In this document: in pieces, positions 1 to 64,000 of the stretch
How positions within the stretch are numbered: the stretch's first letter is position 1
Layout of the letters: each line of letters begins with the position of its first letter
The notes under the pieces: generated by a model
Told to the model about the DNA's origin: nothing
What the model saw: only the letters and a program-made list of their open reading frames with translations
Database searches by the model: none
Program-made: the position numbers and the translations under genes
Assembly: GCA_029931535.1 (NCBI GenBank)
Contig: JAQPZY010001561.1
Span: 2,802,501-2,866,500, forward strand
Reading direction: 5' to 3'
DNA from: Margaritifera margaritifera
Taxonomy: Eukaryota > Mollusca > Bivalvia > Unionida > Margaritiferidae
DNA length: 64,000 bases

Positions 1-34
1 ACAAATTTAGCAAGACTTGTTAATGTAGAGCAGT

Positions 35-1735
35 TTATGGGGGAAAACGTTTAGAAAACTTTATTACATTAGTATTAGTGCAATAATAGAATGATATAAT
101 TTTACATCGTTTTCTTGAGAAAAAAGGACACACAAACAAATAGTGAAATTCATCACCGATGTCATCCTTATCGCATACGGTACATTTTCTATTTCGTCTT
201 GGTATTTTTTTCCAATGTCCTGACTCAACTGGAAGTTTGTGGTTGCTAGTTCTAAATTTTAGCGAAGGCAAATAAACATTTCTTTCTAAAGATATCAAGC
301 ACTTTTCAAAGTCTAAGTCTTGTTCGAATAATTGATAAGTCATACCTTTCGATGTAGGTTCTAATCTTGCACTCCATTCCTGTATAAATAAATAAGTTAA
401 AGATAGTGCAACGTTTGATTTCAGAACTAGAGGGTTACGTATTGATGCTTGGTAGAACGGATCAATTCTTCCAACTGATATCAGGATGTTTCTAATATAC
501 TCAAACCATTTATGAATAAAACTGGAATGTATATCACTCAACATGATATTTATAAGTTTTCTATTGGAAATTATGAAATTTTTTTCCTTTAATTTTGAAA
601 TCCAAAATCCAATCATGGGACATTTAATATAAATGTCAATTGGTTTCCTACCAAGCTCTGAATACAGAAACTTAACTGGTGTGCTCTTTTTGACTTTTGA
701 TATAAATCTTAGAAATTCAAGGCAAACTTTCTCAATAAGCTGAGTATTTTTAAACCCCAAACTTCAAATCTGTACTGCAAAATAGGTCAAATTGTGTGAT
801 GGAACAGTTGTAACTGTGAATCAATTGGAATGAGCAGACTGTTTATTCTTCTATTTTTGGAGAAAATAACATATGTATTTAAATTCCTCACAAGTGGTAA
901 TGGCGTTTCTACCTAGTTTAAACTCAGACTGAGGAGAATTACGTGATCCAGAAAACATTACTTTTGTGTTTGTTAAATTGACATTTAGTTTCCAAATTTT
1001 AGTGTAATCAAAGAAAACATTAAGATTGTCATGGAAAGAGCCTACATCACTCCCGATTGTTACAGTGTCATCTGCATGTATTAAAATTAACAGATTCAAT
1101 CACATTTCAGTACCAGAGCTCTCTGTTTCTAGTGCAAGCTTTGTACAATTATTCTCTTATAGAAAACATTCCAAGTCGTCCAGAAACAATGAAAATAGTA
1201 TCGGCGAGAGTTTTTCACCTTGGTTAACACGACAAAGAATTTGAAGAAAATAAAACCCTGACATTTGTCCAGCAAACATCACACAAGATCTGATATTTTT
1301 ATATCAATTGAAAATACCTCTTAAAACAAGAAACAAAAAAAAACCTTGCCATTTATATACTGTTTTGCAATAACTTTCTCCAAAGACCCGCCCGCCAAAC
1401 TGAATCAAATAATTTACTAAAATCAATGAAGGAGCAAAATAATTAGTTCCCATTTGTGTTTCAAAATTTCCGGTAATACATTTAAAGAAAATATGTGATA
1501 TATTGATGAGTAGCCAGTACGAAATTCAGCTTGGTTTTCTGCTAATATGTTGTGATGGTTAAGAAAACGTTTGATTCGTGCATTCAACATGGCGGTAAAC
1601 AACTTGCTGAAACAGCTAAGAATAGTGATCGGCCGGTAATTGTCGGGTTTGGTGAGATCTCAGCTTTGATTATAAATATGCCTTATGATACCGTCAAGCC
1701 AAGCTTGTGATCGGTTTGAATCTAAAGCTGATCTA
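35..1735 (-). pseudogene. LINE (non-LTR retrotransposon) reverse transcriptase and C-terminal region, 5'-truncated
   Basis: Decayed ORF2 of a jockey/CR1-type LINE, here called LINE-A. Reading leftwards, the fragment NYRPITILSCFSKLF lies near 1640-1590 and VNQGEKLSPILFSLFL near 1230-1180. A degenerate catalytic box HADD sits at 1067-1078, where family members have an aromatic residue before A-D-D. An open 241-codon stretch (35-760) then covers the C-terminal region and ends in a Cys-His cluster C-x2-C-x9-H-x4-C (CTVCDKDDIGDEFHYLFVC). Several frameshifts and stops between 760 and 1735 make it a pseudogene. The endonuclease part is absent. Related copies lie at 6167-7030, 31590-34200 and 50795-52630. 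Clade assignment below LINE level is inference. Confidence 0.85.
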
Positions 1736-2109
1736 TTTTTAAATCAGTGTTTTCCATCTCAAACGGTTATTTTTTGTTGAAACCGTATTTATGTCAGAAA
1801 CTTTGTCTAATGCAACTACAAACATAAGATTTGGGGGATCAGTAGAACGCATGAGCTTATTAGAATACCGTCTTTCCAACAATAGCAAAAATATAACGTC
1901 ATAAATCTGGACGCTGGTACAAGTAGTTGCAAAGAAAAAGTGCAAAGAAGAATAGTTTCGATAATAGCGTTTGTTACCTGAAAAAAAGAAACAATACATA
2001 AATAAATAAAATACATAACATAAGCAAAGATGATGCAAACGGTCGTGATTTGTATGAACTACATAAATCATTTTGTCATCCTAATGAAATATTGCACAGA
2101 AAATATATT

Positions 2110-2870
2110 TTCATGTTATTTTTTATTAGAGAACATAGGGTTGCCATATAATAAAGTTTCAACTGTGAGAGAACAAGGGAGTGTGTATAAGATGTAATCT
2201 CTCAGATCGGAGAATTTTTGGGACAGTCTAAATGAAAGTGTTTTTCCGTCTCTATTTCCCCATAATATAGGATGGTGGTTATGGTTCCGTTTACGTGATA
2301 TTAACATTGATTCAGTCTTATCCAGATTAAATGTAACCAGCCAACGCCTGGACCATTCATACATCTTATCAATATCTGATGTTAAGATTTCACCAACTAA
2401 GATCTGATTGTCAAGTAGCACACATAATGTTGTATCGTTTAATCAAGGATTCTATACTGTTATCAACATCATGGATGAAAATTACAAATAATAATTGGCC
2501 CAAAATGGACCACTGGGGGACACCTGGGTAGATGCGTTTAACATCTGAGAATTTTTAATTTATAATAACTCGTTAGTTTCTTAACAATAAGTAATTTTAA
2601 AACCATGATAACAAATTTACCTGAACACCAATACTTTTTAGTTTTGAGAGTAACCCTTTGTGTAAAACTCTGTCGAAAGCATTGCTAATATCAAAGAAAA
2701 CGGTCTTTACTTCCTTGCTTTGCTCTAACACAAAACAAAATGAATTGTAGATGTCTGTCAACTGACGTGTTGTCGAGTCACCGGGTGAAAAACCTGATTG
2801 ATTATTCGAATTGTATCGTCTTGCACAATGTAGTTGTGTACATATTTATTTACACAAGTATCATAACATT
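2110..2870 (-). pseudogene. LINE reverse transcriptase fragment (second family)
   Basis: A separate LINE reverse transcriptase remnant. Read leftwards it gives FFDISNAFDRVLHKGLL (2650-2713, palm motif A with its Asp), then YPGVPQWSILGQLLFVIFIHDVD around 2470-2530 (motif B-like region), then an open stretch 2116-2421 with SDIDKMYEWSRRWLVTFNLDKTE, typical of the thumb side of CR1/jockey-type enzymes. The catalytic D-D box region is damaged by a frameshift near 2440. Neither end of the element is recognisable. It is not the LINE-A family seen at 35-1735, because the motif B region reads GVPQ and not VNQG. Confidence 0.75.
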
Positions 2871-3194
2871 TACTTTTGTACCTGGTAAAAACAAACTTGG
2901 TTTGATTCGAACTTAAGACGAGCGATTAGGTAAGGACATAGATCCTGGAATCAGACAGAACAGTCCACACTATTGACCGAGGTAAAAACATTGAAAACAA
3001 AGTTAATAATTTGGAAACAAGGTGACCAATGCAAATTTCTATAATAATTTTATATATTTGATTATCATAAACCTACAGATCAAACTCAAAATAGTACTGG
3101 ACCGTAATGGAATCTATAACTTATAGACGTAATGGCTTATCAAGTATTCCCTCACTTAAAACATGTTCACACTATGATACGGTACACATCCTGA
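2871..3194. other. Unassigned AT-rich spacer
   Basis: No coding, RNA or transposon signal recognised between the LINE fragment and the ATT microsatellite. Confidence 0.5.

Positions 3195-3245
<51 letters not shown>
3195..3245. repeat. (ATT)n microsatellite
   Basis: About 17 uninterrupted ATT units. The poly-Asn frame on the minus strand is an artefact of the repeat. Confidence 0.97.
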
Positions 3246-3436
3246 TGCAGTCTCTGCAATAGATGGCTCTAACAAAGAATGACCATTTATAAAAAATGCA
3301 GTACTGCCATAATACGATAATCTTGAAGTTAATGAAGGTGAGATTACAGCTGTCACAACAAAATAATAAATATTCTTGTCCGAACAATATCATTAGAGAA
3401 TACAATAGATTCCATTTGCAAGCCGTTAGTACTATA

Positions 3437-3628
3437 GGATTAAATGAGCATAGCTAGGTATTTATCGAAGTGTAAAGTTTACCTAATCACTCACAAAGTT
3501 AATGAAGTCCAAGGGACATTATCAGTGATTAGATACAATGTACACTTCGATAAATACCCAGCAATGATCATGTCAGTGATTAGATACAATGTACACTTCG
3601 ATAAATACCCAGCAATGATCATTTAATC
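3437..3628. repeat. Foldback repeat with one duplicated arm
   Basis: The left arm begins GATTAAATGAGCAT and contains GGTATTTATCGAAGTGTA. The right arm is its near-perfect inverse (TACACTTCGATAAATACC ... ATGATCATTTAATC) and is present twice in tandem, unit 49 bp (about 3521-3569 and 3570-3618). The outer ends GATTAAATGA and TCATTTAATC are exact inverse complements. The shape fits a small foldback or MITE-like element. I see no convincing target-site duplication and no internal gene. Confidence 0.6.
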
Positions 3629-4082
3629 ATCATATCTCCAGCTACATCTATCCTGTCGAAACAATCAGCGGAAAAAATTTGATTTTATGCAGAACGTAGT
3701 TGTCTTTCATTAGCCTCTTCACATGGCGCCATAATATCTCGCCCCCTCTTCGCTATCCAACGGTCACCGGTGTCCTTTTTCATCGTGGATGTGGAACTAA
3801 GTATATCAACGACCCCTTGCTACCTAGCCCATAAAGAATTACAACATGCGAGCTTATGAGGGTCACAATGATATTTATTGAGCAAATGTTCTTAAAAGTT
3901 TTAGCATTTATCGTGCTTGCTTTCTACGCATTTAGATCCTTCAAAACAAATATCTAGTCCATTTGTAGTGAGATCCATTGCTCTTACGTCATATGACCAT
4001 GAACTTGAATAACAGCTGATTGAAACACATTGTCGAAGCAAATATGCAGTAATTTATGAAGATAGAGAAAGTTGCTCATAAG
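3629..4082. other. Unassigned spacer
   Basis: Somewhat less AT-rich than its surroundings. No ORF with a recognisable product and no repeat structure seen. Confidence 0.4.
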
Positions 4083-4238
4083 CCTGCTATGTGCATAGTT
4101 ACGCTACATAAGGGGTTGTTGGAGTGCAGAAAGGACTGCCCAAGTATAGTGTTGGAACTTCCTGCTATGTGCATAGTTACGCTACATAGGGGGTTGTTGG
4201 AGTGCAGAAAGGACTGCCCAAGTATAGTGTTGGAACTT
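4083..4238. repeat. Tandem duplication, 78-bp unit x2
   Basis: Two adjacent near-identical copies (4083-4160 and 4161-4238) start CCTGCTATGTGCATAGTTAC and end in TTGGAACTT. The unit is a multiple of three, which explains open frames on both strands here. Confidence 0.9.
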
Positions 4239-4289
4239 CCAATCGGCGATTTTATCTGGTTTGGGGTTGCAAGGAAGTGACGGGGTGGG

Positions 4290-4559
4290 CAGTGGCGGCG
4301 CGAGGGTGGGCAATTTCCACCAGGAGAGGTGGGGGAGGGCGCCGTCGGGACTTTTTCGTGCCTCCCCCCCCCCAATCTAAGCCCCCGGTTTCAGGGCTTA
4401 GATGGGGAGGGGGGCGTTGGAGGTTGGCAACTGACATAAAAACTGTTCTATGTGGCAAAGTAGGGGCGCCACTAAAGAACATTGCTCCCGGCCGCCTCGC
4501 TAGGGGCGCCATTAAAGAACATGACTCCAGGGCGCCTCAAATCCTCGCCCCGCCACTTG
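4290..4559. mobile_element. GC-rich hAT-like miniature inverted-repeat element
   Basis: The left end CAGTGGCGGCGCGAGG and the right end CCTCGCCCCGCCACTTG are inverted copies with about 15 of 17 matches. Ends of the type CAGTGGCGG are common in hAT-superfamily non-autonomous elements. The interior is strongly GC-rich in an AT-rich window and carries a long hairpin at about 4365-4415 (CAATCTAAGCCC paired with GGGCTTAGATGG, flanked by C-run and G-run). It also has a partial direct repeat GGGGCGCCA-TAAAGAACAT (4466 and 4503). The 8 bp left of it (4282-4289) are GGGGTGGG, and GGGGTGGG recurs at 4574-4581 after a run of 19 G. That is consistent with an 8-bp target duplication separated by G-run slippage. 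No transposase is present. Confidence 0.55.
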
Positions 4560-4770
4560 GGGGGGGGGGGGGGGGGGTGGGTGTTTATGTTATTATTATG
4601 TTGTAAGGAGTTGATACAGACATAGCTTGATTTAAAATACACTGGAAGCCGGTTGAGATCCGAAAGTGGTCCTCAGAACTTACCAATGTGTAGAAAGTTC
4701 ATGATAATTATCACATGACAGTTTACAACCAATCACATAGCAGAAAACGCAGTCAATTCACAGCAATTGG

Positions 4771-4773
<3 letters not shown>

Positions 4774-4816
<43 letters not shown>
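4774..4816. repeat. (AT)n microsatellite
   Basis: Uninterrupted AT dinucleotides directly preceding the 72-bp array. Confidence 0.97.
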
Positions 4817-4818
<2 letters not shown>

Positions 4819-5275
4819 GATCTTATACCATGTCATTCTACTTCTTATACCATGTCACTCTACTTCTTTTCAACTCGTACAAATGTATCATTCAGTATGT
4901 AACGCAATAGATGGTCTTATACCATGTCATTCTACTGCTTTTCAACTCGTACAAATGTATCATTCAATATTCTCATACCATGTCACTCTACTTCTTTTCA
5001 ACTCGTACAAATGTATCATTCAATATGTAATGCAATAAATGGTCTTATACCATGTCACTCTACTTCCTTTCGACTCGTAGAAATGTATCATTCAATAATA
5101 TGTAATGCAATAGATGCTCTCATACCATGTCACTCTACTTCTTTTCAACTCGTAGAAATGTATCATTCAATATGTAATGCAATAGATGGTCTTATACCAT
5201 GTCATTCTACTTCTTTTCAACTCGTACAAACGTATCATTCAATATGTAATGCAACAGATTGTCTTATTCCATGGA
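4817..5275. repeat. Minisatellite, 72-bp unit, about 6 copies
   Basis: The unit includes ATACCATGTCACTCTACTTC, CAACTCGTACAAATGTATCA and TATGTAATGCAATAGATGG. Full copies start near 4847, 4975, 5047, 5122 and 5194, with shortened copies between. Because 72 is a multiple of three, a 24-residue periodic frame stays open across the array. I regard that as a by-product. Confidence 0.93.
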
Positions 5276-5531
5276 TAGGGATTGGCATAAGGGTTTATTA
5301 CTAAACTTAAAAAGTTAAGGCGTAGAGAGAAATCTATTAGGATGGAAGAGTATATTACGAACAGAACTCAGAGAGTTATCGTAAGCAATGAATATTAAAT
5401 GGTAGTTACTATAGTTGATATTACGTACATCGCTACTAAAGATACATACTTACGTATCCATACAATCATTCCCATGCACATTTATACATGCATATATACA
5501 CTTACACATTATATATGTATGTACATATAAC

Positions 5532-5812
5532 CATACACATGCATAAATACATACACATGCACTCACATGCATAAATACATACACATGCACTCACATGCAT
5601 AAATACATACACATGCACTCACATGCATAAATACATACACATGCACTCACATGCATAAATACATACACATGCACTCACATGCATAAATACATACACATGC
5701 ACTCACATGCATACATACATACACATGTACTCACATGCATAAATACATACACATGCACTCACATGCATAAATACATACACATGCACTCACATGCATAAAT
5801 ACATACACATGC
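5532..5812. repeat. Minisatellite, 28-bp unit, about 10 copies
   Basis: The unit is CATACACATGCACTCACATG followed by CATAAATA, nearly perfect. The flanks (5477-5531 and 5813-5900) are degenerate CATA/CACA-rich sequence of the same kind. Confidence 0.95.
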
Positions 5813-6040
5813 ACACATACATATATACACATACCCACAAACATATACATACAAAAACACATATACAGACTCGCACACGCACATACAAATACATACCTGC
5901 ATGCAATGTATAAGCAGTATTTAAAAATGCTTTTCTTAGTAGTATCATACGAACATTATACATGAAATATGATAGATAATAATGCATGTATCAAATAATG
6001 AAACTGAGATGAGATGAATGTAAGAGTGAACTTGAGAACA

Positions 6041-6065
6041 AAACAACAATAACAACAACAACAAC

Positions 6066-6119
<54 letters not shown>

Positions 6120-6120
6120 T
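6041..6120. repeat. (AAC)n-(AAT)n compound microsatellite
   Basis: A short AAC run passes into about 20 AAT units. Confidence 0.95.
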
Positions 6121-6166
6121 AATAAGGAATTAATTAAATCATGCAATTTTATGTAATTTTAAGTAG

Positions 6167-7030
6167 CATTCATCTAAATATTACGCTCAGTTAGTGCTCT
6201 TTGAATATTATTTCCCAGATTTATAACTTCATTAGATTTAGTGGCATGTAGTAATTTCATAAATTTCAGGATACTCTGGTCTTTAAAAAAATAAGAGTTT
6301 ATATACTTCTTTATTGGCGGCAAGTAATATGGACAATAAAATACAAAATAATACTCATCCTCCAGCACGTTGAAAAAAAAAGTCCTTTTGTATAGTGGGA
6401 TACGTTGTGGTCTCTTCTATCTTACTGATTCAATATGTAAAGCATGGGCCGACATTCTTATTTTTGAAAGGGATTTTATAAATTTTGTCACTGTTACTAT
6501 ATCACATTCTCCTTATATCCAAACTGTGATGAGAAATTTCTATATAAACTAGCTCTTGAAGATTCTCTGATTCTAGGTTGTTAATTTGGAATAAACTGGA
6601 CAGCTAGACGTTGTTTGACCAAAGATAAGAAAACCTTTATGTTCCCAACAGGTTGCTTTATCCGCACTTCTCTCATACCAAGACTATTTAATAAATCCCG
6701 GACTAATAATACCCAATTTTTCTTTCCAGTATGATTTCTCTATGTCATGAGGCATTAGGTTATATATGACAGAACTAATGTTTCTATTGTCTGAGGAGAT
6801 AAGCTTAGTCCAGTATTTCAGAATGCGGTAATATCTTTTGATATGTAAGGGTGTCCTCCCCAATTCAACCATATATAGAATCATTTTGGGTAGATTTTTG
6901 TAATTCCAAGAAGATTGTGGCAAAAATTTTAAGTGAGACCGTTCAACAGCATTTCATTCAATAAATCCACATACTTCTGATCCATAATTAAGAATTGGTG
7001 TACTTAGTGTGTCACAAATTTAACCTTTTA
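6167..7030 (-). pseudogene. LINE-A C-terminal fragment
   Basis: Same LINE family as 35-1735. Reading leftwards: ILNYGSEVCGFIE near 7000-6960, then an open stretch 6684-6923 with LPKMILYMVELGRTPLHIK, then a broken middle, then 6174-6368 with LEDEYYFVFYCPYYLPPIKK, which corresponds to the Cys-His cluster and tail of LINE-A. Only the part downstream of the reverse transcriptase catalytic core survives. At least two frame disruptions lie between 6370 and 6684. Confidence 0.75.
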
Positions 7031-7289
7031 CATTTGGAGGTACATTTCCAAATTTGTATAAATATGTATCCGTTGCAAATCCATGGCGACCACATGGAAC
7101 GAGATTAGTTATGGTGATCGATATGGGCGCAGATTTGGGTCACCATCCGGGAACATTTTTGGAAATTGTGTAAGAGTCTCTGTGCTGTGGGGCGAAGTCT
7201 TGGACCAATATTGGAGTAGTTTGGAGGGATGGATATACTATGGGGGAAAGATTTGGGCCATTATGGGGACATGTTTGCTTTTTGTAATC

Positions 7290-7370
7290 ATATAATTATA
7301 TATGTTTTTAGGTGTTATCTAATGTTGTAAAGAGCTTAGAGCTTCTAAAGATTAGGCGCTATACAAAGTC

Positions 7371-7425
<55 letters not shown>
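7290..7425 (+). repeat. Probable 3' tail of a non-LTR element ending in (ATT)n
   Basis: The segment TAAAGAGCTTAGAGCTTC ... AGGCGCTATACAAAG runs directly into about 17 ATT units (7372-7425). A short conserved tail followed by a simple repeat is how many LINE and SINE 3' ends look. The body of the element was not identified, so this is an inference from the ending only. Confidence 0.4.
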
Positions 7426-7426
<1 letters not shown>

Positions 7427-7838
7427 GTTAGGAGGGGTTAATATACAATGAGGGGGGGGGGGTGTAGACGAGTTGGACCACGCTTCGGTAAGTCAGTGGG
7501 AATGTAACATTCCATTTGGAGCAGTATAGATTCTAATGGAAATTTTACTTGACTAATGAGTCAAATGGAAATTTAACATCAAGGATATCACTAAGGACGT
7601 CTATGGAAATCAAACACTACCTTATGAGTCGGAATAGAGTTTGTTGGAATTTGTCATTACGTTTGGGACTGTATGGTCCTCTATGCCAATTTTCATAAAA
7701 TGGAAAGCTAAACAAAACACTTTATGACAGACTAATACATGTTATTTAGACCCGGGAAAAACGCTGGAAATCCCGAGGTATGATTCTATGCTTGGAGTGT
7801 AGTTTTTTAGAACTTGGAAAGCACCGTGGAAATTCCAG

Positions 7839-7839
<1 letters not shown>

Positions 7840-7916
<77 letters not shown>
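7840..7916. repeat. (AT)n microsatellite
   Basis: About 35 AT units. The YIYI frames are artefacts. Confidence 0.97.
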
Positions 7917-7917
<1 letters not shown>

Positions 7918-7996
7918 GAAAGTTTGTCCTTTTCCAGGAACACAACTGCTATATATCAACATTGTCGTAAACAAAGAAAGCACGGAGTCTCACCTC

Positions 7997-7999
<3 letters not shown>

Positions 8000-8083
<84 letters not shown>

Positions 8084-8101
8084 AGAGAGAGAGAGAGAGA
8101 A
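8000..8101. repeat. (TA)n-(GA)n compound microsatellite
   Basis: About 40 TA units followed by about 10 GA units. Confidence 0.97.
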
Positions 8102-8693
8102 AATTAAAATGAAGCACAAACGTCGATGTTTACTTTTTTTTTTAAATGAACACTTATCTGCTCCATTCAATCAAGTCACTCACTAACATATAGCAACGAA
8201 TGAGGTTCAAGTTTCTTTTTAATTTGAAACTAAAGGGACTGATTTGAATTAAAACTAGTTCAAAACACGCTTGGGTGTTTTGAAGGTGGAGAGTGTTTTC
8301 AAACTCCTACAACGGAAAAAAATTGCACATGCGCACATGTTCCGAGATTGGAATTAAAATCACACATAAATAAATTTAAATTCGACACGATGCAAAAAGA
8401 GTTTTAGAGGCTTCGATTCTAAATTGTCTTTCAAGATTCATACTGCGCCTATAATACATTAACGACCAAGAAAGTCATTTCTGAAATCTTTCTCGATAAT
8501 TGTGTGGCAGAGAACTTATATATACAAGTATGTAAGTTTTATTATATTATTTACATTTAGACGTTTAAAAACAGTTATGCCAAAAATGCAACGAATTTAA
8601 TGTCTGTGCGAAACATTTGAATTTACCTAGTGAAGCATCTATCAAGCTCTTTTATCATAATATGATTCAAATTGTTTTATAGTTTTTATTTTC
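8102..8693. other. Unassigned spacer
   Basis: No coding or repeat signal recognised. Confidence 0.4.
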
Positions 8694-9125
8694 ATGCATA
8701 CACACACAATCATTGGAGGGGTTATACTATACATAAACGCAAACACACAATCACACATACAATCGAAGGGAGTGTCAAAATACACACACATACAATCATA
8801 CATGCACAGGTTGTGGGAACGGTCTTTATTTGTTCTTACAAACACACCATCACACATACAAAAGGCGGGGGAATATTTATTGTTTTCATATAAGTAAACA
8901 TGCACATACAAACGGAGGAGAATTATTGTGTGCTATCCCTGCAAGACCACAATTCCACATGCAAAGAGACGGGTATCTTTTGTTTTCATACAAACGTAAT
9001 CACACAAATGCTGTTTCTTATAAACAACATCCACAATGGAGAGAGAGAGAGAGAAGGCAGATTATATGAGAGAATTACTGATTGTTTACTTACAAACACA
9101 CCAACATACAAACACAAAATCACAC
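8694..9125. repeat. Degenerate CA-rich tandem region
   Basis: Loose repeats of the type ACACACAATCACACATACAA alternate with phrases like TTTATTGTTTTCATA (about 8870-8890, 8975-8990). A pure GA tract lies at 9040-9056. The periodicity is too degenerate to fix a unit length. Confidence 0.5.
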
Positions 9126-9759
9126 TTACATAATGGCAATGGTAGACGGACATCCTTTTTATGGGATACATGGATGGCCCTTTAAGGGACGTTGGGGGAG
9201 ATATTTTGTGTTAACAAAGCTATTTAACAAAGATGACACATCTTCACTCTGTGCTGACGAATACTTCTTCTGATCAGTGTTCCAAGTACCAAAAAGGTTT
9301 TTAAAGAGTCTTATTTCTCGATGTAAACGCGCCTTGCAAATACCATTGTCTCTGTTATATGTTTGATGATCCACTTTGCCATATTGTACACAGTGTAGAC
9401 TGTATCGAAGGGCATGCTCAAGATGGTAGTCAAGCAGACTTCACAAAGCCACGTGTTATTTCTTAGGAAAAGACTTCTTTGATTTAGGCGGTCGAACACT
9501 TATATTCATGTTCAAAATAATCATATAGATAGTAGCAGAAATCAAGATACGTCTTATTTATAAAAATCGTGCTTTATTTGAGTGTAGTATGTGCATAGTG
9601 TTAAGCTTAATCTTTTCTGACTCTCAATGGGAGAAGGCATGTGATATGTTATGATGACAACCACTCGTACTGACATGACAACCACTCGTACTTACAAACA
9701 AACACGCATAGCCCACTCTTACAAAACAATAATCACCTGTTTCATCGACCTAATATTTC
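9126..9759. other. Unassigned spacer upstream of the polymerase relic
   Basis: No recognisable gene. It could contain the extreme N-terminal coding part of the Polinton polymerase in decayed form, but I could not trace it further left than about 9760. Confidence 0.35.
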
Positions 9760-12690
9760 CAGACGGAAAAAAAAATTCACGCGTTTCATCACCAAAGCCA
9801 TGTTGATACTATTACCAATTTAAAAGGATTTATCGAATACTCTTACTATTGCGAAACTGTGACTCAGGATTCAACAACCAGGATCAACATTTACATTGTG
9901 AAGAAAGATGTGGTCATAGCTTGGCGTTGAGTTATTGTGTTTAAGAGGGAAAATGATTCCGTTTACCACATGCTACGCCGATTAGTAAGTCATCCTTGTT
10001 ACAGTAAACATATAATGAAACAGTTCCAACAGAAGAAAAGCGCTTGTAATTTACTGAAAGTGTGTCAACAGTGTGAACATACTCTTCGTTCTAATTCGAG
10101 AGACTTTCACTTTGTCCAGGACAGAAACGATGTCTTATTTGTCATCACGTCGTCAACTTCGATCATCAGTGTTACATTCAGCGTTCCGTCACCGAACAAT
10201 ACGATGGGTTGGACATCGACAGCAAGATGAAAAAGAAACGAGATCATCCAGTAGACTTAATCTTTTCGGATTCCGAATGTTCTCAAGTTACTGACATTCA
10301 CACTTTAAGATGTGTGTTGCCCATCGAGCTTGCAGTAAATGTTTCTGCGAATTTCTGTTCTATGATGGTATTATTGGAACCGTAGCGCAATCTTGGGCGG
10401 ACGAAAAAATATATTTAGTGGACCCTGGATTTTGCTCATAGGGTCTTGGACCTTACTAACGACTGGAAACAAAGTCAGATTGACATCGTCACGGCAACTG
10501 TAAAAAATACACTACAGTGATCGATCACACTACGTCTGGGTACGACGGACAGTTTCTCCTGAAACATTTTGCAGAAAATTGAACCAAATACACACAAGTG
10601 AGTATGAATGGAGCTAAAATCATTTATATGAAAACAGGAACAGTACAGTTCAAAGATTCCACGAGTTGCTTGGATATGTCTTTCAACACGAGCCAAAAAA
10701 ACGTTTAGAATGACTGAAATGTCTAAAGAATATTGACCTCACTATTTCAACACAGAGGAAAATCAACACGTTTTGCTACCCCTTTTGCCTGCAGCACAAC
10801 ATTGCAATGCAGAAAATACGCGAGCGGAGTAGCGGTAGGCTTTCTACACATGATGCTAGACTCACTCTTCTGACAACTTTGACATTTAAAAGGAAATATT
10901 CCACTATTGTCAATTTGATGCCGATATTCTACGACGTTATTGTGCAAACATTTTGAGGACAGTGGTATCGATCCATTGAGGGAAGCGTCTACTATTGCCA
11001 AAGCCTGTGGATTGTTGTACCGAAAGAATTTCATGCCCGGTAAAATTCGAGTTATTGATACCACCCTAAACGTAGCAATCGGTGAGTCTTAGGAATTCGG
11101 CACAAGCTTTGCTTTGGTTACATTACTCATGTTTGACTTCAGACAAGTGGATTCCAGAATCCAGAAATGCTAGAGAAAAGAAGATTGGTCCTTACTCGGT
11201 TGATGGTTATGATTTGAAACAATCCACAGATTGTGTACGAATTTTTAAATGGATGTTTTGTGGCACGCATGTGGAATGTGTTGTCCTAACCGATAACTGA
11301 AAAATCCACATACCGGATTTACCAGGAAAATTCTGTACGAAAGAACTTACCAAGGGCACCAGAACTTAGGAAGTCCGATGATACCGAGTGGTGGAAATGT
11401 GGGAGCATGAACACGACCGACTTATAAAACGGACCCCGAATTTTTCATCAAAGATTACACGCTACAGTGTGTTTGGAGGACTGACCAACTCCACACGGCT
11501 GTTGTACGATGCAGACCTATCCCAAGAAGAACAAATCAAGTATATCGATGCGTGTGTATTGTACCAGTGGGTCTGTAATCAAGTATATCGATGCGTGTGT
11601 TTTGTACCAGTGGGTCTGTAATCAAGTATATCGATGCGTGTGTATTGTACCAGTGGGTCTGTAGTCAAGTATATCGATGCGTTTGTACCAGTGGGTCTGT
11701 AATCAAGTATATCGATGCGTGTGTATTGTACTAGTGGGTCTGAAATCAAGTATATCGATGCGTGTGTATTGTACCAGTGGGTCTGTAATGAAGTACATCG
11801 ATGCGTGTGTATTGTACCAGTGGGTCTGTAGTCACGTATATCGATGCGTGTGTATTGTACCAGTGGGTCCGTAGTCACGTATATCGATGCGTGTGTATTG
11901 TACCAGTGGGTCTATAATCAAGTATATCGATGCGTGTGTATTGTACTAGTGGGTCTGTAGTCAAATATATCGATGCGTGTGTATTGTACCAGTGGGTCTG
12001 TAATCAAGTATATCGATGCGTGTGTATTTACCAGTGGGTCTGTAATCAAGTATATCGATGCGTGTGTATTGTACCAGTGGGTCTGTAATCAAGTATATCG
12101 ATGCGTGTGTACCAGTGGGTCTGTAATCAAGTATATGGATGCGTGTGTATTGTATCAGTGGGTCTGTAGTCAAGTATATCGATGCGTGTGTATTGTACCA
12201 GTGGGTCTGTAATGAAGTATATCGATGCGTGTGTATTGTACCAGTGGGTCTGTGATGAAGTATACCGATGCGTGTGTATTGTACCAGTGGGTCTGTAGTC
12301 AAGTATATCGATGCGTGTGTATTGTACCAGTGGGTCTGTAATCAAATATATCGATGCGTGTGTATTTTACCAGTGGGTCTCTAATCAAGTATATGGATGC
12401 GTGTGTACCAGTGGGTCTGTAATCAAGTCTATCGATGCATGTATATTGTACCAGTGGGTCTGTAATGAAGTATATCGATGCGTGTGTATTGTACCAGTGG
12501 ATCTGTAGATATGCTAGATTCCCGACAAAACACCTTGAAAGTCTTACAGAGCATATTGTAGTGGTAAGCATTATCAATACGAAGAACTAATCAAATGCAA
12601 AGTTATTCCACCCACAGACTTCTACCATCTCCTGTTGCCTCATCACTGCAACGGAAAATTCATATTTGCATATACCCCCAACCCCCGATT
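9760..12690 (+). pseudogene. Polinton/Maverick protein-primed family B DNA polymerase, decayed
   Basis: A relic of the large self-encoded DNA polymerase of Polinton/Maverick elements. It can be followed across all three frames. FHHQSHVDTITNLKGFIEYS and SYYCETCDSGF (about 9785-9880) and HQCYIQ near 10170 match the Cys/His-rich N-terminal region. FSDSECSQ (10263-10287) corresponds to the D-x-E of exonuclease motif I. SGYDGQFLLKHFAEN (10534-10580) corresponds to exonuclease motif II. Then follow DSGIDPLREASTIAKACG (about 10955-11010), REKKIGPYSVDGYD (about 11170-11214), VEMWEHEHDRLIK (11391-11429), VFGGLTNSTRLLYD and KYIDACVLYQWV (11538-11573), which is polymerase motif A (D-x2-S-L-Y-P in the family). 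After the tandem array, reading resumes with CRYARFPTKHLESLTEH (12497-12550) and fades by about 12690. At least six frame breaks are present, and motif C was not found. No other Polinton gene or terminal repeat is visible nearby. Confidence 0.8.
11534..12508 (+). repeat. Minisatellite, 43-bp unit, about 23 copies, grown from polymerase motif A
   Basis: Units start AATCAAGTATATCGATGCGT and continue GTGTATTGTACCAGTGGGTC then TGT. Starts at 11534, 11577 and 11620 fix the period at 43 bp. A few units are shortened by 6-7 bp (TATTGTACC missing or reduced). The first unit is in frame with the upstream polymerase and encodes KYIDACVLYQWVCN, and the last unit leads straight into the downstream polymerase residues RYARFPTKH. 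The array is therefore an in-place expansion of the motif A codons and not an insertion of foreign satellite. Since 43 is not a multiple of three, the frame rotates at every unit. Confidence 0.95.
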
Positions 12691-13407
12691 CAGCTCAGTG
12701 CTCACCCCTCCTCTCCCCAAAAAATAAAGAGGGGGGTCAGAGTCGCTGATATAGGCATTCGTGTGTTTCTCAGTAGAGTACGAATTAACATTTTCTAACC
12801 TTTATACGATTATTTAGTGATATCTATTGAGAAAGTGTATGCTAAAAAATTCGTATAGGTTGGTAAAATAATCATTCTAGATCAAATGGATAAACAGTCT
12901 GTCTCCAGCAGGACTAAATTCTCAATTCTCAATGTGAATTGTATTGAAATTTCCAGCGAAAGTAATATGTAGCATCCGTTTATGTTTTGAAGCTATATTG
13001 TTACAGTTGAATCCACTGATGAGGCAAATTAGCCAATAATTTTGGAAACTCAGAAAGACTTTATATCTATTTTATATCTATCTATCTATCTATCTTCTTT
13101 ATGTTTTTGTCTGTTATTAAGTGTTTTTGTTGGTCTTTAGATACTGTTAAAATTAATGTAGATGACCATACCGCCACAAACGTAATAATACATTTCCATA
13201 ATCTTTATACCATAGTACATCGACCCCTCCAAACGTTCCCTATAGTGGCCCAAAATGTTTCCCCCATAGTAGATCGACCCTTAAAACAAATTCAAAACAC
13301 TCTCCTCCATCCATGGTGGCTACCTCCGTCCCCGTTCCCGACTTGAAAGTTCCATTCCACAAACTCCTTGTCTACTTGTTTACATCCCCCTTCCCCGAAC
13401 GTTACTC
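12691..13407. other. Unassigned spacer with C-rich stretches and a short TCTA tract
   Basis: Contains (TCTA)n at about 13075-13096 and pyrimidine-rich segments at 12660-12720 and 13205-13450. No gene seen. Confidence 0.4.
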
Positions 13408-13422
13408 CTGGATCCGCCCCTG
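13408..13422. mobile_element. hAT-type terminal sequence, single end
   Basis: CTGGATCCGCCCCTG is the inverse of CAGGGGCGGATCCAG, an end shared by many hAT-type non-autonomous elements. I did not find the partner end within the preceding 900 bp, so this is either a truncated element or a chance match. Confidence 0.3.
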
Positions 13423-13639
13423 CCCACATAGCGTTGTTAGCCCCCACCCCCTCCGCAGCTATTAACCTACCACCTCCACCGACAAGAAACTGTCCTACTT
13501 GACAAACTTTTAAAAATATTTTAAAATAGTAGAAGACAATTTCAGCCCCCTTCTACCTCGCCTGTGGCGATCGTAGGACTTGTTGCATGAGCAAGACTGA
13601 GGCATATATGTATTAATCTTAATTATGAACTGTTTGGGG

Positions 13640-13880
13640 CAAACGTGATACATGATCTCTCCTGTTTCTGTGGGCATCTTTTAGAACATGAAAACCATTT
13701 CATTTTTGAATGTAGACTATATGATAATCAGAGACATATATTGTTTCCGAAATTCTCCATTCTAAATTTATAACTACTCTTTTGTTTGCAAATGACTCGT
13801 ATACCATTTGAACAAAACATCGCTATTAAAAAAGAAATGCAGAAATTATGAAAAAAGGAAGATTTTACTATACATGACTG
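13640..13880 (+). pseudogene. LINE C-terminal Cys-His fragment
   Basis: One frame reads VIHDLSCFCGHLLEHENHFI then FECRLYDNQRHILFPKFSIL, followed by a stop and FEQNIAIKKEMQKL. The spacing C-x-C-x8-H-x4-C followed by Y-x3-R is the usual C-terminal cluster of jockey/CR1-type LINE ORF2 proteins. Nothing else of the element is recognisable. Confidence 0.6.
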
Positions 13881-13982
13881 ATATTGGTCGCTATCATATT
13901 TACTTATATTCTTATGATATAGTCATCTTATGTGCTCATACTCAGCACATCATAAAATATGCACGACACTAACTGACCACAC

Positions 13983-13986
<4 letters not shown>

Positions 13987-14028
<42 letters not shown>
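13987..14028. repeat. (CT)n microsatellite
   Basis: About 21 CT units. Confidence 0.97.
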
Positions 14029-14029
<1 letters not shown>

Positions 14030-14584
14030 GCACGTAAACAACCATTGTCAATCAGGTTTATTGTTCGCAACCCTGAATATAATTTTTTGTACTGTAAGTA
14101 ACATATACTATATATTATCAATTATGGAAAAGTAATTAATGTCTTTTTCAGGACATTGAAATAGTGCATTTCCTGAAAAAGTATAAAGTTATATTCGTGT
14201 ATCACGTATTTTACCGTTGTAAAATATGTCATCAAGCGGTTAATTTAGCTGTTGGTTAGAAGAGAAGGCTGGATTTTGATGATTCGCCCTCACTGATGGT
14301 CTTCACGTCACTGGTCACGATACCCAACTCAATACATGACGTGTATACTATTGACAGCCTTGTTTGCACATTAGAAATCACCTACATGTATATAATAAGG
14401 TTTTGCACATATTGAATTGTTAGACAATAGGAAAAAATGGCCACTGACATTTGTAGTCGTGTCTGTATAGTTTTGTTCATATAACAAAGCAAGACAGCGA
14501 AATTCCAGTGACGATTGTTTCTAACAAATGGAAAAGAAAAAAAAGTTTATTTTTACAGATTTCAAAACAAAAAATCAAATTGGA

Positions 14585-14835
14585 TCCTAGTCCGAGTTTC
14601 CTCTGACCTTTCCCACCCCGTGTTAGATATGTGGTCAGTTATGATATTTCGACAATTATGTTCGTGTGGAAGGTCAGAGCGTATTCCATGTCGAAAACAT
14701 GGAATTCGCCGAAAACACGCTGCAATTGCACAGGGTAGTAACTTTAAACAGGGGCTAGAAAAATTAAGTGACATTCTACCGAATCCTACCTGCCTGATTT
14801 CGAAGGATAGAATATTTATTTTCTCACTGATAACA
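14585..14835 (+). mobile_element. SINE copy, body only
   Basis: Shares with the copies at 15215-15460 and 15745-15975 the phrases TAGTCCGAGTTTCCTCTGACC, CATGGAATTCGCCGAAA and AGGGGCTAG, and the closing CCTACCTGCCTGA. It lacks the tRNA-like head seen in the 15745 copy. The 153-codon open frame across 14515-14976 overlaps this repeat and is not treated as a gene. Confidence 0.6.
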
Positions 14836-15214
14836 ATTAAACCTTACTTCGTCTCTTTAGTAAGCTGGTGCAAGAGCCAAATTTACATTGTTTACAAACT
14901 GAACATTGCATGGTCACGTAATCCAAATGTCGCGGCCTACATTTTCCCGGACTTTACAGGTTTAACGATCACTTAATACAAACAACCTATACACGGAAAA
15001 AGGCCGATTGCTATCGAATACTGATGCCGCCAGATTTGGTGATCATGCGACTAAGCCGTGATGCATAAAAGCAGAGGCTGTTGGTAAATACTGGATAACT
15101 GGCTTATTTATCGGCTTATTAAAGTTACAAAGTATGTGTTAAATGTTAAGTATGAGTAAATTCATATTATTATGGAAGGCGTTACGTAAAGCGACTATTC
15201 TATGCCACTACTGC

Positions 15215-15460
15215 ATGAAATCAAAATCAGGGTGGGAAAGGTCAGAGGAAACACGGACTATGTTTTTTTGGTGGTGGTGGTGGGGGAGGGGAGGGGGGGG
15301 GAGTGCTCAGAGCGCATCGTCATCGAAAACATGGAATTCGCTGAAACCACGCGTTAATGGCATAGGGTAGACGCTTTAAACAGGGGCTAACACAATTTAG
15401 TGACCTTGTAATGAACCCTACCTGCCTGATATCGATAAGTATAGTTTTTACCTTCTTAGA
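15215..15460 (+). mobile_element. SINE copy, rearranged
   Basis: Begins with GGTCAGAGGAAACACGGACTA, which is inverted relative to the 14585 copy. A GGT/GGG-rich stretch follows at 15267-15302, then the body in forward orientation (CATGGAATTCGCTGAAACC, TTTAAACAGGGGCTA, ACCCTACCTGCCTGA). Part of the front end is therefore inverted. Confidence 0.55.
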
Positions 15461-15744
15461 TATATCACTTAGAACATAATTTGTAATTCTAATAACGCAA
15501 TATATTAGTCAATTATCCAGTATTGAACGGATTATACTCGGCAACGCAGCATTGCTTAGCTACATGATCGTCAAATCTCGCGGCCTACCTTTTTCGAACG
15601 CAGTCGAATTATCATAGGCCTTTCCTTCATAGGTTGTTTGTATTTTGGATCACGCGAGCAAGCAATGATGAGAAATGGCCATATACAAGGTCCAGCCTCT
15701 AGAATTGAATTTTTTCTGAGAAAATAAATTATCTTCCTATCGAT

Positions 15745-15975
15745 TTCATTCATCCAGGTAGGGCTCGATGTAAGATCGCTCAACTTTGCTAGCCCCCCCC
15801 CCCCCCCCATGCTACAGCACGGTTTCGGTGAATTCCAGCTTTTCAATAAGGGATGCACTCTGACCTCACACTAAAACATAACTGCCCAAAGGTCAGAGGA
15901 AACTCGGACTAACGGGATTCGAACTCGATACCTCTGACATATTGTCCATTCACTCTATCCACCGAGCTTATCCGA
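15745..15975 (-). mobile_element. tRNA-derived SINE, fullest copy
   Basis: On the minus strand it starts with a tRNA-like head: box A-like TAAGCTCGGTGGATAGAG (about 15952-15969) and box B-like GAGTTCGAATCCCG (15913-15927). The body shared with the two copies to the left follows (AGTCCGAGTTTCCTCTGACC, GGAATTCACCGAAACC, then a C/G homopolymer at about 15791-15808). An internal pol III promoter in the head plus a tRNA-unrelated body is the definition of a tRNA-type SINE. Confidence 0.65.
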
Positions 15976-16441
15976 ACACACAGTGTTGTGTGGAAAATTT
16001 GATCACATTAATCCAAACTGTTTGCCGCATTTTTAATTGTGTAAAATGTAACTTTCTCGTGTAGAAGACAGCTGAGTACCTCCGAAATGTATCTTTAAAA
16101 TACAACTTTTCTGCTAGATGATTCATCAAAAAGCAAAAGTTGTTAAAGTACTCACTTCTATGGTAAATATTTCTTAAAAGTCGGTAGCCCTCTGAACCCC
16201 AAGATAGGGAAATTGAACAAAATGACTTATTTTATGCTTTATTTAACTGAAATTAATCCTGCAAGCTGCCTTTCTTGACATATTTTAAAAATTCACAAAT
16301 AATTAGCGTAAAATATCCAAAAAGATTTTAGCTTCTCGAAAGAAAGTTTTAGTTTTCTAGCTTCAACAACCGACCTCGTTTAAACAAATTCCCATTAAGT
16401 TCGGCCTTGTTCTTTGATGAGTCTTGTGGGGCAGTGAATGT

Positions 16442-16444
<3 letters not shown>
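15976..16444. other. Unassigned spacer
   Basis: No signal recognised. Confidence 0.4.

Positions 16445-16531
<87 letters not shown>
16445..16531. repeat. (AT)n microsatellite
   Basis: About 43 AT units. Confidence 0.97.
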
Positions 16532-16532
<1 letters not shown>

Positions 16533-19280
16533 CTGTATAATACATTATTTCTAGATTTCTAGGGTTGACTCAGTTTGTATGTCTCGTTGTATAAATGAAT
16601 CGCTTTCCAACGTTGTGTTGGATTATTATCAATAAACTATGGACACACGTTTTAATTTTCGACGTTTAACACTTTTCAATTAATATGACATTCGTTGTTT
16701 CTGCATGAGAAGGATTGTTATAACTTGTGAGAAGGAGCGTTAAAGTTAAGTCTAGACTTAAGAAATTGGATTGGTCAATTTAATTTCAGACCAAAAGTTA
16801 GGCTAATCAAATTGCTGGATTCTAGGCTGAAGTTGAAATCTGGACTTAAGTTATGTTGTTTAAGTTCAGGCAGGATTATAAAAGACCGTTGAAGCGTATA
16901 CTTAATTTTGGTCACATGAACATTAAGCCAACCGTACGATTTAATACATTAAGGACAATGCACGGCCCTCTGATATGTCCTTGAAAATAAAATGTTACAT
17001 TGACAAATTGGAGGTGCAAACACCAAACTTATTCCAAACTTTCATGATCAATTCTTTGTGTTGACATGTATATGTTTAATGAATCCATAACTGTCCATAT
17101 ATCACAAAAATATGGTACAGCCATCCTTGGATACCCAGGGTTGACAAACTCCGCTCCTCTTCATTTATCCCTGGGTACATTAGTAAAGTCTCCTTTTACA
17201 ACAATTATCTAAGTACCAGAGGATGGGACAAGATTTCTTGAATACCAACTCTGACGACCAGTCCCACCAATTACCAGATATACTTATTACTGAGGGGACC
17301 ACTTGGCTGACCCATAGACGATTACGTCATGGTGTCTGTAATTTTCAAAGGCTTTGCCATGGATTTGTCTTATTATCATGGGAATTCAAAATAATCAACT
17401 ATTAAACGATTATTACACAAGGCACGCTTCATTCAACAATCACTCTGGTTCCTTTTAAAGCTTCCACTCCTGGAAAGACATATGTGTATTGATAACATGG
17501 TATATGTTTCTTGTCGTCTTTTTTCTCTGTGTCCTATGTCTTGTATTTGTAACCAAACAGTAGCTATTCGACAAAATTGTTGCCAATATTGTTTGTATTT
17601 CATAATGAGAGATAATATTTCCATACTTTCAAAACGTACACGATCGATAATGGCAAAACCTGGAGAACTCTAAACTGAACATTGTATTATTGGTTTTGAT
17701 TTATGGCTTCCCTATGTAATGATTTTATCGAATCTATCGGGCTTGATATTCTGTAAAAGTAGGCTAGAATATGAATCAATTTTGGTAATGTATTTTGAAG
17801 AGGATTTGTAAGCCACGACACAGAAATTGCTTGTTTATTATTATAAGTCTCATGCGGTATGTGTTAGGTCTTTGCTTTGCGCGTAATAGAGGCCTATATG
17901 GAAGTGTTTCAATGCGAATTGTTAGTTTACCGATACGATTTGTAAAGCTGGCTACTTCTGAAAAATGTTTTTCATAAATCCAATTTATTGTAATTTTTAG
18001 TTCATAACGATGCTTGTGTTCTTTTTAAGTAATTTCAGATAATTTCTTTGTCTCAAAGCCGGAATTCCAACCACCAATACCCACTACCCGAACAAAATTA
18101 AAGCATGAAAAGGGAGAATAGTAATTTCATGCTTAATACGATTCTGTACAGAACAGAACATGACCTTTATTATGTATTGAAATCTCAGGCCACACGCAGG
18201 CGTCATGAGAGCAATGTAATGCTTATATATGTTAGGTGGAAATGTGTGTAGAGAGTAGTTATTAAACGTTTTAGGGTACAAACAGATACATGACAAAATG
18301 GGGTGTGCATTACTATCGTATGATGTAAAACACAACGTAAACAGTACATTATGGAGAACAATTTTTGTAACGTATTATACATACAGTTTAGTATGAAAAG
18401 TAGCAATACAATATGTTTACGTAAACAAAGAGGGTGAACTCTGCTGAAATCCCTGGAAGCACCCGGTATGAAACTACTGACCACCGAGTGCCAAAAGCAT
18501 TGCCTACGGCGTTGAAACCATTGTGCCATTCAGAACTTGATTTTCGTCTATTTAATACAATCTAGCAACAGTCACAACAATCAATGAGTCACTCCCGTAG
18601 TGGTCTTAGCTTCTGTTGTGTTATCGTGTCATAGTATGATGAGGGACTGAAATTCTTGCTGTCAAGTATTTGATACCTGTCTTCTATACCATGACAATGA
18701 TACAAGTAAGGCAACTAAAACGTTGTCTCTAATTTAGCTAGGTAGTTCGGAAAAATTAGAGAACAAAGGGTGAAATTATAGGTCTCAGTACCGTATTTAG
18801 AACCTTCAGTTTCCTTATTGTTTGCAGCTTCTTTCAAAATTCTTACAATGGAATTAGTTTTTCTAGAAATGACGCTTGCATGCTTCTAAGGGTAATAATT
18901 TCTTCTAAAATCAGCTCGTGAGGTGTATATCTACTTTTACCACAAAAAGCACGGAATAGAATTACGTGCCTGTCACAGAAACAGAAAATTAATAGCAGAA
19001 CCTTATCTTGAAATAGTTTGGTTAAAATCCAGCAGACGTGGTGTAAGTTGTAAGCAGAAATAGGTATCGAAAATTTGCCCCTTATTTAATATAAAGAGCC
19101 AAATGTTAAAACACCATTAACGTTGTCTTCACCATACGATGTTCAGCCTTAACATTCAGTTTGGTTCAGTAATGAGATCAAAATCTACCGTCTGGAATCG
19201 ACGCAAAAGGACAAAAGCCATTACTCTCTATAGAGATCTGTAATTTTATCTTACGCGTCGTAGACCTCAGATACAGCTCT
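16532..19280. other. Unassigned AT-rich region
   Basis: No coding sequence or tandem structure recognised. A short inverted pair TACCCAGGG / CCCTGGGTA lies at about 17131-17176. The phrase AATCTCAGGCCACACGCAGG (18181-18200) recurs in inverse orientation near 35155-35178, so a short dispersed repeat is present. Small open frames here (60-108 codons) have no recognisable content. Confidence 0.4.
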
Positions 19281-19304
19281 GTGTGTGTGTGTGTGTGTGT
19301 GTGT
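19281..19304. repeat. (GT)n microsatellite
   Basis: About 12 GT units. Confidence 0.93.
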
Positions 19305-19549
19305 GAACTGAAAGAGTTTAAGGTCATTCTCGTAATGTATCACAAAATGTATCCCTTACCTATCTGGTAACAGCTGCTTGTTGTAAAAAACTGACACGAC
19401 CACAGTGCAAAAGTTCATGGGACAAAACAGGAATGCCCTAGCATGGCATTCGTATATTACAGTACTCCTCAAAGCGTCACAATAATGAAAGGGCAGTTAG
19501 TATAATATGCTGTATTTATAGAGCCAAAACCGCTTTCGATAGGTCACAG

Positions 19550-20020
19550 CCAGCTAAAACCGCTCTAAATAGGTCACAGCCAGCAAATTATTGTAAGTGC
19601 TACGGAATATGCCTGTGTTTTATGTTATATTCAACACCGTACTTCAAAGAATGAAGGTCTCTGATTTGCTGATAATAACTACCGAAAAAAAAGGTCATAT
19701 TTCATAAGAAACCTCTTCATGGGTAAATTGTAAGCAAAACCAGGCTTCAACCATAAATCATTTTTTTTTTTTTTTGTTGTTTAAAATAATTTTCGCAAGT
19801 ACTACTGGATGTGAACGGGAAGATTTCACCGGGCCAGCCTTATATTGGGCACATGCAAGGTCATTTTTATAAAAACGTGACACGGCAGCATATCATTTTT
19901 ATCGTTTTAAAGTTTCCTATTGAATAGATCGTTCATATGATGTAAGCGTGTTTTACCGATCTTACCACGAAAGTATAGAATTTTGGTTAAACGTTAACAT
20001 TATAGTGTATAGGATTTGGG
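19550..20020. repeat. Non-coding dispersed repeat, copy 1
   Basis: Diverged but collinear with 21725-22110. Shared phrases in order include CAAATTATTGTAAGTGCTACGG, ACTACTGGATGTGAACGG, TTTCACCGGG, CAAGGTCATTTTTAT, GATGTAAGCGTGTTTT and CTTACCACGAAAGTATAG. No coding capacity and no terminal repeats recognised. Confidence 0.65.
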
Positions 20021-20111
20021 TTGGTTGCTTTTGCTCTGTAGCAACAGATACACCCAGTGAAAAAGGACCCAGATAAAATATGCACAACCCCTTTCTCACC
20101 CATTTTATCAG

Positions 20112-20620
20112 TCATTTAGGGGGAATTTGTTTGTAATGATAGGTATAACTTGTCTGTTGTGTAGGTTAGGGGGAATTCGTTTGTAATGTTAGGTATAACT
20201 TGTCTGTTGTGTAGGTTAGGGGGAATTTGTTTGTAATGTTAGGTATAACTTGTCTGTTGTGTAGGTTAGGGGGAATTTGTTTGTAATGTTAGGTATAACT
20301 TGTCTGTTGTGTACGTTAGGGAGAATTTGTTTGTAATGTTAGGTATAACTTGTCTGTTGTGTAGGTTAGGGGGAATTTGTTTGTAATGTTAGGTATAACT
20401 TGTCTGTTGTGTACGTTAGGGAGAATTTGTTTGTAATGTTAGGTATAACTTGTCTGTTGTGTAGGTTAGGGGGAATTTGTTTGTAATGTTAGGTATAACT
20501 TGTCTGTTGTGTACGTTAGGGAGAATTTGTTTGTAATGTTAGGTATAACTTGTCTGTTGTATACGTTAGGGGGAATTTGCTTGTAATGTTAGGGATAACT
20601 TGTCTATTGTGTACGTTTTA
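20112..20620. repeat. Minisatellite, 50-bp unit, about 10 copies
   Basis: The unit is GTTAGGGGGAATTTGTTTGT then AATGTTAGGTATAACTTGTC then TGTTGTGTAG, with only a few substitutions between copies (GTAGGTTAGGGG versus GTACGTTAGGGA). The variant order suggests duplication of blocks of two units. Confidence 0.95.
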
Positions 20621-21036
20621 GACGTTTTTACTTACAGTACCAATTTTTCTTAGGTTTTAAAAAAAGGTATCATGGAATAGGTTAATACAATGCTGTGTAT
20701 TGCGTTCTCTCAGTCTAACTATTTATAACACGTGTCCCCAAAAATCTATCTGTGTATTGCATTCTCTCTCATCCCAGCTATTTGTAACACGTGTCCCCAA
20801 AATCTATCTGTCGTAAATTCGAGCACATAAAAATATGCTAAACACCACATGACTTTTAAAAGTGGAACTAGATGATTGGAATTAGCAAAGGTTAGTAAAG
20901 AAAAATATACACTCTTTACATTAACGTTTGTTTAAAAATATTGCATTTTCCCTATTTTGTCAAGTTTGGTATCTTACTTCTTTAATCTGGCAATTAAGTT
21001 ATAATTTAAAAAAAATATATATATATTTTTCCATAC
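20621..21036. other. Spacer with a short partial duplication
   Basis: CTGTGTATTGCGTTCTCTC ... AACACGTGTCCCCAAAA (about 20692-20743) is repeated at 20750-20803. No gene seen. Confidence 0.5.
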
Positions 21037-21196
21037 TTTTCATCCATTTTCTCAAATGTTCTACCGATTTTATTTAATGGTGGATCTCCATCCGCCCCGA
21101 GTACAATGACACAAGTGGTCGAGGAAACATCTTCCTTTGATAATTGATAAAATATGTATCTTCGGAATTCATTAACGCCCAAAGAGACCACTTCGT
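21037..21196 (-). CDS. Candidate internal exon of an unidentified protein
   Basis: On the minus strand a pyrimidine tract TTCTCTTTCTTTACCTTTG ends in ACAG at 21197-21200, a good splice acceptor. The following 160 bp are open and end at 21037 before GTATGG, a plausible donor. The reading includes EFRRYIFYQLSKEDV, VIVLGADGDPPL and NKIGRTFEKMDEK, which look like real protein and unlike the low-complexity chance frames nearby. The first half faintly recalls the N-terminal part of BAK/BAX-type Bcl-2 proteins (F-R-x-Y-x-F-Y, later I-G-R), but the spacing is not convincing. I saw no matching neighbouring exon. Gene identity unknown. Confidence 0.3.
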
Positions 21197-21724
21197 CTGT
21201 CAAAGGTAAAGAAAGAGAAGTGGGTTCCAAGATTTACATATCTTTTCTATGGTAATCACTGTACACGCACACCTTTCATATCGACATTGGCCACACTTGC
21301 CCTTCTAAAGGAAGAAAGGCAAAGCTACTGAATTTATGTAACCACATTCAGTGACGTTGAGTAATTATTTTAGAAACGCAACAATATGGACTTTTTTATA
21401 TCGACCAGTAGACTATGCAATGATACCAGATTATCTCCCTTTGTCAAAGTCCTACTGCAATATGCGTCGACATTCGTTTAGCTTAGGATATGCACTACAT
21501 ACCCACATAAGAAGCAAAATATTTGTTTTTGCATTTATCAAGAAATTTCAGAGGGAAACTTATATTTATTTGTGGAAAATATTATCGTTTTATCATTACT
21601 TAAAATAAACTCCATGATTTCTTCAAAACCGTGGTTGCAAGAGACATTTATGCTTTTGCCAAAGGTTTCAAGGAAAACTGCTGTCGATTATGAAGGATTA
21701 TTATGAAAGTAAAATTTTTATTAT
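21197..21724. other. Unassigned spacer
   Basis: An open 85-codon frame (21351-21608, plus) has no recognisable content. Nothing else seen. Confidence 0.35.
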
Positions 21725-22110
21725 AGTTGACAGTCAACAATTTATTGTGAGCTACGGAACAATCCCATGTCTGGTGATATATTAAATATCGTATTTCAAA
21801 GAATTAAGGTCGTTTATTTCCTGAAAATAATTACCGGAAAAAAATTAACGTCATTTTTCAGAAGTCTTTCAATGGATAAATTGTGAGTAAAATAAGGCTT
21901 GAATCTTAAAACGTTTTAATTGTCGCCGCAAAGATACTACTGGATGTAAACGGAGAGATCTCACCGGGTAGACTGTTTATTGTAGGCATATACAAGGTCA
22001 TTTTTATCATAGTATAGGATGTAGGCGTGTTTTGTTGATCTTACCACGAAAGTATAGTAATTAGGTCAAACACTAACATTAAGGTCTATGGAAATTGAAT
22101 TAGTTGTATG
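21725..22110. repeat. Non-coding dispersed repeat, copy 2
   Basis: Direct-orientation relative of 19550-20020, sharing ACTACTGGATGTAAACGG, CAAGGTCATTTTTATCATAG and CTTACCACGAAAGTATAGT. Confidence 0.65.
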
Positions 22111-22781
22111 TGCCCAATACGATAGTTGAATTGACCTGTGTAATGGCTTCAAATGAGGTAAACCTGCCGATCCTATATCATAGCTTTTGTGTTTATATTC
22201 TGTTTTCTAAACTAATGTGACAACCATTTCCTCGGTATATTAAAGGGGCAATACATGGCATTCATGGTGGAAGTAGATTTTAGTATGAAACTTAGTGACT
22301 TTTTCACTTCATATAGGAAATTGTATGAACTTGCTCTGCTTAGATCACAACGTCGATTTTGGAGGATTGTTTTGTTCTGCATGTTGATCATTGACGGTAA
22401 ATTTGCATGAACGAATATGACAATGATAAGATGTTAAAACGGAGACCAAATCCGCCTTGTGTATACACAATCAATAAGCGATTAAGATTTTAATATTCTC
22501 CTACGTCAAGATCGTGTTTGGTGATGAAGGCATTCTGAGTTAGACGAAAGATCATTACAGCAAGAGGCAAATGTGTGGTGGAGAGAGAGAGAGAGAGAGA
22601 CAGAGAGAGAGATTGTTCTAAGAGCATTCGCGATAGCAGTGCTATTTTGATATTTTGTCAGGTAATTACGTAAATCGCACTTTATCACTTCGTTACCTCT
22701 TGCAGACTCTAGATTATGAAAAGATTAGTTCCAAACAGTTTGTCAATTACACTGATTTCCCTTCCCACTGAAGAGTGAGTG

Positions 22782-22855
<74 letters not shown>

Positions 22856-23843
22856 AATAATTACAATTTATTGCGTATGATAATAATTATTAACTAAATT
22901 TAAACATGGCCCTATTGAATCGGTGTTGCGTTAAGACCGTAAATGGATTTATTTAGATCTGGTTTTATTTAAATTTTCACCGTCTTCTTTTCTTCACAGC
23001 CATATTTGTCTCGAGGAAAAAATCTTGAAAGCTAGCATAATCTGCGGGTATGAAATACTAAATCCATATCTCCACCTTTGCTGTAGGAGAATGACATTAT
23101 TGTTAAAGACAAAAGAGAGTAGTTTGCAATTTTTCACAGTTGTCTATCGCAACCATTGTTTACAATCTGCCACGATGATAATTTGTAGTTTTTGATTTAT
23201 TGACAGTTAGATTAAATCATTTCAGACTGTTACTATATGCATTTCAGCCACAGTAAATTACCATTTCTAATATAGCAATACTTTGATTTGATGGTGACGT
23301 TTGCTTTAATCAATCTACTGGAGAAAAGGACATGAAGGAATGACCACAAACACATTCCCCTTATTGTTTCCACCACTAATTTTACACTTATATTATTGTG
23401 GAGATAAGACAGATAGGTCAAAGATGTAGAACGCATGCGCTAAGGCATTTTATGTAATCATTATTGTTATGACTGCATTCTGAATCAGAAAAACGGGGTA
23501 AAATTGGGCAAAGGAAATTCATGTTATGCTATCAATGTCATTTGTATATCATTAAATTAAAAGCTGGCTCATGTTTATTGCATGGTTTCGTTGAATCTGA
23601 GCAAATATACCCATCTCCAATTGTACATTTTATAGCTGAAACATTTATAAAGTTACCAACTAATCTGTTTGCTCATTTGTGCTGTCGTGCTTCCAAGATG
23701 ATTTGACAAAATGGGCAAAATGTACTTTATTTCTTGGAGGAGATTAGTAATTTTCAAAATTAGGAATATGACCTAAAAATTAAAACGAACTTTGAAAATT
23801 GTACTTCATCTTGTTCTCATGTTGCTTGAGATTTGAATGTTAT
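22111..23843. other. Unassigned region with (GA)n and (AT)n tracts
   Basis: (GA)n at about 22580-22612 and (AT)n at about 22784-22853. Otherwise AT-rich with no recognisable gene. Confidence 0.5.
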
Positions 23844-24516
23844 TGTTACGACTCTAGGTCTTAAAAATATTTAAAAGAAAGAAAGTGAAACCAACAATGT
23901 AAGTAAAATCAAGAAGCAATTTATGTACAGACAATTAAAGTGAAAATTCAAAAGACACTTAAAATTTGTGAGTTAAATTCCAAATAATCTTAAATGTCCT
24001 AATCACAAGTCCAATATAATAGAATGTTCCGATTGAATTTCAATAGACTTGAATGTCCTGATGTACCACCAAGATATAATCCAGAATGTACTTGAATGAG
24101 TACACATATATCCCAAAATCATGTACTAATCCAAAAGTCAATGAGCAATTTGGTTTTTCCAATGAATATTGTAAATAAATAATTCCTCTCAAATTATATC
24201 TGATTTCGACAACACAACTAAAATAGATTCCTTACAGACTGATCTTTTAGAAAAGAAATTCTAGAACGAGAATACATTTGTTGACCAAAATATGTATATA
24301 AATACACATGACTACATGACCTATGTCACATCAGAATATGAGTATTTCTAATGGAAAAATACTGGCCTACCTGATATATATCACAAAAGTCTACTTGCGA
24401 AATGCCTATGAAAATACTATGTAAACAACTGCACAAAAGTTAAGTATGTATTTTCAAATAACCAGACAACTTACAGTCATACACAAAAGTTCAGTATATA
24501 AACATCATACATAACA
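23844..24516 (-). mobile_element. Solo LTR of the Gmr1-like family, diverged
   Basis: Begins TGTTACGACTC and ends ATACATAACA, the inverse of the LTR ends of elements A and B. Inside are the family phrases AAGAAAGTGAAACCAAC, AAGCAATTTAT and TCCAAATAATC in minus orientation. At 673 bp it is shorter and more diverged than the other LTRs. The flanking 4 bp (TTAT and GCTA) do not match, so no target duplication is visible. No internal domain is attached on either side. Confidence 0.8.
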
Positions 24517-24884
24517 GCTATTTACATAACTATTCATCAATTTCGGTCTTAGCTTGGTGTCAAACCCACTGTTCCGTCGTGAGTATCCTACTGACAACAG
24601 TATAGCGGGCCAGGAACCAAATCATTTGGGACAAGCCAGGTTCCAGTGAGGGTTTGGGTAATTCAGATCCAACTGGTGTTAAAGAGTTAACCCATTTTCA
24701 TTTTTCGTAGCCAGTAGTTTGGACATACAGCTTCTTTATTTGTTCTCACTCAGGCGTTTGTTATTTATTTTCTCTGGAAAATCTTAGGACTTAACAATAT
24801 GAGATGTTCTCACTTGTTCTGAAGCATCTTAAAATGAGCCTTCTTTATTCGCATTTGAAACTTCTTCTCTTCGAAAACTCAGCT
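24517..24884. other. Unassigned spacer
   Basis: No signal recognised. Confidence 0.4.
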
Positions 24885-25325
24885 TTATAGTATTGGTATT
24901 ATATATTGCTATAGAGTATTTATAGTTATTGCTATAAAGTAATTATAGTTATTGCTATAGAGTAATTATAGTTATTGCTATAGAGTATTTATAGTTATTG
25001 CTATAGAGTAATTATGGTTATTGCTATAGAGTAATTATAGTTATTGCTATAGAGTAATTATAGTTATTGCTATAGAGTAATTATAGTTATTGCTATAGAG
25101 TTATTATAGTTATTGCTATAGAGTATTTATAGTTATTGCTATAGAGTAATTATAGTTATTGCTATAGAGTAATTATAGTTATTGCTATAGAGTAATTATA
25201 GTTATTGCTATAGAGTATTTATAGTTATTGCTATAGAGTAATTATAGTTATTGCTATAAAGTAATTATAGTTATTGCTATAAAGTAATTATAGTTATTGC
25301 TATAGAGTAATTATAGTTTTTGCTA
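24885..25325. repeat. Minisatellite, 23-bp unit, about 19 copies
   Basis: The unit is TATAGTTATTGCTATAGAG plus TAAT, with TATT and AAAG variants. Each unit contains the near-palindrome CTATAG. Confidence 0.95.
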
Positions 25326-25479
25326 TTATTCAGTACGCTTATATACGTAATGTAATCCTTTTACGTAAATTTACTTGCTCATTTACATACAAGAATTTTT
25401 TTGCAAATGGCATGCTTTACTTTTATTTCAATACTGGGAATCCTTACTTTTAAGACTAACATTTCTTAATTGGCTAATA

Positions 25480-26130
25480 GTTGTTACATGTTTGGAGTCA
25501 TGTATACAAGAACCAGAAAAACAATAAAACCAACGATCCTATGACTGTTAATAACGAACCAATTGAGGAGGTGGAGGAATTCACATACCGCGAAAGCAAA
25601 GTGTCTACAGACGGAGACTCAGAGAGAGAAGCAACAACCAGAATTAGCAAAGCTGAAATACACATGTAAGTCCAAACAACTCGGACTCAAGACCAAGCTG
25701 AGGATTTACCGAGGCAATGTTCTCAGAGCGCTGCTGTACGGCTCAGAAATGCTGGAAGCTAACATCAAGGATAGCACAAAGCTTTAACCTTCTAAAACCA
25801 GTTTCTGTCTCTCTCTCTCTCGGCATCTTCTGGCCTAACCGGATCAGAAATGAAGATCTTCATCAAAGGACAGAAGCGACATCTTTTGTCCAGATTGTTA
25901 AGAAAAGACGATGGCGACGACTGGGACATGTGTGTCAAATATCACCAGACGCACTGCCCATGATAGCCCTCCGCTGGAACCCGAACTGGAGAAGAAAGAG
26001 GAGTAGTTCTAACAAAAAAAAACACAGAATAAGACTGTGGAGAAACAGATGAAAGAATGTGGCCTTACATGGAGCACAATCACTTGGAGGGCAGCACACT
26101 ATCACTCTCTCATCCAAGCCTTTTGTTGCA
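25480..26130 (+). pseudogene. RTE-type LINE, C-terminal remnant
   Basis: Across three frames it reads EEVEEFTYRESKVSTDGDSE, SKQLGLKTKLRIYRGNVL, ALLYGSEMLEANIKD, IFWPNRIRNEDLHQRTEAT, KKRRWRRLGHVCQISPDALP and KQMKECGLTW. The order E-E-F-x-Y-L-G-S-like, L-Y-G-S-E-x-W-like and R-R-W-x-x-L-G-H-V is typical of the region behind the reverse transcriptase in RTE-type LINEs. A CT run at 25808-25820 and several frameshifts interrupt it. The reverse transcriptase core itself is missing. Confidence 0.75.
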
Positions 26131-26605
26131 CATTTGAGGTACGACGATGGATGAGATTGAGAGATACGACCAACCTACTTTCGGATACATTACCTGCAAA
26201 AGTTCAGACTGAACTTCAGGCTCTTTTGCATTGTATATATCACACATTACCCTTTCAAACATTGGATTCAGAATGATAAATTGCGCATGATCGCGGGGAT
26301 TGGGCCAACTTCTTACTCTGGGTCTTATTATATTCTATTAAATTGCTATTTATCATCAATGAAAAGATCTCTTGTCATCTGCTTTTATTCCTGGTTGCAA
26401 CATTATTCCCTTATAACGCAGCAGATTCTGGATATACATACTATTTTATTGACAAAACATGAAATTTGGTACAAATTAAGACATGAGCAGAATGAAAACT
26501 TCTAGATATACAAATAGATATGCAGTATAGTAATTGTAATAAAATGTCAAGAAAACGTGCATTGATAAAAAAAAAAATGTATCGCTAAGAAACCAACTAA
26601 ATTGT
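26131..26605. other. Unassigned spacer
   Basis: No signal recognised. It may include the 3' untranslated end of the RTE fragment. Confidence 0.35.
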
Positions 26606-27107
26606 CTCGTCTCTATGCCTATTTATGGCCAAATCAATCATACGTGTCTATTCATATTTATGGCCAAATGAATCATACGTGTCTATGCCTATTTATGGCC
26701 ATATCAATCATACGTGTCTATGCATATTTATGGCCAAATCAATCATACGTGTCTATTATTATTTATGGCCATATCAATCATACGTGTCTATGCATATTTA
26801 TGGCCAAATCAATCATACGTGTCTATTCATATTTATGGCCATATCAATCATACATGTCTATGCATATTTATGTCCATATCAATCATACATGTCTATTCAT
26901 ATTTATGGCCAAATCAATCATACGTGTCTATTCATATTTATGGCCATATCAATCATACGTGTCTATTCATATATATATATGGCCATATCAATCATACGTG
27001 TCTATTCATATTTATGTCCAAATCAATCATACGTGTCTATTCATATTTATGTCCAAATCAATCATACGTGTCTCTTCATATTTATTGCGAAATCAATCAT
27101 ACGTGGC
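26606..27107. repeat. Minisatellite, 36-bp unit, about 14 copies
   Basis: The unit is CATATTTATGGCCAAATCAA then TCATACGTGTCTATT, alternating GGCCAAATC and GGCCATATC. One copy has an AT insertion (26969-26980). The unit is 12 codons and stop-free, so all three forward frames stay open for 134-190 codons; these are not genes. Confidence 0.95.
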
Positions 27108-28127
27108 ATCATGTTTAAAAAATGTATTATGAAACAAGCTCTTTTGGCAAAGCTTTACCTGAATTTAAACATTCGCATACTTCCGATAGAGTCATGAAGT
27201 TCTCATATTGTGATACGCAGACCTAATAGTTATCAACACTTAACGGCACACTTGAATTTGAATCATGCCTACTTGTAAGAGTAGATGTTTATTTTCGATT
27301 GGAATGGTTTCTCTTCTAAAGATTTTAACATTGATTTACCTGTACATTTTATTCTGCATTATATAGCCACTATTGTGCTTATGTACCGTTAAGCCCTATG
27401 CATGTGTATATATCAACAAGTAGACATTCTTGTATCTGTTTGATCTCACAGGAGTCGACTAAGTAGCAATTTAATTATTGTACGGATTTTAGGACGAGTT
27501 GTATTATCCACCAAATTATATTTTAATATGTTTAGTTTGTCCAAATATGCGCTACTGTGTACCCTAGGACTGATTGATGTGTGTCTCCAACTTACATTAA
27601 CATGATTTAATTCTCGATGAGTGTTGTTTGGTGGTGCAAAGCATTTCCTCGTTGTTGCAACCATTTATCGCTTTCAATTTGTGTTCACTCGGTCAGAAGA
27701 TCAAATTCTACTGAGCAAAGGAAAATTGAAGCTAATTTGAGGATAGTAATTGCTTTAAGCTGTTTAATCATAATACGCGTATTCATCATCATCATAGTTA
27801 TGATTGTTAAATACAAAACAAGCATGTGCATTTGACAAGTTCTTTTGGGGAAAGTATTTTAGCACGAATCTAGATCATTACGGAATAGTTTTGTGACTAC
27901 CACATTTGCGTCAATTGTAAGATCATTTTTTGAAGTTGGTTAAGCTATAGATAATATAATAAATGCTGGTGTATAGTAGATTGTCATGGGTTGTAAGGGC
28001 TACACATTCTCATATTTGATCGCTAACAGCGATCCAAAAGAAATTTACCTGGTGTCTAAACCCCATTAATTATATTTAAAGACGAGAAAGTCACTTCAGA
28101 TATATGTATTTTCTTAAAGAACACTTG
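27108..28127. other. Unassigned AT-rich region
   Basis: No gene, tandem array or known element recognised. Confidence 0.4.
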
Positions 28128-28131
28128 ACCT

Positions 28132-28910
28132 TATTATGTATGATGTTTATGTAATATTATAAATATTTTAGGAAATTATAAATGTTTCTTGACTTTAATA
28201 TTTGCTTAAAAGTTAATGTTAAGTATAATGTTGACATGTTTAGCTTTTGTCCTTGAGATAGGTTGTGTACTTAGTATTTGAGTTCAAGGACCGTTTTGTT
28301 AAACAAGTTGTTGATTCAATTTCAGGTCAAGGTTGATTTTGTTTACAGATAAAACTAGAATTTCCCTTAGAGTTGTGTGTTAAGAGTCACATACACATAT
28401 AATATTCTAAAACATTCTGTCGTGTGACCTATCTTTATATATATTATGTTTGTTTTAGTTTCGAGAATAACATCAGTCTTTAAAGATCCATTACAGTTGT
28501 GAAAATCATTCCAAATTCAGAGAGAGGAATTATTTCAAATATTTCATTGGATTATAAAAGTGCTCATAGACTTTTGGATTTTTGATTTTTAACTGATGAT
28601 TTGGGGATTTATGTGAACGTATTCAAAGATATTCTGGAGTACTTCATTTTGGCATATCATCACAGTAAAGACTATTGGCACATCAGCACGTTCAAGGATA
28701 CAGTAATTCATGCGGAACATTCTATATTTAGAACTTGTGATTAGGACACTTAGGATTATTGGATTATTTGGATTTAAATTCATGTTACTGTAAGTGTCTT
28801 TTGAATTTTCACTTTAATTGTCTAGAAATAAATTGCTTGTTGATTTTCATTTGATTTGTTGGTTTCACTTTCTTTCTGTTACATTTTTGTTAGACCATAG
28901 AGTCGTAACA
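28132..28910 (+). mobile_element. Solo LTR of the Gmr1-like family with target duplication
   Basis: Runs from TATTATGTATGATGTTTATG to AGAGTCGTAACA (779 bp) and is collinear with the 3' LTR of element A, including AATAAATTGCTTG near the 3' end. It is flanked by ACCT at 28128-28131 and ACCT at 28911-28914, a 4-bp target duplication as expected for Ty3/gypsy integration. No internal sequence remains, so the element was lost by recombination between its two LTRs. Confidence 0.92.
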
Positions 28911-28914
28911 ACCT

Positions 28915-29788
28915 TAAGATGACTTTTCTGTGTGTTGATCAAATTTTCATATTCCTTAGCACAGCAGCATTTGGAGACAATGTTACTGTATCTATGAAAT
29001 AGGATTGTCGATCATCCAATTTCATTTCGTGTCCTTTGGTTTTCTGTATCTCTACATCCGTCGTGTAGACTTTCGTCTTTCTTGAGACAGGTTTATAGGA
29101 TGACTCTAGACATGCAGTGCAAAATGTCATAGGAAAAAACAAATTGTCCCAATGATATACTAACTAAAGTATCAATAAAGCAGAGTACTGATAAAGTAGA
29201 ATACTTTCAAGAAAGTCATGGAAACAGAAGAGGCTGTCTGAAGACAAGTCGGTAAATTCTAATTATCCATACAAACGGAATTTACGAGGTCACCACCTTC
29301 CTCTATATTGCGTGGTTATATTGATCGATCTTATAGTTTAAATTAAGTCCTGCATTTGTTTGAGCACTTCAGTTCCCATTTTATGATGTCCGGATGAAAA
29401 TGAATTTGTTATTGCTTCCAGGCAACCATAAAATGGATTTATCTATTTCATTACAAAGACTAATTATTGACATCTGTAGTTGAAATATTTTGGAATATTA
29501 ATAAGAAATCATCTTAACAACGTTCCCTTATACCAGCACAAACAGGCATACATAATTTTTCTTTGATATGTGACCGCGGTTCGTCATCAATTTGGATAAT
29601 CAACATCCATTGACCGTAATGATAGTGCAATCAGAATTTATGTAGAATAGACACGTAGCTTTAAAGGAAGATATCGTCCAAAGCAGGTGGTTTGATATCC
29701 TAGCACACATTGTAAGAGGTTTCTGAAATAAATAGATTATATACATGTATTCCAACACTGTGATATCATGGTAATCGCGCAGAAAGTC
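28915..29788. other. Unassigned spacer
   Basis: No signal recognised. Confidence 0.4.
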
Positions 29789-30013
29789 TAGGACCATGAC
29801 TATTAGTCATGGTCCTGCTTGTTTCCTGTAATTCTAACACCATGACTATTTGGCATGGCCAAGCTTGCTGCCTGTAACTCTAAGAATATGATTATTCGGC
29901 ATGTTCTAGCTTGCTTCCTGTAATTCTAAGACCATGACTATTATCATGGTTCTGTTTGCTTCTTGTATTTCTAAGACCATGACTATTCCGCAGGGTCCTG
30001 CTTGCCTCCTGTT
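29789..30013. repeat. Palindrome-bearing array, about 56-bp unit x4
   Basis: Units read CTAAGACCATGACTATT, then an inverse CATGGTCCTGCTTG, then CTTCCTGTAATT. In the first unit GACCATGACTATTAGTCATGGTC is an almost perfect hairpin. Later units have diverged arms (ATCATGGTTC, CGCAGGGTCC). Confidence 0.8.
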
Positions 30014-30029
30014 TCATTTTTGCCCCGAA

Positions 30030-30190
30030 GCCGCGGTAGCTCAGTAATTAGCGTCCTGGACGCAGAGCAGAAAGAGTACGGGTTCTAATTCTACCACTGA
30101 ATCAGCCCAAGTCGGCCACCTTGGCGTTTCGTTGGGCAAGGCACTTTACTCCAATTGCATTGTGTTGTTGTGCTGCAAAACACAAAAGAA
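30030..30190 (+). mobile_element. tRNA-derived SINE candidate
   Basis: The head GCCGCGGTAGCTCAGTAATTAG holds a box A-like TAGCTCAGTAAT (30037-30048), and GGTTCTAATTC (30081-30091) is a one-base variant of box B. The downstream GTTGGGCAAGGCACTTTACTCC is a phrase seen in animal SINE bodies, and the end is A-rich (AAAACACAAAAGAAAACAG). It lacks a proper anticodon arm and acceptor pairing, so a true tRNA gene is unlikely. Confidence 0.5.
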
Positions 30191-31589
30191 AACAGATCAA
30201 ATAATTTTTACCTTTTTCTTTATTCAATTTACCGTAGGCATCAAACTTTTGTTATTTTGAAATTTCGTATTTACTGCTAGCTCTGCAGGATTGCTATTAA
30301 ATTTTACCCAGATCTACAAATCGAAACCTAAGGAAAACAGAGTTCACTGGGTGTACCGGGTAGGTAATTCTGTCCTTGAAGTACTCTTAGTGACGTCATG
30401 ACAATACACATATACCCCATATAAATTATGTAAATTACAACTATATTAATGAGATCTCATACTGTCTCGTAAGAATTTATCATATTGATCACTTTTACGG
30501 CTGCAGTGGGTCCTGCACATGTATAACGTCAAATGTGGATATCAGGTAAAGTCCACACGTGCACCGAATTAAATGTTACATTTATCTTCTGTAGATAAGT
30601 GGGATACCAAGGTTTAAATTGTCCAATTTCTAGAGTGTTGTAAAAAAAAACACAAAAAAAAACAACAACAAAAAAGTCTTTCATATAGGCTAAAACGAAA
30701 TTGTTTTAATCATTTAGTTGCATTATTATTATTACAAATAACTTATTTTGTAAACTGAAAAAACTTGCTTTATCATTGATCAACTTTATTAAATTTATAT
30801 GATAAACTATAATAAAACAAATAAAACAAAATGGTATTTTAAGTAACTATGAAGCAGTAGCTTGATTAGCTATAACTCATCAATTAATGATTGTGTTTGT
30901 GATAATACGACAATCCAGACAAGAACAAATCGGAATGAACAATGTCCGCCCTGCATATACTTTCTGAGTAATGCTTGTGGTTTTTTATATACTGTAAATA
31001 GTTCTAAAATTGTCACACCTTTACTCTTTGTATATAATTTATGTGTAAAACTATTGTCCTTGTAGTTTGTATCTGTAAATAGGCAATTTCTGTCTTTCGC
31101 TGGTACCCCACATTTTTGGTAATAATTGTATTATATCTTATATTTTAATGCACGTCTTCATTACATTTGACTTGCCTATAGATGAAATAATACAATTATA
31201 TATGTATAATGTTATGTATTTTATGATTTTATTTTATCTCATCCAGACTATTTGATTGTGACTTATTTTACTGTGACTTCCTTCCCAGGTAAAAGTTTGA
31301 CTTTTAATCCGTGAATATTCTCCTGTGACTTTCTTTCCGTTTCCAGTATAAACAAAGATTTGACTATTATTAGTTAAAGTTGATAACTAAACTCATCAGA
31401 CATACCAGACGCTGACTGATATACGATCAAAGAAACGGAACTATAATGGATAATACGTTGGTGATATGTTACCTGTTTTGAAGCTGTGGTCTATTTACCA
31501 GTTTTCCTAAACTTCTTAGTACTTTTTGTGGTATAAACTGACATTTTGTCCCAGTGGTATAATATACTTATTGTGTTATTTTTATAAAC
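30191..31589. other. Unassigned AT-rich region
   Basis: Contains an A-rich stretch with CAA runs at about 30640-30675. A 67-codon frame at 30862-31065 is not recognisable. Nothing else seen. Confidence 0.4.
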
Positions 31590-34200
31590 ATGGACACAAA
31601 ATGACCGATAAGGCTAAATTCGATGGGTGGAACGTTGTAGTTGCGAAACGTAAGTCAAGCCAAGCTTCGCACGCACCGCAACTTCGTAATGAGCGCCCAA
31701 TACAAAAAACACAAGAGGATTTCTAGAAGTGGGGTAAACAAAACCTACGAAAATTCATCTACTATTACCATTTCACTTGAACAATTTAATACTCTAAGTG
31801 TGGATTCTAAACTAGAATAATTTTTTATGAGTTTACAAGACCTGCATCCAGCCAATGAAATAATTTCCAAAACAGCAAGCAGTCCATGCAGTTCGTGAGC
31901 GTACTCTTGTAAACAGAAAACTCATTAATATTCTTGCATACAAGTCAATTAATAACGAGACGCATCATGGCGTAACAACTTCATATTTTGAGGTATACTG
32001 GAGGTAGTCAATGATGACAGCACCTCTTTGATTTCTGAATTTGTGCTTGACAAGCTTGAACTAGATTCTGACTCTATATATATTCATCGAGCGCATTGAG
32101 TTGGTAGGTGTCGAAATTGTAATCGCTTAAGTTCCAGCCGGTCAGTTCAAAATAAACACAGACTAATGTTACGTCTATAATCACTGCCCTTCGCGATTAT
32201 GAAGATGTGGAGCTCTTACTTTCCAATACTTTTAAGCTAAAAGGTAAAAAGTTTGGTGTAAATCGGGACTACCATTATGAGATCATCAACGCGCGCAAAC
32301 CTCTAACAATGGGAATAAAATAATTGCAAGAAAAGCACCCAAAATCCATAATTGCCATCAAATTAGCTGCAAAACTCGTGATGGATGGGCATGTCCGTGA
32401 TGGATGGGCATGTCTACAAAGATATGTTACCCCGAGTGGCGTAAACTCATGAAGTGCAGCAGATATGATACAGATTTATCAAATAGCGACCGCAGATGAA
32501 GACAGTCAAGACATCTGAGCTACTACTGAACCAGTTCTCTCTGGAGATCAGTCCGTCAGTCCTGTCAATCTGAACACGAGCAACAGTAAAAAAAAGGAGA
32601 CCGATCAGGACACTGCCCCAGAACAAAGCTCTACACATCACCTAATGGACAAGATGCACTCTTAGCTCTTGACTGGTATGCATGCCCGTTGCATGGCTTA
32701 ACCGAAGACGATCCTGTCGCAACTGAAAGTGTGCCTACTTTGAGTAAACCCTGTGCGACGGCTTATGAGACCACCCGTAAAGAGGCGTCATCAGTGACCA
32801 TTACATTTACGCGGTACACAGACTGTATCATCACAGAAACAAATACCCATCCCACAGACACCCCCTCCCTCGAGGAGTGCCCTTTTTATTTGCGGTACTT
32901 CCTCCATAATGCTGTTAGAACTGTTCATAACTGGTATCTAAACGTAAAATCCTGTGTGATGTTTGCTAGAGAAACAGTCTGTTTATTTTTCCAAAGTTTT
33001 GTAGGATTAGGCAAAGAGAAAATCTCTCACCAGTTGTATTGTGGTTGTTTCTTAAAGATTTGGAATCTTTCTTGCAACAAAAACAATGTTTAGAAGTCCA
33101 TTCAAATTTAGTAAGTTTTGAAGCTTCAACATACCTAAAAATTAAATTTTATTATATGCCGACAACACTGTATCATTTGGGACTGATGTAGACGACTCCT
33201 TCCAAGACAATCTTAATGCTTTGTACGAGTATGATAAACTATGGAAATTTAACATTAACATCACAAAAACAAAGATCATTATATTTGCTACACGAACCAC
33301 TGATCAGTTTAAATTTAAACTTGGAGAAAATATTATTTTCATATGTGATGAACTGAAGTTCCTTGGTGTCTTTTTTCAAAATCCGTGGATTCTTTAAAGT
33401 CATGAAACACAACGTTAAACAAGCGAAAGAAAGAAATACATCTGCCATTTAAAATACATCGATTTGATAATACAGTTTGCCTATTTTGCTTTATGGTTGT
33501 GAAGCGTCGGGGTTTGAAAATACTCAACAAATTGAAAACGTGCATATTGGTTTCATCCGGTACATAACTAAACTCAGGAAAAGTACACTATTTATATGCT
33601 GCATTCAAAACTGTGTAGAAAGCCAATCCATGTTTATATTAAATCTCACATGATTAGATACTGGATCTCAATTATAAATGGAAAAACCGTCAAACAGTTT
33701 AAAAAGTTAATAAGATAATGTTTAACGAGTAGAACGTGTATCATAATCACAAATGGATTGAATGCGTCAAAATATGTATGATAATTACAAATGGATTGAA
33801 TGCGTCGAATTATTTTGATTATTGTTGGAATAATAGATCTCTTTTATTAGGACTCTATAAATAACCCTCAATCTACAAAAACCAGAATTGCCCAAACCAT
33901 CAATGACTTGTATATTCAAGACTGGAATGTAGAAGTCGCAACTTCATGCAAAGGTAGGCATTCTTTCCTTTTTAAACCGGATCTGAAGTTTGAAAATTAC
34001 GTTTTATATCTTTATCGACTTACATATTTACCTCTGCTCAAATTTATAGAGAGAAATTACAGACTCTCTGTAGAGAAAGGACGTGGGGAAAATAAACCAC
34101 ATCACGATAGAAACTATCATCTTTGTGCCAAAAACGACATTAGTGATGAATGTACTCTTTGTTCATCTGTCCATAATTTTCAAGTGAAAGACCTCAATTC
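31590..34200 (+). pseudogene. LINE-A copy with ORF1 remnant and internally deleted ORF2
   Basis: ORF1 begins near MTDKAKFDGWNVVVAKRKSS (31601), and a later segment reads LRDYEDVELLLSNTFKLKGK with FGVNRDYHYEIINARKPL (about 32195-32300), like the RNA-binding ORF1 proteins of invertebrate LINEs. An open stretch 32689-33093 runs into GLGKEKISHQLYCGCFL, a decayed motif B region. LYADN at 33152-33166 is the catalytic box with the second Asp changed to Asn. Then NINITKTKIIIFATR and, at 33908-34204, YIQDWNVEVATSC to HLCAKNDISDE, the C-terminal part. The endonuclease and the first half of reverse transcriptase are missing between about 32690 and 32960. Multiple stops. Confidence 0.75.
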
Positions 34201-34539
34201 TTAAAACCTTATTTTGTATTAAATGTTGTAAAATTTAAACAACTTCTATCAAAGTGAACCATTTCTACACAGGAAAAACCATAAAAATTCGCCCTTGATA
34301 TAACGACGAAATTGTTGCATACTGATATTACAGTAGTAGCGGTATCGCATGAGTATATAAACACTCCGTTTTTGATGCAGGGCAGTTATTTGAGTTGATC
34401 TTGGTTTCATTTAGCTATACTTTCTATGATACTCAACCACTTTCATATATGCCTGACTGCGTATGCATGTAAGCATCCTCGTTAAGAGTTGTGATGGATG
34501 TTGCTTTATAGAAACTTGCCGTGTAATTGATGTCTAAAG

Positions 34540-34542
<3 letters not shown>
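34201..34542. other. Spacer, possibly LINE 3' untranslated end
   Basis: No recognisable feature apart from its position directly behind the LINE-A copy. Confidence 0.3.

Positions 34543-34591
<49 letters not shown>
34543..34591. repeat. (AT)n microsatellite
   Basis: About 24 AT units. Confidence 0.97.
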
Positions 34592-34593
<2 letters not shown>

Positions 34594-34773
34594 TTCACTA
34601 AAGAAACTACATTATATTATGTTAAAGATTATGTACTATCTGATATTTCTTCAGAATTAATTTGTTTCCTATCTGTCACATTAATGTACGCTATGACTGA
34701 TAGATTGATATACTTAAAAACTTAGGAATATTGATGTGAATGACGAATGATAAGTTTCTCTCAATTCTTGTTC

Positions 34774-35095
34774 CTAATCACTGCATACACACGTTTTCTG
34801 TTTGCATCTCAATCACTGCATACACACGTTTTCTGTTTGCATCCCAATCACTGCATATACACATTGTCTGTTTGGTTCCCAATCACTGCATATACATGTT
34901 TTCTGTTTGCATCCCAATCACTGCATATGCACGTTTTCTGTTTGCATCCCAATCACTGCATATACACATTGTATGTTTGCATCCCAATCACTGCATATAC
35001 ATGTTTTCTGTTTGCATTCCAATCACTGCATATACACGTTTTCTGTTTGCATCCCAATCACTGCATATACACCTTTCTGTTTGCATCCTAAAAGT
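34774..35095. repeat. Minisatellite, 35-bp unit, about 9 copies
   Basis: The unit is AATCACTGCATATACACGTT then TTCTGTTTGCATCCC. Starts at 34776 and 34811 fix the period. The overlapping periodic open frames in all three forward frames are array artefacts. Confidence 0.95.
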
Positions 35096-35145
35096 GCTTC
35101 TTATTTAAAACAGAATTTGTCACCACTTATAAATTATTTTTTTCG

Positions 35146-35180
35146 CATATGCTACCTGCGTGTGGGCTGAGATTTAAATA
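35146..35180. repeat. Short dispersed repeat shared with 18175-18205
   Basis: CTACCTGCGTGTGGGCTGAG followed by ATTTAAATA is the inverse of AATCTCAGGCCACACGCAGG at 18181. Too short here to define the parent element. Confidence 0.45.
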
Positions 35181-36617
35181 TAAAAAAAATATTGGTTTGT
35201 TCTTGTTCTTGTTTTCGATAATCATGCTTTTATTGGCAGGTGAGATGATCATCTTTATTGCTTTTTTTATTTCAATTAAACTAATATTCTCTATGCAGCA
35301 TTTTACAAGGCAACCCATAAGCTCTCGCCGTGCAAATTTAAGAAGCGACATGGATGACAGTAGTTCTAACCTGTCATTAATAAGTTCGAACCAATAAACT
35401 TTCACGATCAAATGATTATTGCCTTTTTTTAAGGAGTGACTTGGTATCCTTTCAAGGAAAATATCATGTATATGTCAAGACCACTCTTTTCACACATTAT
35501 TTTATAGATCAAGATTGAAAATTGATGTAAAATATCCACTTTGACATTTAAGGTTATCCTTACATAAAAATGCAATAATTAAAGAACCTACATGTATTTC
35601 ATTATTTGAAGTGTTAACTAATATGTAAACTCTTTCATTATTAGATTAAGATCCAAAATTAATTTTATAAATCAAAGTTGATTAAATTAGAGTAGAATAA
35701 ATCAATGCATCGATAGTAACATTTAAAAAATGGATTAATTCAATGTAGAGCTGAGTCCCCCATATCAAATATACCTTTCAATTATTCAGTATGATGGTGT
35801 ATGCAACATCTGAAAATTTCGACCCGACTTGACCAATGGTTATCGAGATATTCATTCGAAGTGTACATATCAGGAATGTACAACTTCGGCAGTTTCCGTG
35901 AGTCAAGTCCGTATGATGCCATGGGAAGCCCCGCATCGCAAATCATCATCTTTTTAGTATGCTGAATACATGTAAATCTATATTCATATTTTCACAATAC
36001 ATGCAATCCCCCCCCCCCCAAAAAAAAAAAAGGTAACAAAAGATTATATTAACAATATCGTATATTGGATGAGGAAGTTTCATATCCATCCAATATTTTA
36101 AACAAATGCGTAATAAAATTCTCCAAGTAAAACGTGAGTTCTTTTCATAAGCATATCTCTTTATAAGTATGTCCGCTTGAAGTAGACGCATCGATTATAA
36201 AGTTCCAGTTGTTGGCGAAGATGTTCTTGGCTACACCTATATTAACATATACGCACATATATTAAAAAAAACACACAAGACAAAACGTACATTCAAGTCG
36301 CAATATGGAGAGAGAGAGAGATAGAAAAGGTTGTGAGCGGTCGCTGAACAATGCGATGAAGGATACCGAGTTACGGCTAAAAGTGAATTTTATGTTTTTA
36401 AATTGATCATGATTGGGAAAATATGTAAAATTAAACAGAGAATGAGGGAACAATAGCGTAAGAGAAGGATGAAAGGATTAAAGCTGGGGGGGGGGGAGGA
36501 CTAAACGAGTGGTTGCGGGCAGTCTCATATCGCGAAAATAGAATATAAAAAATTATCTATTTCATTATCAGCTAAAAGTCTGCTAGAAATACAATTTACC
36601 GAATCCTCACACACCTA

Positions 36618-36618
<1 letters not shown>
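35181..36618. other. Unassigned AT-rich region
   Basis: Contains homopolymers at about 36009-36030 (C then A) and 36486-36497 (G), and a short GA tract at 36310-36321. No gene recognised. Confidence 0.4.

Positions 36619-36694
<76 letters not shown>
36619..36694. repeat. (GA)n microsatellite
   Basis: About 37 GA units with one AAAG interruption. Confidence 0.96.
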
Positions 36695-36696
<2 letters not shown>

Positions 36697-36818
36697 TTAG
36701 CTAAATTGCTAAAGACAGAGGACTACAGCAACACATGAATTCACGCCTAGGTCGGATTGGCGGTTGTCCAGTTTGAAATTAAAATCGAGGTCGTATAATC
36801 AGTCATAAGAATTTACCA

Positions 36819-37213
36819 ATATTGACAAATACATTCATTTTAATATTGAAAGGTCTATTTATTTTAATATTGAAAAGTATATTCATTTTAATATTGACAA
36901 ATACATTCATTTTAATATTGAAAGTTATAATCATTCTAATATTGAAAAGTATATTTATTTTAATATTGAAAACTATATTCATTTTAATATTGACAAATAC
37001 GTTCATTTTAATATTGAAAAGTATAATCATTCTAATAATGAAAAGTATATTCATTTTAATATTGAAAAGTACATTGATTTTAATATGAAAAAGTATGTTC
37101 ATTCTAATATTGAAAAGTATATTCATTTTAATTTTGAAAAATACTTTCATTTTGATATTGAAAAGTGATTTCATTTTAATATTGAAAAAGTATATTCATT
37201 TTAATATTGACGA
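36819..37213. repeat. Minisatellite, 24-bp unit, about 16 copies
   Basis: The unit is AATATTGAAAAGTATATTCA plus TTTT, with GACAAATACATTC variants. The unit is eight codons and stop-free on both strands, giving spurious periodic frames. Confidence 0.94.
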
Positions 37214-38724
37214 TCAGCGTTTATGTATCTCATACAAAATGGACTAATGTGTTTAATAATTGAGTTTAAAAGTCTACACTTTCAATTTTTATTTCATTGG
37301 GACTCCAACATAACTTTCATTCCTCAAATATCTATATGAGTTTAATTTTCAGTATAAGATTATAATGGAATATAATTAGAATAAGTTAATTATGTGAATG
37401 ATTCTAGTTTCAATAATCAAAGTTCATCTTAGTGATTGAAAATCATGTAAATCTTTGGTTTGTAAATAGCACTGTGACTGAGACCTCTTAAAGTGCACAT
37501 ACATACACATAATGTATGTGCATGTGTGTGTGCGTAAATGAAGTTCTATCATCTGATTATACCGGTGTCATTCTATGCATGTTTGTATTTCTTTCGCGAC
37601 CTTTGTCGCAAAATGCAAGACAGCTTTTGTAATGTTATCTGTTGTCTCTTTAACCCTTCCTGGATCCACATATTTATTATGTCTCTCCAGACTTTAATTT
37701 GACGTAGCACGTAAGTTTGTTCTGGTGTCTTCTCCACAGACATTTACATTAGCTTAGTGTGGTGTATAAAATAGCACGTCAAAATTGATTTGTCATAAGT
37801 TGGAAAGTAACAGCAACACGCAGAGACAATTTAATCATAGTTTATGGACTTTAAAATCCATTGTTTCTACGGAGGATCAAAGTTTATTCTTGTTATTGTC
37901 CATGAAAGACATTCGCATATTCGCATTCTGTCTGGTTTAACTTTCAACCTTTTTTGCTGCAACCGAATATGCACATTAAGATTTTGAACAAATGTTCGCA
38001 TTGGACTATCAGTTGTTTTTATCTCGTTGTTTTTTTATTTTTTCCCCGAAATATTCTCCGTTGTTTTTATTTTGTATTCTCAAATGTTTGCTTTATTTCT
38101 TTGTTTCGAAGTAACAAATAATTATCGTAAGCAATGTTCTTGTTACTTTTTGCATTGTACTCGATTTGTTTTTTCACGTAAAAGTGAATAACAAATGGTG
38201 AAAGTTTCCTTACTGAGCAAAATATTTATAGCTAGTGCCAATAATTTTCATAGTGCATCCCTATGAACTATCGTACTGGTGCATTTGCCTATATTTTGCG
38301 ATTTTTTTTTCTTGCACAACTTTACAAGTACGAATTACTTATTTCTGATGGACTATAATAAACGTTGTCATTGAAATATGGTCTTTTGCTGTTCATTTTA
38401 CTTAGAATTGTACTATGAATTATGGGTGCTCGAAAATAGGGTGATATCCGTGTAAATTGCGAAGGTCATTTAGTCAAATAGTAACCATTAGATGTAAATG
38501 CATACAAATCCCATGCAATACTACCTACAACCTATCATGTCGTAATAATTATCCAATGAAATCACGATAGCATTCAGTTCTTTCGTAGTATGTAGAGCTG
38601 ATTAAAAATAATGTTTTCGACATAACAAGACGATAAACAGGGAAATTTATATTACATTACAACGTTTTGAAAGGATTTATGTGCACCAAACTTTTGAAAA
38701 AGATATGCAATTCACACACACACA

Positions 38725-38726
<2 letters not shown>
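37214..38726. other. Unassigned AT-rich region
   Basis: A short inverted repeat GCACATACAT / ATGTATGTGC lies at about 37495-37522. No gene recognised. Confidence 0.4.

Positions 38727-38797
<71 letters not shown>
38727..38797. repeat. (CT)n microsatellite
   Basis: About 35 CT units after a short CA tract. Confidence 0.97.
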
Positions 38798-38799
<2 letters not shown>

Positions 38800-40851
38800 A
38801 TCGAGTAGACCCATGAAATATACATGCAATATTTTAAAAAATATTTATTTTATGTCGATGATATATTTAGGTAATACAAAACTAATTTTAAAAAGTCCTG
38901 TATATTCAAGACATGTGTGTTTAGGTATCATTTATATTACACGAAGCGATCTGACATGGAGCGTAGTATTTAACAGCCCCAATAGTAGCCCAACAATTAA
39001 CATCGGAAGTTTGATAATTGATTGATAGTTTTCTGTAAAAACGAAATAAATTTATGGCCGAAATAAATAATAATTTCGGAAGATTGTCACGATTCCAAGA
39101 CAATGTCCGTGTCTCGTTCTAGGGTCTGGTTGGTGCCCCCAAGACATGAAATTAAAAGCGATTTCGGCGGGGTGGGGTGGGTGGGTGGTTAGGGGTGGTA
39201 TGGGGGGGGGGAGGGGGAACCACCAGTCCTACCCAGCATTGAATTTATATATTGATGTAGTCGTCTGCCTTTAGCAATTTTGCGTACATCTCTCTCTCTC
39301 ACGAATAAGAGGATTTGGTAAATTGTAATTTCGGTTGACTTTTAGCTTATAAATAAAATAGATAGCTTTTTATATTCTATTCTAGCGATGTTTTAGACTG
39401 CGCGCACCCACTATTTGAGTCCCCAACTTTAATCCTTCTCTTTCGCTGTTTGTTCCAACTTTCTCATTGTTATTCGCGGTTTAATTTTATATCTTTTCCC
39501 AATCATGGTTAATTTAAAATAATGATGTTCACTTTTAGCTGTAACTCGGTATCCTTTATTACATTGTTCGGCGATTGCTCACAACCTACTATCTCTCTCT
39601 CTCTATGTTGTGACTTAAACCTACGGTTTTTTTTTTTTTTTTTTTTGGGGGGGGGGGGTAAATATCACTGCGTCTGCTTTAGACGGACATGCTGGTGAAG
39701 AGAACCATGTTTTACCAAGACATGCTTATGAAGAGAAATACGTTTTACTAAGAGAATTAGATGCCGTTTCTTTTTGCTTGCTTTTTTTTTAAATATAACG
39801 GCTGCATATGAAACTTCCTCATCCAATCCAATATACTGTAACACGCACGGGGGTTCCTCTACCGAGCGAATCAAACACCTGCGTGAGTTTGGGCTGGAAG
39901 TCCCTTCTTTTCCCCTAGTTTCAAGGACTTCCCGACAACATTCGTTGTCAACTGGAAGTTCTCGTAACGCGCCAAGACTAGAAACAATTTTTCTCTAATC
40001 AATAAATGAATGACCACAATGTCACAACTACAACTTCACAATTGCATGATTTTTCCCTGTTAGCATGCCGTGGCATGAAGCACATGACACATTTCAAACA
40101 CCCAATGCAGGGAACTATACAAATACTAAAACTGCATCAATAGAATCTTGTCTCTTTTTTACTTTTCATTATTAACCAATTATGGATCACCAAACCCGTA
40201 TTTACTCTATGGTATCTTCACTCATTTCTAGACTGGTTTACAGTTTTTCCGTATAATTAGTACCGTGGGTCCTAAAAACAACAGTTTGAACCGCGTTTCG
40301 CACGTGTACTTCCACTAACTGCTATAAAGAAAGACATTTCCAAACAAAGGGATGACCTCTTCCCAATTATTCCATAGCACAAAACAGTAGTTCCTGTCAC
40401 GAATATCCCCCACTGAAAGGCACAATCAATCAACACCTCTGAATTAAAATAGGAACTACTTGGCTCTATGCCCACTTATACTAGTCTGACCACATCTCAA
40501 ACTACGAAACCAATCCGCGTCATTGCAAAGTCTCTTAAAAACTGTAAGTATGACGTCTGTTCCTAGAAATTGGTTAATTACTCGGGCTGGGAAATATTTT
40601 CCCAACACCAGCTTCCCATAATCAAACAACTAGTCACTAAAATCTAACGAACCTATAAATGGAGACGTAAATACAAATGGAACATACCCAAATTTATTAC
40701 AATACGATATTGTTGATATTGTTTTGAGGGAAAAAAGTTGCATCTATTGTAACAATATTAGTATAGCTTTACGTGTCTTCAGCACAGTCTTGCATGGTGC
40801 ATAGTGAATCGAATGTTATTTGCGTAGCAATGAGAATGAGAAAATATGCTT
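38798..40851. other. Unassigned region with G-rich and T/G homopolymer tracts
   Basis: G-rich stretch at 39170-39220 and T18-G11 at about 39628-39659. Small open frames (39774-39998 plus, 40272-40475 minus) carry no motif I recognise. Confidence 0.4.
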
Positions 40852-41030
40852 GTTTGTACAGTGACTGCTGTCTGACTGGTGTCTGGCCTTATTTAAACTG
40901 ATTGTACAGTGACCGCTGTCTGACCTTATTTAAACTGATTCTACAGTGACTGTTGTCTGACTTTATTTAAACTGATCGTACAGTGACTGCTGTCTGATCT
41001 TATTTAAACTGATTGTACAGTGACTGCTGC
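40852..41030. repeat. Minisatellite, about 37-bp unit, 4-5 copies
   Basis: The unit is TGATTGTACAGTGACTGCTG then TCTGACCTTATTTAAAC. The first unit is longer by TGACTGGTGTC. Confidence 0.85.
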
Positions 41031-41882
41031 ACAAACTTGCGACGGCCCTGGATAATTTTGTTTTCTTTGTTGTAGATTCGCATATAAACAGAGCTTCATA
41101 ACGTGCAAACATAACTGAGAAAATTACCTGGACAATATAAAATAGAAAATTAAATCAATTAAGCATTAAATGTATGTTATATACTGTGGTGACCTGTTGC
41201 AATCATTGTTTAGCAACAGTGATATACAAAAAGTTTTAAGAAACCAAACTACATTGAATAACTCAAAAGTCTATTTTGTACAGCTTTGGAAATTTACGAG
41301 TCTGAGCGATAGTGACTCACATCGCATGATCTGTTTCTCCTCACTGGTATCGGATGAAAATGTGTTGTTCCGCCAAAGATTTCAAGGCGCAGAACACGGA
41401 GGTACTCGTGCATGATAGTATTGGTGTCTTTCATTGTATTATTACCCTGTTAGAATCAAATGGGGTTGTTTTACTTTATTTCTAGATAAACCAATCACTT
41501 TTTCTGTACCTTGCTGCTTAATTACAATTTTGAAAATATACATACTGATATATTGTTGCAGTATTAGCAGCAATTTTGCTTTGCCATCTGATAAAACAAT
41601 ATATTTAGCTTTATAATATGCTCATAGGTGAACACGTGCTCAGGTAGCATATACATCCTCAGCTTAAGTGAGCATTCCAGCAAAGTGCTTTATGGAATAC
41701 TGTTTCTCATCAAACCGTACTTTGTGCTTTCAAAAAAAGTGCCGGATTATATAAATGTATTTTCAAAATCTCTACATTTTATGCATCAGATGATTTGATC
41801 TAACTGGATTTACTTTTTACTCCTCCGATGCCGCTTTATTTAGAGGGTATTCGCTAGGGGTGTTCGCTGCATCGTAAAGTGA

Positions 41883-42299
41883 ATGACGATCTTGGTTATA
41901 ACATCCAGGTGGGAGCAACAAGCATGTGTAACTAAAAGCTTATCTCAAAACGCTTTCGATAGCAACCAATATCTTGTTCATCATCTATTTGGCAAACATT
42001 TAACCATTGCTACCACGGTCTCTAAGGTTCCATATGCAAAACGTTTAATGGTGTTGTTCAATAAATATCTGCATGCTCCAATCATTCCACCATTGATTAG
42101 CGACAAGCAATTTCATGTTTTTATTAGTCTATGCCCCATTTCTGATGCTAATACAGAGAAGACGGAAAACATGACCATGGCAAAATCCCCGAAAGCGTAC
42201 AAATTATTTTTCTCACATAAACATAAAGACTTCTTGCATCGAATACGTAGCATTAGATCTGTAATATGTAGAATGCGAGATCATTCTCGTGGAATATAA
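41883..42299 (+). CDS. Unrecognised open frame, 138 codons
   Basis: Starts MTILVITSRWEQQACVTKSL and ends in SVICRMRDHSRGI. It is the longest non-repetitive open frame in the window that I cannot tie to a transposon. Composition is ordinary (mixed hydrophobic and basic, no clear domain, no signal peptide or membrane segment). It could be a single exon, an old pseudogene or chance. No splice context was convincing. Confidence 0.15.
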   Translation: MTILVITSRWEQQACVTKSLSQNAFDSNQYLVHHLFGKHLTIATTVSKVPYAKRLMVLFNKYLHAPIIPPLISDKQFHVFISLCPISDANTEKTENMTMAKSPKAYKLFFSHKHKDFLHRIRSIRSVICRMRDHSRGI

Positions 42300-42959
42300 G
42301 AGGAATTTTGGCTAGAAAGCGGGGAGAAGTGAAAAAGGCGTTGCTGTACTGAGCCGCTTTCTCTTCACCGACCCATGACCAAATAAAGATCTTGCACTCG
42401 ACGATGCACGACAATGTTATTTTATTTATTCTGCAGTCCTGTAGCATGGGAAAAAATACTGTAGTGGGCATGAAATCTAGCCTCGAAGTATTTTTTTTTT
42501 TAAATTAAGTTTTGTAATCGTAAAGCTCTCGGTGGTAAAGCAGGGTGGGTGGGTGTTGTCAACATTATGGTTAACATTAAATTTCTTCATTAATACCTCT
42601 AGTTATCCAATGCCAAACGATGGTTGGTATGATTCCCGTTTATGTTTCATATTCGCATATAAATTGATTCAAAATCATCCTTTGAACTGTTTAAATTCAT
42701 GATGTTACAACATGAATCGATGTGTAAATCCATCCTCGGTATCAGCCTCGTTTCCAGGTTTGTCACATTTGGAACACTTCCGTGGTTATCTCGCTTCATA
42801 AAAATGAGGTCGCTTACGGTATCATCCATTTTAAAGCTAAACATGTTTTTTTATATATTGCAAATTGTGACCGTTAAATTGGACATACATTTGCTGTATT
42901 CGAACTTAGCCAAAACACTTAATAATATATAATTGTAATCAAAATTATTAATTAAGGTG
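42300..42959. other. Unassigned spacer
   Basis: A 65-codon minus frame (42647-42844) has protein-like composition but no motif I recognise. Confidence 0.3.
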
Positions 42960-43235
42960 TGGTTTTGTTGTTATCAGTAGCAATGTACGGTTGCCCCAGC
43001 GAGCGCGCGCTTGCAGAATTATGCCTGCGGTTGCTACCCAGCGAACGGCAGAATTTTCCCTGCCAGGCGCAGAATTCTGCAGAATTCCGCGGGAAGTATA
43101 AAAGGGCAAGTCAGCGTCTATGCCGGGACCTGATCGGGTTTCCGAGGGTCGTGTTAAGAGTTCTGTGTGTGCGTGAGAAAGTCGTTTCACAAATTTAGGA
43201 CGAAGTCCATATAAGGCAGTGTGCAAAGAAAAGGT
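42960..43235 (+). promoter_or_regulatory. TATA-containing promoter-like island with possible first exon
   Basis: A locally GC-rich block (42985-43200: AGCGAGCGCGCGCTTGC, repeated GCAGAATT motifs) contains TATAAAAG at 43097-43104 preceded by CGCGGGAAG. About 130 bp downstream AAAAG^GTAACT (43229-43239) is a good splice donor, so a non-coding or short first exon about 43127-43233 is possible. No downstream coding exon was recognised on the plus strand. It could instead be the promoter part of a retroelement LTR: AATAAA signals lie at about 43932 and 44067, but I could not find matching LTR ends or a primer site. Confidence 0.35.
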
Positions 43236-43579
43236 AACTCTTTTGTTTATTATTTTCCGCGAATCAGAAATTTACAGTTATTTCACTATGTCTTTATAAG
43301 TAATTGCCAGGAAAAATAACGTTTCTTTTAGTTCATTTTGGACAGGTCTAAAAGTAAGTTCTGAAATCTGCGTCTGTATAATCTAAACCTTTCAGGATAT
43401 TTATTCTTTCATTTTTATGTTTTCAAAATCAGCAACTTTAGCTTAAATATTTATCCAATCAGTTAATTTATATGCAGACAGTATTTTCCCTGATCTTGTG
43501 AGGTCAAGTCAAGTGTTTCTTGCAAACCTTATTAAAATTATAATACTTAATGAAGTTCAGTAGAAATAGGAAATTATGG

Positions 43580-43636
43580 AATAATAATAATAATAATAAT
43601 AACAACAACAACAACAACAACAACAATAATAATAAT
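43580..43636. repeat. (AAT)n-(AAC)n compound microsatellite
   Basis: AAT units, then AAC units, then AAT units. Confidence 0.95.
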
Positions 43637-43649
43637 GTACCAGATTGAT

Positions 43650-43810
43650 TATGAAGCCACTGAGTGTTTCTCAAGGCTCTTTTCATAAGTTATTTGTTAT
43701 ATATAAGTTATATTGTAAAGCTACTGAGTGTTTCTCAAGGCTTTGTGCATAAGTTGTCAGTTATTGTTATAGCCATTGAGTGTTTATCAAGGCTCTGTTT
43801 GAAGTCAACC
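43650..43810. repeat. Degenerate repeat x3, about 60-bp unit
   Basis: GCCACTGAGTGTTTCTCAAGG recurs as GCTACTGAGTGTTTCTCAAGG and GCCATTGAGTGTTTATCAAGG, each followed by CT-TTTG/T-CATAAGTT-like sequence. Confidence 0.75.
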
Positions 43811-44636
43811 CATAAGAATATAATTAAATGTTAGCCCATGTTTCTAAGTTTAGCCCTAAATAATAAATTAATATAAAATCTGAACATTAAAACTTTAGAT
43901 ATTTGTAAATGTGTATATCAAATTCTATTATAATAAACTGTTATTTAAATTAAGTATGTTTATCCAAATGCACACTACCACTGTGATATGAGTCATTATA
44001 TAGAAGTAATGCACCTGTTATTTGAGTTTTTAATTTGTACTGCTATATGACTTTATGACTATTAATAAACCAGATCAAACTTAAATTGGAGTCTGCGTTT
44101 CATCCCTAGTACCATTATTATAGCTAGGATCGCCCACTTCATCAGGGAATCACAGAGACCTCTTGGAGTTTAGGTTTAAGTTTGACTGGGCCTTTATTCT
44201 ATGGAGAGTTTATCGGCCACAAAGAGCACAGTGAGTCATTGAATGGTCACCAATTTATCGGCCAGCGCTATACCGTAACAATACATTAAAAACACAAATA
44301 GGGAATGATCCTGGATAGCATAATGCTGGCATTAATTTGATCCATCTGCGCATAAACAAAAAATATCAATAACAATATTACACAGCTTTTAAACCATCTC
44401 AGCTTTATAACAGTAACATGAAACAAAATAAGTTATTCAATGAAGCGTGAAGGTCTCTAAAACGTGTGAACATAGAAATATTGGCCACCAGAAATTTAAA
44501 ATAAAAGTTTACGTCTGCTTGGAAGGGTTTATCTTCCTAAAGTTTGTAGCAAATTTGTATCTTTAAATTTTCAGAACTTATTTATTAATTTGTACTATAT
44601 AGCTAAGGTTTGCCCAGATATGTCGCTAAACCATAT
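43811..44636. other. Unassigned region
   Basis: Contains TTTATCGGCCA twice (44208-44218, 44252-44262) and AATAAA signals. Possibly the 3' part of a long terminal repeat beginning near 42958, but termini and target duplication do not match. Confidence 0.3.
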
Positions 44637-44714
44637 ACACACACACATACATACATACATACATACATACATACATACATACATACATACATACATACAT
44701 ACATACATACATAC
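44637..44714. repeat. (CATA)n microsatellite
   Basis: About 18 CATA units after a short CA tract. Confidence 0.97.
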
Positions 44715-44887
44715 TGAAATAAATGGGTAAACGTTGGGTGCCATATTTTGTGAGTCCTTGTCCGACATGCCCAAGTTGGATACCAAGGTAATGCCGGGAC
44801 GTTTTCTTTGTCAATTTTCCTCTTAGCTGCCGTTAAAATGCGATATTTTGGACTAAAATAGGCCAATTTCTGCAATATATTGTTGGA

Positions 44888-45123
44888 GTCCCGGATGGCC
44901 GAGTGGTCTAAGGCGCTCGTCTTTACAGATCACTGACATCTCACCTCTGTTCGCGTGGGTTCGAGTCTTGGGGTATGTGAGAAAGCTTGCCAGTAGCTTC
45001 CCGTGGGTCGGTGGTTCTTCCCGGGTGATTTTTCGGGTTCTTCCTCCACCAAATATACTGGCGGCCATGTATAGCCTATCATGTGCTAAAAAATGGCGTT
45101 AAACCCAAACCAACCAACCAACC
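44888..45123 (+). mobile_element. tRNA-Leu-like SINE
   Basis: The head GTCCCGGATGGCCGAGTGGT followed by CTAAGGCGCT matches the 5' half of animal tRNA-Leu genes, with box A TGGCCGAGTGG (44896-44906) and box B GGTTCGAGTC (44958-44967) preceded by GCGTG. There is no matching 3' acceptor half. A tRNA-unrelated body (about 44975-45090) follows and ends GGCGTTAAACCCAAA and four CCAA/CAAC repeats, a typical mollusc SINE/LINE 3' tail. So this is a SINE and not a functional tRNA gene. Confidence 0.8.
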
Positions 45124-45332
45124 ATTATATTGTTCAATATGGTACATTATTCGGGATGTCTTTTCGCTTTTCCTTCTTTTTGACAATTCTAATACTAAGA
45201 CCGCATATAATGCTCATATTTTCCACATTGCCTTACGAGAAAGTTGTTAGAACATTGTTCTTAGTAATGTAGACTACATTAAAAAACTTTGGATTGAATT
45301 TAAAGAATCTGTATAATACATTTTTTTTATAA

Positions 45333-45746
45333 TATTATGTATGATGTTTATATAATATTATAGATATTTTAGGAAATTATAAATGTTTCTTGACTTTAAA
45401 ATTTGCTTAAATCTTAATGTTGTTTATGAGAAAAAAAAACATGTTTAACTAGTGTCCTTGAGTTAGGTTGTTTACTTCAGATTTGAGCTACTAGTACATT
45501 AGGATTTTAAAGACCATTGGCACCTCACAACATTCAAGGATACAGCCGTGAACATTCTATATTTATTACTTGTGATTAGAACACTAATTCTTATTGGATT
45601 ATTTGGATTTTAATACACATTACTGCAAGTGTCTTTTTGATTTTTTCATTTTAATTATCTAGAAATAAATTGCTTGTTGATTTTTACTTGATTTGTTGGT
45701 TTCACTTTCTTTCTGTTACATTTTTCTAGACCGTAGAGTCGTAACA
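45333..45746 (+). repeat. 5' LTR of element A, internally deleted
   Basis: Starts TATTATGTATGATG and ends AGTCGTAACA. Relative to the 3' LTR it lacks about 398 bp, joined at GAGCTA/CTAGTAC near 45488. The missing part contains the only TATA-like sequence of the 3' LTR. The polyadenylation-like AATAAA near 45663 is kept. Confidence 0.92.
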
Positions 45747-45751
45747 GAAAT

Positions 45752-45769
45752 TGGCGGCTCGTCCGGGAT
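45752..45769 (+). other. Primer binding site, tRNA-Pro type
   Basis: TGGCGGCTCGTCCGGGAT lies 5 nt after the LTR end. It differs at one position from the tRNA-Pro primer site known from gammaretroviruses, so proline tRNA is the likely primer. Confidence 0.8.
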
Positions 45770-45910
45770 AGAATTTCTTTAAAGCATATTAGAGATATTA
45801 AAAGTATCTTTGAAATTCATATTGATTTTGTCTCTGAATTTTTTTTTGTTTGTTTTTGGCAAAGATTTTAAATAGAGAAATTGTGTGTGTGAAACCAACA
45901 AGCATTCACA

Positions 45911-46198
45911 ATGGCATCTAATGTTCAGAATTTCATTTTAAAACCTACCCAGGAGGGGTTAGAGTGTATGAGAAAGGATGAGTTGTTCGAACTTGCCAGA
46001 AAATACAGTCTGTCTGAGGCAAAAGCATCATTGACAAAACAGGAGATAAAGATTATTTTAATTCAATATTTAGTAGGAAAGGGAATTTTTGATAGTAGTG
46101 CTTTAAGTTTGAAGAGAAAGCCTGTATCTGGTTCTGACAGGAAATAAAGGGAATTAGAGTTAAAGAACCAGATGGATTTAGAATTGGCAAAGCTTCAG

Positions 46199-46281
<83 letters not shown>

Positions 46282-46666
46282 GCAAATACAAATGCAGATG
46301 CAGATGCAAAGAGAAGAAAGGGAAATGCAATTTAAATTAAGAGAATTAGAACTGGCAAACAGAGCACACTCCACTCCTTTAAACACAAGTTCAGGTTTTG
46401 ATGTTACTAGATATATTAGGTTAGTACCCCCTTTTCAGGAAAAAGAAGTAGATAAATACTTTCTTCATTTCGAGAAAATTGCTGAAAACTTGAAATGGCC
46501 CAGAGAGCATTGGACTTTGTTATTACAATGTATACTTATTGGCAAAGCTCGTGAAGTAGACACCTCACTGTCAGTACAACAAAGCACTGAGTATGATGTG
46601 CTTAAGGAGTACATCTTGAAAGCTTATGGTACCAGAAGCATATCGACAAAGGTTTTGGAATTGTAG
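45911..46666 (+). pseudogene. gag: gag of element A, with in-frame stop and frameshift
   Basis: The start MASNVQNFILKPTQEGLECM is followed by a helix-rich N-terminal region to SGSDRK, then TAA at 46145-46147. The same frame resumes as RELELKNQMDLELAKLQIQ, an Arg-Glu tract encoded by a GA microsatellite (46201-46275), then QIQMQMQMQREEREMQFKL (coiled-coil-like). The capsid region follows, with YIRLVPPFQEKEVDKYFLHF and ENLKWPREHWTLLLQ. A 5-nt deletion at about 46628 relative to element B shifts the frame to GTRSISTKVLEL and a stop at 46666. The capsid continues in another frame at 46626-46970. The same TAA is present in element B, so it predates the separation of the two copies. Confidence 0.88.
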
Positions 46667-46970
46667 AAAAGAAACTGGACAAACCTATGTCGAACTTGCA
46701 TGGGAAAAAGAACGACTATTTGATAGGTGGTGCTCAGCCAAGAAAGTTGATCAAGATTATGATAACCTCAGACAGCTCGTATTAATTGAAGAGTTCAAGA
46801 GGTGCATCCATAGTGATGCTAAAACCTATCTTCTGGCTCTCTTGCCCATACCTCGAAATCCTCTTCAGGCTAAACTGTATGGTCCTTATACCGTTGAAAA
46901 GAAAGTAAATGACTTAAATTATATCATTCACACTCCTGGAGACGGAAACAGAAACAACTTTGTCATATAA
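46626..46970 (+). pseudogene. Deletion fusion: SCAN-like capsid part joined to integrase C-terminal module
   Basis: Residues 1 to about 65 (VPEAYRQRFWNCRKETGQTY, VDQDYDNLRQLVLIEEFKRC, IHSD) are the SCAN-like capsid segment of gag. The frame then jumps directly into LLALLPIPRNPLQAKLYGPY and TVEKKVNDLNYIIHTPG, the GPY-type C-terminal module of integrase. Element B has about 2 kb between these two parts (zinc knuckle, protease, integrase core), so this frame results from an internal deletion at about 46820-46840. The fusion happens to be in frame for 115 codons. It is a by-product of deletion and unlikely to be functional. Confidence 0.85.
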
Positions 46971-48525
46971 ATATGTTAAAGGAATATTTTGACAGAGATA
47001 GCCCAGCTAATTATTCTGTTAATTTAGTTGTACCTGTCCCACACAGTGAAGATATCAACGATGGAGTACAATCAGACTATAGTGACTCTGGTATAACCAA
47101 TCTTCGGAATTCATAAAATATTGAACAATCTAGACCAGAAACTTTCACATTACAACAACAGGAAAGAAATGAACTAAAACAGCTATTACATGACTATGAG
47201 CATTTGTTTCCTGATGTTCCAACATGAACAAGTAAAATTTATCATGACGTTGACATTGTAGATTCTGCGCCTGTAAAACAGCATCCTTATAGGATGAATC
47301 CTCTCAAACAGAACTATTTGAAGAAAGAAATTCCGTATTTACTGGAGAATGATTTCATAGAACCAAGTAAAAGTAACTGGAGTTCACCTTGTATTCTTGT
47401 TCCAAAGCCAGATAATACATTCCGTGTGTGTACTGACTATAGAAAAGTCAACAGTGTCACGAAAACAGATTCATTTCCAATCCCAAGAATGGACGATTGC
47501 ATTGATACAATTGGAAATGCGAAATATGTCACCAAGTTTGACCTTTTAAAAGGATTCTGGCAAATTCCACTGACGGAAAGGGCAAAAGAAATTTCAGCAT
47601 TTGTAACTCCAGATGGACTTTATCAATATAAAGTCATGCCGTTTGGAATGAAAAATTCGCCTGCAACGTTTCAACGTCTGATGAACATGGTAACATCTCA
47701 TCTTGATAATTGTGACGCTTATATCGATGACGTCATTATCTACAACAACACCTGGGAAGATCATTTGAAAACCATTCAAAAATTCTTCGATCGACTCAGC
47801 GATGCGAATCTGACAATTAATTTGAGTAAAAGTGAGTTTTGCCGTGCTTGTGTCACATTTTTAGGACATATTGTGGGACAAGGTCAAGTTAAACCTATAG
47901 AAGCTAAGGTCAAAGCTATCTCTGAATTTCAAGTACCAATTTGTAAAAAGCAACTGATGCGATTTCTAGGTATGGCTGGATATTATCGGAAATTTTGTTC
48001 CAATTTTTCCAAAATCGCTGAACCTTTGACAGGTTTATTGAGTAAGAAAACCAAATTTCATTGGTCTGACAAGTGTCAGGAGACTTTTGACAAGTTAAAG
48101 GCCATGCTTAAGAATGACCAGTTCTTTCTGCACCAAATTTCAGCCAATCATTTAAATTATCTGTTGACGCAAGTGATGTAGGGGTTGGTGGAGTATTGAT
48201 TCAGGAAGACAAAAGTGGCGTGGATCACCCTGTGTGTTATTTTTCTAAAAAATAAACAAGCACCAGAAAAATTATTCCACAATTGAGAAGGAATGTTTGG
48301 CTTTGATATTAGCTTTACAGCATTTTGAAGTGTATGTTACCTACCTCAGCTCTTTCTCCAATTATTGTGTACAGTGATCACAATCCCCTTACTTTCATCA
48401 ACAAAATGAAAGATAAAAATCGGAGATTGTTGAGATGGAGTTTAATATTGCAGGAATATAACATTGACATCAGACACATCAGGGGAAAAGACAATGTGAT
48501 TGCAGATGCACTCTCACGTGCATAG
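46971..48525 (+). pseudogene. pol: pol of element A: linker, reverse transcriptase, RNase H
   Basis: 46971-47290 is the decayed integrase-RT linker (VPVPHSEDINDG and a TGA within the segment before the RT). The open reverse transcriptase 47294-48181 shows NWSSPCILVPKPDNTFRVC, CTDYRKVNSVTKTDSFPIPR, FDLLKGFWQIPLT, MPFGMKNSPATFQRLM and the catalytic YIDD at 47720-47731, then FLGHIVGQGQVKP and RFLGMAGYYRKFCSNFS. A 1-nt loss near 48115 ends the frame. RNase H continues in other frames (VDASDVGVGGVLIQED, IEKECLALILALQHFEVY, VYSDHNPLTFINKMKDKN) and ends HIRGKDNVIADALSRA at 48525. A further 1-nt loss (about 48252) and a 4-nt duplication (about 48342) are present. Pol ends here, with no integrase downstream. 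Confidence 0.93.
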
Positions 48526-48653
48526 AAATCTTATATTGCTTGATGTAATTAAGTTCAGTATCATAAAATATTTTCTTATGCAAATTTTGGTTATTATAGT
48601 ATTAGATGTATATTCAAAAGAAAGCTTTATTGCATAAATCTTTCTTTTTCTTT

Positions 48654-48664
48654 ATGAGGGGAGG
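48654..48664 (+). other. Polypurine tract of element A
   Basis: ATGAGGGGAGG immediately precedes the 3' LTR. The same tract precedes the LTR of element B on the other strand. Confidence 0.85.
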
Positions 48665-49479
48665 TGTTATGTATGATGTTTAGATAATATTATAGATATT
48701 TTAGGAAATTATAAATATTTCTTGACTTTAATATTTGCTTAAATCTTAATGTTATTTATGAGAAAAAACATGTTTAACTAGTGTCCTTGAGTTAGGTTGT
48801 TTACTTCAGATTTGAGCTAAAGGATAGTTTTGATAAACAAAATGTTTACCAAATTTGAGGTCAAGGTTGATTTTGTTTACAGATAAAACTGGAAATACCT
48901 TAGGAGTTACCTGTCAATGGTCACACGTACATTTATTATTCTAGAATATTATGTCATGTGACCAATCTTTATATACACCATGTTTAGTGGACAGTTTTTC
49001 AGTTTCGACATTACTATCAGTCTTGTAAAGAGCTACTACAGTTGTGGAAAGTAATTCAAAATTATAAGAGAGGAATTATTTAAAATATTCATTGGATTAT
49101 TACAGTGCTCATAAACTTTTGGATTTTGGAATTTTAATTGATGATTTTGGAATTTATGTGAACTTATTCAGAGATATTTTGGAGTACTTCATTTTGACAT
49201 CAGCACATTAAAGACTACTAGTACATCAGGACTGTAAAGACCATTGGCACATCACAACATTCAAGGATACAGCCGTGAATTCAGAACATTCTATATTTAG
49301 GACTTGTGATTAGAACACTAATTCTTATTGGATTATTTGGATTTTAATACACATTACTTAAGTGTCTTTTTGATTTTTTCATTTTAATTATCTAGAAATA
49401 AATTGCTTGTTGATTTTTAGTTTATTTCTTGGTTTCACTTTCTTTCTATTACATTTTTCTAGACCATAGAGTCGTAACG
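48665..49479 (+). repeat. 3' LTR of element A
   Basis: 815 bp, starting TGTTATGTATGATG and ending GTCGTAACG (other copies end TAACA). A TATA-like TTTATATACACC lies at 48968-48979 and AATAAA at 49397-49402, giving a plausible U3-R-U5 layout. Confidence 0.93.
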
Positions 49480-49559
49480 ATAAGCACGCGAGAAATTAAA
49501 AACCAAATGATATCTCCCATGAGACAACAATGACGTATTATTAATCACTACATGGCTAG

Positions 49560-50790
49560 TAGCTATAGATTATAGAAAAATAATCGGAGCGATTTGGTTA
49601 GATTTTTTACAAACATTTTGATTTATTAGATTATAAAATATTGAGGACAAAACTCCAGGCATAAAAAATCTTTGATAATGCACTTGTTTGGTGTGATTCT
49701 TACCTAACAGGAAGGCAACATTTTGTTTATGTGGAAAATGCTACATCTTCTTCACAATATGTCAAAAGTGGAGTCCTTCAAGGCTCTTGGCCCTTTTTTC
49801 TTTCTCCTTTATATTAATGATTTGGCTCTTCATACCAATGCCACTGAAACTGATCTTTTTGCAGATGACACAACCATACATGCCATGAGTGATACAATCC
49901 CTTCTCTTAAACAAAATGCTGTTAAACTGTGGTGCAAAACCATCATAATGCACTTAAACATAGAAAAAACAACTGTTTGACGAATTGGATCAAGGCAAAG
50001 AATAAAGATATTAGAGGATATCAATATATTTGTTCAGGGAACTAAATTAAATAACACAGAAGATCTAAAATTTTTAGGTGTGATTATTGACAGGCATTTA
50101 TCGTGGGAAAATCAAATAAAGCACGTGTGTTCTGTAGTATCCTCCAGAATAGCCCTATTGAACAGACTGTCTTCGTGTCTGTCATAATCAATGCTAAAAA
50201 TGATTTATAATGGATATGTATTGCCTTTGTTTGATTATGGTTGCATCATATGGGGAAATTGCAATGCTATTAAACTTAATCAGGTAACTGAGCTTCCAAA
50301 ACAAGCTGCTAGAATTATTACAAGAAAATACTATCAATCCTCTCATTTATACGTTAATTTACAGTGGTTACCGTTTAGTTATAGAGTAGAGTACTTTAAA
50401 GCTACTTGACATATAAATCTTTTCATAAAATGACTCCACAATATATCAGTGATCTCCAAACTCCAGCTTCCAATATCCATTCACACAATCTGTGGTCAAT
50501 TTCGTACTTTAATATTCATTCCCCTAAATTCAAAACGACTCTTTAGAAACATCTTTTACATCTTCTGAAGCAGTGTTGTGGAATATCATTCCCAACGATA
50601 TTAAACAAACACCAACACTCTATTCTTTTAAGAGTGCGCTTCACAAATTTCTTGTTTTTTATTATGCCGAATCTCAAACAAATTAAGATACCTAACTTGG
50701 ATACCCACCACCTTCCTACCTCCAAATCTACATGTATATCGTATGAATGTTTTAATCTAATGTAAGTATGTATGTGTGTTGTACAGAAAT
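49560..50790 (+). pseudogene. LINE reverse transcriptase, 5'-truncated (CR1/L2-like)
   Basis: Reading across frames: SGVLQGSILGP-like decay near 49775, FLLYINDLALHTNATETD then LFADDTTIHAMSDT with the catalytic FADD at 49858-49869, HLNIEKTTV, LKFLGVIIDRHLSWENQIKH (about 50070-50120), MIYNGYVLPLFDYGCIIWGN and NQVTELPKQAARIITRKY (50191-50340), then AVLWNIIPNDIKQTPTLYSF (about 50570-50630) and KSALHKFL. This order is that of the second half of CR1/L2-type ORF2. At least five frame breaks. It lies 80 bp downstream of element A and abuts LINE-A at about 50795. Confidence 0.8.
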
Positions 50791-50794
50791 AGCT

Positions 50795-52630
50795 TTCGAA
50801 AAAAGAGGAAGTTTATATTTCTTATATGTCGATTTTTAAAAGGCATTTGATTCAGTGGATAGAGAGAGGCTGTGGTATGCATTATTACAAAATGGTGTTC
50901 ATTGTAGGTTGCTGGCTTCTAAAAAAATATATATTCAGGTATTAAATCAGCTGTAAAGACTTCTCAAGATCACCTAAGTGAATATTATTAATGTAAGCTT
51001 GGAGTGAGACAAGGTTGTATATTAAGTCCTCTCCTTTTCTTCTTGATTTTTAAATGATCTCTTACCAATAAGGAATGAAAATGGCGGAAATGTAATCTTT
51101 GTTGACAATGAATTACAAAACATGATTATGTAACTTTATGCTGATGACTTGTGTATTTTTGCTGATGCTGTTTTAGAATTACAAAGAAAGATAGACACAC
51201 TGCAGCTCTTTTGAGTAAAATGGGGTCTTACTGTAAACATGGATAAGACAAATATCATTAGTTTAGAAATGGTGGTAGACTTAAGAAGTTTGAAAAGTGG
51301 ACTTATCGTAACGAGAATATACAAATTTTAACGTATTACAACTATTTGGGAGTAATATTTTCTAGCAGACTGAATTGGTCAAAAGCAATTGAAAGACTTG
51401 TTATACAAACTAATAAAGTTTTAATTCCAGTCACGAAATTAATAAGAAAACCCGGATTTCATCACCGAACATTGTGTTCAAATTATTTCATGTTCGTATT
51501 AAGCCCATTCTCCCCTATTCATCAGAGATTTGGGGATACAAGAATAGAAAATATGTAGAGAAATTCCATGAACAGTTCTGTACATTTTATTTGTCTCTTG
51601 GAAGACAATCTTCAAACATGGGAGTTCTTGGTGATTGTGAATGTTGTAATATGTATATTGACTATTATATTAGATGTATACAATATTGTATAATATGTAT
51701 ATTGACAATTATATTAGATGTATAAAATATTGTATAATATGTATATTGACAATTATATTAGATGTATACAATATTGTATAATATGTATATTGACTATTAT
51801 ATTAGATGTATAAAATATTGGTGTAAATTGTTGCATATGCCTAGCTATAGATATCCCATGAAATGCTACATGGCGTTAAATGCACTGGATGATAGCGAAA
51901 GAATAACTTGGGCAACTTATAATAGATAGCTACTTTGTAAATGTTGGTTTGGTTTTGTGTGGATATCACAGGATATTGGCGATGTTGATTTATTTATTGT
52001 GCAATTTAGACAACGGTTCATGGATTGTAACTTGCAAGAATGGCACGAACAAATAAATGGATCAACCCCTTTAAAGAATTATAGAAATTATAAAAGTCTT
52101 TATAGAATGTGAAATATACTTACATGTTGTTGAAAATAACGAAATAAGACGGTTATACAATCTCTTTAGATTGGGTGAACTTCCTATTTATATAGTTACA
52201 GGTTGACAAAAAATGTTGATAGGGCACATATATTATGTTGTTTATGTGACAGCGGGGGAATTAAAGATGAATTCCATTTTTTATTAAAATGCCCCATATA
52301 CTCAGTATTAAAATTTAAGTTTCTTCCAAAGTACTGTTACGAATACCCATCTTATGAAATATTTTGCAATTTATTTTATAATAAATCTGATGAGGTAATC
52401 AGAAAAACAGCACAGTTTATATATTTTACCTTTAAGCTAAGATAAAATATTTTACAGATTGTGTAACTATGTATGTTCTGTTATAGGTGTGTGATTATAC
52501 GACTTATCACCATAATGTAGACTTAGAAAATACCAATGTGTGTCCACCGCAATTATATATTTATTTCATTGTATACTTTTGTACTTGGGCCAATGGCCTC
52601 ATACGAAAACAATTAAAGTTCTTCTGCTAG
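50795..52630 (+). pseudogene. LINE-A copy, reverse transcriptase to 3' end
   Basis: Begins inside the palm domain (FYVDF-like then KAFDSVDRERLWYALLQNGV, about 50825-50885), then VRQGCILSP-like decay near 51010 and YADD at 51137-51148 in LYADDLCIFADAVLELQRKI. NYLGVIFSSRLNWSKAIERL is followed by FHVRIKPILPYSSEIWGYKN (51474-51560) and, after a tandem insertion at 51646-51818, YWCKLLHMPSYRYPMK and the Cys-His cluster CCLCDSGGIKDEFHFLLKC (52236-52292). The frame ends IYFTFKLR at 52445. The 3' untranslated end reaches about 52630 and carries a short repeated AAAGTTCTTC tail. This is the best-preserved C-terminus of LINE-A in the window. Confidence 0.85.
51646..51818 (+). repeat. Tandem array, 44-bp unit x4, inside LINE-A coding sequence
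   Basis: The unit is AATATGTATATTGACTATTA then TATTAGATGTATACAATATT then GTAT. The first copy is in frame with the LINE (NMYIDYYIRCIQY) and the last leads into KYWCKLLHMPSY, so the extra copies arose in place. Three extra units total 132 bp, which restores the frame, but stops occur inside. Confidence 0.85.
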
Positions 52631-52825
52631 GTAAAGTTCTTCGTTTGCTGGGTATGTATATATGCGTGTGTATATTTTATGATTACATGTAAGTGTGTCA
52701 GACACTGTAGTAAGTAGAGTTATATTTGTACATATACTTTGCATTCAAAGTTTTAATATTCTATTATTGAGGAATATAAGATTGGTTGATTGATTCAGAT
52801 CCAAATGTATTATCCTCAGAAAAGA

Positions 52826-52828
<3 letters not shown>

Positions 52829-52856
<28 letters not shown>

Positions 52857-52880
52857 GTAGTAGTAGTAGTAGTAGTAGTA
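52829..52880. repeat. (ATT)n-(AGT)n compound microsatellite
   Basis: About 9 ATT units then about 8 AGT units. Confidence 0.95.
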
Positions 52881-52889
52881 TTATATAGA

Positions 52890-53800
52890 GGCTTGTTTGG
52901 CAGTTTGTAAATAGTAATTGCAAGGGTTAATTACAAGATAGGTAGCAAGCTAAATATCTACATACAGTTTGTAAAGAGTAATGGCAAGGGTTAATTGCAA
53001 AATAGGTAGCAAGCTAGATATATGCATACAGTTTGTAAAGAGTAATTGCAAGGGTTAATTACCAGATAGGTAGCAAGCTAGATATATGTATGCAGTTTGT
53101 AAAGAGTAATTGCAAGGGTTAATTACCAGATAGGTAGCAAGCTAGATATATGTATACAGTTTGTAAAGAGTAATTGCAAGGGTTAATTACCAGATAGGTA
53201 GCAAGCTAGATATATGGATACAGTTTGTAAAGAGTAATTGCAAGGGTTAATTACCAGATAGGTAGCAAGCTAGATATATGTATACAGTTTGTAAAGAGTA
53301 ATTGCAAGGGTTAATTACCAGATAGGTAGCAAGCTAGATATATGCATACAGTTTGTAAAGAGTAATTGCAAGGGTTAATTACCAGATAGGTAGCAAGCTA
53401 GATATATGCAGACAGTTTGTAAAGAGTAATTGCAAGGGTTAATTACCAGATAGGTAGCAAGCTAGATATATGCAGACAGTTTGTAAAGAGTAATGGCAAG
53501 GGTTAATTACCAGATAGGTAGCAAGCTAGATATATGCAGACAGTTTGTAAAGAGTAATTGCAAGGGTTAATTACCAGATAGGTAGCAAGCTAGATATATG
53601 TATACAGTTTGTAAAGAGTAATTGCAAGGGTTAATTACCAGATAGGTAGCAAGCTAGATATATGTATACAGTTTGTAAAGAGTAATTGCAATGGTTAATT
53701 ACCAGATAGGTAGCAAGCTAGATATATGTATACAGTTTGTAAAGAGTAATTGCAAGGGTTAATTACAAGATATGTAGCAAGCTACATATATATAAACAGT
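52890..53800. repeat. Minisatellite, 64-bp unit, about 14 copies
   Basis: The unit is CAGTTTGTAAAGAGTAATTG then CAAGGGTTAATTACCAGATA then GGTAGCAAGCTAGATATATG plus TATA. CAGTTT starts at 53157 and 53221 fix the period. Outermost copies are the most diverged (ATTACAAGATA, ATCTACATA), and the centre is nearly uniform. Confidence 0.96.
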
Positions 53801-53849
53801 TTGGTTGGAAAATTGGAAGAAAAATGCCTCTGTAACTGTTTATGTATGT

Positions 53850-55085
53850 ATGTAGAAGTGTTTTACGGCCCTTCAACACAATAGTGGCTATATAGTGCCA
53901 ACTAAATGTAAAGTTCGAACAAAATTTAAATGGATTGCACGAAAATTTTGGAAGATAAACCCTTGCAAATAGATGTAAACATGAGGTACAACACGATTAA
54001 ATATAAAAACCCAAAGATGTTAAAATTCTTAAAACATATGGTACAAAATTGTTATATAAACTGCATTTCATTAAAAAGTCCAAGATTTTCTCTGGTGGTA
54101 TATTATCATACAGTTTCATCATGCAGTTCACGTCAAAATACATCTGTCTAAGAGGGTGGAAATCCATTTAATCAACAAGAATATGCTCCACTGTCAGTGT
54201 ACACTGTCACTGTATGCACTCTGGTAGAGGTTCAAGTTTCAGGATGTATACATGAGTCAGGTATGTGTCCGATATGTGATCGGCCAATACCACCACATCT
54301 CTCCGATTTGTTATATACGAGGGATGCCACTCTTCAATAGTGGCTTTGATATTCTTAAGCTTGTTTGTGCAGTTTTCATTCCACATATTTGCCAAGTACG
54401 ACAAACAGGCTGATTTATATAATATCTGAAGTCACTATATGGAATCGTGTGTTTGGAACGGGTGTGCGCATGGCTGCTTTATTTGCTTTATCTGCCATTT
54501 CATTACCCTTTATACCAATAAGACTAGGCAGCCATCAGTATAGAATACTTTATATCAATAAGACTAGGCAGCCATCAGTATAGAATACTTTATATCGATA
54601 AGAGTAGGCAGCCATCAGTATAGAATACTTTATATCAATAAGACTAGGCAGCCATCGGTATATAATACTTTATATCCATAAGACTAGGCAGCCATCAGTA
54701 TAGAATACTTTATATCAATAAGAGTAGGCAGCCATCAGTATAGAATACTTTTCCCAGAATGCATGATAACGTCACATTTCTGTAATATCTGCGATATTAA
54801 CGGTTCGTCAGATTTAAGGTTTAGCAAGGCTGTCACTGTGGAAAGGAAATCCGAAAAGATGATGAAATGTGTTTTTTGAGGTTGCAATGTAGTTCAAAAG
54901 TTTTAGTAAGGCTGTAATGTCTGATGTAAACACTGAGGCTGTATGCGGTTAATGGCTCGAGATAGTGCATTGGGATGTTGCACTGACAGCTCCAACTTTG
55001 TCTCCATTTTTCGAACAGTCTATATACAGTGGCGTATGGCTACGATAGAAGGCTCTGTTTTTAATGAATTTAATCTGTAATAAGA
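53850..55085 (-). pseudogene. LINE 3' half (RNase H to 3' end), part of a split element
   Basis: Read leftwards from 55085: FIKNRAFYRSHTPLYIDCSK then NGDKVGAVSATSQC is the start of a LINE-encoded RNase H with its first Asp. ALLKLLNYIATSKNTFHHLF follows. After a tandem array (54511-54752) comes IGIKGNEMADKANKAA (54475-54520). Then YLANMWNENCTNKLKNIKA, HISDTYLTHVYILKLEP and CQCTLTVEHILVD (about 54180-54390), the usual C-terminal cluster. The 3' untranslated end reaches a CATA-rich tail at about 53850 (GCCGTAAAACACTTCTACAT on the minus strand). Its missing 5' half is probably the plus-strand piece at 55110-56580. Confidence 0.8.
54511..54752 (-). repeat. Tandem array, 40-bp unit x6, inside a LINE RNase H region
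   Basis: The plus-strand unit is AGACTAGGCAGCCATCAGTA then TAGAATACTTTATATCAATA. On the minus strand the innermost copy encodes the residues just before IGIKGNEMADK, where RNase H domains have a W-x-P-S-H-x-G-I stretch, so the array was seeded by LINE coding sequence. Starts at 54521, 54561, 54601, 54641, 54681 and 54721. Confidence 0.88.
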
Positions 55086-55109
55086 GAAGATTTGTTATCC
55101 TGAAATCTT

Positions 55110-56580
55110 AAATAAATTAGCCGAAACATTCTCGAAAAACTCTTCACAAGAAAATTGTTCTGTAGACTTACGCCGAGTTAAAAACCTGCAAGGAAAAGTT
55201 CCTTTAAATTTTAAAACTTTTAAAACTTAAGATAACATGAAATCTTTCACTCTCAGAGAACTACAAGATTCTCTTGATCAAGTCCATGACACTTCAGCGG
55301 GTCCAGATAATAGCAACTATCACCTTTTGACACACTTACCTGATACAGCTCTCAATACACTGCTAAACATTTTAAATTAAAAACAATGTGGTCAACTGGG
55401 GACTTCCCGAAGTCTTGATGAGAAGCAACAGTGATACCGGTAATAAGCCTGCAAGGATCATACCGACTCTTCCAAATATCGTCCCATATCATTTACAAGC
55501 TGTTCAGACATTCAGTGTGGATTCAGACGCCAGAGAAGCACGATAGACCATCTTGTCAGACTTGAAGCATTTATTAGAGAAGCTGAGCTGATATATTTAT
55601 CGACTTGGAAGGACGACATAATGAATGACCTATTCAACCTAACTTGATTTCCAATATTTCGAAAAATAGAAATTATAGAAATTATAGGGTTATGGTAGGC
55701 AACACCCTTTCTGAGAGCTACCCTCATATGATGGGTGTACCCGGGGGCAGCATATTGTCAGTCACCATATTCAACATATAAATTAACAGCGTAGTGAAAT
55801 GCCTTAACCCAAGAACTCACTGCTCATTATATGTCGACGATTTGAATCTGCTATAGAGCAAAGAGCTTGTATACTATAGAAAGGCAATTCCAGATGAGTT
55901 TAAATATAGTTCAAAATGGGCAGAAGAAAACGGGTTCACAATTGCAAAATCTAACACTGTTTTTATGCACTTCTGCCAATTGCATCGCATTCACAATGAC
56001 CCCAAATTCTTTCTTGACGTTGGCTTATTCCCGTTGTGGCGGTGACCAAATTTGCATGGTTTATTTTCGACCGTAAACTAACTTTTCACCCACATATTAG
56101 ATACCTCAGGAACAAATGTCGTGGCAAACACAGATTGGGGAGCAGATAGAAAGGTGTTGCTTTGGTTATACAGGTCATTAGTAAGGTCTAAGCTTGACTG
56201 TGGCTCGATTATGTATGAATCAGCCTCTAAATCTTACCTGAAGATGCTTGATTCGATACACAGTCAGAGACTTAAACTTTGGGTGAATTTAGAACTTCCA
56301 TTCAGAAAGCTTCTATGTCAAGGCAAATGAACCATCACTTTCAGACAAAAAAACTGTTTCTTTAGTATATTACCAAACTATCATTAAATCCATCTAATCC
56401 CGCATTTGATATCGTAGTTGGACCCAAATACCAAACTTTGTACACACAGAAACCAAATTGCATTCCACCATTTGTAATAAGAATTTGTCCTCACCTACAA
56501 CCAGCAAGAAAATTCTATATTTCCAAGTCATCACCGTGGCTATCAAAACCTCCCAAAATAATATTTGACCTTTAAGAATT
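55110..56580 (+). pseudogene. LINE 5'/RT half (jockey-type), inverted part of a split element
   Basis: Starts AETFSKNSSQENCSVDLRRV (55122), then LRELQDSLDQVHDTSAGPDN, HLPDTALNTLLNILN, KYRPISFTSCSDIQCGFRRQ with STIDHLVRLEAFI, a decayed motif A, VYPGAAYCQSPYST (motif B region), SLYVDD at 55824-55841 (catalytic YVDD 55830-55841), AEENGFTIAKSNTVFMHF and the open stretch 56121-56330 with VLLWLYRSLVRSKLDCGSIM. It ends near PSHHRGYQNLPK (about 56530-56560), just before the place where RNase H would begin. Many frame breaks. Confidence 0.8.
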
Positions 56581-56642
56581 CCAAACGTCCTGCAATTGTT
56601 GAGAAAATGGCATTATATTTGGGTATGCTTGTTTGTTTGGTT

Positions 56643-56643
<1 letters not shown>

Positions 56644-56739
<96 letters not shown>

Positions 56740-56740
56740 G
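56644..56740. repeat. (GA)n microsatellite
   Basis: About 47 GA units with AAAG and GGGA interruptions. Confidence 0.97.
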
Positions 56741-57423
56741 GAGAAAGTAATCAACTTGCAGCGTTAGCTGGTACCTGACCTAAATTGGTAACTATTAAAA
56801 TTTCTGTCTCCAAATTAATTAGTCAGTGGCGTCACTCGCAAAAAAATGACGACATTCGCACAACGAATAGTTTCGAACCTCCCCTCTGAACGGTAATGAT
56901 TGATTGGTCTCGTCACATCGGCGTGGTGTATATTGGGTAAAAGTTCGAACTTTCTGTTATTTGTTCAAAGATGGCAGTTGATAGTAATCTGAGGTGCTAC
57001 GACAACCGGAAGTGTGACAAAGCAGTCAGCGAAACGTACAACTGAGATGATTGATAGAATGAAAGATATCCAACTTTCGTCTTAAGTTGTTCAGTTGCAT
57101 TTTGCACAACTGATAAGACAATGATTGGTATTCATTTACAAAGAAGAATGTACTGCTATATGGATATATATGAAAATGTGTATTTTTTAAATCAGTGATT
57201 TTACTATTTTGTCATAACTAGTAAGCGGGACTGATCAAACTGTTAGATGACATGGTTAAGTGTGTTTATTTTGTAATGATGTGAGTGACATTTCATGGAA
57301 GCATGAACATGGATGTTTATTAAATTTTTACGATGGTTTGCTTTGCTAGTCGTATATCCTACATCAAAACTACAGCGGCGATGCATTCTTGCACTACATA
57401 ACCACAGAGTTCATTTTTACTTC
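56741..57423. other. Unassigned spacer
   Basis: No signal recognised. Confidence 0.4.
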
Positions 57424-57560
57424 CCAGGACACTGACATTTAGATTTTACATCACACCACATTGACATTTAGACTTAACAACCCAGGACATTGACTTTTAG
57501 ACCTTATATCCCACGACACTGGTGTTTATACTTAATATCACATGCCATTGGCATTTAGCT
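57424..57560. repeat. Degenerate tandem repeat, about 32-bp unit x4-5
   Basis: CCCAGGACACTGACATTTAG recurs as ACCACATTGACATTTAG, CCCAGGACATTGACTTTTAG, CCCACGACACTGGTGTTTAT and CATGCCATTGGCATTTAG. Confidence 0.75.
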
Positions 57561-58214
57561 TTTTGATTGCAAATGCTTTCATCTTTTTTTTAAATAATGC
57601 GATCATTTACTTGTATATATCTGTGTTTGATGAATTACAATTTCATACTGAAAACAGTAGTGATACGAAGCTGTGGTTACCTCTCTCTCTCTCATTACAA
57701 CATTGCCCCTTCATCCAGTGCCATGGATACGAATATAAAACTTAAGAAAATCTTGTTCTGCTTTACTCCGTTCCAAAACTATTCCACTTACCTTACACAA
57801 TTCTCTTTTATCATCATCATCGTCATTCGGTTGACATTTACTCATTATTATGTTATGATAATAAAACATATACTAATTAAAGGTACATGATTATTGAAAC
57901 CATTTACATCCAGAAATGTTTCGTATTAAAATACATTGAGGACAGGATAGTGGTAAATACGCTAACAAAAAGAAAACAAGGTGGAAGTCCTTGAACTAGT
58001 TGCCTCACTATGAAAAAGAACACAAGGTGGAAGTCCTGGAACTAGTTAACTCACAATGAAAAATATTGTATTATGACCTCATTTTGGTTTGCATGTGATA
58101 CAATTGGCTTTGGATTCGACGAGGCGTTTTTGCAACATTTTATCTTTTCTTTACGAAAGATTTTATTATTTATTCTAGGTAAACGTGACGGGATGATTAA
58201 TTGTGTCTTGAAAA
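57561..58214. other. Unassigned spacer with a 50-bp direct duplication
   Basis: AACAAGGTGGAAGTCCTTGA ... CTCACTATGAAAAA (about 57972-58016) is repeated as ACACAAGGTGGAAGTCCTGG ... CTCACAATGAAAAA (58019-58063). No gene seen. Confidence 0.55.
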
Positions 58215-58320
58215 TAATTGGTGTTGGTGTTTTACGGCACCAAATTCTTGAAGGTTAGATAATGCCGAAGCAAGTAGAGCAAAGTGCCTATTCCAAGGGC
58301 ACGCCACTGTAGCCGAATGA
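58215..58320 (+). repeat. Probable transposon tail fragment
   Basis: TTGGTGTTTTACGGCACCAA followed by GTAGAGCAAAGTGCCTATTC and CAAGGGCAC resembles 3' regions of SINE/LINE repeats common in mollusc DNA (compare GTGTTTTACGGCCCTTCAACAC at 53857-53878). Parent element unknown. Confidence 0.4.
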
Positions 58321-58448
58321 ATTTAGTCAACAAATGCGTAAATACAGCATCTTCTGTGAAAACTATATTAGTTTGCAAGCCACGCTCATCTTATGTGCCT
58401 TTTCTGCGGTATGTCATAACATGACTTAATTTCAAAATCACGTTATAT

Positions 58449-59283
58449 TATTACGACTCTATGGTCTAGAAAAATGTAACAGAAAGTAAGTGAAACAAAC
58501 AAATCAAGTAAAAATCAACAAGCAATTTATTTCTAGATAATTAAAGTGAAAAATCAAGAAGATATTTACAGTAATGTGTATTAAAATCCAAATAATCCAA
58601 TAAGATTTAGTGTTCTAATCACAAGTCCTAATATAGAATGTCAGAATGCACTGGTATCCTTGAATGTTGTGATATGCCAATGGTCTTTAAAGTCCTGATG
58701 TACTAGTAGTCTTTAATGTGCTGATGTCAAAATGAAGTACTCCAAAATATCTCTGAATAAGTTCACATAAATTCCAAAATCATCAATTAAAATTCCAAAA
58801 TTCAAAAGTTTATTAGCACTGTTATAATCCAATGAATATTTTACATAATTCCTCTCTTAGAATTTTTAAATGACTTTCCACAACTGTAATAGCTCTTTAA
58901 AAGACTGATAGTAATGTCGAAACTGAAAAACTGTCCATTAAACATGGTATATATAAAGAGTGGATACATGACAGCATGTTCTAGAATATGTGTCATCTTA
59001 ATGGAATTTTACTTGTGTGGACATGACTTTTTACACATAACTTTAATGAAATTCCAGTTCTATCTGTAAACAAAATCAACCTTGACCTTCAAATTGAGAA
59101 CACATTATGTTTATCAAAACTGTGCTTGAACTCAAATCTGAAGCAAACAACCTAATTCAAGGACACTACTTAAACATGTTTTTTTCTGATAAACAACATT
59201 AAGATTTAAGCAAATATTAAAGTCAAGAAATATTTATAATTTCCTAAAATACCTATAATATTATATAAGCATCATACATAACA
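58449..59283 (-). repeat. 3' LTR of element B
   Basis: 835 bp, collinear with the 3' LTR of element A. On the plus strand it starts TATTACGACTCTATGG and ends CATACATAACA. It ends TAATA where other copies end TAACA. Target duplication cannot be tested because the other end is outside the window. Confidence 0.93.
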
Positions 59284-59297
59284 CCTCCCCTCATAAA
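59284..59297 (-). other. Polypurine tract of element B
   Basis: TTTATGAGGGGAGG on the minus strand directly precedes the LTR, as in element A. Confidence 0.85.
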
Positions 59298-59422
59298 GAA
59301 AAAGAAAGATTTATGCAATAAAGCTTTCTTTTGAATATACATCTAATACTATAATAACCAAAATTACATAAGAACATGTTTTATGATACTGAACTTAATT
59401 ACATCAAGGCAATATAAGATTT

Positions 59423-60770
59423 CTATGCACGTGAGAGTGCATCTGCAATCACATTGTCTTTTCCCCTGATGTGTCTGATGTCAATGTTATATTCCTGCAA
59501 TATTAAACTCCATCTCAACAATCTCCGATTTTTATCTTTCATTTTGTTGATGAAAGTAAGGGGATTGTGATCACTGTATACAATAATTAAGGGGATTGTG
59601 ATCACTGTATACAATAATTGGAGAAAGAGCTGAGGTAACATAAACTTCAAAATGCTTTAAAGCCAATATCAAAGCCAAACATTCCTTCTCAATTGTGGAA
59701 TAATTTTTCTGGTGCTTGTTTAGTTTTTTAGAAAAATAACACACAGGGTGATCCACAATACATTTGTCTTCCTGAATCAATACTCCACCGACCCCTATAT
59801 CACTAACATCAACAGATAATTTAAATGATTGGCTGAAATTTGGTGCAGAAAGAACTGGTGCATTCTCAAGCATGGCCTTTAACTTGTCAAAAGATTCCTG
59901 ACACTTGTCAGACCAATGAAATTTGGTTTTCTTACTCAATAAACCTGTCAAAGGTTCAGCGATTTTGGAAAAATTGGAACAAAATTTCCGATAATATCCA
60001 GCCATACCTAGAAATCGCATCAGTTGCTTTTTACAAATTGGTACTTGAAATTCAGAGATAGCTTTGACCTTAGCTTCTATAGGTTTAACTTGACCTTGTC
60101 CCACAATATGTCCTAAAAATGTGACACAAGCATGGCAAAACTCACTTTTACTCAAATTAATTGTCAGATTTGCATCGCTGAGTCGATCAAAGAATTTTCG
60201 AATGGTTTCCAAATGATCTTCCCAGGTGTTGTTGTAGATAATGACGTCATCGATATAAGCGTCACAATTATCAGGATCAGATGTTATCATGTTCATCAGA
60301 CGTTGAAACGTTGCAGGCGAATTTTTCATTCCAAACGGCATGACTTTATATTGATAAAGTCCATCTGGAGTTACAAATGCTGAAATTTCTTTTGCCCTTT
60401 CCGTCAGTGGAATTTGCCAGAATCCTTTTAAAAGGTCAAACTTGGTGACATATTTCGCATTTCCAATTGTATCAATGCAATCGTCCATTCTTGGGATTGG
60501 AAATGAATCAATTTTGGTGACACTGTTGACTTTTCTATAGTCAGTACACATACGGAACGTATTATCTGGCTTGGGGAAAAGAATACATGGTGAACTTCAG
60601 TTACTTTTACTTGGTTCTATGAAATCATTCTCCAGTAAATACGGAATTTCTTTCTTCAAATAGTTCTGTTTGAGAGGATTCATCCTATAAAGATGCTGTT
60701 TTACAGGCGCAGAATCTACAATGTCAACGTCATGATAAATTTTACTTGTTCGTGTTGGAACATCAGGAAC
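59423..60770 (-). pseudogene. pol: pol of element B: reverse transcriptase and RNase H
   Basis: A TGA at 60597-60599 interrupts the segment where element A reads SNWSSPCILVPKP. From 60551 the frame is open: CTDYRKVNSVTKIDSFPIPR, FDLLKGFWQIPLT, MPFGMKNSPATFQRLM and the catalytic YIDD at 60246-60257, then FLGHIVGQGQVKP, RFLGMAGYYRKFCSNFS and LLSKKTKFHWSDKC. RNase H follows in the same frame with KLSVDVSDIGVGGVLIQEDK, YFSKKLNKHQKNYSTIEKEC and VYSDHNPL. A 31-bp tandem duplication at about 59559-59620 then breaks the frame. The remaining RNase H (FINKMKDKNRRLLRWSL to NVIADALSRA) lies in 59423-59650. Pol ends with A-D-A-L-S-R-A, with no integrase after it. Confidence 0.94.
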
Positions 60771-62525
60771 AAGTGCTCATAGTCATGTAATAGCTGTTTT
60801 AGTTCATTTCTTTCCTGTTGTTGTAGATGTGAAAGTTTCTGGTCTAGATTCTTCAAGATTTCTGAATTCCGAAGATTGGTTATACCAGAGTCACTATAGT
60901 CTGATTGTATTCCATCATTGATATCTTCACTGTGTGGGACAGGTAAAACTAAATTAACTGAATAATTAGCTGCCCTATCTCTGTCAAAATATTCCTTTAA
61001 CATATTTATATGACAAAGTTGTTTCTGTTTCCATCTCCCAGGAGTGTTAATGATATAACTTAAGTCATTTACTTTTTTTTCAACGGTATAAGGACCATAA
61101 AATTTAGCCTGAAGAGGATTCTGAGGTATGGGCAAGAGAGCCAGAACTTTGTCACCAGGTTTAAAACTCCCTTCCTGTGTATTTTTATCATACCTTAATT
61201 TCATTTTTGACTGGGTAGTGTGAAGATTAGTCCTTGCTACTTCACAGGCCTTTGACAACTTGTATTTGAAATCAGATACATAATCCAGAAGATTAATCTT
61301 TGAATCTTCGTTTGAAAGAAGTTTCTCTTTCAATCATTTCAATAGTCCACGGACAGTATGACCAAAAACTAGTTCAAAGGGACTTAAATCCAACGACTCT
61401 TGAACTGATTCCATAACAGCAAACAACAACAAATGAACACCTTCATCCCAATCCTTTTCTGTATCAAAGCAATATGATCGAATCATATTCTTCAAAGTTT
61501 GATGAAATCTTTCCAAAGCACCTTGACTTTTAGGGTGATAGGCAGAAGATTTAAACTGTTGGATGCCCAATTCATGCATAACTTGTTGGAAAATTAAAGA
61601 CATAAAATTTGACCCTTGATCCGACTGGACAGATTTGGGAAGACCAACAAGTGTAAAAACACTTCACCAAAGCTTTCACAATAGTTTTAGTTTTTATATT
61701 TCTCAGAGGAATTGCCTCTGGAAACCTTGTAGATGCACACATAATGGTCAACAAGTATTGGTTGCCTGACTTGGTTTTAGGTAAAGGACCAACACAGTGT
61801 ACCATTATTCTACTACATGGTTCATCAAATGCAGGGATAGGTTGAAAATAAGCCTTAGGTATCTTCTGATTGGGTTTTCCTACCATATGACAAGTGTGAC
61901 AAGATCTGCAGTATTTAGAAACATCACTTTTGAGTTTCGGCCAATAAAAATGATTCAAGATCTTGTGATAAGTCTTACGGACTCCTAAATGACCAGCCAA
62001 AGGAGTTTCATGGGCTAAATTAAGAATTTCCTGTCGATATGACTTAGGAACAACAATTTGATAGCTCACTAACCACTCGTCACCAGCGGGTACCTCAGGT
62101 GGTCTCCATTTCCTCATAAGGACCCCATTTTTCACAACGTAACACACTGGAACTTGTGTGGCTTCAGTTTCACTAATAGCCCTCTGAAACAAACAAGATA
62201 TCTCGGGATCTTGCTCCTGTTCAACGACAAGGGATTGTCGTTTGTCACCCTGATTAGAACAAAGAGAATGAGTTGCCAAAAGAGGATCACTGTGATCAAT
62301 ACCGTTTGATTGATCAATACCTGAGGAAAAAGTGACCTCATCAAAAGACTGACCAATACATGTGTCAGCTAAAGGAATAATATCCTGATCAACATCACTC
62401 TCAAGAGCTCTTTTTGCCATAGCTCTAGTAACTGAACAAGTAGGGTAGAAATCAGGGATTTCGATTTCGACAGGATCAACTTTCTGATCCAAACAAGGCT
62501 TGTCAGTTACAAGTGGATTAACCAC
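60771..62525 (-). pseudogene. pol: Integrase of element B, located upstream of reverse transcriptase
   Basis: The open stretch 62525-61572 carries the zinc-binding module (HETPLAGHLGVRKTYHKILN, FYWPKLKSDVSKYCRSCHTC: His172, His179, Cys209, Cys212 of this stretch). The core follows with IMVHCVGPLPKTKSGNQYLL, where the first catalytic Asp expected before C-V-G-P-L is His (CAC, 61797-61799). A 1-nt gain in an A/T run at 61655-61659 shifts the frame. The second Asp and the Glu region continue in 61603-61334 (LGIQQFKSSAYHPKSQGALE, RFHQTLKNM). A TGA at 61334-61336 follows. The C-terminal module (KPGDKVLALLPIPQNPLQAK, FYGPYTVEKKVNDLSYIINT) is in 61333-60716. A 1-nt loss near 60767 closes this frame before the reverse transcriptase. 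Confidence 0.93.
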
Positions 62526-62529
62526 AACC

Positions 62530-62850
62530 TTATCTCCAGCTAGGTCATTGCCTAGTAATCAATGAACACCATCTATGGGTAAAGAAGTCACTGCCCCAAC
62601 AGTTAAGGGTCTGGAAACTAAGTCTGATGCCATATTTACACAATGAAGAGGAACATTTACAAAGCCACACTCTACTCCCTGAACAAGAACACTTTCACTT
62701 GAAGAAGACTCCTTAGACAAAGGCAAAGTACCTGGTAATAAAAGACTCTGAGAAGTTACAGTGTCCCTTACTATTTTAATTGGGATAGGCTTGGCAGAAT
62801 CACCAATAAGTGATATAGAACCTTCTGACATAAGCCTCCAAAATAGAGTC
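62530..62850 (-). pseudogene. pol: Retropepsin-like protease of element B, active site altered
   Basis: SEGSISLIGDSAKPIPIKIV leads into RDTVTSQSLLLPG at about 62730-62768. In retropepsins this position is D-T/S-G. Here the glycine codon is GTA (62757-62759), giving D-T-V. Further on, LLGNDLAGDKV after a TGA at 62559-62561 matches the second conserved region of retropepsins (hydrophobic-L-G-x-D). So there is one substitution in the active-site triad and one nonsense codon. A frameshift near 62825 separates it from gag. Confidence 0.8.
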
Positions 62851-64000
62851 AGACTGGGGTTTGTTTGACCCAACAAATGTATTGCTTTCAATACAAGACC
62901 GTGACCTTGACCTCGTAGAAATAAGAGCATTCGGAAAAGCTCCGTCTTTAATCTGTTGCTTATTTTTCAACTTGAAGCAATCAGAAATAACGTGCCCTTT
63001 CATTTTACAATAAGTGCACGTAGGAAGAGATAAGGATTTCTGATCAGCCTTATCAGATGTTTGATTCCTAACAGTTGTGCTGTTGTGAAATTTGGAAGTA
63101 CTCGTATGAGATTGAAATGGTTTTTTTACCAGAAAACTGCTGAGAGCTTGACTTATTGCCAAGTGAAATTTTGTGAGTCAAGGAATACTCATCAGCCATA
63201 CGAGCAGCATTTTCCAAGGTTTCCACATTCTGCTCGTCACTATGGATGCACCTCGTGAACTCTTCATTTAATACGAACTGTCTGAGGTTATCATAATCTT
63301 GATCAACTTTCTTGGCTGAGCACCACCTATCAAATAGTCGTTCTTTTTCCCTTGCAAATTCGACATGAGTTTGTCCAGTGTCTTTTCTACAATTCCTAAA
63401 CCTTTGTCGATATGCCTCTGGTACCAACTCATAAGCTTTCAAGGTGTACTCCTTAACCACATCATAATCAGTGCTTTGTTGTACTGACAGTGAAGTGTAG
63501 ACTTCACGAGCTTTACCAATAAGTACACTTTGTAATAACAATATCCAATGCTCTCTGGGCCATTTCAAGTTTTCAGCAATTTTCTCGAAATGAAGAAAGT
63601 ATTTATCTACTTCTTTTTCCTGAAAAGGGGGTACTAACCTAATATATCTAGTAACATCAAAACCTGAACTTGCGTTTAAAGGAGTGGAGTGTGCTTCGTT
63701 TGCCAGTTCTAATTCTCTTAATTTAAATTGCATTTCCCTTTCTTCTCTTTGCATCTGCATCTGCATTTGTATTTGCCTCTCCTGTTTCTCTCTCTCTCTC
63801 TCTCCATCTGCCTCTCCTCTTTCTCTCTCTCCATCTGCATTTGCCTCTCTTCTTTCTCTCTCTCCATCTGCTTCTCTTCTTTTTCTCTCTCTCTCTCTCT
63901 CTCTCTGAATCTGAAGCTTTGCTAACTTTAAATCCATCTGGTTCTTTAACTCTAATTCCCTTTATTTCCTGTCAGAACCAGATACAGGCTTTCTCTTCAA
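62851..64000 (-). pseudogene. gag: gag of element B, 5' end outside window
   Basis: 63965-64000 encodes the end of the N-terminal gag region (as in A, SGSDRK), followed by the in-frame TAA at 63962-63964. From 63937 the frame is open: MDLKLAKLQIQ, an Arg/Glu-rich tract with inserted EADGERE blocks (not a pure GA run as in A), QIQMQMQMQREEREMQFKL, YIRLVPPFQEKEVDKYFLHF, LKWPREHWILLLQSVLIGKA. Then comes the SCAN-like capsid segment (VPEAYRQRFRNCRKDTGQTH, EKERLFDRWCSAKKVDQDYD, NLRQFVLNEEFTRCIHSDEQ). A 1-nt change in an A/T run at 63121-63127 shifts the frame. The zinc knuckle CTYCKMKGHVISDC (C-x2-C-x4-H-x4-C, 62977-63018) follows in the next frame. Confidence 0.92.

Follow-up and report, generated by a model that had tools for sequence, protein, structure and literature searches.

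The window, a 64,000-nucleotide stretch of Margaritifera margaritifera DNA, contains the remains of a DNA polymerase gene with a tandem array inside it. The features are listed below, in positions of the window.

9738..11533, forward strand: left remnant of a Polinton-type PolB gene, 5'-truncated, with stops and frame changes (blastn, tblastn)
11534..12507, forward strand: 43-bp minisatellite, very probably grown from PolB motif A codons, 23 units (TRF, wrap-around alignment, blastn)
11534..11576, forward strand: unit 1, identical to the consensus of the array and continuing the frame of the left remnant (IKYIDACVLYQWVC)
12464..12506, forward strand: unit 23, whose frame runs on into the right remnant (KYIDACVLYQWIC-RYARFP)
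12507..12667, forward strand: right remnant of the same PolB gene, 3'-truncated (blastn right block, tblastn)

TRF reports the array at 11534-12507 with a period of 43, 23.0 copies, 90% matches and a score of 1612. By wrap-around alignment it divides into 23 units, 19 of 43 bp, one of 42 bp (unit 12) and three of 38 bp (units 4, 14 and 21), with a 5-bp deletion common to units 14 and 21. The consensus of this alignment is identical to unit 1, and the extra base after unit 23, at 12507, matches the first base of a 24th unit. Base substitutions of the units against their own consensus amount to 3.3%. The initial annotation had counted about 23 copies of a 43-bp unit, and both methods agree with it, placing the end at 12507. 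With head-to-tail units in the 10-100 bp range at a defined locus, the array is a minisatellite.

The catalytic Asp codon GAT is present in 23 of 23 units. As the array has no reading frame, this retention is silent on function. The unit was at first placed at polymerase motif A and read as D-x2-S-L-Y-P; the site is right, but the motif is degenerate, the array reading D-A-C-V-L-Y-Q. The locus cannot encode a polymerase, since stops and frame changes already interrupt the left flank and the unit length of 43 is not divisible by 3. The array is most likely neutral, and we propose no function for it.

Relatives of the gene were collected from the 2.45 Gb assembly (1696 contigs). When it was searched in six frames with PF03175, 5572 first-look candidates came up, and the scoring of 75 of them yielded 150 matches; the window locus is absent from the matches to these scored candidates. 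We took the 20 best PF03175 matches as PolB loci, a choice that favours intact copies. Two relatives score 133 bits each against PF03175. The homologue panel consists of the best 120 of 2389 proteins.

In the frame of the polymerase, the left flank gives ...EQIKYIDACVLYQWVC. Unit 23 translates as (M)KYIDACVLYQWIC and runs directly into RYARFPTKHLESLTEHI of the right flank, so the passage of the last unit straight into RYARFP of the same polymerase, noticed at the outset, is confirmed in frame. The left remnant begins at 9738 in blastn alignments to two of the loci (L022 and L023), and reaches 11576 in those to the PolB loci. On the right, DNA homology stops at 12667 with 19 of the 20 loci and at 12658 with L003.

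The longest forward open frame of each of the 20 fetched loci was run against the window by tblastn. Sense alignments on either side of the array were obtained with ten of the 20, whereas L003 matches the left side only and three give no match. The remaining six give weak antisense matches; in these loci the gene is on the opposite strand, which made the forward frame an antisense one. The left alignments end at or near 11576 and the right ones begin between 12377 and 12450. When the flanks were searched apart, as one-sequence databases, the L018 frame matched with E 1e-36 on the left and 2e-15 on the right. Among 140 queries (the 120 homologues and the 20 locus frames, antisense frames included), 137 match the left flank, 129 the right and 129 both.

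A Pfam scan of 10 short broken pieces of the window gave no PF03175 match, and the identity of the polymerase therefore rests on the relatives. PolB homology on both sides of the array was thus recovered in register with the proteins and DNA of relatives, but not with the Pfam profile on the broken pieces. The same scan gave CobW_C_DAAF9 below the cut-off (E 0.0027), which we took as chance. No relative was confirmed among viral contigs with two pieces of the window, a degenerate DNA pattern had 0 matches in viral contigs, and a protein search with the left piece alone gave no match. A 26-residue match in Flavobacterium, from one window piece against prokaryote genomes, and three weak matches of an intact relative to solved structures were also put down to chance.

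All 20 PolB loci carry one uninterrupted unit at the site of the array. They read IKYIDVCSLYPWVC and then K(Y/H).RFP without a break; across the whole site, the reading is IKYIDVCSLYPWVCK(Y/H).RFPT(G/S)HPEI(L/I)T(E/K)HI in every one of them. As for the homologues, 119 of the best 120 are free of insertions in the interval from the sixth residue before the motif A Ser to the fourteenth after it, and one has two inserted residues; the Ser is kept in 120 of 120 and the Pro in 119.

In blastn, one and the same stretch of 43 nt in the relatives is matched by unit 1, as the continuation of the left flank, and by unit 23, which leads into the right flank. For this comparison the left query stopped with the last base of unit 1 and the right query began with the first base of unit 23, and each aligns up to its end. 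The overlap of the two on the relative is 43 nt in 18 of the 20 loci and 42 nt in L003 and L005. The uncut window is a fairer test, because the other queries were cut at unit ends. Against L018, it aligns on the left to 11578 (locus position 1619) and on the right from 12464 (locus position 1575), an overlap of 45 nt, that is, one unit and two letters. Since the relatives carry one unit there, the array is the gene's own motif A stretch multiplied, and the proposal that it grew in place and was not inserted is upheld by both ends aligning to the same 43 nt.

The genome was also searched with two units as the query; 4 candidates were scored, and the counts are lower bounds. At least 15 matches were returned, 12 in this array and 3 elsewhere (contigs C1519, C805 and C649), the latter with 87% identity over 45 bases. 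These three are single units within other decayed polymerase copies (L037, L038 and L039), in which TRF detected no array with a period near 43 bp. The unit in each is 6 of 43 positions away from the array consensus. The flanks of these copies have diverged more from the window (ungapped, 15-19 of 30 positions on the left and 23-35 of 60 on the right), as expected of copies picked by the unit alone. No second array is among the matches of this search, lower bounds as they are. A genome-wide satellite, which would have spoken against an origin in the gene, is rejected, the only units that this search matched outside the array being single ones in PolB remnants.

Polintons (Mavericks) carry a protein-primed family B DNA polymerase, a retroviral-type integrase with a chromodomain and an A32/FtsK-like packaging ATPase, together with capsid proteins, an adenovirus-like protease, terminal inverted repeats and a target-site duplication. 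We take the PF03175 homologues of molluscs and other animals to be PolB of this type, the same polymerase family as the remnant in the window. The intact relatives match PF03175, and the remnant aligns to them on both sides. The chromodomain integrase was found in relatives only, in an ORF of L041 with rve and Chromo domains; the rve integrase core is also present in L024, and matching sequence in L040 and L041. One relative has a short match to a packaging ATPase (L041:2381-3187 against Pox_A32, E 3.3e-8, above the cut-off but over 32 residues). No capsid or adenovirus-like protease was matched by Pfam in the scanned ORFs of L022-L024 and L041.

Thus, a chromodomain integrase and an A32-like ATPase lie beside PolB in relatives from this genome, whereas the window holds a polymerase fragment only, 9738-12667 (blastn, tblastn). 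Comparing the window with the regions neighbouring PolB in the relatives (tblastn, blastn) gave only PolB and a few weak, short matches, with none to their integrase ORFs. Among 537 pairs of inverted repeats in window 1-35000, the 25 longest are arms in AT repeats only. The PF03175 family and the neighbouring genes of the relatives (integrase, ATPase) support the assignment of the element to the Polintons/Mavericks, a reading made from sequence comparison.

Several of the relatives have other features in common. Copies (L022:1733-2251, L023:5043-5567 and L024:10-492) carry an ORF with a zinc knuckle (CCHC) on the strand opposite to PolB and, downstream of PolB, an ORF with a BIR domain, the inhibitor of apoptosis domain. 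The PolB matches of L020 and L021 (G000:C1295) start at 8306145 and 8313236, head to tail and 7091 bp apart. These two loci have 99.94% identity over 3243 nt and represent either a segmental duplication or Polintons in tandem. Near PolB, at L020:2589-2778, L021:2590-2779 and L023:2440-2600, there is also a 37-bp minisatellite, with a similar unit in all three. It lies about 5 kb upstream of the PolB match in two of the three and may travel with the element.

To place the growth of the array relative to the decay of the gene, we compared the unit with the relatives. Between the consensus unit and the 20 relatives there are differences at 11-13 of 43 positions; for the flanks, ungapped, the figures are 15-17 of 51 on the left and 17-20 of 60 on the right, so that the divergence of the unit is about equal to that of the flanks. 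With the three single-unit remnants added, there are 23 comparators, and fourteen positions of the unit differ from at least one of them. Positions 23, 25 and 34 have letters found in 0 of the 23 comparators and carried by 22, 19 and 23 of the 23 units, respectively; at position 25, three of the four remaining units have a deletion. Positions 23 and 25 fall in the Ser codon of S-L-Y-P and position 34 in the Pro codon. A change at position 33 that removes the Pro is present in 23 of 23 units and also in 2 of 23 comparators.

When the array grew, the gene was probably decaying or dead already, because the units share letters that the comparators lack. The initial annotation had put the growth after the death of the gene. 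That order is made probable by the letters in 19-23 of 23 units, but it falls short of proof: homogenisation, that is, exchange between units, could have spread the shared letters later and mimicked an order with the mutations first.

The observations are very probably explained by a decayed copy of a Polinton/Maverick PolB gene in which a 43-bp duplication at motif A grew in place to 23 units. The starting point would be a copy of a protein-primed DNA polymerase gene (PF03175 family) that was truncated and in decay. A 43-bp tandem duplication across the catalytic motif A codons would be the first step, and expansion in place to 23 units would have followed, with replication slippage and unequal exchange as the most likely route. 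The window is rich in tandem arrays (67 TRF entries, some overlapping), which makes it conceivable that a pre-existing 43-bp satellite was inserted into, or captured by, the gene; however, the unit is a stretch of polymerase that the relatives hold once at exactly the site of the array, and the two-unit genome search returned no other array. Insertion of a foreign satellite is rejected as hardly credible, the unit being polymerase sequence itself.

An older array, arisen in an ancestral element and inherited by the window copy at insertion, is improbable. The two-unit counts are lower bounds, and some letters of the unit are common to one to three of the three single-unit remnants and absent from the other 20 comparators; yet that search found no other multi-unit locus, the array disrupts the reading frame, and the mutations in motif A probably came first. 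Arrays are generally hard to assemble, and the length could in part be an artefact of a collapsed or expanded repeat. This is very improbable, since neighbouring units differ by a mean of 3.95 of 43 columns, gaps counted, with scattered variants, and copying by the assembler is unlikely to produce such units.

For the growth in place from motif A, the first duplication can be sought at the ends of the unit in the single-unit relatives. By eye, the two ends have only AA in common at a spacing of 43, AAAT (4 bp) at a spacing of 44 and AAATA (5 bp) at 39, with no direct repeat of 5-10 bp at the unit spacing. In the absence of such a repeat, a short slip or an end-joining duplication fits as the founding event.

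For the later steps, adjacent units are not more similar than distant ones (lag 1, p 0.68; best over lags 1-12, p 0.20), and stepwise slippage between neighbours is therefore not supported. Lags 7 and 10, each with p about 0.04, are not significant as higher-order structure over the 12 lags at that same overall p. The 5-bp deletion that units 14 and 21 share hints at block duplication. Our best guess is that the array grew by replication slippage, by unequal exchange or by both.

A bolder reading, which we consider possible but rather unlikely, is that the array is a nascent satellite caught before dispersal, with its founding site, single-unit sister copies and mutations from before the growth all readable in one genome. 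If so, the order of events could be reconstructed. Growth may then have been a burst, for example by rolling-circle or break-induced copying, and not stepwise slippage, as no gradient between neighbours is seen among the units.

The closest known system is CficCl-61-40 of Chenopodium (Belyayev et al., PMC7320549), described there as having 39-bp units and, as start monomer, a 41-bp piece of the CACTA transposase domain tnp2. Its arrays range from 8 to 94 monomers in one species, with 23.1 monomers in contig 431, and it is the most abundant satellite of the genomes of the genus. As here, a piece of about 40 bp of transposon coding sequence became the start monomer, in the same orientation and with a similar array size. 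The parents differ: CACTA tnp2 there, and here a Polinton PolB with many single-unit relatives. In Chenopodium, the array is described with its parent fragment attached, and the available portion of the paper does not mention a second flank, whereas here the start monomer is contiguous and homologous with transposon coding sequence at both ends, in register. Unlike the abundant CficCl-61-40, our unit was found in one array and as three single units in PolB remnants, both counts being lower bounds.

The available part of a review (PMC6947457) also lists minisatellites born inside Alu, B1, MaLR and Gmr9/GmOgre retroelements, and our array resembles these in that its short units arose within a transposable element. 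From Haber and Louis 1998, the review takes a model in which a first duplication is followed by growth through slippage or unequal crossing-over, starting from flanking repeats of 5-10 bp; the present case differs in having no such repeat at the unit spacing. Growth of arrays from transposon coding DNA is thus already known (PMC7320549), and ours is a clean new case. The initial annotation called an array with both flanks in register rare; it may be uncommon, but the process itself has been published (PMC7320549, PMC6947457). No minisatellite in a Polinton polymerase was found in the literature, judged on titles and abstract openings.

Where a tandem array came from is usually difficult to establish. 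In this case the parent is a conserved protein-coding site, so that 20 loci and 120 homologous proteins reveal both the ancestral state and the boundaries. The locus gives a good worked case of how a minisatellite starts, its unit length being indivisible by 3 and the microhomology at the unit spacing about 2 bp. It also lets the growth of an array be set against the decay of a gene. By itself, it alters no view of the mechanism.

Other repeats and open frames are present in the window. A 35-bp array of 14 units at 26569-27197 has two forward frames free of stops, of 187 and 198 codons. Further minisatellites, with units of 23-64 bp, were reported by TRF at 20116-20617, 24904-25326, 29787-30012, 34772-35088, 36818-37210, 52901-53803 and 54508-54751. 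Finally, long ORFs at 46148-48181 and 59571-63961 resemble, by eye, Gypsy-type reverse transcriptase and integrase.
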